DNA of 37,064 bases from Gemmatimonadaceae bacterium (GTDB lineage: Bacteria > Gemmatimonadota > Gemmatimonadetes > Gemmatimonadales > Gemmatimonadaceae): NCBI GenBank assembly GCA_025928335.1, contig JAICJQ010000017.1, forward strand, positions 1-37,064, written 5' to 3'. The notes beneath the pieces were generated by a model, which did not search any database, was not told where the DNA came from, and saw nothing but the letters and a program-made list of their open reading frames with translations. Positions 1 to 37,064 of the stretch are shown here, in pieces. The position numbers and the translations under genes are program-made. Position 1 is the first letter of the stretch, and each line of letters starts with the position of its first letter.

Positions 1-120
1 CAGAACGCGGCGTCGATCGCGGGCCTCCTGCTCACGACCGAAGCGTTGGTCGTCGAGAAGAAGGAAGACAAGCCGGCCGCGGGTGGACCGCCGGGCGGCG
101 GCATGGGCGGCATGTACTAA
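1..120 (+). CDS. groL: Chaperonin GroEL, C-terminal end only (cut by window start)
   Basis: Frame 1 reads 39 residues to a TAA stop and ends in the Gly/Met-rich tail [12 protein letters not shown]. It is preceded by the segment [17 protein letters not shown], which is diagnostic of the end of the GroEL equatorial domain. GroEL is the cytoplasmic ATP-driven folding chamber. The flexible GGM tail projects into the cavity, and the tail ending in Tyr is within normal family variation. The rest of the gene lies upstream of the window. A strong hairpin follows the stop, so the chaperonin transcript probably ends here and does not run into padR. Confidence 0.95.
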
Positions 121-140
121 GCCGTTCGTTCAGGAAGGAG

Positions 141-175
141 AAACGGGCTGCCGAAAGGCGGCCCGTTTCGTTTCT
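141..175 (+). terminator. Rho-independent terminator after groEL
   Basis: Arms 141-152 and 157-168 form a 12-bp stem (outer arm AAACGGGC with GCCCGTTT, inner TGCC with GGCG including one U-G pair). The loop is a stable GAAA tetraloop, followed by the T-rich CGTTTCT. It sits 21 nt after the groEL stop codon. Confidence 0.85.
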
Positions 176-195
176 GCAGAATGTTTCCTGACGCG

Positions 196-226
196 TTGAA
201 ACCGGCGCGGATTGCGGCCGTATGAT
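196..226 (+). promoter_or_regulatory. Probable promoter of padR-permease pair
   Basis: A TTGAAA -35-like hexamer lies at 196-201 and a TATGAT -10-like hexamer at 221-226, with a longish 19-nt spacer, about 28 nt before the chosen padR ATG. The -10 hexamer is embedded in the left arm of the inverted repeat at 221-239. That placement is what an autoregulated repressor gene would show. Assignment is by eye only. Confidence 0.5.
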
Positions 227-239
227 GGATTACATCATA
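221..239. promoter_or_regulatory. Perfect inverted repeat, likely PadR operator
   Basis: TATGATG (221-227), a 5-nt spacer, then CATCATA (233-239) form a perfect 7+5+7 dyad. It is AT-rich in a GC-rich region, covers the -10 box and ends 14 nt before the padR start. PadR-family dimers bind dyads of about this size in their own promoters. That this one is the operator is inferred from position and symmetry. Confidence 0.6.
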
Positions 240-253
240 TTGTCCGCGAACCC

Positions 254-601
254 ATGCCTTCGCCCACCAGCTTCCTTCCGCTCAAACCCGTCGAGCTGCA
301 CCTCCTGCTGGCGCTGTCCGACGGCGATCTCCACGGCTACGGGCTCACGCTCGCCGTCGCCGAGCGCAGCGACGGCCTGATTCGGCTCGCGCCTGGGAAC
401 CTCTATCAGGTTCTCAAGCGGCTTCTGACGGATGGTCTGGTCGCCGAAGCGCCGCGCTCGGCGTCCAACGACGACAGCCGCCGTCGTCTCTATCGGCTCA
501 CCGCGCTCGGCGGCCGCGTGGCGGCGGCGGAGCTCGAGCGCCTGCGAGCGCTCACCTCGTCGGCGACGGCGAAAGCGCTGCAGCGCAAGTGGGCGACATG
601 A
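254..601 (+). CDS. PadR family transcriptional regulator
   Basis: The 115-aa protein is a single PadR-type winged helix. The motifs are a leading hydrophobic helix (ELHLLLALSDG), the PadR signature HGYGLTLAVAERS, the recognition segment APGNLYQVLKRLLTDGLV, and a wing (DDSRRRLYRLTALGG) followed by the dimerisation helix. ATG 254 is preferred over the in-frame ATG at 212, because the latter lies upstream of the -10 box and would add residues absent from the family. The stop overlaps the permease start as ATGA (598-601), so the two are translationally coupled. PadR-ADOP pairs are common in Acidobacteria and Gemmatimonadota, where the regulator is thought to control the adjacent permease. The ligand is unknown. 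Confidence 0.9.
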   Translation: MPSPTSFLPLKPVELHLLLALSDGDLHGYGLTLAVAERSDGLIRLAPGNLYQVLKRLLTDGLVAEAPRSASNDDSRRRLYRLTALGGRVAAAELERLRALTSSATAKALQRKWAT

Positions 602-3288
602 TCCGCACAATCGCCTCGCGAGCCGCTTGCCGCGCGTTTGCCGCGCTCGTCCGATTCTACCCAGTCGAATTTCGCCGCCGCTTCGGCGACGACATGCGGT
701 CGCTCTTCGACGACCAGCTCCTGGACGCCGAGCGCGCCGGCGGCGTCGGCGTCGCCCGGTTTCTCGTACGCACGTTCACCGCGACTGTCGCGAGCATCGG
801 CGGGGCCTGGTGGGACCTCGTCGCGCCGGCCCACGTATCACGCACTCGGTCTCGAGGAGATGGCATGACAGCGAACATCGGCTCCGACGTCCGGTACGCA
901 GCGCGCAGTCTGCGCAAACAGCCGCTCTTCACGCTGGTCGCGATCGGGGTCATCGCGATCGGAACAGGCGCCGTGACGACGATCGCGAGCGCGATCAACT
1001 CGATGATTCTGCGACCGATTCCGGGCGCGACGGATCCGGATCGGCTCATCGCGTTCGATCGGCGAAGCGACGACGGACGCCAAGGGGCATCGGTCTCCTA
1101 CCATCTGTATGAGCGGCTGCGCGATCGGTCTCACATGCTGGCGGGCGTCGCGGCATGGAGCAAGGCGGACATGACGCTCTCGATGGGCAGCGCGGGGACC
1201 ATGGTCGCGGGCAATGTCGTGAGCGGGAACTACTTCTCGGTCCTCGGACTTCGGCCGGCGGCGGGCCGCTTCTTTCTCCGCGAAGAAGACGATGTGCCGG
1301 TGGCGCACCCGGTCGTCGTCGTGTCGTACCTGTACTGGACAGTCAACCTGGGCCGTGACCGCAGTGCGATCGGGAAACCGCTATGGGTGAACGGGAATCA
1401 GTACACACTCGTCGGCGTCGCACCGAAGGGTTTTCATGGTGTGTTCTCGCCGATACGCGTCGACGCGTGGGCTCCGCTCGCGATGCAGCCATGGCTTCGG
1501 CCGCAACGCGATCTCGCGGACCAGCCGTGGCTCTGGACGTTCGGGCGCTTGCGCGCGGGCGCGACACGCGACGCGGCGCGCACGGAGCTCTCGTCGATCA
1601 TCGCCGCGCACGCGGTCGAGACGGGGCTCGTACGGGAGTACACGAAGGCACGCGTCTGGACCGGCTTCAGTTTGCCGGAGGACGCGCATGTGATGTTCCT
1701 ATCCTTCGCGGCGGTGCTCCTCGGCGCGGCGGGGCTGGTGCTCGTCATCGCGTGCGTGAACGTCGCGTCCATGCTCTCGGCGCGCGCGATGGCGCGACGC
1801 CGCGAGATGGCGGTGCGCGCCGCGCTGGGCGCCGGACGCGCGCGGCTGGTGCGTCAGCTGCTCACGGAAAGCGTCATGCTCTCGGGGGCGGGAGCGATTG
1901 CCGGCGTTGGCGTGGCGTGGATCGCGTCGTCGCTGCTCGAGTCGCTGCCGTTGCCCGCCGACCAGTCGTTCGTACTCGAGCTCACGCCTGATCCGCGCGT
2001 GCTGGCGTTCGCCGCGCTGCTGTCGATCGTGACGGGTATCGTCTTTGGGCTCGCCCCGGCGCTTCGCGGCACGAGCGCCGACGTCGCCACGCGTCTCCGC
2101 GAAAACAGCGCGGCGAGCGCCGGCGGCAAGCGGCGCGCGGGCAACGCCCTCATCGTCGCCCAACTCGCGCTGGCGCTCACGCTGCTCGTCACGGCAGGGC
2201 TTTTTGCGCGGTCGCTCGTCGCCGGAACGTCGATCGATCCCGGTTTTGAGACGGCGCACGTCGCGACGATACGTATGAACACGGAAGCATGGGGGTACAC
2301 GCCGGACCAAGGGCGTGCGTTCTATGGTGCGCTTCGCCGACGGGTCGCGGCGCTGCCGGGCGTCGACGCGGTGTCGTCGACGACCGTGGTGCCGCTCGCG
2401 GCCCAGGGCAGTTCGACACGGATCGACGCCAGCGCGTTCGGCCAAAGCCCGAAGTTCACGGTCTCGAGATCGGACATCGATCCGGGATACTTCACGGTGC
2501 TCGGCATTCCGATCGCGCGAGGGCGGGCGATCGAGGCGACGGACGACGAGCGCGCCGCGCCGGTCGTCGTGATCAATGAAACGCTCGAACGCCGGCTCAC
2601 GGCGTCGAGCGGCGGAACCGCGGTCGGCCGAACGTTCGGGCTCGGCTCGCGGCACGTCACGGTGGTAGGCGTCGCTCGGGACGCCAAGTACGACGACCTC
2701 ATCGCGACGCCGCCGGTCGTCTTCGTTCCGCTCGCGCAGCAATGGACGCCGACACAGACGATGCTCGTTCGCACAAAGAGCTCGCCGAGTGCGCTGGCGC
2801 CGGCGCTCGATCGTGTCGTGACCGAGATCGATCCGCGAGCGCCGCACCCGGTGGTCGTGCCGATGGATGCCGCGACATCGGTCGCCTTGCTGCCGCAGCG
2901 TGTCGCCGGCGGATTCACCGCCGTTCTCGGGCTCATCGGACTGGTGCTCGCGTCCGTGGGACTGTACGGGACAATCGCGTACTCGGTCGGACGCCGCACG
3001 CGCGAGATCGGCATTCGCGTCGCGCTGGGCGCGCACTCAACGACGGTCCTCGCGATGATCCTGCGTGAAGGGATGCTGCTCGCGTCGCTCGGGCTGGTGA
3101 TCGGCCTCGGTCTCGCCGCGGCGGTAACGCGGTTCGTGAGCAGCTATCTGGTCGGCGTGAGGGCGCTCGATGCGCTGACGTTTGGGTCGATGGCAGCGCT
3201 GCTCACACTCGTCGCCTTGGCGGCGAGTTACATCCCCGCGCGTCGCGCGGCAGCAATCGATCCAGTGCGCGCGCTCAAGATGGAGTAG
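598..3288 (+). CDS. ADOP-type ABC transporter permease (FtsX/MacB duplicated, orphan)
   Basis: This 896-aa inner-membrane protein has an N-terminal cytoplasmic prefix (FYPVEFRRRFGDDMRSLF, residues about 20-40). Two MacB-like halves follow, each with a TM helix, a periplasmic MacB_PCD domain and an FtsX three-helix domain. The first TM is near residues 110-135 (LFTLVAIGVIAIGTGAVTT) and the first FtsX block near 365-485, including the coupling segment RRREMAVRAALGAGRARLVR. The second half begins with ALIVAQLALALTLLVTAG and ends in a final FtsX block with RTREIGIRVALGAHSTTV and the classic tail ARRAAAIDPVRALKME. ATG 598 is chosen over GTG 589 because of the ATGA overlap with padR. No ABC ATPase lies beside it, which is usual for this 'orphan duplicated' family. 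The substrate is unknown. Confidence 0.93.
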   Translation: MIRTIASRAACRAFAALVRFYPVEFRRRFGDDMRSLFDDQLLDAERAGGVGVARFLVRTFTATVASIGGAWWDLVAPAHVSRTRSRGDGMTANIGSDVRYAARSLRKQPLFTLVAIGVIAIGTGAVTTIASAINSMILRPIPGATDPDRLIAFDRRSDDGRQGASVSYHLYERLRDRSHMLAGVAAWSKADMTLSMGSAGTMVAGNVVSGNYFSVLGLRPAAGRFFLREEDDVPVAHPVVVVSYLYWTVNLGRDRSAIGKPLWVNGNQYTLVGVAPKGFHGVFSPIRVDAWAPLAMQPWLRPQRDLADQPWLWTFGRLRAGATRDAARTELSSIIAAHAVETGLVREYTKARVWTGFSLPEDAHVMFLSFAAVLLGAAGLVLVIACVNVASMLSARAMARRREMAVRAALGAGRARLVRQLLTESVMLSGAGAIAGVGVAWIASSLLESLPLPADQSFVLELTPDPRVLAFAALLSIVTGIVFGLAPALRGTSADVATRLRENSAASAGGKRRAGNALIVAQLALALTLLVTAGLFARSLVAGTSIDPGFETAHVATIRMNTEAWGYTPDQGRAFYGALRRRVAALPGVDAVSSTTVVPLAAQGSSTRIDASAFGQSPKFTVSRSDIDPGYFTVLGIPIARGRAIEATDDERAAPVVVINETLERRLTASSGGTAVGRTFGLGSRHVTVVGVARDAKYDDLIATPPVVFVPLAQQWTPTQTMLVRTKSSPSALAPALDRVVTEIDPRAPHPVVVPMDAATSVALLPQRVAGGFTAVLGLIGLVLASVGLYGTIAYSVGRRTREIGIRVALGAHSTTVLAMILREGMLLASLGLVIGLGLAAAVTRFVSSYLVGVRALDALTFGSMAALLTLVALAASYIPARRAAAIDPVRALKME

Positions 3289-3292
3289 TGCG

Positions 3293-3323
3293 AAAAAAAG
3301 GGGCGCCGGAATCGGCACCCCTT
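3293..3323 (-). terminator. Rho-independent terminator of the minus-strand lipoprotein gene
   Basis: Arms 3298-3307 and 3314-3323 pair around a 6-nt loop. The single C/A mismatch seen on the plus strand becomes a G-U pair in minus-strand RNA, giving an uninterrupted 10-bp stem. It is followed on the minus strand by seven or more T (plus-strand A-run 3293-3299). It lies 20 nt past the stop of the lipoprotein gene and just after the stop of the converging permease. The direction of the U-tract shows it mainly serves the minus strand. Confidence 0.8.
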
Positions 3324-3342
3324 CGATCCGTGAAACGGCGGC

Positions 3343-3822
3343 TTACTGCGTCTTCGTCGCCTCCCATTTTACCTTCGACACCACCGAATCCGGCTTCGAC
3401 GCGAGCACAGAGACGACCGTGCCCGCCCACTTGTTGCCCGACAGCCGGCCCATGACGTGATCGATCAGCTTCGGGGACTTGGGCGGAGTCGGTGGCGTGT
3501 GGGCGGCCGACACCCACGTGACGCTGTCGGCGCCGCTCAGCGTATAGGTGTAATCGACGGTGTCCTTCGGGGCCGCCGAGTTCACGCACTTCGACACGCT
3601 GCTGCCGGCGGCGGTCGTGCAGACGAACGTCGAGACGACCGAATCGTTGGGAGGCGCCATGATCTTGCCGCTGACGGTACCCACGAGATCGGCCGCCGTG
3701 AGGGCCGCGGGAGCCGCCGGGGCGGCGGCAGCCGCGGGCGCGGCGGAATCGGGCTTTGGGGTTTCGTTCTTGGCGCACGCAACGAGGGATACGGCTGCGA
3801 TGAGCAGTCCAGCTTTACGCAT
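3343..3822 (-). CDS. Small secreted lipoprotein of unknown function
   Basis: This 159-aa protein begins with a clear lipoprotein signal, MRKAGLLIAAVSLVAC, with lipobox LVAC and Cys16. An Ala/Pro-rich linker (DSAAPAAAAAPAAPAA) follows, then a domain starting DLVGTVSGKIMAPPNDSVV that ends in KVKWEATKTQ. The domain is rich in Thr/Ser/Val and probably all-beta, with two cysteines (FVCTT and SKCVN) that could form a disulfide. ATG 3822 is chosen because the signal peptide starts there and an AGAGG-like ribosome site lies just upstream. The same frame runs on into the decayed gene upstream only because no stop intervenes. I do not recognise the domain. Confidence 0.8.
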   Translation of the reverse strand: MRKAGLLIAAVSLVACAKNETPKPDSAAPAAAAAPAAPAALTAADLVGTVSGKIMAPPNDSVVSTFVCTTAAGSSVSKCVNSAAPKDTVDYTYTLSGADSVTWVSAAHTPPTPPKSPKLIDHVMGRLSGNKWAGTVVSVLASKPDSVVSKVKWEATKTQ

Positions 3823-3959
3823 AAAGCCTCTGATGGAGAGTGGTGAATGGGCGAGCGGCTGCGACAGCCCGAAGCATTCGGCACTATCAATCTGCACGAT
3901 CCAGGCGCTCGCGCCAGATGGCGCGGCAATGCCGGGTGGGCGGCTCAATAGCGCAGCAA

Positions 3960-4835
3960 GCGATTGACTGAAGCGCAGCTCACCGACGGAGCGCTTGAAG
4001 TCGGTGCGGCGGACGAAGCCGACTTCCGGATTGAAGTTCTTGCCGACGACGAGGGACTCGCCGCGTGCTCCATAGCGGTCCGCGTTATAGTCGTATCGGC
4101 CCTGGTAGCTCTGATCGTTGCCGTCGCGGCCGGTCGTCGCGGTGCGTGTCCAGTGGACCGCGGCCGTGACGTTGTCGAAGAACGAGAAGGTGCCGTCCAC
4201 GCCGAACGCCTGATTCGACCCGCTGTCCGAGGCGGCCAGTGACCGATTGGACGCCATGACGCCGATCGCGCTGCGTTTGAAGATATCGCGCTTCACCCGC
4301 GCCACGGTGAAGTTGGTTGGCCGTGTGAGCGAGACGGCTTCGTCCCCGGTCTGGATGTTCATCAGGCGCCGCTCGAGAAAAAAGTCGCGCTTCTCGGGGA
4401 AAAAGAGACTGAACCGCGTGAGGGTTCACCTGCTGCTCGTCGATCTCGACCTGCGCGAAGTCTGTGTTGTACGTGAAATCCGCGGTGAGGTTCGGCGTGA
4501 TGCCATACTTCATGTCGCCGTAGATGTATTCGTTTTCGTAGGCGATCCAGAACTCGCTTCGCTCCGTCATCAGCTCCATGTAGTTCGGCGTGACCTGAAT
4601 CAGGCCGCCGAAGGGCTTCTCGCGGGCGTAGACCTCTTCGTCGAGACGACCATCGAGCTTGAAGGGGACGTGAGCTTGATGGCGCGCACCGTGGCTTGCC
4701 CGACGACGCGCGCGTGATGACTTCCGGCGCGATCGGACGCGGTGGGCCGTCGATCTCGGCGCGCGACTGGGCACGAGGCTGGACGGCGCACGTGACGAGG
4801 AGAATAGCGATGGAACGGCCGGTGGGATGCCTCAT
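3960..4835 (-). pseudogene. Decayed DUF5916 / CBM9-like outer-membrane protein gene
   Basis: Recognisable blocks of one family lie in order but in different frames. They are a signal peptide (MRHPTGRSIAILLVTCAVQP, from ATG 4835), a CBM9-like start (FKLDGRLDEEVYAREKPFGG), RSEFWIAYENEYIY, the family hallmark KYGITPNLTADFTYNTDFAQ then VEIDEQQVN, and later NIQTGDEAVSLTRPTNFTVA and YDYNADRYGARGE with NFNPEVGFVRR. At least two frameshifts separate them (after PIAPEVITRASS and after DEQQVN). Two stretches normally present are missing: most of the CBM9/middle domain between YENEYIY and GDMKYG, and a part before NIQTGD. Intact members are roughly 700-900 aa; under 300 codons remain. The 3' limit is approximate, since similarity fades near 3960 at KRSVGELRFS. 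Confidence 0.85.
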
Positions 4836-4910
4836 GCCGTGATGCGGTGCGGTAGGCTTGCGTCGCCCCAATGATCCCCGGAAACGCGGCAAATCGGAAG
4901 CGTTGCTTGC

Positions 4911-4937
4911 GCGAAATGGGGTCTGACCCTATTTCGC
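4911..4937. repeat. GGGGTC-T-GACCCC palindrome, copy 1
   Basis: Arms 4911-4923 (GCGAAATGGGGTC) and 4925-4937 (GACCCTATTTCGC) flank a single T. They pair over 13 bp with one G-T position. It lies between the decayed DUF5916 gene and the DUF1028 gene, ending 23 nt before the latter's ATG. It belongs to the same family as the copies near 8091 and 30072-30121. Confidence 0.8.
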
Positions 4938-4960
4938 ATTGTCTCGCAACCAACCCAAAC

Positions 4961-5809
4961 ATGCGTCCTCTCCTTCGATGGCTCGTTGTCGCGCTGCTCG
5001 CGGGCGCGCTGGGGCCGAGCGTGGCGCGCGCCACGTGGTCCGTCATCGCCGTCGACCTGAGCACTGGACGCATCGTGATCGCGTCGGCGACCTGCGTCGA
5101 TCGCGACGACGCGTTCCTGAAGGGCGTGCAGGCGGTCGTCGTGCCGGGAAAGGGCATCGCCGCCTGTCAGGCCGGCGTGGACAACACGCATGCGAATCAG
5201 ATGCTCGTGTTCGCCGAGCTTCAAAAGGGCACCGAGCCGGAGAAGATCATCGAACTGCTTTCAGCCGACCCGGCGTTTCAGTCTCGGCAGTTCGGCATCC
5301 TGGATCTGCAAGGTCGCAGCGCCGGGCACTCCGGCCTGTCCAACGGCTACGTCACCCAGGACATCCAGGGCCGCGTCCCCGGAACGCAGATCTACTACTC
5401 GATCCAGGGGAACATCCTGCGGCCCGGCGAAGTCGTTCCCAAAGCAGTGCAGGCCTTTCTCTCGACGAATGGCGCCATCACCGATCGCGTCATGGCGGCG
5501 ATGGAGGCAGCAGACGCAGCGGGCGGCGACAGCCGGTGCAATTGTCCGCCGCCGCCCGAAGACGGTTCGGCGCCGGCGATCCCCTGCGACAGCAAGACGG
5601 CGCACGTCGCGTACATCCTGATGGCCGAGCGGAACGACACGAACGGGGACTCGCACAACAACGGCAAGTACACCATGTATCTCACGGTGAACCAACCGGC
5701 GCAAGGCGGACCGAACGCGATCAAGGCGGGCGAGAACCTCAATCCGGTGAAGACGCTGCGCATGCGCTACGACGCCTGGCGGAAACTCCAACCGGCGTCG
5801 TTCAAGTGA
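4961..5809 (+). CDS. DUF1028 family protein, predicted secreted Ntn-hydrolase
   Basis: This 282-aa protein has a signal peptide (MRPLLRWLVVALLAGALGPS, ending ARA) followed directly by TWSVIAVDLSTGRIVIASAT. That is the conserved opening of DUF1028, a family predicted to have the Ntn-hydrolase fold. Other family blocks are VVPGKGIAACQAGVDN, GILDLQGRSAGHSG and the C-terminal VNPVKTLR-like LNPVKTLRMRYDAW. If the signal is cut after ARA, Thr becomes the mature N-terminus, as an Ntn nucleophile would require; this is inference. ATG 4961 is used because it starts the signal peptide. A Cys-Pro-rich insert (CNCPPPPEDGSAPAIPC) could hold disulfides. The stop overlaps the next gene's GTG start as GTGA. 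Confidence 0.85.
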   Translation: MRPLLRWLVVALLAGALGPSVARATWSVIAVDLSTGRIVIASATCVDRDDAFLKGVQAVVVPGKGIAACQAGVDNTHANQMLVFAELQKGTEPEKIIELLSADPAFQSRQFGILDLQGRSAGHSGLSNGYVTQDIQGRVPGTQIYYSIQGNILRPGEVVPKAVQAFLSTNGAITDRVMAAMEAADAAGGDSRCNCPPPPEDGSAPAIPCDSKTAHVAYILMAERNDTNGDSHNNGKYTMYLTVNQPAQGGPNAIKAGENLNPVKTLRMRYDAWRKLQPASFK

Positions 5810-6450
5810 CACGCGGCGCGACACAGCTGTTGCGCGCATTGCCGACTGTCTTCGCATTGGTCACCCTCGCCCGAGGCGTCCACGCGCAGAATCCGCCGGC
5901 AGGCGCGCCCGCTGGGCAGCGAGGCCGCGGGGGCGGCGGCGGACGTGGTCGCGCGATCCAGGTCATGACACTGACCTCGAGCGGATTTACCGATGGCGGC
6001 GTAATTCCGACGAAGTACGCCCAACCTGGCGCGGAGGCGTCGCCGCCGCTCGCCTGGAGCGGTGTGCCGGACAGCAACGTCGTGAGCTTTGCCCTCGTCG
6101 TGCACGACCTCGACGCCGCGGGCAACAGCGGCGACGATCTCTTGCATTGGCTCGTTTGGAACATCCCCGCGGCGTCGCGATCATTACCGGAGGGGATGCC
6201 GCAGGGACCGCAACTCGGCGATGGCGCGCGGCAGATCAGCGTGAGCGGCCCATACTATCGCGGCCCAGCGGCGCCGGCGACCGGGCCGACCCACCACTAT
6301 CTGTTCGAGCTGTACGCTCTCGACGCAACGATCGACGTACCACCCGTCGGCGCGGCACCACCGGCGACGCGAGCCGCAGTGATGGCGGCGATGACAGGAC
6401 ATGTGCGCGGCAAAGCGGTGCTCCTCGGAACGTTCAGGCGAAAATCGTAA
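5806..6450 (+). CDS. YbhB/YbcL (PEBP) family protein, secreted
   Basis: The 214-aa protein starts at GTG 5806, which overlaps the DUF1028 stop (GTGA), and opens with a signal peptide (LLRALPTVFALVTLARGVHA). A Gly/Arg-rich linker (QRGRGGGGGRGRAI) follows, then a complete phosphatidylethanolamine-binding-protein fold. The conserved blocks are SSGFTDGGVIPTKYAQPG, SPPLAWSGVPD, FALVVHDLDA (the family DPDAP region), HWLVWNIPA and the ligand-site segment GPTHHYLFELYALD. PEBP proteins bind anionic phosphoester ligands; the role of bacterial YbhB is not settled. Export to the periplasm is inferred from the signal sequence. The reading frame continues upstream through the DUF1028 gene, but that part is a shadow. 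Confidence 0.88.
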   Translation: MTRGATQLLRALPTVFALVTLARGVHAQNPPAGAPAGQRGRGGGGGRGRAIQVMTLTSSGFTDGGVIPTKYAQPGAEASPPLAWSGVPDSNVVSFALVVHDLDAAGNSGDDLLHWLVWNIPAASRSLPEGMPQGPQLGDGARQISVSGPYYRGPAAPATGPTHHYLFELYALDATIDVPPVGAAPPATRAAVMAAMTGHVRGKAVLLGTFRRKS

Positions 6451-6461
6451 CACCACGCATC

Positions 6462-7106
6462 GTGCAACCACCGCTCGACGCCATCGCCGTGCGCATCCTT
6501 GGCGCGCTGGTCGAAAAGGAAATCACGACGCCCGACAACTACCCGTTGTCGCTCAACGCACTCGTCGCCGCGTGCAATCAGACGTCGGCTCGCGAGCCGG
6601 TGATGAGTCTCGACGAGGGTACGGTCAACAAGACCGTGAACGATTTGCGCCACCGCGCGCTCGTCCGGGCTGTGCAGCAGAGCGGTTCACGCGTGCTGAA
6701 GTTTCGCCACCTCATGGTCGAGTCGTTCAATCTCGACGGTCCCGAGCTCGCGGCGATGTGCGTATTGATGTTGCGCGGACCGCAGACTCCAGGCGAAATC
6801 AAGGGGCGCAGCAACCGGCTGTTCGATTTTCCGGATCTCGAGAGAGTCGAGTCGACGCTCGATGCGCTGATCAATCGCCAGACGCCGCTCGTCGCGCGCT
6901 TGCCGCGTCGTTCCGGGCAGAAGGACAGTCGCTACGCGCATCTGCTCTCGGGGGACGCTCCGGTCGACGTTCCGGATGCGGTGACGGCGAGCTTCGTCGC
7001 CGAGAGTGGGCGTCTCGAGGCGCTCGAGCAGGCGGTAAACTCACTGCGCGCGGAGCTGGTCGATCTTCGCACGCAACTCGATGAGTTTCGGCGGCAGTTT
7101 CAGTAG
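6462..7106 (+). CDS. YceH family protein (DUF480), winged-helix
   Basis: This 214-aa cytoplasmic protein matches YceH from end to end. It has ILGALVEKEITTPDNYPLSL, then NALVAACNQTSAREPVM, TVNKTVNDLRHRALV, MCVLMLRGPQTPGEIKGRSN and LINRQTPLVARLPRRSGQKD. It ends in a helical, probably coiled-coil, tail (LEALEQAVNSLRAELVDLRT). The family has two winged-helix domains and no established biochemical role. GTG 6462 is chosen because it puts the family start (usually about 10 residues before the LVEKE motif) right after the upstream stop, 11 nt away. Its 3' end overlaps the converging 86-aa ORF by 7 nt. Confidence 0.92.
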   Translation: MQPPLDAIAVRILGALVEKEITTPDNYPLSLNALVAACNQTSAREPVMSLDEGTVNKTVNDLRHRALVRAVQQSGSRVLKFRHLMVESFNLDGPELAAMCVLMLRGPQTPGEIKGRSNRLFDFPDLERVESTLDALINRQTPLVARLPRRSGQKDSRYAHLLSGDAPVDVPDAVTASFVAESGRLEALEQAVNSLRAELVDLRTQLDEFRRQFQ

Positions 7107-7360
7107 TTCAAGTCGACGAGATCAGAGACCGTCGCGGGAGCGGCGCTCAGTTCGTTCAGAACGCCGATGACGAATTGTCGATCGCTTTCGGTCGCCTGGC
7201 TGCCCTCGCGCGTGATGACGATCGCTGTGCCACCGTGGCTGGCGTCGACCTCCAAACCATGTGCCGTCAATCGTTCAGTGAGCGCGTGAGCAAGGGCCGA
7301 CGCGTTCTGGGTCGGGCCCGACGTGACGATGAACCCGAACCTCGGGCATGCGGCGGTCAT
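7100..7360 (-). CDS. Small hypothetical protein coupled to the PP-loop gene
   Basis: The 86-aa ORF starts at an ATG (7360) that overlaps the upstream PP-loop gene stop as ATGA, a strong sign that it is translated. The sequence opens MTAACPRFGFIVTSGPTQN, contains an amphipathic helix (ASALAHALTERLTAHGLEV), then a beta-like GGTAIVITREGSQ and a final helix NELSAAPATVSDL. It has no signal peptide or TM segment and looks like a compact alpha/beta cytoplasmic protein. I do not recognise a family. Coupling suggests a partner or accessory of the preceding ligase. Confidence 0.6.
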   Translation of the reverse strand: MTAACPRFGFIVTSGPTQNASALAHALTERLTAHGLEVDASHGGTAIVITREGSQATESDRQFVIGVLNELSAAPATVSDLVDLNY

Positions 7361-8055
7361 TGCTCGACAGTGGCCGGAATCGCGGGCAGAAGGTCGCAAA
7401 AGGCGAATCTGCCGTCGCGAAGCACGGTCTCGCCGCGCGCGACGCCGATCGGGCGATCGAAGATAGGTCCGCCCGAAACGAAGGTGTGGAACTCGCCGCG
7501 TTCGCCGCAGGGGTCGATCGCGGATGGTAACTCGGCGAGCAAGCTTCGATCGAACTGTCGTCCGGCGAATTCGGCGGCCAGCTGTTGGGTATCGACGCAC
7601 ACGAGATGCGCGACGAAGCCGGCGTCGATGAACGCTTCCGCAAGCTCGCCTGTGTCGCGTCCCCAAATCGGGAACAACGCGCTGAAACCGGTGCTCGACA
7701 GGGCCTGCTCGCGGTAGGCGCGGACGTCCCCGAGAAACAGGTCACCGAACGCCATGGTCTTTGCGGTCGGAAAGCTCATGTTGAGACGATTTAGCGCATC
7801 GCCGAACGCGGCTTCGTACGCGCTATTTGACGATTGCGGCTCGATCTCGATTTCGACGAGCGGCAGGCCGAGGGCCGCGACTTGCGCGTCGAGCAATTCG
7901 CGTCGAACGCCGTGAATGCTCACGCGATCGTAGCCGCGCGTCACACTCGTGAGCAGGGCCACGACCTCGTAGCGCGGATCCGCGCGCAGCGACGCCAGCG
8001 TCAAGCTACTGTCTTTCCCACCGCTCCAGCTGAGGATGACGGGTTCACGGATCAC
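7357..8055 (-). CDS. Diphthine-ammonia-ligase-type PP-loop ATPase (ATP_bind_4, MJ0570 family)
   Basis: The 232-aa protein has the PP-loop signature SWSGGKDSS at residues about 8-16. The motif GDLFLGDVRAYREQ and the later FPIWGRDTGELAEAF are typical of the Dph6/MJ0570 group, as is the C-terminal CGERGEFHTFVSGGPIF. Eukaryotic Dph6 amidates diphthine on EF2. Bacteria lack diphthamide, so the bacterial paralogues must adenylate some other carboxylate for amide or thio transfer, and the substrate is unknown. GTG 8055 is preferred because the open frame upstream runs through a palindromic repeat and lacks family similarity. The downstream 86-aa ORF is coupled by ATGA. Confidence 0.85.
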   Translation of the reverse strand: MIREPVILSWSGGKDSSLTLASLRADPRYEVVALLTSVTRGYDRVSIHGVRRELLDAQVAALGLPLVEIEIEPQSSNSAYEAAFGDALNRLNMSFPTAKTMAFGDLFLGDVRAYREQALSSTGFSALFPIWGRDTGELAEAFIDAGFVAHLVCVDTQQLAAEFAGRQFDRSLLAELPSAIDPCGERGEFHTFVSGGPIFDRPIGVARGETVLRDGRFAFCDLLPAIPATVEQ

Positions 8056-8090
8056 GGGATCAATCGACCTCTGCCCGTACCCAAAATCGC

Positions 8091-8113
8091 CCAACGGGGT
8101 CTGACCCCGTTGG
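8091..8113. repeat. GGGGTC-T-GACCCC palindrome, copy 2
   Basis: CCAACGGGGTC and GACCCCGTTGG flank a single T, a perfect 11-bp-arm palindrome. After a one-base bulge the pairing resumes as ATCGCC with GGCGAT. It lies in the divergent space between the PP-loop gene and the M28 peptidase gene. The core is identical to the copies near 4911 and 30072-30121, while the flanks differ but still pair. Confidence 0.85.
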
Positions 8114-8120
8114 CGATGGT

Positions 8121-8148
8121 TTGGTACGGCTGGCGTTCCATTTAGTAT
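8121..8148 (+). promoter_or_regulatory. Possible promoter of the M28 peptidase gene
   Basis: TTGGTA (8121-8126) and TAGTAT (8143-8148) are spaced by 16 nt, immediately downstream of the palindrome. Transcription would begin near 8155, which argues for the downstream ATG (8191) as the translation start. By-eye match only. Confidence 0.35.
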
Positions 8149-8190
8149 CATAAGATGCCGGGGATGACCTGGCGATACCCTATCACGAGC

Positions 8191-10008
8191 ATGGTAACCG
8201 TGACCCATCGATCTTTAGCGCGACGCGGCGTTGTCGTCGCCCTCATTCTTGGCGGAGCGTCGTTCAGACTGTCCGCGCAACAGAAGTGCCCGGCGACGAG
8301 CGGCGGGGCGCTGCCGTTGACGTATAGCGGCGGACCGACCGTTGCCGAGATCACGGCGTGCGACCTGATGACACGACTCTACATCTATGCCGCCGATTCC
8401 ATGAAGGGTCGGGAGGCAGGAACGCCGGACGCGATCCGCGCTACGACGTACATCGAGTCCGAAGTCAAGCGCCTCGGCCTCAAGCCCGCCGGAGACAACG
8501 GCACCTTCTTCCAGTATCTGCCCGTGACGGCCCGCGTACTTGGCGCCGCCTCGTCGATCACGACCGGTTCGACGACGTTCAAGCCGAATGAGGATTTCTC
8601 GATCACCGGCCTCGGCGCGGATCGAAACGTGTCGGGCGACGTCATCTACGCCGGCTCGCTCGCCGACACCGCGAACATGCTGACCGCCGACCAGGTACGG
8701 GGCAAGATCGTGATCGCGGCGGGTGGGACCGGCGGCCGTGGGTTCGGTGGCCGCGGCGGGTTCGGAGCGGGGGGCGCGCTCGGCGGTGCCGCCGCGATCC
8801 TGACCATTGTTCCCGCAATCGCGCCGGCGCGCCCGGCGTTCACGCTGAACGACACCGTACAGAGCGAAGGTCGCGCCGCATACGCGGCCGCGAATCCGAA
8901 TGCCGGTGGCCGCGGTGGTCGCGGCGGTCGTGGCGGCCGCGGTGGCGGTGGCGGCCAGCAACCCGTCGCGGGCACGATTACGCCGGCGGTCGCCGCAGCG
9001 CTGCTCGGGAAATCGGTGCAGAGCGCGGCACGCGGTGACGTCGGTGGTCAGGCGACGATCGACGTTCACGTCCAAACGGTTGCCGCGCCGACGCGAAACG
9101 TCATCGGCATCATTCCGGGAAGCGATCCGAAGCTCCGCGGCGAATACGTCGTGATCGGGGCGCATTCGGATCACGTCGGCATGTCGGGGGCGCGCCCGGT
9201 CGTCGAACACGATTCGCTCAAGGCGTACAACATCGTGGCGCGCGTCGAAGGCGCGGACACGCGCAACGCACCGCCGCCGACGGCCGAGCAGTGGGTGCGC
9301 ATCAACGCGATCAAGGATTCGCTGCGCAGGCTCTACCCGCCGCGCCTCGACTCGATCAGCAACGGCGCCGACGACGACGGCTCGGGCAGCGTGTCGATTC
9401 TCGAGATCGCCGAAGCCTTCGCCAAAGGTCCGGCGAAGCCGAAGCGCTCGCTGCTCTTCATCTGGCAGATGGGCGAGGAGAAGGGACTGTGGGGCTCGCA
9501 GTATTTCACCAACCACCCGACGGTGCCTCGCGACTCGATCGTCGCCGATCTCAATCTCGACATGGTCGGCCGTGGTGAGGCAACCGACATTACCGGGCGG
9601 AGCAAGGAGGACGTGGAGCTCTCGGGCGCGCCGAACTACCTGCAACTCGTCGGCTCACGGCGTCTCTCGACCGAACTGGGCGACATCGCCGAAGACGTGA
9701 GCAAGAAAGAGCCGATGCCCTTCAAGTTCGACTACGCGATGGACGCGAACGGGCATCCGCAGAACATCTATTGTCGCAGTGACCATGCAAATTATGCGCG
9801 ATACGGAATTCCCGTGATCTTCTTCACCACGGGAGGCCACGCCGACTATCACCAGGTGACGGACGAGCCGGAGTACATCCAGTACCAACACATGGCGCGC
9901 GTCGACAAGCTCGTCTACGATATCGCGACCCGTGTGGCGAATCTTGATCACCGCGTGAAGGTCGACGGCCCGAAGGCGCCGAGCCCGTTTGCCGGCTGCC
10001 AGCAGTAA
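8191..10008 (+). CDS. Secreted M28 family metallopeptidase with PA-like insert
   Basis: This 605-aa protein carries a signal peptide (residues about 9-28, ending RLSAQQ) and then an M28 zinc-peptidase with a protease-associated (PA) insertion. The zinc ligands and catalytic residues are visible in order: GAHSDHVGM (His, base Asp), NGADDDGSGSVSILE (bridging Asp), QMGEEKGLWGSQYF (Glu-Glu), DLNLDMVGRG (Asp) and GGHADYHQVTDEPE (His). The PA region holds two Gly/Arg-rich runs (GGRGFGGRGGFGAGG and AGGRGGRGGRGGRGGGGG), which are unusual low-complexity inserts. ATG 8155 is an alternative start, but it would give a 25-residue n-region and an almost leaderless transcript. Likely role: aminopeptidase activity on peptides outside the cytoplasm. 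Confidence 0.92.
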   Translation: MVTVTHRSLARRGVVVALILGGASFRLSAQQKCPATSGGALPLTYSGGPTVAEITACDLMTRLYIYAADSMKGREAGTPDAIRATTYIESEVKRLGLKPAGDNGTFFQYLPVTARVLGAASSITTGSTTFKPNEDFSITGLGADRNVSGDVIYAGSLADTANMLTADQVRGKIVIAAGGTGGRGFGGRGGFGAGGALGGAAAILTIVPAIAPARPAFTLNDTVQSEGRAAYAAANPNAGGRGGRGGRGGRGGGGGQQPVAGTITPAVAAALLGKSVQSAARGDVGGQATIDVHVQTVAAPTRNVIGIIPGSDPKLRGEYVVIGAHSDHVGMSGARPVVEHDSLKAYNIVARVEGADTRNAPPPTAEQWVRINAIKDSLRRLYPPRLDSISNGADDDGSGSVSILEIAEAFAKGPAKPKRSLLFIWQMGEEKGLWGSQYFTNHPTVPRDSIVADLNLDMVGRGEATDITGRSKEDVELSGAPNYLQLVGSRRLSTELGDIAEDVSKKEPMPFKFDYAMDANGHPQNIYCRSDHANYARYGIPVIFFTTGGHADYHQVTDEPEYIQYQHMARVDKLVYDIATRVANLDHRVKVDGPKAPSPFAGCQQ

Positions 10009-10019
10009 CGAATCAGGAT

Positions 10020-10283
10020 TCTCTAAGCGTGCCGATCTCCCGCGTTCGTTCGGCGACGGTGTAGTGAACCAATCCAAAGATTCCGATCGCGGCGAGGTGA
10101 GAGCAAGCGCGGCGAAGGCGGGAGTAGCGATGTCGCGAGCCGACGTTCGGCGGCGAGCTCGCCGAATTGTGCCTCGGCTACCGCAACGTTCGCGACGACG
10201 GCGCCCGGAATCCGGGCCACGGCTTGCCGCACGAGCGGCGCGAACGCTAGCGGATCCGTGAGCCGTCTCCAGTTGAACGTCAA
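10020..10283 (-). pseudogene. Remnant of an ADOP/FtsX permease (C-terminal part)
   Basis: The minus strand reads DPLAFAPLVRQAVARIPGAV followed by AVAEAQFGELAAERRLATSLL, typical of the second periplasmic domain of ADOP permeases just before the last FtsX domain. After a frameshift the other frames read AFAALAL and then AAIGIFGLVHYTVAERTREI. That is the standard next stretch (compare TREIGIRVALGA in the intact permease at 598-3288). Only about 85 codons survive, with two frameshifts and no start or tail. The 329-nt stretch between the M28 gene and the AraC gene holds nothing else recognisable apart from the hairpin at 10280-10320. Confidence 0.8.
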
Positions 10284-10320
10284 GAGGACGACGGCGAACG
10301 TACGAGGCCGGTCCTCTTGA
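10280..10320. repeat. 10-bp perfect inverted repeat downstream of the AraC gene
   Basis: TCAAGAGGAC (10280-10289) and GTCCTCTTGA (10311-10320) are exact reverse complements, with a 21-nt loop that itself has some GC pairing. It lies 17 nt beyond the stop of the minus-strand AraC gene, so it could be its transcript end. No T-run follows, so it is not a standard intrinsic terminator. Confidence 0.5.
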
Positions 10321-10337
10321 TTGTCAGGATGCGCCGA

Positions 10338-11279
10338 TTACCGCTGGCGCGAATGCCGCCACGCGGCCGGCGAGAGCCCAGTCTCACGTTTGAAAGCGCG
10401 GCTGAACGCGGCCTCGGAATCGTACCCCACCTGGGCGCCGATCGCCGCGACCTTCGCCGAGCTGTTCACCAACTGCTCGGCGGCCAACTGCAGCCGCCAC
10501 CGCGCGAGATACGACATCGGCGGCACGCCGACGACGTGAGAGAAGCGCTCGGCGAGGACCGTCCGCGAGGAGGCAATGCGCTGCGCGAGCTCGGGGAGTG
10601 TCCACGAATGCGCGGGACGCGCGTGCAGCTCGGAGAGCGCGGGACCGACCACCGGATCACGGAGTCCGGCGAGCCATCCCGTATCGCGCTCCGGAATAGT
10701 CTCCATGTGCCGCCGAACGACCTCGACGAACATCAGTTCGGCCATCCGCGTGAGCATCGTCTCACTGCCGAGGCGCTCGGCGCGCGATTCGGCGACGGCT
10801 TGTTGAGGAAACTGTGAAAGCCACCCGCCGGCGATGCCCGTGAGATGCATCTGCGGCGGAAGTGAGGCGAGGAGGGGATTGTACGGCCGAACGTCACAAC
10901 CGAGAAAGCCGCACACGAACACGGTATCGCGGCCCCCGGCCGGGCCGAGTTGCACGGTATTCGGGTAGCGATCGGGCGAATCACGAAGCGAGTGCAGGCG
11001 AAGGCCGGCCGCGCTCGACATGAGATGCGCCCCACCGTGCGGAAACATGATCGCATCACCCGGTCCCAGCAGCACCTGCGGCTGCCCCTCGAGACCACCC
11101 CAACAACTGCCCGAGACGAGGATGTGATACGAGATCAGGTGCTCGGCTTGCGGGAGAATGCGCGGGACGAGATCGCGCGCCGGGGCGGTGAACACCGACC
11201 ATGGGTGTCCGGCCTCGACCAAATAGAAGTAGGCGCCCGTCAGGCGAACCGCGCGCAACACATCCGAGACCGGATCCAT
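10338..11279 (-). CDS. AraC family transcriptional regulator with cupin sensor domain
   Basis: This 313-aa protein has an N-terminal cupin_6-type domain (VEAGHPWSVFTAPARDLVPR, then SYHILVSGSCW, LLGPGDAIMFPHGGAH, and SRAERLGSETMLTRMAELMF near residues 170-190). Two helix-turn-helix motifs follow (TLPELAQRIASSRTVLAERF and AAIGAQVGYDSEAAFSRAFK), and it ends in the AraC signature KRETGLSPAAWRHSR. Such proteins are often local or stress-response regulators. The target is unknown; the neighbouring nitrilase gene is co-directional, 42 nt upstream. The ATG start gives the full cupin domain. Confidence 0.93.
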   Translation of the reverse strand: MDPVSDVLRAVRLTGAYFYLVEAGHPWSVFTAPARDLVPRILPQAEHLISYHILVSGSCWGGLEGQPQVLLGPGDAIMFPHGGAHLMSSAAGLRLHSLRDSPDRYPNTVQLGPAGGRDTVFVCGFLGCDVRPYNPLLASLPPQMHLTGIAGGWLSQFPQQAVAESRAERLGSETMLTRMAELMFVEVVRRHMETIPERDTGWLAGLRDPVVGPALSELHARPAHSWTLPELAQRIASSRTVLAERFSHVVGVPPMSYLARWRLQLAAEQLVNSSAKVAAIGAQVGYDSEAAFSRAFKRETGLSPAAWRHSRQR

Positions 11280-11321
11280 GGTGATGAAGCCTCGGGACGC
11301 CCGAGCACTCGAGCAAGTGCG

Positions 11322-12128
11322 CTACTGCGCTGTGATGTCTTGGTAGCGTGTGGGCGCGTAGCGCGATGCGATCAGGCCCGTCGCCGCCGCGATGTCGATT
11401 TCGGCGACGAGAACGCCTTCGTCTCCATACGGCAGATACGCCTGGCAGTCGCCAGACGGCGTAATGAGTGCGGTCGCCGCTTCGGGGTACGGAACCGCGT
11501 AGTTCACGCTGGCGAAGTAGATCGTATTCTCGATGCCGCGGCAGCGCATCGCCTTCTCGTAATACGGTGCGTCTTCGGAACCGAAGGAGGCGAGTGCGAC
11601 ACCGTTCGGTCGATGACCGCCGGTGAGCGACGGGTGAAAGACGATCTTCGCGCCGCGCGTTGCCGCCCAGCGCACCGCCTCCGGGTAGCGCCACCCTTCG
11701 TGACAGATCGCGATGCCGAATGTGACGCCGTTGACCTCGAAGACGCGTCGTGTCGTGCCTGGAACGTAGAACCGATCTTCGCTCGGATCGAGCTGGTTCT
11801 TGGTCTGACGTCCGAGCAGTTGGCCGGCGGCATCGAAGACGAAGGCGGCGATTTGGCGGCCGTCGTCGGAGATGTGTTCCAGGCCGAGAATGACGGCGAT
11901 CCGAGACTCCCGCGCGTACGCACCGACTTCGAACAGCACGCGGAACTCGTCGTCGCGCTCGAAGGCGGGGATTTCGAAGTCTTGTCCCCGGAGTCCAGGC
12001 AGGTATGCCTCGGGGAAGCACACAATCTCGGCATCGTGCGCCGCGGCGTCGGCCACCAAGCGCTTGATTCGACTCAAGCCGTCGTCGATGGACGACGCTA
12101 CACGCGGCGATGCGAGTCCGACGATCAC
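11322..12128 (-). CDS. Carbon-nitrogen hydrolase (nitrilase superfamily)
   Basis: This 268-aa protein has the full catalytic triad of the superfamily: Glu40 in CFPEAYLPG, Lys110 in RQTKNQLDP and Cys142 in AICHEGWRYPE. It starts at GTG 12128, 4 nt after the stop of the upstream secreted-protein gene, so the two are probably co-transcribed. The sequence is cytoplasmic (no signal peptide). The family hydrolyses amides, carbamoyl groups or nitriles; the plain triad neighbourhood fits an amidohydrolase or carbamoyl-type enzyme more than a true nitrilase, but substrate cannot be read from the sequence. Confidence 0.9.
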   Translation of the reverse strand: MIVGLASPRVASSIDDGLSRIKRLVADAAAHDAEIVCFPEAYLPGLRGQDFEIPAFERDDEFRVLFEVGAYARESRIAVILGLEHISDDGRQIAAFVFDAAGQLLGRQTKNQLDPSEDRFYVPGTTRRVFEVNGVTFGIAICHEGWRYPEAVRWAATRGAKIVFHPSLTGGHRPNGVALASFGSEDAPYYEKAMRCRGIENTIYFASVNYAVPYPEAATALITPSGDCQAYLPYGDEGVLVAEIDIAAATGLIASRYAPTRYQDITAQ

Positions 12129-12132
12129 GTCG

Positions 12133-12765
12133 TTACGGCTTCACCATCTTCGGCGGCGCGTCAGCGAAGGTGTACACGCCCTTCGGGCACTTCACCGCGG
12201 AGTTGGTGGGGCTGAACATGCCGTTCGGGTTGTCCTTGTAGAGCCAGACGTGGAGATCCCAGTGGTGCAGCTCGGCCGGGATGATCGGCGCGTGTCCTTC
12301 CATGGGGCCCATGAGCTCATGCCCGAGGATCGACGGCGGGGTCTTGGACACCGCGGTGGGGACGAACCACTCGGCGCCGGTCAGCACGAGCTTATCGCCG
12401 ACGGGTTCGTAGAGCAGCACCTGCGGCTTGGTCGAATCGAGCTTCGGTCCGATGAGGGCCGGGTTGAGGAAGTGGACGCCCATGGCGCCTGGCTTGTACT
12501 CCATCGAGCCATGTTCGCTGCCGCCGCTGGGGAAGTCGATGCAGCCAACGGTCGAGAAGTATCCATCGCGCACGGCGGCGATGGGGTCTTTGTATTTGTC
12601 GAGCGCGGCCTTCACCGCGGCGATCGCGGCCGCGTTGCCGCCTGCGGCGGCCTTCCCCTGCTGCTTCACCTGCGCCTGTGACACACTTGGCGTGGCGATA
12701 ATAGCTAGCGCGAGGACAGCGATAAGGCGGGTGGTCCAGGACGGCCCGAAACGGCGGCTCATCAT
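12133..12765 (-). CDS. Secreted protein of unknown function
   Basis: The 210-aa protein starts MMSRRFGPSWTTRLIAVLAL with a signal peptide ending SVSQAQ. Its mature part has a short Ala/Lys helix (AAIAAVKAALDKYKDP). A conserved-looking core follows with YFSTVGCIDFPSGGSEHGSM, GVHFLNPALIGPKLD, LYEPVGDKLVLTGAEWFVP and HHWDLHVWLYKDNPNGMF. Several His/Glu/Asp residues (EHGSMEY, HHWDLHVW) could bind a metal, but this is only suggestive. The ribosome site AGGAG lies 7 nt before ATG 12765. A TTGACA-like -35 lies at 12821-12816 on the minus strand with a weak -10. It is the first gene of a pair with the nitrilase. I do not recognise a named family. Confidence 0.8.
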   Translation of the reverse strand: MMSRRFGPSWTTRLIAVLALAIIATPSVSQAQVKQQGKAAAGGNAAAIAAVKAALDKYKDPIAAVRDGYFSTVGCIDFPSGGSEHGSMEYKPGAMGVHFLNPALIGPKLDSTKPQVLLYEPVGDKLVLTGAEWFVPTAVSKTPPSILGHELMGPMEGHAPIIPAELHHWDLHVWLYKDNPNGMFSPTNSAVKCPKGVYTFADAPPKMVKP

Positions 12766-12909
12766 CGAACGGCTCCTGTGGGGTAAGCGTAAAGCTTCCA
12801 ACCACTTCGGCTCACTGTCAAGGGCATCACGCGATCTGTTGTGGATTGACGACGCGAGGTACGCGGACGAACGTCTTGATCGCGGGATCCACGTTAACCT
12901 CATGGCGTC

Positions 12910-14637
12910 ATGCGAACGCAGCATCGGACCTACGCACTTCCGCTGTCGGCGCTCATCGCCGGCGCGGTCGCACTTGTGCCGGCACGCGGACAGACACCCG
13001 ACTCGACGCAGTTCCGATGCGAAGGGAAGGTGATCTCGGCGATCGAGATACAACCGCATCCACCGGCGGTGACCGAGCGCGGACCGAACGTTCTGCGCCA
13101 GGCGTTGCAACGGTTTGTCTTTCAATCGGGGACGACGCGCGATCGGGCGATTCGGCCGTTCTTGCTGGCGCGCGTCGGCGATCGGTGCTCGGATAAGTGG
13201 CTGCCCGAGTTGGCGCGGGTCGTCCGCGCCCAACCCTATCTCGCGGTCGCGACGGTGCGCGCGGAAAGCGACGGGGGTGACGGTGTCCGATTGGTCGTCG
13301 AAACGGTGGACGAAATTCCCGTGATCGTTGGCGGCGGCTACACGAAGAATGGGTTGACGAATGTCAAATATGGGAACTCCAACGTCGCCGGTACGGGGTT
13401 CTATGCGGCAGGCCAGTGGCGCGACGGGCGGGCATACCGCGATGCGCTCGCGCTGACGCTCCGGCAGTACGGTCTTTTCGATCAGCCGATCGTCGCGGAA
13501 GTGAACACGCAGCGCGACGTGCTCGGCGGGCAGTTCAACGCGTCGGTGTCGCGCCCGTTCCTGAGCGATCTCGAGCACATCGCGTGGTACGCGGGCGGGA
13601 CGCACGAGAACAGCTACCGCGGATTCGTGCGAGCGCCGGGCCCTCAACTGTCCCTGCCGGTGACGCGCGACGTGTGGTCCGTGGGCGGCGTCGCGCGATT
13701 CGGCTGGCGCGGTGCGGGCGTAATGATCGGACCGGTCGCGACGTATGAGAATGCCCGCCCCAACGACGCGGGGGTGATCGCGTCGGACAGTGGGCTCGTG
13801 CCCGCCGACACCGCGGTCTTCGCGCATCGCTATACGCCCTATAAAACCTTCCGGGCGGGCGTCGGCGCGGGATTCCGCTGGCTCGACTACATGCGCGTCA
13901 CGGGCTTCGATGCGTTGATCGGGGAGCAGGACGTGGCGCGTGGCTTTCAGCTGGCCGCGACGTTCGAGCGCGGGCTCGGTGCGTTCAGCGCGACGGACCA
14001 ATCGTCACTCGTATCGGCGAACATGTACGCGGGCGCCGGCACGCCGCGGTCGTTCGTGGGACTGGCGATGCAAGGTGAAGAACTGCCGGCGGGCGGCGCC
14101 GACTCGTGGAGCGCGGCCGCATTGAGTGGGCGACTCGCCTGGTACATCAAGCAAAGCGATACACGGACGTTCGAGGCGAGCGCGGAATTCGCTGGAGGCT
14201 GGCGCGAACGATTGCCGCTGCAACTGTCGCTGGGCGACCCCGTGAGTGGTGTGCGCGGCTACAACGGTGCGGCGATCGCGGGGGGCCGTCGCGCCGTGCT
14301 GCGGTTCGAAGAGCGCCGCGTTTCTTACCAAACGAAATTCATTCAGTGGGGCACAGCGCTGTTCACCGACATCGGCAAGACGTGGTCGGGCGATGTGCCG
14401 TTTGGAGAATCGGTTGTGCGGCCGAGCATCGGTGTTGGTTTGCTCGCCGCGGTGCCGCCGAAATCGCGGCGAATGATACGCGCCGATCTCGCGGTACCCG
14501 TCGCCGGCGGCGCGCCCAAGGGATGGGTCCTCCGCGTCTTCGCGACCGACATGACGCGCTTTTTCTGGCGCGATCCGAACGACCTGGCGCCGGTTCGGGC
14601 GGGGGCGCCGGCCTCGTCGATCTTCGGCTGGCCGTAG
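12910..14637 (+). CDS. Omp85/BamA-TamA-like outer-membrane beta-barrel protein
   Basis: This 575-aa protein has a signal peptide (YALPLSALIAGAVALVPARG). One or two POTRA-like modules follow (RPFLLARVGDRCSDKWLPEL, then ATVRAESDGGDGVRLVVETV and EIPVIVGGGYTKNG), and then a 16-strand-type barrel of about 420 residues rich in alternating aromatic/polar stretches. The segment SLGDPVSGVRGYNGAAIAGG matches the conserved VRG[FY] loop 6 motif of the Omp85 superfamily. That motif and the POTRA-then-barrel order are the basis for the call. It has fewer POTRA repeats than BamA (five) or TamA (three), so it is more likely an accessory Omp85 than the essential BamA. The end (FGWP) is not the usual C-terminal Phe, but an aromatic cluster MTRFFW precedes it. 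Confidence 0.8.
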   Translation: MRTQHRTYALPLSALIAGAVALVPARGQTPDSTQFRCEGKVISAIEIQPHPPAVTERGPNVLRQALQRFVFQSGTTRDRAIRPFLLARVGDRCSDKWLPELARVVRAQPYLAVATVRAESDGGDGVRLVVETVDEIPVIVGGGYTKNGLTNVKYGNSNVAGTGFYAAGQWRDGRAYRDALALTLRQYGLFDQPIVAEVNTQRDVLGGQFNASVSRPFLSDLEHIAWYAGGTHENSYRGFVRAPGPQLSLPVTRDVWSVGGVARFGWRGAGVMIGPVATYENARPNDAGVIASDSGLVPADTAVFAHRYTPYKTFRAGVGAGFRWLDYMRVTGFDALIGEQDVARGFQLAATFERGLGAFSATDQSSLVSANMYAGAGTPRSFVGLAMQGEELPAGGADSWSAAALSGRLAWYIKQSDTRTFEASAEFAGGWRERLPLQLSLGDPVSGVRGYNGAAIAGGRRAVLRFEERRVSYQTKFIQWGTALFTDIGKTWSGDVPFGESVVRPSIGVGLLAAVPPKSRRMIRADLAVPVAGGAPKGWVLRVFATDMTRFFWRDPNDLAPVRAGAPASSIFGWP

Positions 14638-14700
14638 CCGACTCGTAGCCGTTCTCCACGACGCCCGAGGGTCGCCGGCTCACGGCCCCACCTTTGCTCC

Positions 14701-16188
14701 GTGGTGTTCGACGTGTCGCAACCGCTGCGTTCGCCCACGGCGCCTGTCTTGCCCGCACCAGCGCCGGACCATTTCGACGGCCGCTGGTGGGTTCTCGTTA
14801 CCGTCGGCCTCGGGACGTTCATGTCGGCGCTGGACGGAAGCGTCGTCAACACGTTGCTCCCCGTGCTGGCGCGTGAGCTTCACGCCGGCGTGGCGAACAT
14901 CGAGTGGGTAACGACCGTCTATCTCCTCGTCATTTCCGGATTGTTGCTCAGCGTCGGCCGCGCCGGCGATCTCTTCGGGCACAAGCGCCTGTATCTGGCC
15001 GGGTTCGTGGTCTTCGTCCTCGGCTCCGCGGCGTGCGGTCAGGCAAGATCGTCGCATGTGCTGATCGTGCTGCGCGCGGTGCAGGCGTTGGGCGCGGCGA
15101 TGCTCATGGCCACGTCGCCGGCGATTCTGACGCGAAGCTTTCCGGCGAGTCAACGAGGACGCGCCTTGGGTGCGCAGGGCACGTTCACCTACCTGGGTTT
15201 GACGGTCGGTCCGTCCCTCGGCGGTTGGCTCGCCGGTGCGTTCGGCTGGCCGTCGGTGTTCTACATCAACGTGCCGGTCGGCGTTGTTGCCATCGCCCTC
15301 GCTGTCCGCTCCATCCCCGACGATCGGGTGGAGCGGCGCGAGGAGACGTTCGATTTTGTCGGCGCGGCGCTGTTCACAACCGGCCTCGTCGCCCTGATGA
15401 TCGCGCTCAATCAGGGACACGTCTGGGGGTGGTTGGCACTGAAGACAGTTGGTCTGCTCGCCGCGTCGGTTGCTCTTCTCGTCGTATTCGTGCGCGTCGA
15501 GCTGCACCGGCGGAGCCCGATGCTGGATCTCTCATTGTTCGCGGATCGCGTATTCAGCGCGGCGACGGCGAGCGCACTGCTCAACTACGCGTGCGTCTAT
15601 TCCATCCTCTTTGTCCTGCCATTCTTGCTGATTCAGGGGCGATCGCTGACCGCGTCGCAGGCGGGGATCGTGCTGACCGCGCAGCCGATTGTCATGGCGA
15701 TCGTCGCGCCGATCAGCGGAACGCTCTCCGATCGCCTCGGCTCGCGCGGTCTGGCAACAGCGGGAATGGTCCTGCTCACCGCGGGCATGGCGGCTCTCGC
15801 ACTTTTGGTCGAGCGCGGGTCGCTTGCGTCGATCGCGGCCGCGTTGGCGCTCGTTGGGCTTGGCGTTGGAACGTTCGTCTCGCCGAACAACAGCGCGATC
15901 ATGGGATCCGCGCCGCGCAATCGTCAAGGAATTGCGGCGGGGGTGCTGGCCACGGCGCGGAACGCCGGCATGGTGATGGGAGTCGGCTACGCGGGGGCGA
16001 TCTTCACGACGGTGCTCTACCGAGCGGGCCCGAGCTCCTCGGCCGCGATCCCCGCCGCGGTGCGCGCGAGCCTTTTCGCCGCGGCGGTGCTCGGACTCGT
16101 CGGGACTATTCTGTCGGCGACTCGCGCCGAATTGCCAGCGGATGACGCGGCTGATACAGTCCGAGTTGATCGCCGCTCGGCAAGGTGA
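14701..16188 (+). CDS. MFS transporter, DHA2 (EmrB/QacA-like) drug:H+ antiporter family
   Basis: This 495-aa inner-membrane protein has about 14 hydrophobic helices. TM1 carries the DHA2 signature LGTFMSALDGSVVNTLLPVL, with motif D1, and is followed by ANIEWVTTVYLLVISGLLLS. Motif A appears as GRAGDLFGHKRLYLAG, and motif C (antiporter) as TYLGLTVGPSLGGWLAG in TM5, with WPSVFYINVPVGV after it. It would export hydrophobic or cationic compounds using the proton gradient; the substrate is not predictable. It begins at GTG 14701, 63 nt after the Omp85-like gene, which would allow co-transcription. Its C-terminal 27 codons overlap the converging VOC gene by 83 nt. Confidence 0.92.
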   Translation: MVFDVSQPLRSPTAPVLPAPAPDHFDGRWWVLVTVGLGTFMSALDGSVVNTLLPVLARELHAGVANIEWVTTVYLLVISGLLLSVGRAGDLFGHKRLYLAGFVVFVLGSAACGQARSSHVLIVLRAVQALGAAMLMATSPAILTRSFPASQRGRALGAQGTFTYLGLTVGPSLGGWLAGAFGWPSVFYINVPVGVVAIALAVRSIPDDRVERREETFDFVGAALFTTGLVALMIALNQGHVWGWLALKTVGLLAASVALLVVFVRVELHRRSPMLDLSLFADRVFSAATASALLNYACVYSILFVLPFLLIQGRSLTASQAGIVLTAQPIVMAIVAPISGTLSDRLGSRGLATAGMVLLTAGMAALALLVERGSLASIAAALALVGLGVGTFVSPNNSAIMGSAPRNRQGIAAGVLATARNAGMVMGVGYAGAIFTTVLYRAGPSSSAAIPAAVRASLFAAAVLGLVGTILSATRAELPADDAADTVRVDRRSAR

Positions 16189-16471
16189 TTTGCGTGACGC
16201 GACCCCACGGCTCGTCGTGCACGGGCGTCGTTGACACGCCCTTGGCCTTCAGCTCCTCGCGCGTCGCCTCGATGTCGTCGCACATGAGATAGAGCTCGTG
16301 ATACTCATCGCCTTCCGCCGGGTGAACGGCGAGCTCGGTGGGCGGCGCCGTGAAGATGAGCCAACCGCGGCCGATATCGACGGCCGGGAAGCCGAATACG
16401 TCGCGGAGAAAGGCGCGCGTTTCGTCCGCCTTCTTGGAATACAGCAACGCGTGCATACCCATGATCGCCAT
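16106..16471 (-). CDS. VOC superfamily (glyoxalase/dioxygenase-like) protein
   Basis: The 121-aa protein shows the beta-alpha-beta-beta-beta VOC pattern: MGMHALLYSKKADETRAFLR, then RDVFGFPAVDIGRGWLIF, ELAVHPAEGDEYHELYLMCD and TQITLPSGDQLGLYQPRHP. The potential metal ligands His (HALLYS, HPAEGDEYHE) and Glu are present as in this uncharacterised subgroup. ATG 16471 follows the GNAT stop by 4 nt, so both are in one transcript. The conserved part ends at YQPRHP; the remaining residues overlap antisense to the MFS gene end. Specific reaction unknown. Confidence 0.88.
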   Translation of the reverse strand: MAIMGMHALLYSKKADETRAFLRDVFGFPAVDIGRGWLIFTAPPTELAVHPAEGDEYHELYLMCDDIEATREELKAKGVSTTPVHDEPWGRVTQITLPSGDQLGLYQPRHPLAIRRESPTE

Positions 16472-16475
16472 TGTG

Positions 16476-17072
16476 CTATCCTCGGACGCGGTCCAGCCGA
16501 GTCGTGAGATGTTTCTTGACGTCCGGCCACTCGCTGGCGAGGACGCTGTACATGACGCTATCGCGCACGGAGCCATCGCGCCGCAGGTAGTGATGGCGAA
16601 TGACGCCGTCACGCTTCGCGCCAAGCGCTTCGATCGCGCGCTGCGAGCGGACGTTGAAGTTGTCGGTCCGCAGTCCGACGACCTTGCAGCCCAGTGTCTC
16701 GAAGGCGTGCTGAAAGAGGAGGAGCTTGCACGTGGTGTTGACGTGACTGCGCTGCCAACTCAGGCCGTACCAGGTCCAGCCGATCTCTACCCGGTCGACG
16801 GCGGGCACGATGTCGTGATACCGGGTCGTTCCAATGATGCACCCACCTTCGAGATCGCGCACGGCCCACGGCAGCATGTGGCCCGCGGCCTGACCGGCGA
16901 GGGCGTCGGCGATGTAGCGAGAGACCTGATCGGGTTCAGGGACCGAGGTGAACCAAAGCTCCCAGAGGCGGCCGTCCGATGCCGCGGTCGTGAGGTCATC
17001 ACAGTGTTGCGATCCGAGCGGCTCGAGACGAATGCCGCGGATCTCGAGCGTGATTGGCGAAATCGTGATCAC
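16476..17072 (-). CDS. GNAT family N-acetyltransferase (RimJ/RimL-like)
   Basis: This 198-aa protein has the acetyltransferase_3 layout. It opens with IRGIRLEPLGSQHCDDL, then has WAVRDLEGGCIIGTTRYHDI and the RimJ/L-like VEIGWTWYGLSWQRSHVNTT. The acetyl-CoA-binding/late motif is KLLLFQHAFETLGCKVVGLR followed by NFNVRSQRAIEALGAKRDGV and the typical HHYLRRDGSVRDSVMYSVLA. Members acetylate small molecules or protein N-termini, so the substrate is open. The start GTG 17072 overlaps the stop of a 28-aa ORF as GTGA. The gene precedes the VOC gene. Confidence 0.9.
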   Translation of the reverse strand: MITISPITLEIRGIRLEPLGSQHCDDLTTAASDGRLWELWFTSVPEPDQVSRYIADALAGQAAGHMLPWAVRDLEGGCIIGTTRYHDIVPAVDRVEIGWTWYGLSWQRSHVNTTCKLLLFQHAFETLGCKVVGLRTDNFNVRSQRAIEALGAKRDGVIRHHYLRRDGSVRDSVMYSVLASEWPDVKKHLTTRLDRVRG

Positions 17073-17155
17073 GTCGTGGCGGAGCTGAGAGCCGGCGCGT
17101 TTCGCTTGCGCGCGACCCGATTGAGAAACCGGGAGACATCCGCGAGGTCGGTCAC
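17069..17155 (-). CDS. Possible 28-aa linker ORF between OPT transporter and GNAT
   Basis: GTG 17155 overlaps the OPT transporter stop as GTGA (17155-17152), and its own TGA overlaps the GNAT start, again as GTGA (17072-17069). The 28 residues begin VTDLADVSRFLNRVARKRNA, an amphipathic, basic helix with no TM segment. Exact four-base overlaps at both ends suggest it is read by terminating ribosomes and passes them on to the GNAT gene. Alternatively it is simply an untranslated 79-nt spacer with chance overlaps. I do not recognise the peptide. Confidence 0.35.
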   Translation of the reverse strand: MTDLADVSRFLNRVARKRNAPALSSATT

Positions 17156-19116
17156 GACATCGCCTTCGAGCGTTTGAGCATCCAGCCGTACAACCAGGCG
17201 ATGACGGCGACGAAGGCGATGAGGCCGAGCCAGGGCGCGGGCGCGAAGTCCTCGGGAACGAGAGCGATCGGTGCGTCTTTCGACAGTCCGACGATCAGTC
17301 CGGCGTTTATCACCCCCCACAGACTCTCGCCAACGATCAGCCCCGATGCGACGAGGGTTCCGAGACGCTCGGCGCGTTGCGGGTTCGGGGACGATTTCAC
17401 CCGACGGTCATACCAGTGCGACAACACCGCACCGATCACGACCGCGAACGTGGCTGACATCGGCAGATAGATGCCGATGCCGACGGCGAGTGGCGGAACG
17501 CGGAGTTTGCCCATCGCGCCGAGCGCAGCGTCGAGGAGAACGAGCGCGACGCCAACGACCGCTCCGATGCCGAGCATCTTCCAGGCGAGATTACCGCCGA
17601 TCACCCCTTGGGCGAGCGCGGAGATGAGCGTGGCTTGCGGGGCGGGAAGCGGATTCGGCGCGACGACGCCGACATTCGGCGCGCCGGCGAACCCGTACGC
17701 CTTCGCGAGCAAGTTGAGAATCGACGGGATGACCGCGGCGCCCGCGCCGACGCCGACGATGAGCGCAATCTGTTGGCGCATCGGTGAGGCTCCCACCAAC
17801 TGCCCCGTCTTCAGATCCTGCAGATTGTCGTTCGAGATCGTGGCGCAGGCGAACACGATGGCCGTGATGAAGAGCGCGAAGGCGACGAGCGGGCCGCGAT
17901 TGTCCGCCGTCGGCGTCACGGCGATCGTGAGGACCGACGCGCAGATGACGATAGAGAGAATTCCCACACCGGAGATCGGACTGTTGGACGCACCGATCAA
18001 GCCCGCCATGTAGCCGCAGATGCCGGCGATGAGAAAGCCGACGAGCAGAACGAACGGCACGGCGATCACGGTGAGTTTGACGGCGTCGCCGCTGAGAATC
18101 GTCGATCGGGCGAAGGTAAAAGCGAGCCAGGCGGCGATGACGAGGCAGGCCGCGCTCAGCCCCATGATCCAACCGGGCGATAGATCGCGATCGGTCGCGT
18201 CGCCGGTTTCCACGGCGCGCGACGCGCGAAGGGTGCTGACCAAGCCGCCCACGACCGGCTTCGTGAGGCGGGCGAGGGTGTAGATCGCGGCGATGGCGAT
18301 CGCGCCGGCGCCGATGAAGCGCACCTCGGTGCGCCAGATGGTGCTCGTGTGCGCAGCGAGGGCGACGCCCGCGGCAGCCGGCTGCATCGATGTGAGAATG
18401 GGCACCGCGATTGCCCAAGCGATGACGAGACCGACGAGCATGGCCATGCCAACCGACAATCCAACGAGGTGTCCTGCGCCAAGCAGCGCGAGCGACCACG
18501 CGACGTTGTATCCCGTAGACGCCGTGGCGCCGATACGGAAAAACCCGGTCACTTCGCCCGCGAGGACGCGCGTCGCGGCCACGATGGCCAGCCCCGCCGA
18601 CGCCGCCGCCCCAAGGATGACGGCGACGAGCCCTTCGCGAGCCTCGCCTGTTTCGTCCTTCGTCTCGCCGCGCGCTCCCGAGCCGACGCGCAATACCTCG
18701 GCGGCGGCGACACCCTCGGGGTAGGGAAGGTCGGAAGTCGTGACTAGTGCGCGTCGCAGCGGAATCGTGAACAGCACTCCGAGCACGCCACCGCTCAAGC
18801 AGATGAGGAATGATTGCCAGAAAGGAAAACCAGTCCACCAGCCGATGATGACCAGCCCCGGGAGTACGAAGATGATCGCCGAGAGCGTGCCTGCCGCCGA
18901 GGCGACCGTCTGAACGATGTTGTTCTCGAGGATCGATGAATCCTTGACCGCGCTGAGAATCGCCATCGAGATCACCGCGGCAGGAATCGACGACGCGAAG
19001 GTGAGCCCGACCTTGAGGCCGAGGTAGACGTTCGCGGCGGTGAAGATCGTCGTGATCAGCGCCCCGAGGACGAGGCCGCGGATTGTGAGTTCTTTCGGCT
19101 TGGCGGGGGAATTCAT
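17152..19116 (-). CDS. OPT family oligopeptide transporter
   Basis: This 654-aa inner-membrane protein has roughly 15-16 hydrophobic segments and recognisable OPT motifs. They are KELTIRGLVLGALITTIFTA then ANVYLGLKVGLTFASSIPAA at the N-terminus, ILENNIVQTVASAAGTLSAI, DLPYPEGVAAAEVLRVGS and the late signature ATISNDNLQDLKTGQLVGAS. The C-terminal MSATFAVVIGAVLSHWYDRR is also typical. The family takes up oligopeptides or metal chelates with protons. ATG 19116 begins the conserved region, and the open frame upstream is an Arg-rich shadow. It lies in an environment with secreted M28 and M20 peptidases, which would supply peptides; that link is inference. It is followed by the 28-aa ORF, GNAT and VOC genes. 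Confidence 0.92.
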   Translation of the reverse strand: MNSPAKPKELTIRGLVLGALITTIFTAANVYLGLKVGLTFASSIPAAVISMAILSAVKDSSILENNIVQTVASAAGTLSAIIFVLPGLVIIGWWTGFPFWQSFLICLSGGVLGVLFTIPLRRALVTTSDLPYPEGVAAAEVLRVGSGARGETKDETGEAREGLVAVILGAAASAGLAIVAATRVLAGEVTGFFRIGATASTGYNVAWSLALLGAGHLVGLSVGMAMLVGLVIAWAIAVPILTSMQPAAAGVALAAHTSTIWRTEVRFIGAGAIAIAAIYTLARLTKPVVGGLVSTLRASRAVETGDATDRDLSPGWIMGLSAACLVIAAWLAFTFARSTILSGDAVKLTVIAVPFVLLVGFLIAGICGYMAGLIGASNSPISGVGILSIVICASVLTIAVTPTADNRGPLVAFALFITAIVFACATISNDNLQDLKTGQLVGASPMRQQIALIVGVGAGAAVIPSILNLLAKAYGFAGAPNVGVVAPNPLPAPQATLISALAQGVIGGNLAWKMLGIGAVVGVALVLLDAALGAMGKLRVPPLAVGIGIYLPMSATFAVVIGAVLSHWYDRRVKSSPNPQRAERLGTLVASGLIVGESLWGVINAGLIVGLSKDAPIALVPEDFAPAPWLGLIAFVAVIAWLYGWMLKRSKAMS

Positions 19117-19223
19117 GCGCCCAATTCTACCGCCTCGCCGTCGGAGCGATAGGCGACGACGTTGCCGGACGCGCCGGGAGCGAATATTCTCGCAGGCCAC
19201 CCATCCACCGCCTCGGAGTGTCC

Positions 19224-19778
19224 ATGGTCCGCCAATACGCGAAGCGATCTGTGGTCAGCCTCGCGATCGTCGTCGTGTCGTCGCTCTCAGCCGGGCCGCA
19301 ACAGCCGACCCGACCACCGCAACCGTCGTGTGAGAAGGTCACTCCGCCGACGACCCATGTCTCGCCGAACGCGGCGGACCCGAAAGACGTCGTGAGTCAG
19401 GAGGCAATCATTGCGGCACTCTACGACGTCATCTCCGGCCCGGCGTGCCAAGCGCGCGACTGGGATCGATTCCGCTCGCTGCTTGCGCCGGGCGCGCGCT
19501 TGATACCGACGGGTATGAATGTTGAGCGACGGGCGGTCGTTCGCGCCATGACACCGGACGACTATGCGACGGCGACGGGAGCGAACCTCGAGCGAAGCGG
19601 CTTCTTCGAGCGAGAGATTTCCACGACAGGTGAGACGTTCGGCGCGGTGACGCACAGATTCAGCACCTACGAATCACGCCGCCACGCCGGGGAACTCGTG
19701 CTCAGCGTGTCGTCGCGCGTACCGACCGCGGCGACGGCACCCATGCTGGCGTCCCTTCCTCCCATTGATTATCGGTGA
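19224..19778 (+). CDS. NTF2/SnoaL-like secreted protein, C-terminally truncated
   Basis: The ORF codes for 184 aa. It starts at ATG 19224, five nt after a GGAG ribosome site, with a signal peptide (YAKRSVVSLAIVVVSSLSAG). The domain begins SQEAIIAALYDVISGPACQA then RDWDRFRSLLAPGARLIPTG, as in NTF2-like proteins. It has FFEREISTTGETFGAVTHRF and STYESRRHAG. In intact relatives this last strand is followed by a further strand with the conserved RGINS/WWV part. Here the frame instead continues into sequence antisense to the TolB-like gene and stops. The final domain strands are therefore missing. The product may be unstable, and the gene may be a recent remnant. Confidence 0.75.
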   Translation: MVRQYAKRSVVSLAIVVVSSLSAGPQQPTRPPQPSCEKVTPPTTHVSPNAADPKDVVSQEAIIAALYDVISGPACQARDWDRFRSLLAPGARLIPTGMNVERRAVVRAMTPDDYATATGANLERSGFFEREISTTGETFGAVTHRFSTYESRRHAGELVLSVSSRVPTAATAPMLASLPPIDYR

Positions 19779-21531
19779 GCTGGCGGACGTCGGTCCCGTC
19801 GTAGCGCATGACGAAGATGTCGCCGTACGGCTGCGGTGCGTCGGTGTAGACGACTTCGTCCTTGTACCCTTTGCGCGACGACGCGAACACGATGTATTCA
19901 CCGTCGGGCGACCAACCCATGTGCGCGTCATTGCCGCGGCTGTGCGTCAGTTGCTTCAATCCCGTGCCGTCGGGCCTGATCGTGCAGATCTCGTACGCGC
20001 CGTCCTGCTGGCGCGAGAACATGATCAAGTCGCCGCGCGGCGACCAAAGCGGAAAATTGTCGTAGCCACTCGCGATCTCCGTGACCTTCTTGGTTTGAAG
20101 GTCCATGATGCGCAGCCCGCCGCCTCCTTCAGCATCAAACGTGCGGTAGACGACGCGCTTGCCATCCGGAGAGAGAGACGGAAAGGCACTGTTGTTCGCT
20201 CCCGATGTGAGCTCGTGAAAGCCCGACCCGTCGGCGTTGACCATCGCAACCTGTGCGCCGCCCTCTGCGCGGTCGGCCGGCTTGAGAAATGTTCCGTGAA
20301 AGCCGTTGAAAAAGGCATTGAACTCGCCGATCCCAAAGACGATCTGCTTGCCGTCGCTCGACCACTGCGGCGCGAGGATGTTGCGCGTCGAGTCGCGGAA
20401 GATCACCTGAAATGTGTCGCTGCCAATTGTCGAAAGGGCGATCGAGACACCTTTGCTACCGAGAGAGGGCCCAACGAAGGCGTAATGCTCGCCGTCCGGG
20501 CTGAATGCTGGTCCGCTGCGCGTCAGGGCTAGCTCGTAGCGCGGGTCCCGGCTGTAGGTCTTGACCCACGGTTTGCGCGGGTAGGCGATTCGCTTGTGGT
20601 AGACGACGCGCTTTCCATCGGGCGACCACGACGCCGCGCGAATCTCACCGGCTGGACCGGGCGAGCCGTTGGAGTACTGAATGCCGCGCTGTGGTCCGTC
20701 GCGGCGAATGAAGCCGACGACATCGTTCGCAAGGAACGATGGGTTGAACTTCACGCCGGGGCCGGCGGGAAGGTCCGAGACGGCGCTGCTCGCGACGTCG
20801 ATCGCGATGACTCGTGAATCCTCCGGGTGCTCGGGCACGACCAGACGGTTGTCCAACGTCGCTTCACCGCTCGAGCAGTAGGCGACGATGCGCCTCGAAT
20901 CGCCGGACCACTTTGGGCTGCCGCAGAAATCGCCGTGCGGCGTGAGCCGCTTGAGGCCCGACCCGTCGGGATGAACGATGTAGACATCAGCGATTTGCAG
21001 TCGCTCCCAGCGGCCGTGCGAGAAGGGAAAGCCTCCTGTCCGGTCCGACGAGAACGCGATCCAGCGGCCGTCGGGTGACCATGAGGGCCGGAAGTCGCCG
21101 CCCGGACCTGACGTCAACGCTTTTGCCTTGCGCGTCGCGATGTCGAGCGTAAAGAGGTCGGCGGTGCCGTCGGCGCGCGTGGTCACGAATACCAGCCGCT
21201 TGCCGTCCGGCGAGAACGCCGCCTGGTCGTCGTAGGCGGGGCTGTCGGTGAGGCGCTCGATGCCACTGCCGTCGGCGTTCATTCGATACAGATCGGCGGA
21301 CCCGTTGCGCTCCGATGTGAACACGATCGACTTCCCATCGGGGGACCAGGCGGCGTCGTAGTCGATGTTATTCGGCGATCCGATCTGGTGCTCGTCGCTG
21401 CCGTCGGCGTTGGCGACGAACAAGCCGATTTGGCCGGGCTGCGGAAAGACCCTCGTGACGACGATCCGCTGTGGCGCCGGCGGCTCGAGGAGGACGAGTC
21501 CGGCGAGAGCGACCGTCAGGGCTGCACGCAT
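19702..21531 (-). CDS. TolB-like beta-propeller protein (PD40/WD40-like repeats), secreted
   Basis: The 609-aa protein starts at ATG 21531 behind a GGAG ribosome site 7 nt upstream. It has a short signal peptide (MRAALTVALAGLVLL). The mature part has around ten PD40 repeats with the pattern SPDGK...F...R.G..DLY..NADGSG...LT: AAWSPDGKSIVFTSERNGSA, QAAFSPDGKRLVFVTTRADG, RPSWSPDGRWIAFSSDRTGG and MGWSPDGEYIVFASSRKGYK. It would make one or two propellers outside the cytoplasm, similar to the TolB C-terminal domain and DPP-IV N-terminal propellers. No alpha/beta-hydrolase domain follows, so it is probably a binding or scaffold protein. Its tail after GTPAWVP overlaps the truncated NTF2-like gene by 77 nt. 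Confidence 0.87.
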   Translation of the reverse strand: MRAALTVALAGLVLLEPPAPQRIVVTRVFPQPGQIGLFVANADGSDEHQIGSPNNIDYDAAWSPDGKSIVFTSERNGSADLYRMNADGSGIERLTDSPAYDDQAAFSPDGKRLVFVTTRADGTADLFTLDIATRKAKALTSGPGGDFRPSWSPDGRWIAFSSDRTGGFPFSHGRWERLQIADVYIVHPDGSGLKRLTPHGDFCGSPKWSGDSRRIVAYCSSGEATLDNRLVVPEHPEDSRVIAIDVASSAVSDLPAGPGVKFNPSFLANDVVGFIRRDGPQRGIQYSNGSPGPAGEIRAASWSPDGKRVVYHKRIAYPRKPWVKTYSRDPRYELALTRSGPAFSPDGEHYAFVGPSLGSKGVSIALSTIGSDTFQVIFRDSTRNILAPQWSSDGKQIVFGIGEFNAFFNGFHGTFLKPADRAEGGAQVAMVNADGSGFHELTSGANNSAFPSLSPDGKRVVYRTFDAEGGGGLRIMDLQTKKVTEIASGYDNFPLWSPRGDLIMFSRQQDGAYEICTIRPDGTGLKQLTHSRGNDAHMGWSPDGEYIVFASSRKGYKDEVVYTDAPQPYGDIFVMRYDGTDVRQLTDNQWEEGTPAWVPSPRSVRATTR

Positions 21532-21621
21532 GTGGATTCTCCGTTTCCGTGGCGCCGTCGGCGACGCAACGACGGTAAGATGCCGTCGCTGTCTGTATTG
21601 CGGAAGCATGTAGGATTCACC

Positions 21622-22119
21622 ATGCCCACCAAGCTCCAGGTTCTGCAGATCGTGCTGCAGGCGCTGTCGTCGTTCGCGATCGCCGGCGGTTTGATCTTCA
21701 CCGCTGTGCAGTTCCGTCAGTCACGGCAGGCGCAGGTCGTCGCGAATTTCTCGAAGCTGGTCGAGCTCCAATATCAGTTGCGGTCAATTCGAGTGCAGCA
21801 TCCCGAGCTCGCGTCCGTGCTCCAGGCGGACGTGCGACACCTGCAAACACCGCGCGACGTCCAGGACTACTATCTCAATCTCATGCAACTGTCGCTGTTC
21901 GAGATCGCGTGGTACGCGCACAAGCACGGTCAGCTGCCGGACGACTATTTCCACTCCTGGATCACGCGGATGTGGGAGATCGGGCGGGAAGATTCGTTCA
22001 AGCGCATGATCGCCAACCCGTCGATGAAGATCATGCACGACGAGTTCGATGCGTTCGTGCGCAAGCTCATGGTGATGGACACTCCGCCGGCTATGGGCGA
22101 GCTTTCTCAACGGGTGTAA
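21622..22119 (+). CDS. Single-TM protein of unknown function
   Basis: The 165-aa protein starts at ATG 21622 behind an AGGA ribosome site. Residues about 6-28 (QVLQIVLQALSSFAIAGGLI) form one TM anchor, followed by FTAVQFRQSRQAQVVANFSK and a long helical cytoplasmic part (VELQYQLRSIRVQHPELASV, then NLMQLSLFEIAWYAHKHGQL and RMWEIGREDSFKRMIANPSM). The helices look like a four-helix bundle. Proteins of this general build are common hypothetical proteins and I cannot name a family. The gene diverges from the TolB-like gene with a 90-nt shared upstream region. It converges on the kinase gene with a 29-nt overlap. Confidence 0.75.
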   Translation: MPTKLQVLQIVLQALSSFAIAGGLIFTAVQFRQSRQAQVVANFSKLVELQYQLRSIRVQHPELASVLQADVRHLQTPRDVQDYYLNLMQLSLFEIAWYAHKHGQLPDDYFHSWITRMWEIGREDSFKRMIANPSMKIMHDEFDAFVRKLMVMDTPPAMGELSQRV

Positions 22120-25100
22120 GCCGAGCGAGGCGCTTTCGAGCATCGGCGACGCGCGGCTGGAGTTCCGCGTCGGCGTTCTTCCACAACTCGATGAACGCCC
22201 GGTAGTTCTCGATTGCCTTGTCGGTCTGGCCCAGCGACTCGTAGATCTGACCCAAACGCTCGTGGATCGCGGGAAGGCGGACGGGGTCCATGTCCGGCGC
22301 GACCTTGAACGCGAAGGGCGTGGCCAGATACCGCTCGAAGTAGAACGCCGCCGAGTCGGGCATGCGAGCGGCGTCGAACACCCGACCGAGGTTGAAGGCG
22401 AGACAGGGCGCGCATTCGTCGGCAGGCTGGCCGTCGAACGCTACGTCGCTTCGACGAAACTCCGTGAGCGCCTCGCGAGTGTTGCCCGACGCGAGGGCGA
22501 TCTCGCCGAGCGCGGCGTGCAGATCCGGCTGTTCCTGTCGCGCGAGAAGCGTGTCAGTCATCTCGGCGCGATATCGGGCAATCATCGCCCGCGCCTTCTC
22601 CGTGCTTCCCATGCGTGCGAGCGTAGCGGCGGCGGACAAATATGGCTGGTCGACGTTGGGCAGGGTGCGAAATGGAATGGCCGCGATGACGCTGTCGAGT
22701 CGAGACGCCAGCGCGGGTGACGGCCCCTTCACCGAGAGCTCCAGGCCAACGTCGACGATGGGGTCGTCCGATTGCGGCGCCAGCCGTGGGTATCGCTGTT
22801 CGGCCCGCGCACGACCGTAGTCGTGCAGACGACCGTCGAGCAGACTCGTGATGCGCGTCCATATGAGACCGTTGCGCGCGCGAGCTTCGCCGCCTCGCTT
22901 CATAAAGCTGTCGGCCATCAGTCGTATCGTCGCGTAGTCGTGCTTCGCAAACGACACGAAAGCGCCGCGATTCGCACCATACCCGGCTGACACTTGCTTG
23001 AGCCGTCCGACCGTCTCTTCGGCGTCTTTGATCTTGCCCTGATCCAGCTGGATTTCGACCAGATTGCCCAGGGCTGTTCCCGAGTTCTGCAACCTCACTG
23101 CCGCGGCATTGAGCGACTCGGCTCGAGCAAACTCACGACGGGTGCGCAGTTGCTCGGCGAGATTGACGAGCACGTTGGGCGCCGTGTCAGCCTGCCCGAG
23201 GAGACCCTCGTACGCGGCGATCGATCGAGCGCGGTCCCTGCCAGGCCCGAGACCGAAGTAGCGCGCCGTCACCGACGTGCGCTCGCGTTCCGGTAGCCGG
23301 TCCCGATATCGATACGCCTGCGCGATTGCCGAGTCGACCGCCGAGCGATTCGCGCCGTAGTTGCTCAGGAACGCTCCCAGCGCGCTCCAAGCCGATGCAA
23401 AGGTCGAGTCGATCCCGACTGCCTCGCGCGCCAGATCTACACTGCGGCGGTCGCCCAAAAGATTGGCGCGTGAAGCCTCGCTGAACTTCCGGAGAGCGGG
23501 CAGTGAAGCGGTGGTGACCTCGGCGAGCGCCGGCGTGGCGTTTACCGATCGCAGCGATTCGCCTGCCTTGCCGCGCAACGCGCGGGCGAGCCTATCCGCT
23601 GCGTCGATCAACCCGCGTGGACCGTCGCCCGTTTCGCGAAACGAAGCGAGCTCGATTCCCGAATCGGCGCGAACGAGCCGCACCGACAGGATGTACCCGC
23701 CGGCGACGCCCGCCACTTCGCCGTCGACGATTGCCTTGTAGCCCTCGCGCTGGGCGATGTCACGCGCCGCCGCGAGATCCAGGCGCGCTTCAGGCGCTCG
23801 TTGCGCGCGCTGGAGCGCCGAAACGATGGATGCCGGCGGAACCAGCGTGAATGCCGATGAACCGGTGAGTCCCGAGCGAACCGCATCACTGACGACGCGG
23901 CCAAGCGTCGAGTCGGCATTCGTTGTCTTGAAATCGTCGATGATGATCGGATCGCGGCGGTTGAGTCGCCCCGCGGCGAGGAGGGACGCAAACGGGCCGA
24001 CGCCCAGCGCGCGCAAGCCCATGAAACCGCCGATCAGCGCCACGAACGCGCCGAATGCGTACATGCCACCGCGAGCGGTTCGGTACCAGCTGACATGCGG
24101 CGCGGCTTTGAGGGCGATCGTCGCGATGGTACCCTGCGTCGCCGCCGGACTTCCACCGGGGGTGTACGTCGGCGTCGCGGCGAGGGCGCGGCGGGCGACC
24201 CGCTGCACGTAGCCCGTCCAAAGAATTACCGGGAGACCGAGCGCCATCACGATCAGCGAGCCGGGGAATACCCAGTCGGACAAACCGATGCCGACAATCG
24301 CCGCGCGCGCCACGACGGCGACAATGACGAAAGCAGCCGCGTAGATCGCCAAGGCGCGCTTGAACATTCCCGGGCCGCCGAGCAATACGGCGGGCATTAC
24401 CGGCACGCCGTCCGTGCTGGAGACGGCATCCAACGCGCGCACCACCTCATTCGCTGTTTGCGGCCGGTCCGCGGGATCCTTTGCCAGGCATCGCATCACC
24501 AGACCCGCCAGCGGCGCAGGAATGTCGCCGCGGAGCTCGTTGATCAGTCGCGGCGCTTCGCTCATGTGCGCGGCGAGCATGCGTTGCGGAGTGCGGTCCG
24601 CGAACACGTGCTTTCCCGAAAGCAGCTCGTACGCCATCGCGCCAAGGGCGTAGATGTCGGCACGATGGTCGACGTTCGCGTCGCCGGCGGCCTGTTCCGG
24701 TGCCATGTAGGCCGGCGTACCGATTGAGGTTCCAACCTGTGTGAGCGTCGCGCCGCCGGAGTCCGTTCGCGCCGCGCTGATCGCTTTCGCGATGCCGAAG
24801 TCCGTCACGACCGCTGTGCCGCCGGAGAGAAGCACGTTGTCCGGCTTGATATCGCGGTGGACGATGCCACGCTGATGGGCGTAGGCGAGGGCTCTCGCCA
24901 CGTCCTTCATCACCCCGACCACTTCGGCGGTCGCGAGCGGGCCGCGCGCCAGATGCGCGCGCAGCGACTGGCCGTCGACGAAGGGCATGGTGTAGAACGG
25001 CAGGCCGGCCGTCTCACCAGCGGTCAGAATCGGAACGATGTTCGCCTGCTGGAGCGCGGCCGCCGTTCGGATCTCGCGCTCGAAGCGTTCGGCGCTCAGC

Positions 25101-25264
25101 CCCTCCGCGAGCTCGGGCGAAAGCACCTTCACGACGACCTTTCGCTCGAGGCGAACTTCCTCGGCGACGAAGACCCGGCTCATCCCGCCGCCGCCCAGCT
25201 CACGCTCGAGACGATACGCATCGCCGAGGGTGTGCTGCAATTGGTTCTGCAAAGCCGATGTCAC
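22091..25264 (-). CDS. Membrane Ser/Thr protein kinase with TolB-like and TPR domains
   Basis: This 1057-aa protein has an N-terminal Hanks-type kinase domain (about 15-280). The elements are the Gly-rich loop ELGGGGMSRVF, catalytic Lys46, helix-C Glu64, catalytic loop HRDIKPDN (136-143), DFG at 155-157 and a GTPAYMAPEQ activation segment. TM segments follow near 295-350 (ALAIYAAAFVIVAVVARAAI; LIVMALGLPVILWTGYV) and 390-410. A TolB/FlgO-like domain comes next (DPIIIDDFKTTNADSTLGRV), then a long stretch of TPR-type helices to the end. It would anchor in the membrane and phosphorylate Ser/Thr in response to partners bound by the propeptide-like domains. GTG 25264 fits Gemmatimonadota relatives; Met 25342 is an alternative. 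The 3' end overlaps the converging gene by 29 nt. Confidence 0.93.
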   Translation of the reverse strand: MTSALQNQLQHTLGDAYRLERELGGGGMSRVFVAEEVRLERKVVVKVLSPELAEGLSAERFEREIRTAAALQQANIVPILTAGETAGLPFYTMPFVDGQSLRAHLARGPLATAEVVGVMKDVARALAYAHQRGIVHRDIKPDNVLLSGGTAVVTDFGIAKAISAARTDSGGATLTQVGTSIGTPAYMAPEQAAGDANVDHRADIYALGAMAYELLSGKHVFADRTPQRMLAAHMSEAPRLINELRGDIPAPLAGLVMRCLAKDPADRPQTANEVVRALDAVSSTDGVPVMPAVLLGGPGMFKRALAIYAAAFVIVAVVARAAIVGIGLSDWVFPGSLIVMALGLPVILWTGYVQRVARRALAATPTYTPGGSPAATQGTIATIALKAAPHVSWYRTARGGMYAFGAFVALIGGFMGLRALGVGPFASLLAAGRLNRRDPIIIDDFKTTNADSTLGRVVSDAVRSGLTGSSAFTLVPPASIVSALQRAQRAPEARLDLAAARDIAQREGYKAIVDGEVAGVAGGYILSVRLVRADSGIELASFRETGDGPRGLIDAADRLARALRGKAGESLRSVNATPALAEVTTASLPALRKFSEASRANLLGDRRSVDLAREAVGIDSTFASAWSALGAFLSNYGANRSAVDSAIAQAYRYRDRLPERERTSVTARYFGLGPGRDRARSIAAYEGLLGQADTAPNVLVNLAEQLRTRREFARAESLNAAAVRLQNSGTALGNLVEIQLDQGKIKDAEETVGRLKQVSAGYGANRGAFVSFAKHDYATIRLMADSFMKRGGEARARNGLIWTRITSLLDGRLHDYGRARAEQRYPRLAPQSDDPIVDVGLELSVKGPSPALASRLDSVIAAIPFRTLPNVDQPYLSAAATLARMGSTEKARAMIARYRAEMTDTLLARQEQPDLHAALGEIALASGNTREALTEFRRSDVAFDGQPADECAPCLAFNLGRVFDAARMPDSAAFYFERYLATPFAFKVAPDMDPVRLPAIHERLGQIYESLGQTDKAIENYRAFIELWKNADAELQPRVADARKRLARLTPVEKARP

Positions 25265-25373
25265 GACGTCTGGCGGCCCGGTGGGATTCAGCGGAGTTTC
25301 GGTTGCGGTGGAGCGCGTGCAAAAGTAGACCGCGGAGCACATCTTGTCCAACGAAAACAACGAGAGAATTGCG

Positions 25374-26987
25374 ATGCGGACAACGTGCTTGCCTGCTCTG
25401 ATTGCGGTCGCGCTGGTGGCGGGGTGCCGTGGATCGCAGTCGGCGCCCTCGCCGGCGTCAGCGGTCGCGAACGGCGATTGGCCCTCGTACAATCGCACGC
25501 TCGCCGGAGACCGTTTTTCGCCGCTCGATCAGATCACGCCGTCCAACGTCGGTCAGCTGACGCAGCTGTGTACGTATACCCTCCCTGAGGTGGCCGCGCT
25601 GCAATCGGGACCGATCGTGGTCGGCGGCGCGATGTATGTCTCGACCGACACGATCACCTATGCGATCGACGCGCGGACGTGTGCCGAGCGATGGCACAAG
25701 GCGCGTCACGTTGGGACGCCGGGGGGCGGACCGGCGGTGAATCGCGGCGTCGCATTCAGCAACGGACGCGTGTATCGCGGGACGTCGGACGCACACGTCA
25801 TCGCGCTCGACGCCGCGGACGGCCATAGGGTCTGGGACGTCACGCTGGATGTCGCCGGCCCCGGCGTGCAGGTGCCAATGGCGCCGATCGTCTGGCGTGA
25901 CAGGCTCTTCATCGGCAACGCGGGCGGCGATCGTGCCGGGGTCATCGGACGTGTCTACGCGTTGAACACGGCGAACGGCTCAGTGGTGTGGAAGTTCGAT
26001 GTCGTGCCGCCGGAGGCGCGCGCAACGTGGGGGAAAGGAGCGGCATCGGCCTATCCCATCTCCGGTGGCGCGTTCTGGACATCGTTCACGCTGGATGAAA
26101 CGCGCGGCGCTCTGTTCGTCTCGGCGGGGAATCCGGCGCCCGACTTCGACGCCGCCGTGCGCGACGGCGACAACCTCTATGCAAATTCTCTTATCGCGCT
26201 CGATGCGGCGTCGGGGCGCATGCTCGGCTTCACCCAGATCGTGAAGCACGACTTCCACGACTGGGACGTCGACAGCCCATCGCCCGTCGTGACCGTGAGG
26301 TCGGGCCTCTCGGTCGTCGCATCCGCCAACAAAGATGGGTTGCTCTCGGTCCTCGACCGATCGCGGCTCGGCGCGGGCGCGCCGCCGGTGGAGATGCCGA
26401 TTCTTTATCAAGTGCCGACAACGACCCGCGAGAACGTCGACGTCCCGCTCTCACGCGATCATCCGACCCGCTTTTGCCCTGGCATCCTCGGCGGGGCGGA
26501 GTGGAACGGGGCCGCGTACGATCCGGCGCGCAACACGTTCTTCGTCGGTGCCAACGACTGGTGCAGCATCGTGCAGCTCCAGAAAGAGAACTCGCCGGTC
26601 CCGCGCGTCGGGGCCGGCTATTTCGGTGCCGCGATCAACCGCAACGACTCTGCACAGTACGCGCGCGGTTGGCTCACGGCCTACGACGCCGAGAGCGGGC
26701 ACGTGCGGTGGAAGTTCGCGGCGCCACGACCAGTGCTCGCCGGCGTGACGCCGACGGCTTCCGGTGTGGTGTTCACAGCCGACATCGGCGGGACGATGTA
26801 CGCGTTCGACGCGGCGAGCGGTCGAAACTTGTGGAAGCAGGATCTCGGTCAGTCGATCGGCGGCGGCGTCGTGAGCTATTTGGCCGACGGCAAGCAGCGA
26901 ATCGGAGTCGCAGTGGGCATGCGATCTCCGATCTGGCCGGGAGGATCGGTGGCGAGCCGAATCGTCGTGTTTGGGTTGCGCCAATGA
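25374..26987 (+). CDS. PQQ-dependent quinoprotein-like lipoprotein (8-bladed propeller)
   Basis: The 537-aa protein has a lipoprotein signal ending LVAGC (Cys18). The quinoprotein dehydrogenase opening NGDWPSYNRTLAGDRFSPLD then QITPSNVGQLTQLCTYTLPE follows. Propeller blades repeat the tryptophan-docking pattern AIDARTCAERWH, ALDAADGHRVWDV, ALNTANGSVVWKF, AYDAESGHVRWKF and AFDAASGRNLWKQDL. The segment IVKHDFHDWDVDS keeps the catalytic Asp of alcohol dehydrogenases. The vicinal Cys-Cys pair of methanol dehydrogenase is absent, and the calcium-ligand region reads GGDRAGVIG where Glu is usual. It may thus be a diverged dehydrogenase or a propeller that has lost activity. ATG 25374 is chosen for the signal peptide. 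Its stop overlaps an upstream Met of the next frame. Confidence 0.85.
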   Translation: MRTTCLPALIAVALVAGCRGSQSAPSPASAVANGDWPSYNRTLAGDRFSPLDQITPSNVGQLTQLCTYTLPEVAALQSGPIVVGGAMYVSTDTITYAIDARTCAERWHKARHVGTPGGGPAVNRGVAFSNGRVYRGTSDAHVIALDAADGHRVWDVTLDVAGPGVQVPMAPIVWRDRLFIGNAGGDRAGVIGRVYALNTANGSVVWKFDVVPPEARATWGKGAASAYPISGGAFWTSFTLDETRGALFVSAGNPAPDFDAAVRDGDNLYANSLIALDAASGRMLGFTQIVKHDFHDWDVDSPSPVVTVRSGLSVVASANKDGLLSVLDRSRLGAGAPPVEMPILYQVPTTTRENVDVPLSRDHPTRFCPGILGGAEWNGAAYDPARNTFFVGANDWCSIVQLQKENSPVPRVGAGYFGAAINRNDSAQYARGWLTAYDAESGHVRWKFAAPRPVLAGVTPTASGVVFTADIGGTMYAFDAASGRNLWKQDLGQSIGGGVVSYLADGKQRIGVAVGMRSPIWPGGSVASRIVVFGLRQ

Positions 26988-27001
26988 AACACTCCCCTAG
27001 C

Positions 27002-27094
27002 TGTCAGCCTGAGGAGCGTAGCCACGAAGGACCTGCTGGCCTTGGTGAGTCATCAACTCGGGAGAGTAGATCCTTCGCCGCGCTCATGATGACA
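27002..27094. repeat. REP-like imperfect inverted element TGTCA...TGACA
   Basis: The element begins TGTCAGCCTGAGGAGCG and ends GCGCTCATGATGACA. The ends pair imperfectly: GTCA, TGAG, GCG and CGAAGGA on the left match GTCAT, TGAG, GCG and CGAAGGAT on the complement of the right. Elements of the type GTCATCCTGAGCG-AGCGAAGGATCT are dispersed repeats in many bacterial genomes. It sits exactly between the quinoprotein stop (26987) and the FG-GAP gene. The ATGATG inside its right end provides the start codons of the latter. Confidence 0.65.
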
Positions 27095-28261
27095 ACTGTC
27101 GCGCTACCGACCCTCAGCGCCGCCTCGCTCCTCGCGTTGCTTCAGATATCCCCGAGACCAGCCGCGACCTTCGCCGCGCACGAGATCGCGACCGGGCTCA
27201 CCGGCGGCTACCAGGTGATCGCCGCCGATCTCAATCACGACGGGAAGCCGGACCTCGTCGCTCTCGCGTCGGAGCTTCCGGAGTTGGTCTGGTACGAGAA
27301 TCCGTCGTGGAAGCGTCATGTCATCGCCGGCGGTTTGCCTGATTTGATAAACGTTGCCGCGGCGGATCTCGACGGAGACGGAATCCCCGAGCTCGCGGTT
27401 GCCTATGGATTCTCGACGGAGCCGAATCAGAGCTCGGGTGAAGTCGCTCTGCTCACACATGGCGCCGACGTGACTCAACCATGGACGCTTCGGGTGATCG
27501 ATCGTGTGCCGGCGGCGCATCGATTGCGCTGGTATGTGGATCGTGACGGTCAACGCTGGCTGATCAACGCACCGCTCGCCGCCGCGACGGCGCGTCCACC
27601 GAACTACGATGGCGCGACCCCGATCTACGCGTACCGCGCGGCCGACTTCGTTCGCGAAACGCTGCCGAGCGAAGAAGCAGGTGTCGTGCACGCCATCGAA
27701 CCGCGAGGTGCCCCGCTTTGCGATGCCTGTCTGCTGTCGGCGGGCTTTGCCGGGATCCATCGGTACGAGCACTCGAACGCTGGTTGGACGCACGCGTTGC
27801 TTACGGCCGGCAACAGCGCTGCTGTCCCCAAGGGCGGGTCGAGCGAAGTGGCGATCGGCCGATTGTCTGGAAAGACCGCGTACTATGTGGCGGCCATCGA
27901 GCCGTGGCATGGCAACCAGGTTGTCGTGTATCGGCCGCAGTCGTCGGGGAGCTTGTCGCGCCAGGTCATCGACTCGATGGTCGTCGACGGACACACGCTC
28001 GCCACGGCCGACGTCGACGGCGACGGCATCGATGAGATCATCGTCGGCCAGCGGGGCGGGTCGCGTAGCGTTTGGATGTATTCGTCGAGCCGCGACGGCA
28101 CGAGCTGGACGCGGACGGCGATCGATACCGGTGGAATGGCCGCCGCCGGGTGCGTTGCCGCCGATCTGAACGGCGATTCGAGGATCGACATCGCCTGCAT
28201 TGGCACTGCGACGGCCAACCTCAGGTGGTACGAGAATCTCGGGCCGGGGCGCTCACCGTAG
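27086..28261 (+). CDS. FG-GAP/VCBS-repeat secreted beta-propeller protein
   Basis: The protein of about 391 aa starts at ATG 27086 or 27089 with a signal peptide (TVALPTLSAASLLALLQI). FG-GAP/VCBS-type repeats with calcium-binding Dx[DN]xDG loops follow: VIAADLNHDGKPDLVALASE, VAAADLDGDGIPELAVAYGF, LATADVDGDGIDEIIVGQRG and VAADLNGDSRIDIACIGTAT. It ends in the typical LRWYENLG. An open frame with a Met overlapping the quinoprotein stop (ATGA, 26984) would add 34 residues, but those are encoded by the REP-like element and would push the signal peptide to residue 37. The propeller would lie outside the cytoplasm; ligand unknown. Co-directional with the quinoprotein gene. Confidence 0.85.
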   Translation: MMTTVALPTLSAASLLALLQISPRPAATFAAHEIATGLTGGYQVIAADLNHDGKPDLVALASELPELVWYENPSWKRHVIAGGLPDLINVAAADLDGDGIPELAVAYGFSTEPNQSSGEVALLTHGADVTQPWTLRVIDRVPAAHRLRWYVDRDGQRWLINAPLAAATARPPNYDGATPIYAYRAADFVRETLPSEEAGVVHAIEPRGAPLCDACLLSAGFAGIHRYEHSNAGWTHALLTAGNSAAVPKGGSSEVAIGRLSGKTAYYVAAIEPWHGNQVVVYRPQSSGSLSRQVIDSMVVDGHTLATADVDGDGIDEIIVGQRGGSRSVWMYSSSRDGTSWTRTAIDTGGMAAAGCVAADLNGDSRIDIACIGTATANLRWYENLGPGRSP

Positions 28262-28276
28262 CAGGCTGGTGGAAAC

Positions 28277-28642
28277 TCAGCCCCGTTGCTGATACAGACC
28301 GAGGATGTTGCCGGCGGGATCGCGAAACCGTGCAGTGATCTCGGGCGCATCGGCGCCGATTGGCTGCACGATCTCCCCGCCGTTGGCGACGACCTTTTCG
28401 ATCGTGTCGGCGACGCTGTCGACCATGATGTAGATGAGAAGCCCGACGTCACGCATCGGCGGCCGGCCCGTCTTCCACGTCCCACTGACTTCTCCCACGC
28501 CGTCATCGAATGCGGTCGAGCCGTCGACGCGCGTGCGCACCTTCCAGCCAAATACCGAGGTATAGAAGGCCGCCGAGCGCTCGACGCTCGACGCCGGCAT
28601 CTCGACGTAGCAGATTTTTCCGTTCCCCATCGTCGGCGGCAC
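28277..28642 (-). CDS. VOC superfamily (glyoxalase-like) protein
   Basis: The 121-aa protein reads GNGKICYVEMPASSVERSAA then FYTSVFGWKVRTRVDGSTAF, and later LLIYIMVDSVADTIEKVVAN and RDPAGNILGLYQQ. This is the compact VOC fold of the 'PhnB/glyoxalase-like' group. GTG 28642 has a GAGG ribosome site 9 nt upstream; ATG 28630 is an alternative. It sits 14 nt after the M20 peptidase stop and is probably co-transcribed with it. It converges on the FG-GAP gene with a 15-nt gap. The other VOC gene in the window (16106-16471) ends with a similar GLYQP/GLYQQ motif but is not a close copy. Confidence 0.88.
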   Translation of the reverse strand: MPPTMGNGKICYVEMPASSVERSAAFYTSVFGWKVRTRVDGSTAFDDGVGEVSGTWKTGRPPMRDVGLLIYIMVDSVADTIEKVVANGGEIVQPIGADAPEITARFRDPAGNILGLYQQRG

Positions 28643-28656
28643 GTCGTTGGTCCTCG

Positions 28657-30060
28657 CTAGGCGTTCGGAGTGCCGCCGGAGAGACGCTTCACGAGCTCGT
28701 ACAAAAACGTCTGCGCCTGGTAGAAGGACGTCACCTTGACGCGTTCGTCGCGGCCGTGGAAGCGGATGTCTTCGGGGTCGTAGAAGATTCCCTGAATTCC
28801 GTAGGTCGGAATTCCGACGGCGCGGAGGTAGGCGCCGTCCGTTGCGCCCATGACCATCATCGGCAAGGTAGCGGCGCCGGGCCAGATCGAGGTCGTCGTT
28901 GTCTTAACGGCGGACATCAGGTCGTTGCGCATCGGCGACGGCGGTGCGCCATGAGGTGAGCCTTCCATGACGATCGACACAGCGGTGTCGTTGACGATGC
29001 GCTTGAGCGTCGACGTGACATAGTCGGACGTCTCGTCCGGCTGCACTCGGCAGTTCACGTTCGCCGCGGCGAGCTGCGGCAGCGCGTTCTTGGCATGGCC
29101 GCCCTCGAGCTGGGTCGCGACGCACGTCGTGCGCAGTGTGGCGTTCCACGCGGTCGTCGAGGCCGCGACGCGGCGCATCGCCGAGGTGTCGTTGTTCGCG
29201 ACCTTGGCGAGATCGGCGGCGATCGGACCCTTCTCGATTCCCGCCATCTCTCGGAAGTATGACTTCGTAACGTCGTTCGTCTTGAGCGGGAAGGAAAACC
29301 TCGACAAACGGTCGAGGGCCCCTGCGAGATGATAGATCGCGTTGTCGGCAACGGGCAGGGAACTGTGGCCGCCCTTGTTGCGCACCTCGAAGCGATAGTT
29401 GATCACGTACTTCTCGCTGAACTGCACGTCGTTCGCCACTGGCTTCCCGGCGACCGACTCTCCCCACCCGCCTTCGTTCAAGGCGTACTCGGCGTCGATC
29501 AACGGACGCTTGTTCTTGAGCAGCCACTCCACGCCATTGTAGGGACCACCGCCTTCTTCGTCAGCCGTCAGCGCGACGATGATGTCGCGGTCGGGTTTGA
29601 ATCCTTCCTTCTTGTAGCGAATGAGATTGGCGATCCAGATCGCCGCTTGGGCTTTATCGTCTCCGGTTCCGCGCCCATAGAAGTAGCCGTCCTTCTCAGC
29701 GAAGGTGAACGGGTCCATGCTCCAGTCTTCCCGTTTCGCCTCGACGACGTCGGTGTGGGCGAGGAGAAGCAGCGGCTTTTCGTGCCCCGTGCCGTGGTAG
29801 CGCACCACCAGATTGGCCTTTGTCGGACTCGCGCCGCCGACGAAGATGTCTTTGTCGGGGAACCCGGCTGCTTTGAGTCGCTTTGCAACCGCCTCGGCGA
29901 CGGGTGTCGTCGCGCCGGTGGTGAAGCCGGACTTGATCTCGACCATTTCCTTGTAGATCGCCCGCGCCAGCTGGCGCTCGGCCTCCGGCGGCATCCCACG
30001 GTCCTGTGCCTGCGCGACCGTCGCCGCGACCATCGCGATACAAAAAACAGCACGTGTCAT
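28657..30060 (-). CDS. Secreted M20 family metallopeptidase
   Basis: The 467-aa protein has a signal peptide (MTRAVFCIAMVAATVAQAQ). The M20 dinuclear zinc site is intact: HTDVVE (His102), GRGTGDDKAQ (bridging Asp134), TADEEGGGP (catalytic Glu168 and zinc Glu169), ALNEGGWGE (Glu196 region) and a final His in RFHGRDERV. The lid/dimerisation domain is in between (EVRNKGGHSSLPVADNAIYH). The family cleaves dipeptides or acylated amino acids; here it acts outside the cytoplasm, consistent with a peptide-scavenging lifestyle alongside the M28 and OPT genes. ATG 30060 starts the signal peptide. The 5' region carries a double GGGGTC-T-GACCCC palindrome starting 12 nt upstream. Confidence 0.93.
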   Translation of the reverse strand: MTRAVFCIAMVAATVAQAQDRGMPPEAERQLARAIYKEMVEIKSGFTTGATTPVAEAVAKRLKAAGFPDKDIFVGGASPTKANLVVRYHGTGHEKPLLLLAHTDVVEAKREDWSMDPFTFAEKDGYFYGRGTGDDKAQAAIWIANLIRYKKEGFKPDRDIIVALTADEEGGGPYNGVEWLLKNKRPLIDAEYALNEGGWGESVAGKPVANDVQFSEKYVINYRFEVRNKGGHSSLPVADNAIYHLAGALDRLSRFSFPLKTNDVTKSYFREMAGIEKGPIAADLAKVANNDTSAMRRVAASTTAWNATLRTTCVATQLEGGHAKNALPQLAAANVNCRVQPDETSDYVTSTLKRIVNDTAVSIVMEGSPHGAPPSPMRNDLMSAVKTTTTSIWPGAATLPMMVMGATDGAYLRAVGIPTYGIQGIFYDPEDIRFHGRDERVKVTSFYQAQTFLYELVKRLSGGTPNA

Positions 30061-30071
30061 CGATTCGCCTC

Positions 30072-30121
30072 GGGGTCTGACCCCATTTCGAGAACTCGAA
30101 TTGGGGTCTGACCCCAATTCG
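30072..30121. repeat. Paired GGGGTC-T-GACCCC palindromes, copies 3 and 4 (BIME-like)
   Basis: Copy 3 is 30072-30084 (GGGGTC, T, GACCCC). Copy 4 is 30097-30121 (CGAATTGGGGTC, T, GACCCCAATTCG), a perfect 12-bp-arm palindrome. The spacer TTCGAG-AA-CTCGAA (30087-30100) is itself an inverted repeat, so the two copies are arranged tail-to-tail as in REP doublets. The pair lies between a lipoprotein gene and the M20 peptidase gene, both on the minus strand, 12-61 nt upstream of the peptidase start. It could terminate the upstream transcript or stabilise the downstream one. Confidence 0.8.
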
Positions 30122-30147
30122 GGCGGCATTTCGGGCTCGCACCCAGA

Positions 30148-30759
30148 CTAGCGTACCGGGGCGGGGCCCTTCACGAAGTCCGGGAGTTGATCCGTCACGG
30201 TCGAAAACTGCGCGCCCTCGGGCCGGACGTATGCAAGTACGCGAAAATTCAGCCGTCCGTCAAATCCGTGAAGCGCCGACCGCGCGATCGCCGTCTCTAC
30301 ACCGTCGGAGTGAAACGTGACCGGCCAGCGGGTCGCGACGGCGTAGGTGCAGGGGGCGGCGGGTCGCGGGCACCCCTCGCCGTTCGACGCCTGCGAAAGG
30401 GTCGCGCGGTTGCCCGCAAATCGGCCAAGGCCGACCGTATAATCGACCCCCATGCCTCTAAGCGGGACCCCGGTCGTCGTATTCAGGTCGGCATCGAGCT
30501 GAATGGTCACGGCCGTTGTCGCGGAGTCGAACGTCCCCGGCGCAAAGCGAACGTGGAATACCACGCTCTCGTCGGTTACGACGACGCTTGCCTGGACGAG
30601 GTCTGGTGGACGAGGGACGCCGGGAACGGTGGTCGCGTCCCCGGTGGCATCCGTGACCTCGCCACGAAATAGGACCGGTGCGACGTTCGATGCCTGATGA
30701 CGCGTGCACCCGTCGACGGACAGGAAGAGCAATGCCCCGGCCAGCCTGAGTCTTTCCAT
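30148..30759 (-). CDS. Probable lipoprotein of unknown function
   Basis: The 203-aa protein begins MERLRLAGALLFLSVDGC, a signal peptide with Cys18 in SVDGC. The Asp before Gly-Cys is atypical for a lipobox, so acylation is not certain. The mature part reads EVTDATGDATTVPGVPRPPD then LVQASVVVTDESVVFHVRFA, with PGTFDSATTAVTIQLDADLN and a G-rich GVPLRGMGVDYTVGLGRF. It looks like an all-beta, possibly CBM9-like/DOMON-type module. I cannot name it with certainty. It starts 8 nt from the end of the M24 remnant and runs toward the palindrome pair. Confidence 0.75.
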   Translation of the reverse strand: MERLRLAGALLFLSVDGCTRHQASNVAPVLFRGEVTDATGDATTVPGVPRPPDLVQASVVVTDESVVFHVRFAPGTFDSATTAVTIQLDADLNTTTGVPLRGMGVDYTVGLGRFAGNRATLSQASNGEGCPRPAAPCTYAVATRWPVTFHSDGVETAIARSALHGFDGRLNFRVLAYVRPEGAQFSTVTDQLPDFVKGPAPVR

Positions 30760-30767
30760 TTTCCGGT

Positions 30768-31228
30768 TTACGGGTGTTGCATCGCTCGCTCGATCTCGGC
30801 CGCGCTATACGGAAGATTCTTCGTCAAAATCTCGGCGCCCGTGCGAGTGATGAGGATCATGTCCTCCATGTAGAACCCTTCTCCGTCGACGGAGAAGATC
30901 GGTTCGTAATCGAGCACGACACCGGCGCGTAACGTGTCGGGCAACGGTTCGGCGGTGTCGAGACCGACGCCGTAAATTTGCCAAAAAGGAATTCCATCAG
31001 ATCGCAAAATCGTCTCGGCCGCGTGCTTGCCAAGCGTTGTTCGAAGCGAAAGCCGGCGCCGGCGAGCCCCGTCGGTGCGCTCGCCGAGCGAATGACGAGC
31101 ACGTCGTCTCCCAAGCGGGCGTAGGCGCGCGCCAAGCGGCCGGCAAATGGTTCTCGCATCCTGCTTGCCGCTTGAGCCGCAGCGGCGCCGCTGTTCGCGA
31201 GCACCACCGCGACGAGCGCAATGCGAAC
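30768..31228 (-). pseudogene. M24 (Xaa-Pro aminopeptidase-type) gene remnant, middle lost
   Basis: The 5' part reads a signal-peptide-like VRIALVAVVLANSGAAAAQA then SRMREPFAGRLARAYARLGD and DDVLVIRSASAP. This is like the first lines of secreted M24 aminopeptidases, though the original ATG is not present (GTT). After a frameshift near 31035 the other frame gives the 3' part: HAAETILRSDGIPFWQIYGV, GLDTAEPLPDTLRAGVVLDY and EPIFSVDGEGFYMEDMILIT. It ends in the M24 tail TRTGAEILTKNLPYSAAEIE. The two retained ends make about 150 codons against about 400 in intact enzymes; most of the metal-binding domain is gone. It lies directly behind the 50-aa gene. Confidence 0.75.
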
Positions 31229-31230
31229 CG

Positions 31231-31383
31231 CTAGCCGCGGTGTTTGAAGCCCTGAACCTCGCGCTCGTGCTTCTCCGCTGCGGCTCGGCTGCCGAAGGTC
31301 CCAAGGTTTCGCCGCTTGCCCGTCTTCGGGTTCTTCTTGCGCGAGTAGAGCCGGTACTTCCCATCCTTCATCTTTCGGATCAT
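31231..31383 (-). CDS. Conserved small basic protein (50 aa)
   Basis: The 50-aa ORF reads MIRKMKDGKYRLYSRKKNPK then TGKRRNLGTFGSRAAAEKHE and REVQGFKHRG. A perfect AGGAGGT ribosome site lies 4 nt before ATG 31383, one of the strongest in the window. The composition is very basic (about 15 Lys/Arg), with a central KNPKTGKRRNLGTF motif. Proteins with this motif recur as small hypotheticals in several phyla, so it is a genuine gene, but no function is established. The basic composition suggests nucleic-acid or ribosome binding; that is inference. It lies 15 nt after the DinB stop and is probably in one operon with it. Confidence 0.85.
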   Translation of the reverse strand: MIRKMKDGKYRLYSRKKNPKTGKRRNLGTFGSRAAAEKHEREVQGFKHRG

Positions 31384-31387
31384 TGGG

Positions 31388-31394
31388 ACCTCCT
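31388..31394 (-). promoter_or_regulatory. Strong ribosome-binding site of the 50-aa gene
   Basis: Minus-strand AGGAGGT is a perfect anti-SD complement, 4 nt before ATG 31383. It decides the start of the small basic protein and supports its translation at high level. Confidence 0.85.
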
Positions 31395-31398
31395 GGCA

Positions 31399-31917
31399 TC
31401 AATTCCCGCCGGTCCGCGGTCGGCTCGACGGCGGCACGAGTTTGTTGAGCCGCATGTACGTGACGATGTTGCCGTAGTGCTCGCCGTTGTGGGAGGCGTT
31501 GGCGAGGAGCGCATAAAACCGCGGATGCTGCTCGCCGAACACGTCCACCGGCGCCTTCAGCTTGTCGTCCTGCAACGTGTAGGCCTTCTCGCAGTAGGTG
31601 TTCGATTCCTTGAGCGCGGCGACGATCGCGGCCTTGGTTTTGGCGGCCTTTTCGACGTCCGCCTCGCCCGGGACCTTGTCGCCGAGCGCCATGGCGCAAT
31701 ACATCTTCTGCGAGCCGGCGATGTGGCCGAACAGCTCGCCGAAGGTGCGAACGTCGGGCGTGGGCCGATACGAGTACAGGGCCTCAGGCAGCTCGTCCGC
31801 CGCCTGCACGATGTAGCCGATGTTGCTCTTCCACAGGGCGCGCGCTTCGGTCGTTGGCGACTGGGCAGCGGCCGCTGAGGCGAAGAGACCGGTAAGTACG
31901 AGGACGCGTTTGAGCAT
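31399..31917 (-). CDS. DinB family protein, secreted
   Basis: The 172-aa protein has a signal peptide (MLKRVLVLTGLFASAAAAQ) and a four-helix DinB-like bundle. The putative metal site is formed by His in FGELFGHIAGSQ and two His in NASHNGEHYGNIVTYM. The rest reads WKSNIGYIVQAADELPEALY and YSYRPTPDVRTFG, which is the usual start of this subgroup. The family includes metal-dependent thiol transferases, but most secreted members have no known activity. ATG 31917 is used because it opens the signal peptide; TTG 31932 would add five residues. It precedes the 50-aa gene by 15 nt. Confidence 0.88.
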   Translation of the reverse strand: MLKRVLVLTGLFASAAAAQSPTTEARALWKSNIGYIVQAADELPEALYSYRPTPDVRTFGELFGHIAGSQKMYCAMALGDKVPGEADVEKAAKTKAAIVAALKESNTYCEKAYTLQDDKLKAPVDVFGEQHPRFYALLANASHNGEHYGNIVTYMRLNKLVPPSSRPRTGGN

Positions 31918-32020
31918 CGTTGCGGGGGTCAAAGGGAAGACTGGGGCGCGTTGCAGCGGGCCAGTCGAAAATGGGACCGGTCGACATATCGTGCCAGTCC
32001 CTGTCGATCTGCGACAAGGT

Positions 32021-32755
32021 CTACGGTTCGACGAAAGCTATAAACCGAATGGATTTGCCGCCCTGATTCTGAATTCGCCACGTCGGATCGTTCGGTAACC
32101 GAATCGTTCCGCCAACCCATGGGCCGAGCGTTCTCGTGGCGATGGAGCGGGCGACATCCAATGTGTCGAGCGCGATCAGCCACGCGCTCTTCGTCGGCGT
32201 CCCGGGGCGTATCGTGGTGTTCGGTGGAATGGTCACGAGAGTGACGCGACGTCGTGCCGTAGCGAATGCTGGATGTTCAGTCGCCCCAATGAATGTGGCG
32301 CTTGGCTGAGACGTGCGCCGGCAATCGAGGGGTCTGTCCGCCACTGCCTGTTCGCACGTGTTGCGCACCCTCGTCTGCGGCTCGAGGAGCTCCACCGTGA
32401 TGTTATCGAAGTCCACGCCGCCGGGATTCCGCGCGACGTGCGCGAATTTGCCCGGCGTGTAATGGATGCTCAAATCGGCGGACGTGATCGTCGCCTCGGG
32501 AGCGCCGAGCTTGGCGTTGACCACGGTGCTGGCCCCGAGCGCGATCCAGAAGTAGTCGGGATCGTGTTCGTGCAGCAGTGTGGTATCGTGCGCCGGGACG
32601 CGGACGCGCAACACGCGGAGCGTCGAGTCCTGGTAGGCGAGATGATGGTGCGGCTCGTTCTTCGCGAGCACTGCGCCGGGAATCGACTGTGCTTGCGCGG
32701 TCGCGGCACACGCCAGCATGAGGCTCGATGAGAGGATGCGCTCGAGACTGATCAT
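32021..32755 (-). CDS. Secreted cupin-like protein
   Basis: The 244-aa protein has a signal peptide (RILSSSLMLACAATAQAQ) and a cupin-type barrel with a His-rich edge: NEPHHHLAYQDSTLRVLRVR then AHDTTLLHEHDPDYFWIALG. A second, similar half follows (TEHPAFATARRRVTLVTIPP to GKSIRFIAFVEP), so it may be bicupin-like. The histidines HEHDP are candidate metal ligands. Its ATG overlaps the glutaminyl-cyclotransferase stop as ATGA (32752-32755), making it the last gene of the operon. Although some cupins degrade oxalate, this one is periplasmic and lacks a clear oxalate decarboxylase signature. Linking it to oxalate would be speculation. Confidence 0.75.
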   Translation of the reverse strand: MISLERILSSSLMLACAATAQAQSIPGAVLAKNEPHHHLAYQDSTLRVLRVRVPAHDTTLLHEHDPDYFWIALGASTVVNAKLGAPEATITSADLSIHYTPGKFAHVARNPGGVDFDNITVELLEPQTRVRNTCEQAVADRPLDCRRTSQPSATFIGATEHPAFATARRRVTLVTIPPNTTIRPGTPTKSAWLIALDTLDVARSIATRTLGPWVGGTIRLPNDPTWRIQNQGGKSIRFIAFVEP

Positions 32756-33519
32756 CGATGAATCGTATCGCCGGCCGGCTTCAACTCAACCTCGAACATG
32801 ACAGGCCACATCTTACCGGTGAGCAGCAATCGTTTTCCATCCGGTGTCAGTGAGATGCCGTTCATGACCTCGGCGTACCCGGCCCGCTCCGGATAGAGAT
32901 CCGCAAAATCGAGGATCTCACGGACGTTCCCGGTAGTCGGATCGATACGAACCACCCAATTCGATTGATACACATTTGCCAGCACGTCGCCGCCGACGAG
33001 CTCGAGCTCGTTCAGCTGTTGAATCGCTTGACCACCGTAGCGCACGTGCACGACGCGTTCAACGTGAAACGTCCGGGCCTCCATGAAGCGCAGCGAATCG
33101 GAGCCGTCGCTCATGATCAACTGCTTTCCGTCGGTCGTGAGACCCCAGCCTTCGCCCGGATAACGAATCGAGTCCACGAGGGCCAGCGTCGACGGCGCGT
33201 AGACATAGGCGACGCCGGCTTTCCAGGTGAGTTGGTAGAGGCGCCCGCCGACGAGCGCCAGTCCTTCGCCGAAGCGGTCAGGCGCGAGCTCGTGCTTCGC
33301 CAAGACGCGTCCGGATTTGAGATCGACGCGCCGTACGTCGGAATGCCCGTACCGTCCCGTGCTCTCGAACAACACGCTGTCCGCCCAGAATAACCCCTGC
33401 GTGTAGGCGGTCGAATCGTGCGCGTATTGCGCGACGACATCGAACCGTTCGGGCGTGCGGCGCTCGCCGCCGCACGCGACGGCGGCGAGGACCCAGAGCA
33501 CCGCTAGGCGGCTTTCCAA
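32752..33519 (-). CDS. Glutaminyl-peptide cyclotransferase (glutamine cyclotransferase, plant-type)
   Basis: The 255-aa protein has a lipoprotein signal MESRLAVLWVLAAVAC (Cys16) and a five-bladed propeller: HDSTAYTQGLFWADSVLFES, TGRYGHSDVRRVDLKSGRVL, FGEGLALVGGRLYQLTWKAG, RYPGEGWGLTTDGKQLIMSD and LNELELVGGDVLANVYQSNW. It ends with NGISLTPDGKRLLLTGKMWP. The blocks 'TQGL', 'FGEG', 'QLTWK', 'EGWGLT' and 'LTGK.WP' are hallmark positions of the plant-type glutaminyl cyclase, which makes pyroglutamate at peptide N-termini. TTG 33519 is chosen for a full signal peptide. It overlaps the aminotransferase end by 16 nt; GTG 33501 is an alternative. The stop overlaps the cupin start. Confidence 0.9.
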   Translation of the reverse strand: MESRLAVLWVLAAVACGGERRTPERFDVVAQYAHDSTAYTQGLFWADSVLFESTGRYGHSDVRRVDLKSGRVLAKHELAPDRFGEGLALVGGRLYQLTWKAGVAYVYAPSTLALVDSIRYPGEGWGLTTDGKQLIMSDGSDSLRFMEARTFHVERVVHVRYGGQAIQQLNELELVGGDVLANVYQSNWVVRIDPTTGNVREILDFADLYPERAGYAEVMNGISLTPDGKRLLLTGKMWPVMFEVELKPAGDTIHR

Positions 33520-34685
33520 CCTTCCGCGCGTAGTGCTTCCTCGAGGGCACCGAGGAACCGTTCGACGCGCGGGATCTGCGCGTTGTAACCCATCACGCCG
33601 ATGCGCCACACTTTTCCGGCGAGCACGCCGAGGCCGCCCGACATCTCCACACCCATGCCGAGCAAGCGGCGACGAACCGCCGCTTCGTCCACACCCGTCG
33701 GAACATTGACGACGTTGATCGTTGCACAGCGGTCGGCAGGAGCGGGGAAGAGCGAGATCCCGAGCTTGTCGAGTCCGCGCACCAACGCCTCATGTGCCGT
33801 CTGATGGCGCGCCCAGCGCGCCTCGAGGCCTTCCTCGAGGATGAGGCGCATCGCTTCGTGAAAGCCGTAGATCATCGCGATTGGCGCGGTGTGATGGAAC
33901 GCGCGTGACCGCGACGCACGCTCTTCGCCCCAATACTGGAAGAGGAGCGCGAGATCGAGATACCAGGTGTGCGGCTTTGATTTCCTCGCCTGCACGGCCT
34001 GCATGGCGCGCGGTCCAATCGAGATCGGTCCGAGCCCCGGGGGCGCGCCGATGCACTTCTGGCTGCACGATCCCGCGGCGTCCACACCGAGCGCGTCGAG
34101 GTCGATCGGCAGGCCGGCAAGCGACGTGACGCAGTCCATCGCGACCAGCGCGTCGTAGCGCTTCGCCACTTCCACCATCGGCGCGATCGGCTGACAGGCA
34201 CCGGTTGTCGTCTCGGCGTGCACGAACCCGACGAGCTTCGCCGGTTTCTTTTTGAGCTCGGCGTCGATCTGCGCTGGATCGAGCGTCTGTCCCGACGGCA
34301 CTTCGACAACGCGTACGTCGGCTCCGGCGCGTCGCGCCATCTCAGCCATTCGATGCCCGAAGTATCCGGCGACGCCGATCACCGCGCTGTCGCCGTCTTC
34401 GAGCAGATTCATCATGATCGTCTCGATGCCCGCGGACCCGGTGGCGGAGATCGGGAGCGTGTGGTGATTCGCCGTGCGGAAGACGCCGCGCAGGGAACGC
34501 ATCACCTGGTCCATGAGCTCGACGAAATACGGATCGAGATGCCCGATCTGGTTCGCCGTCATTGCCTGCAAGACGCGCGGATCGGGATTGCTCGGCCCCG
34601 GACCGAAGAGCAGTCGCTCCGGCGGATTGAGCTTCGGCGGCGCGGGAGTTTTCTCGGAGGTCGGCCCGATGGTCATCGTCGTCAT
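33504..34685 (-). CDS. Alanine-glyoxylate / serine-glyoxylate-type aminotransferase (class V)
   Basis: The 393-aa cytoplasmic PLP enzyme shows the AGAT family opening LLFGPGPSNPDPRVLQAMTA then GHLDPYFVELMDQVMRSLRG. The substrate/PLP region has SATGSAGIETIMMNLLEDGD, HAETTTGACQP and the aspartate segment MDCVTSLAGLPIDLDALGVD. The PLP lysine is Lys210 in GSCSQKCIGAPPGLGPISIG. The enzyme transfers an amino group from Ala or Ser to glyoxylate, giving glycine. ATG 34685 overlaps the CoA-ligase stop as ATGA, so it is co-translated. It is placed after a PanE2-like reductase and an oxalyl-CoA-type ligase. That context makes glyoxylate its likely acceptor. Confidence 0.92.
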   Translation of the reverse strand: MTTMTIGPTSEKTPAPPKLNPPERLLFGPGPSNPDPRVLQAMTANQIGHLDPYFVELMDQVMRSLRGVFRTANHHTLPISATGSAGIETIMMNLLEDGDSAVIGVAGYFGHRMAEMARRAGADVRVVEVPSGQTLDPAQIDAELKKKPAKLVGFVHAETTTGACQPIAPMVEVAKRYDALVAMDCVTSLAGLPIDLDALGVDAAGSCSQKCIGAPPGLGPISIGPRAMQAVQARKSKPHTWYLDLALLFQYWGEERASRSRAFHHTAPIAMIYGFHEAMRLILEEGLEARWARHQTAHEALVRGLDKLGISLFPAPADRCATINVVNVPTGVDEAAVRRRLLGMGVEMSGGLGVLAGKVWRIGVMGYNAQIPRVERFLGALEEALRAEGWKAA

Positions 34686-36199
34686 GCGAGTCCCAGTTTT
34701 TGTGCGAGACCGATGCGCTGCAGTTTGCCTGTCGCGCCCACCGGAATCTGGTCGAGAATAAGAATCTTCTTCGGCACCTTGTACGGTGCGAGCCGCGCCG
34801 ACGCGAACTCCCGAAGCTCTTTGTCCGTGGCGGCGACGCCTTGACGGAGCACGATCGCCGCGGCGACTTCCTCGCCCAGCATGTCGTGCGGCATGGCGAA
34901 GGTCACGCATTGGTGGACGGCAGGATGGTCCATGATGATCTCGTCCACTTCCCGTGGAGAGATCTTCTCGCCGCCGCGGTTGATGATCTCCTTGAGCCGC
35001 CCGACGATCGCCACGTAGCCGTCGTCGTCCATGACACCTTGGTCGCCCGTGCGGAACCAGCCGTCGTAGAACGCATCGGCGTTTGCCTTCGGATTGTTCT
35101 CGTACGCGCTCATCACGTTCGGGCCCTTGATGACGATCTCGCCCGGTTGGCCGCGCGGCACGGTGGTCCCCGTTTCGTCGACGATGCGGATCTCCGGACC
35201 GCCGCTCGGTCCGACGGTCCCCGGCTTGCGCGGACCACTGAGCGGATTGCTCGCCATCTGGTGCGCTGCTTCCGTCATTCCGTACGCCTCGACGACCGGA
35301 ATGCCGAACACTCGCTCCAACTCCGTGATGACGGTCGGCGGCAACGCCGACGATGACGAGCGAATGAAGCGCAGGCGGTGGGTCTTTATGATGTCCTGAT
35401 TTCCCGACGCGCGAAGCAAGATTGCCTGGTGCATCGTCGGGACGCCGGTGTACCAGGTCGGCTTGACCTCGTCGACCCAGCCAAAAAACTTGAGCGCGTT
35501 GAACCCCGGCGAGCAGCACACCTCACCGCCCGCCGACAGCGGCGCCGAGAGCGCGGCGATCAGGCCGTGAATATGGAACAGCGGCATGATCACGAGTCCG
35601 CGATCGTTCGACGTCAGTGCGAGCGTCTTTCGAATGTTCGACGCCGACGCGGCGATGTTCTTGTGCGCCAGCGGCACGATCTTGGGGCGCGACGTCGTTC
35701 CCGATGTGTGCAGCACGAGCGCGATGTCATCCGGCGACGGGGCGCGCACTGCCTGCGGCGTGCTGCCACTCCCTTCGTAGCGAAGCGTGAAGGTGCCGGC
35801 GCCTTTCTCCTGCTGCGCGATCAAACGCGCGATCGGAATGCCCAGCTTTTCGGCCACCCCGACCGCGGGCGAATCCTTGCCCTCGGCCACGACCAACAGC
35901 TTGGCGCGCAGGTCGGTGAGATAAAACTCGAATTCTTCGGCGCGATAGGTTGGATTGAGCGGTGCGGCGGTCGCGGCCGACCCGATCGACAAGAACGCCG
36001 CCGCCATCTCGGGTCCGTTGTCGAGCACGATGCCGACGCGATCGTTCGGCCCGATGCCTTGCGTCGCGAGCGACGCCGAGACGTCCGCGACGAGCGCGCG
36101 AAGTCCGCGATAGGTGAGCGGCTTGCCGCCCGGTGAGCTGAGCGCCGGTGCGTCGTCCGCGCCGGCCTCGAGGTAGCCAGGAATTGTTCCTGCAGTCAT
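34682..36199 (-). CDS. Acyl-CoA synthetase, AAE3/Pcs60-like (probable oxalate-CoA ligase)
   Basis: The 505-aa protein belongs to the AMP-forming ANL family: the P-loop HTSGTTSRPK at 164-173, VVEAYGMTEAAHQMASNPLS (YGMTE 306-310), a WFRTGDQGVMDDDGYVAIVG stretch, GRLKEIINRGGEKISPREVD (hinge) and the catalytic GKLQR near residue 497. It shares with Arabidopsis AAE3 and yeast Pcs60 blocks such as HTSGTTSRPK, LRFIRSSSSALPP, AYGMTEAAHQMASNPL and INRGGEKISP. Those enzymes make oxalyl-CoA from oxalate, ATP and CoA. The substrate here is inferred from that similarity and from the operon. Its ATG overlaps the upstream reductase stop (ATGA), and its stop overlaps the aminotransferase start. Confidence 0.85.
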   Translation of the reverse strand: MTAGTIPGYLEAGADDAPALSSPGGKPLTYRGLRALVADVSASLATQGIGPNDRVGIVLDNGPEMAAAFLSIGSAATAAPLNPTYRAEEFEFYLTDLRAKLLVVAEGKDSPAVGVAEKLGIPIARLIAQQEKGAGTFTLRYEGSGSTPQAVRAPSPDDIALVLHTSGTTSRPKIVPLAHKNIAASASNIRKTLALTSNDRGLVIMPLFHIHGLIAALSAPLSAGGEVCCSPGFNALKFFGWVDEVKPTWYTGVPTMHQAILLRASGNQDIIKTHRLRFIRSSSSALPPTVITELERVFGIPVVEAYGMTEAAHQMASNPLSGPRKPGTVGPSGGPEIRIVDETGTTVPRGQPGEIVIKGPNVMSAYENNPKANADAFYDGWFRTGDQGVMDDDGYVAIVGRLKEIINRGGEKISPREVDEIIMDHPAVHQCVTFAMPHDMLGEEVAAAIVLRQGVAATDKELREFASARLAPYKVPKKILILDQIPVGATGKLQRIGLAQKLGLA

Positions 36200-37064
36200 G
36201 CCATTTGTACCGATGTGGGTTGACCCGAGAAATGTGGCGACGCCGGCAGCGAGAGGCGGCCATTCGACTCGCCGAGCTGCTTGGCGAGAAGGCTGACGAG
36301 GGCGTAGACCGCGTCGATGTGCGGCGTCGGCGTCTGCGTGAGCCGGCCCAGCTCCACGACGGCGCCGATCAGCGCCTCGAGCTCGAGCGGCCGTCCCGCC
36401 TCCACGTCCTGCAACATCGACGTTTTGTGCTCGCCGACTTTTTCCGCGCCCGCGATCCGCTTATCGATGCCGACGCGAAAGGTGACGCCGAGCTTGTTCG
36501 CCACCGTCTCAGCCTCGCGCATCATCTCGACGCTCAGCTCGCGCGTCAGCGGGAAGCGGAGCAGCCCCGCCAACGTGGAGTGCGTAAGCGCGCTGATCGG
36601 ATTGAAGCTGAGATTGCCCCAGAGCTTGAGCCAGATCTCGCTCCGAATGTCCGCGATCACCGGCGACTTGAAGCCGGCGCGCGAGAACGCGGCCGAAATG
36701 GCCTGTGCGCGCGGCGACGTCGAGCCGTCGGGCTCACCGAGCGTGAACCGCCTGCCTTCGACGACGTGAACGACACCCGGCGCCTCGAGCGTCGCCGCCG
36801 GATAGACCACCGAGCCGATCACGCGGTTGCGGTCGATGAGCCGCGCGATCGAACCGTCCGGATCGGCGGAGCGAACCGACGTGCCCTCGAGCGCGCCGCC
36901 ATGCTTGTGGAAATACCAGAAGGGGATTCCGTTCTGCATCGTGACGATCGCGGTGTCCGCGTGGCAGAGCGCGGCGACATCGGCGGCAATCGCGCCGACT
37001 TGATGCGCCTTCACGGCGAGAATCACGTAGTCTTGGGGACCCGCGTCGGCTGTTTTCTCGTACA
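36196..37064 (-). CDS. PanE/ApbA-family reductase, PanE2-like (5' end beyond window)
   Basis: The frame is open through the window edge; the visible 288 codons lack only the N-terminal Rossmann GxGxxG part. The late Rossmann strand reads DYVILAVKAHQVG and TMQNGIPFWYFHKHGG. The C-terminal ketopantoate-reductase domain has VYPAATLEAPGVVHVVEGRR, IRSEIWLKLWGNLSFNPISA and LGVTFRVGIDKRIAGAEKVG then HKTSMLQDVEAGRPLELEAL. The QNGIPFWYF and GNLSFNPISALT blocks are those of the PanE2-like subgroup rather than of E. coli PanE. A PanE2 protein in Methylobacterium extorquens reduces oxalyl-CoA to glyoxylate. The next gene encodes an oxalyl-CoA-type ligase, so this role is likely here. True ketopantoate reduction is the alternative. 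Confidence 0.85.
   Translation of the reverse strand, partial: YEKTADAGPQDYVILAVKAHQVGAIAADVAALCHADTAIVTMQNGIPFWYFHKHGGALEGTSVRSADPDGSIARLIDRNRVIGSVVYPAATLEAPGVVHVVEGRRFTLGEPDGSTSPRAQAISAAFSRAGFKSPVIADIRSEIWLKLWGNLSFNPISALTHSTLAGLLRFPLTRELSVEMMREAETVANKLGVTFRVGIDKRIAGAEKVGEHKTSMLQDVEAGRPLELEALIGAVVELGRLTQTPTPHIDAVYALVSLLAKQLGESNGRLSLPASPHFSGQPTSVQMA

Follow-up and report, generated by a model that had tools for sequence, protein, structure and literature searches.

Oxalotrophy is usually scored by the genes frc and oxc, and the route that they encode, via formyl-CoA transferase (Frc) and oxalyl-CoA decarboxylase (Oxc), passes through oxalyl-CoA, often with the transporter OxlT, requires formyl-CoA and releases formate. 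Another fate of oxalyl-CoA is found in Methylobacterium, where PanE2 reduces it to glyoxylate, from which glycine is then formed; this reductase was reportedly characterised by Schneider et al. in 2012, in work that is said to have included an oxalyl-CoA synthetase and whose abstract reportedly mentions a mutant lacking both the synthetase and the reductase. PanE2 of M. extorquens has also been characterised elsewhere (PMC8411744, partial text). In Cupriavidus necator a reductase of the same family, ApbA2, is found with frc-oxc, and the oxalyl-CoA comes from formyl-CoA transferase rather than from an ATP-dependent ligase (PMC7486775, partial text). Oxalyl-CoA synthetases are represented by plant AAE3 and yeast Pcs60, the closest solved relatives of the ligase described below; in plants, however, oxalyl-CoA goes mainly to Oxc. 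The figure legend of one plant review also names a synthetase, a reductase and an aminotransferase (PMC4945632, partial text). Both enzyme activities have been placed in series in a synthetic yeast route, OXA-FAT2-panE2, leading to glyoxylate, a glycine/serine precursor (PMC12686821, partial text); that route was engineered from separate genes, whereas the locus considered here would be a natural operon with a transporter and an aminotransferase. Elsewhere, Oxc, Frc and OxlT have been grouped as one pathway toolkit, with CoA transferases named as the makers of oxalyl-CoA (PMC12927642, partial text), and the word ‘synthetase’ is absent from the main text of that paper.

The window, which is the whole stretch of 37,064 nucleotides that was analysed (Gemmatimonadaceae bacterium, contig JAICJQ010000017.1), ends in three genes on the minus strand:

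36196..37064, minus strand: predicted panE2-like oxalyl-CoA reductase gene, truncated at the N-terminus where the contig ends (NF005089, identity, tree)
36196..36199, minus strand: ATGA in which the reductase gene stops and the ligase gene starts (junction letters)
34682..36199, minus strand: predicted oxalyl-CoA synthetase (OXS; oxalate-CoA ligase, AAE3/Pcs60-like), 505 aa (best PDB matches; S283 and H313)
34682..34685, minus strand: ATGA in which the ligase gene stops and the aminotransferase gene starts (junction letters)
33504..34685, minus strand: predicted alanine/serine-glyoxylate-type class V aminotransferase (AGT), 393 aa (1vjo, 2huf, Aminotran_5)

The list of open reading frames and the letters at the junctions confirm these genes and both overlaps at the coordinates given in the original prediction. 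Gene order, overlaps and family membership were observed directly: the reductase frame (36196-37062 within the window, minus strand, 5' end open) carries ApbA and ApbA_C domains, the ligase AMP-binding and AMP-binding_C, and the aminotransferase, whose length is counted from the ATG at 34685 in a minus-strand frame that stops at 33504, Aminotran_5. Four-base gene overlaps are commonplace in bacteria, and in the related genome G242 the equivalent genes are spaced by about 1, 15 and 40 bases without overlaps; it is the conserved neighbourhood and the co-occurrence of the genes that lie beyond chance, not the overlaps themselves. A promoter scan returned no sites and carries no weight either way.

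Among acyl-CoA synthetases, the ligase is closest to proven oxalate ligases. Its best PDB matches (6qjz, 423 bits; 5ie0, 422.5 bits; 8aff, 356 bits) are all oxalate ligases, this range of 356-423 bits being that of the full-length solved enzymes, whilst the next family, malonyl-CoA synthetase, scores 231 bits, some 190 below the best of them. Residues S283 and H313 align with S289 and H319 of AtAAE3, which we take to be the residues of the oxalate pocket that bind oxalate; neither varies among the 14 orthologues aligned. The assignment as a predicted oxalate-CoA ligase is well supported.

The reductase scores 368 bits against NF005089 (cut-off 223) and is 65% identical to a PanE2-like protein of Methylobacterium bullatum and 51% identical to the copy of an ApbA2-like protein in C. 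metallidurans. In a tree it groups with Methylobacterium PanE2-like proteins (SH-aLRT 96; the set compared did not include the protein of M. extorquens). The M. bullatum and C. metallidurans proteins are 50.9% identical and 66% similar to each other, in agreement with the 51% and 66% published for M. extorquens PanE2 and C. necator ApbA2 (PMC7486775, partial text). Against the ketopantoate reductase family TIGR00745 the N-terminally incomplete protein scores 139.5 bits (cut-off 141.35), and another gene of the same genome (L001) scores 191 bits; being over the cut-off, the latter is a candidate for the separate panE whose presence the original prediction had left to be looked for. That the window gene is an ordinary pantothenate panE is made unlikely by its subfamily (NF005089), its clade and the link of such genes to OXS or Frc. 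Subfamily, clade and genomic link together give good support to its prediction as a PanE2/ApbA2 oxalyl-CoA reductase.

The linkage and co-occurrence of the two genes are likewise direct observations. Of the 80 nearest named loci, 66 have a PanE2-like gene that shares its strand with OXS and is no more than 5 kb away; among 37 phylum relatives the two genes are at most 4 kb apart in 30, and in 29 of these they share a strand. PanE2 and OXS occur together in 34 of 249 phylum genomes (Fisher p about 6e-28, uncorrected for kinship), that is, in 34 of the 38 with OXS; the four OXS genomes without PanE2 count against the link. Seven of the 11 phylum PanE2 genomes without OXS have Frc and four have neither, and OXS or Frc, an enzyme that forms oxalyl-CoA, is thus present in 41 of 45 PanE2 genomes. 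The three-gene adjacency that had been expected in relatives holds for PanE2-OXS and fails for AGT, which adjoins OXS in only two of the 38 phylum OXS genomes (this one and G242, at 77-78% identity) and at none of the 80 nearest named loci. The first two steps of the proposed route, predicted oxalate activation and reduction, draw good support from the matches to solved structures, from neighbourhood and co-occurrence, and from an oxalate transporter encoded upstream. The suggestion that the set is peculiar to this lineage did not stand: the 80 named loci are mostly from Pseudomonadota, including Methylobacterium, which rules out a lineage-specific invention. The pair is not biochemically new either, and the probable operon is a variant of a known pathway, with a transporter and an aminotransferase. 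Nramp, amidohydrolase, ankyrin and PQQ dehydrogenase genes also lie near OXS in relatives within the phylum, with no evident oxalate link.

The transporter gene lies off the window, and hence was out of sight of the original prediction. Another contig, C195 (L007), starts with a matching reductase N-terminus of 59 codons plus one base, which is 82% identical to the G242 orthologue (348 aa) over residues 1-56 of the latter, the part in the window aligning from residue 60 onward; were the two contigs to abut directly, 59 + 1 + 288 codons would give 348, as in G242. The two contig ends do not overlap by 8 or more bases, so the join rests on the codon fit and the relatives, from which we infer that the reductase starts at the edge of C195. 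Upstream of this start, and overlapping it by GTGA, C195 carries an oxalate/formate-antiporter (OFA) gene whose product scores 575 bits against TIGR04259 (cut-off 335) and belongs to the OxlT/OFA family. The operon order is probably OFA transporter, PanE2 reductase, OXS, AGT, across this join. Counting against the operon reading, the OFA-PanE2 link in this genome spans a contig break without end overlap, and OFA was found in only 6 of the 38 phylum OXS genomes. An oxalate/formate antiporter is also an odd fit where formate is not produced.

Replacement of the formyl-CoA transferase route, as originally proposed, is supported by the distribution of Frc. No match to Frc (TIGR03253) was found at E <= 1e-100 in this genome, which is 79% complete. 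Of the 38 phylum OXS genomes none has Frc over its cut-off; of the 48 named OXS genomes tested two do, both of them from Methylobacterium. The zero overlap in the phylum is not significant alone (P = 0.065, counts uncorrected for kinship). Rubrivivax rivuli (L136) and Methyloversatilis thermotolerans (L109), two culturable relatives, gave matches to neither Frc (E <= 1e-100) nor Oxc (E <= 1e-80). Oxc (TIGR03254) exceeds its cut-off in none of the 249 phylum genomes (best match in this genome, 148 bits), a cut-off that is blind to divergent forms: eight phylum genomes have TPP enzymes encoded beside frc that score just about 198-234 bits, and in two plasmid loci the scores are 225-258 bits. It was therefore dropped as a clean test of absence, and Frc was taken as the marker instead.

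Taken together, the locus is quite likely an operon for the uptake and assimilation (or detoxification) of oxalate, as judged from sequence comparison. The OFA transporter would import oxalate, the ligase would convert it to oxalyl-CoA at the cost of ATP, and the reductase would yield glyoxylate and free CoA, probably with NADPH as in its family; the aminotransferase may then convert glyoxylate to glycine. Because activation would use ATP, neither formyl-CoA nor an Frc/Oxc cycle would be needed. It is highly unlikely that ligase and reductase use another short acid, the oxalate label being family drift: the activities are predictions and the plant and yeast enzymes are moderately similar, but the margin over malonyl-CoA synthetase, the oxalate-transporter equivalog upstream and the presence of OXS or Frc in nearly all PanE2 genomes speak for oxalate. 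Equally improbable is an operon running in reverse, in which PanE2 would oxidise glyoxylate to oxalyl-CoA and the cell would then free oxalate and export it. PanE2/ApbA2 enzymes can work in both directions (PMC9485241 and PMC7486775, partial texts) and an antiporter is able to export; an ATP-dependent ligase, however, favours making the acyl-CoA, such a route should include a hydrolase or Oxc, and the partners in relatives are of the uptake type, with at least two genes of a transporter with TctC, TctB and TctA representatives at 22 of the 66 named PanE2-bearing loci.

The glycine step is the weakest part of the assimilation route, as AGT is so rarely linked to OXS; of the proposed path from oxalate to glycine, predicted activation and reduction stood, whilst amination depends on one gene that is local in only two of the genomes compared. 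With so rare a linkage, AGT was rejected as a conserved component of the module. AGT is closest to proven glyoxylate aminotransferases (1vjo, an alanine-glyoxylate aminotransferase, 354 bits; 2huf, 284 bits) and falls below the cut-offs of the NCBIfam equivalogs BhcA, PhnW and pyridoxamine-pyruvate, so that an alanine/serine-glyoxylate type is predicted. A less likely though plausible reading is that the functional module comprises OFA-PanE2-OXS only, from oxalate to glyoxylate, AGT having been recruited recently at the downstream end and serving mainly another purpose, such as serine-pyruvate or ureidoglycine-type transamination, and glyoxylate leaving elsewhere. This would fit the finding that 36 of 38 phylum OXS genomes and all 80 named loci have no AGT near OXS, and a 72% orthologue in the same-genus genome G144, which lacks OXS and PanE2. 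Against it stand the best solved relatives of AGT, the ATGA that its gene shares with that of OXS in the window and its position beside OXS in G242, and this genome, at 79% completeness, gave no match to Gcl (E <= 1e-60) or malate synthase (E <= 1e-20). Within the phylum, Gcl exceeds its cut-off in none of the 38 OXS genomes (lower scores, of at most 376 bits, in nine), and only six have malate synthase, which leaves the glyoxylate sink of most relatives unexplained; in the present genome, glycine may be the main exit.

On balance, we lean towards OXS and PanE2 forming a widespread, ATP-driven mode of oxalate assimilation in Frc-less bacteria, missed by frc/oxc surveys and completed here from transporter to glycine. 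No description of an OXS-PanE2 operon was found in the literature listings and partial texts searched, which covered few subscription papers. If this holds, many Pseudomonadota and Gemmatimonadota, and perhaps other phyla, would assimilate or detoxify oxalate without frc/oxc, at the cost of ATP and NADPH and with no formate released. For the oxalate-to-glyoxylate route engineered in yeast (PMC12686821, partial text), the compact operon would also offer a ready source of natural parts. Methylobacterium provides the nearest comparison, with OFA, PanE2 and OXS together in four loci. It differs in that Frc and Oxc exceed their cut-offs in two of three named genomes tested, whereas the present genome has no Frc match, and in that no AGT was found in three named clusters, whereas one is appended in the probable operon here. 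In at least two Methylobacterium loci (L085, L094), a FAH-family gene lies between OFA and PanE2.

Open reading frame listing and reading of the gene junctions recovered the three minus-strand genes, and both of the ATGA overlaps that join them, at the positions of the original prediction:

36196 to 37064, minus strand, PanE2, an oxalyl-CoA reductase-like protein
34682 to 36199, minus strand, OXS, an AAE3/Pcs60-like oxalyl-CoA synthetase (ligase)
33504 to 34685, minus strand, AGT, an alanine/serine-glyoxylate-type aminotransferase

The reductase gene is open at the end of its contig (C8), with its N-terminus lying beyond the window. A matching N-terminus of 59 codons and one base was found at the edge of C195, a second contig of the same genome; across 56 residues this fragment shares 82% identity with the full-length orthologue of the relative G242, which the window part of the reductase matches from residue 60 onwards. 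Abutted directly, the two contigs give 348 residues by codon count, the length of the G242 protein, and no shared overlap of 8 bases or more was found between their ends. Directly upstream of the reductase start in C195, and overlapping it through GTGA, lies the gene for a transporter of 448 residues. It scores 575 bits with the oxalate/formate antiporter (OFA) equivalog model TIGR04259, over the cut-off of 335, and is the sole such gene detected in its own genome at E ≤ 1e-60. The join of the contigs is supported because OFA, PanE2 and OXS follow one another unbroken on one contig in the relatives G242, G027 and G076; in G015, extra genes, including one for a TRAP substrate-binding protein, separate PanE2 from OXS. 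The overlaps themselves are not kept, the gene spacing in G242 being about 1, 15 and 40 bases. Two further features were observed on these contigs. A glutamine cyclotransferase-like reading frame (PF05096; 32752 to 33609, minus strand) is listed with a start that falls inside the final part of the aminotransferase gene and is possibly on the operon's transcript as well. C195, the contig of the oxalate transporter, also carries a pair of genes (9213 to 9791 and 9755 to 10384, plus strand) for a split thiamine-diphosphate enzyme similar to sulfopyruvate decarboxylase (alpha and beta), both below the NCBIfam cut-offs.

The four top solved-structure matches of the ligase are all oxalate-CoA ligases, from grass pea, Arabidopsis and yeast. 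The full-length ones among them reach 356-423 bits, and malonyl-CoA synthetase reaches 231. Ligase residues S283 and H313 align with S289 and H319 of AtAAE3, which reportedly belong to the oxalate pocket, and are invariant in 14 of 14 aligned orthologues. The reductase is over the cut-off of its family model (NF005089; 368 bits against 223). In a quick tree the phylum's PanE2 clade has the PanE2-like proteins of Methylobacterium as its sister group (SH-aLRT 96), and a quick OXS tree gives an agreeing placement (SH-aLRT 99); since the two trees agree, both genes appear to have moved together. Two loci from metagenome-assembled genomes stood out in these trees, PanE2 being Comamonadaceae-like in one labelled Akkermansia muciniphila (L124) and OXS falling inside the window's phylum clade in one labelled Betaproteobacteria (L093); both labels are probably binning errors. 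Between the PanE2-like protein of M. bullatum and its C. metallidurans counterpart, identity is 50.9% and similarity 66%, the same values as those given for M. extorquens PanE2 and C. necator ApbA2 in a study in which deletion of C. necator apbA2 slowed growth on oxalate (PMC7486775). M. extorquens PanE has been purified, assayed with glyoxylate and called reversible, according to a further paper (PMC9485241).

In the proposed pathway oxalate would be taken up, activated in an ATP-driven step and reduced with NADPH to glyoxylate, which would then be aminated to glycine. The individual reactions are already known, and work on M. extorquens reportedly included the synthetase-reductase route. The route is listed together with an aminotransferase for plants in the figure legend of a review (PMC4945632) and has been engineered in yeast (PMC12686821). 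No description of an OXS-PanE2 operon was found in the passages covered by searches of open-licence papers; what is apparently new is the compact operon of the window and the wide spread of the OXS-PanE2 pair where formyl-CoA transferase (Frc) is not found. The best reading of the operon's purpose would be assimilation of oxalate alongside other substrates, or its detoxification. None of the 38 phylum genomes with OXS has Gcl over its cut-off of 711 bits; nine show weaker matches, the best at 376 bits. Malate synthase is found in six of the 38, the other 32 having no match.

The prediction that all three families would adjoin one another in relatives held in most cases for the OXS/PanE2 pair but rarely for the aminotransferase. 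Of 249 Gemmatimonadota genomes, 38 have an OXS orthologue (E ≤ 1e-100), the window's own included, and PanE2 lies within 4 kb of OXS in 30 of the 37 others, on the same strand in 29 and directly adjacent in 28 of these, in two gene orders. It was not found near OXS in the remaining seven; in four of these the contig extends no further than 1.2 kb on one side or both, and in three it continues beyond 3.5 kb in both directions. A scan of named genomes gave at least 587 stretches with a relative of the query at a loose threshold (E ≤ 1e-3), and the best 80 of these at least 587 loci were examined. In 66 of these best 80 a same-strand PanE2 lies no more than 5 kb from OXS (adjacent in 42); among the 14 misses, 11 have a flank shorter than 4.5 kb on one side or both and three have full flanks. 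The labels of the best 80 are mostly Pseudomonadota or its subgroups, with two Gemmatimonadetes/Gemmatimonadota and one locus each of Chloroflexi, Acidobacteria, Polyangiaceae, Synechocystis and Akkermansia; no PanE2 was found adjoining the Acidobacteria or Synechocystis OXS copies. Of transport genes, OFA is near OXS in 14 of the best 80, and 24 hold at least two genes from clusters whose representatives are TctC, TctB and TctA by Pfam. The order in Methylobacterium bullatum is OFA-FAH-PanE2-OXS (FAH, fumarylacetoacetase family); on a plasmid from Rhodobacteraceae it is ABC transporter-OXS-PanE2, and a junction there is an overlap. The aminotransferase, whose nearest solved relative is alanine-glyoxylate aminotransferase (1vjo, 354 bits), is beside OXS in none of the best 80. 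It looks like an add-on particular to this lineage, because close orthologues were found in G242, the only other one of the 38 OXS genomes with such a gene (adjoining OXS, 77-78% identity), and in G144 of the same genus, which lacks OXS and PanE2 (72%); the six remaining genomes with a match at E ≤ 1e-40 reach at most 35% identity. Two other families recur at the named loci. A PF01557 (fumarylacetoacetase-family) gene is a frequent companion of PanE2; its cluster occurs in 22 of the best 80 (L092-L171), and one such gene lies in L085 (6981 to 7757). A TauE/SafE-family permease, possibly a further oxalate or organic-anion carrier, lies by OXS/PanE2 in 15 (for example L116, 7518 to 8330) and is annotated adjoining PanE2 in Azospirillum.

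PanE2 (NF005089) is present in 45 of the 249 phylum genomes and occurs together with OXS in 34 (Fisher p 6e-28, shared ancestry ignored). Frc is over its cut-off in 16 of the 249, among them seven of the 11 PanE2 genomes without OXS (p 1e-6 among OXS-negative genomes, shared ancestry ignored); the other four of these 11 have no Frc either. OXS and Frc were never found in one genome among the 249, a pattern not significant alone (P 0.065, shared ancestry ignored). Counter to the oxalate reading, four OXS genomes are without PanE2, as are nine of the 16 Frc genomes. OFA is found in six of the 38 OXS genomes and is absent from both same-genus genomes without OXS that were searched. The expectation that the operon would replace the route through Frc and oxalyl-CoA decarboxylase (Oxc) is supported as regards Frc, which is over its cut-off in 0 of the 38 OXS genomes of the phylum. 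Among 48 tested OXS genomes out of the best 80 named loci, Frc is matched at E ≤ 1e-100 in four and is over the cut-off in two, both Methylobacterium, the Frc-like matches in L093 and L101 lying below it (359-385 bits against 504). Oxc is matched at E ≤ 1e-80 in six of the 48 and is over its cut-off only in the two Methylobacterium with Frc, although this cut-off passes over divergent forms beside frc, so that a low Oxc score does not mean that Oxc is absent. In the phylum genomes G045, G078, G086, G099, G110, G122, G162 and G225, frc adjoins a divergent Oxc-like TPP enzyme of a kind that would escape standard Oxc models, its score being about 198-234 bits where the cut-off is 739.
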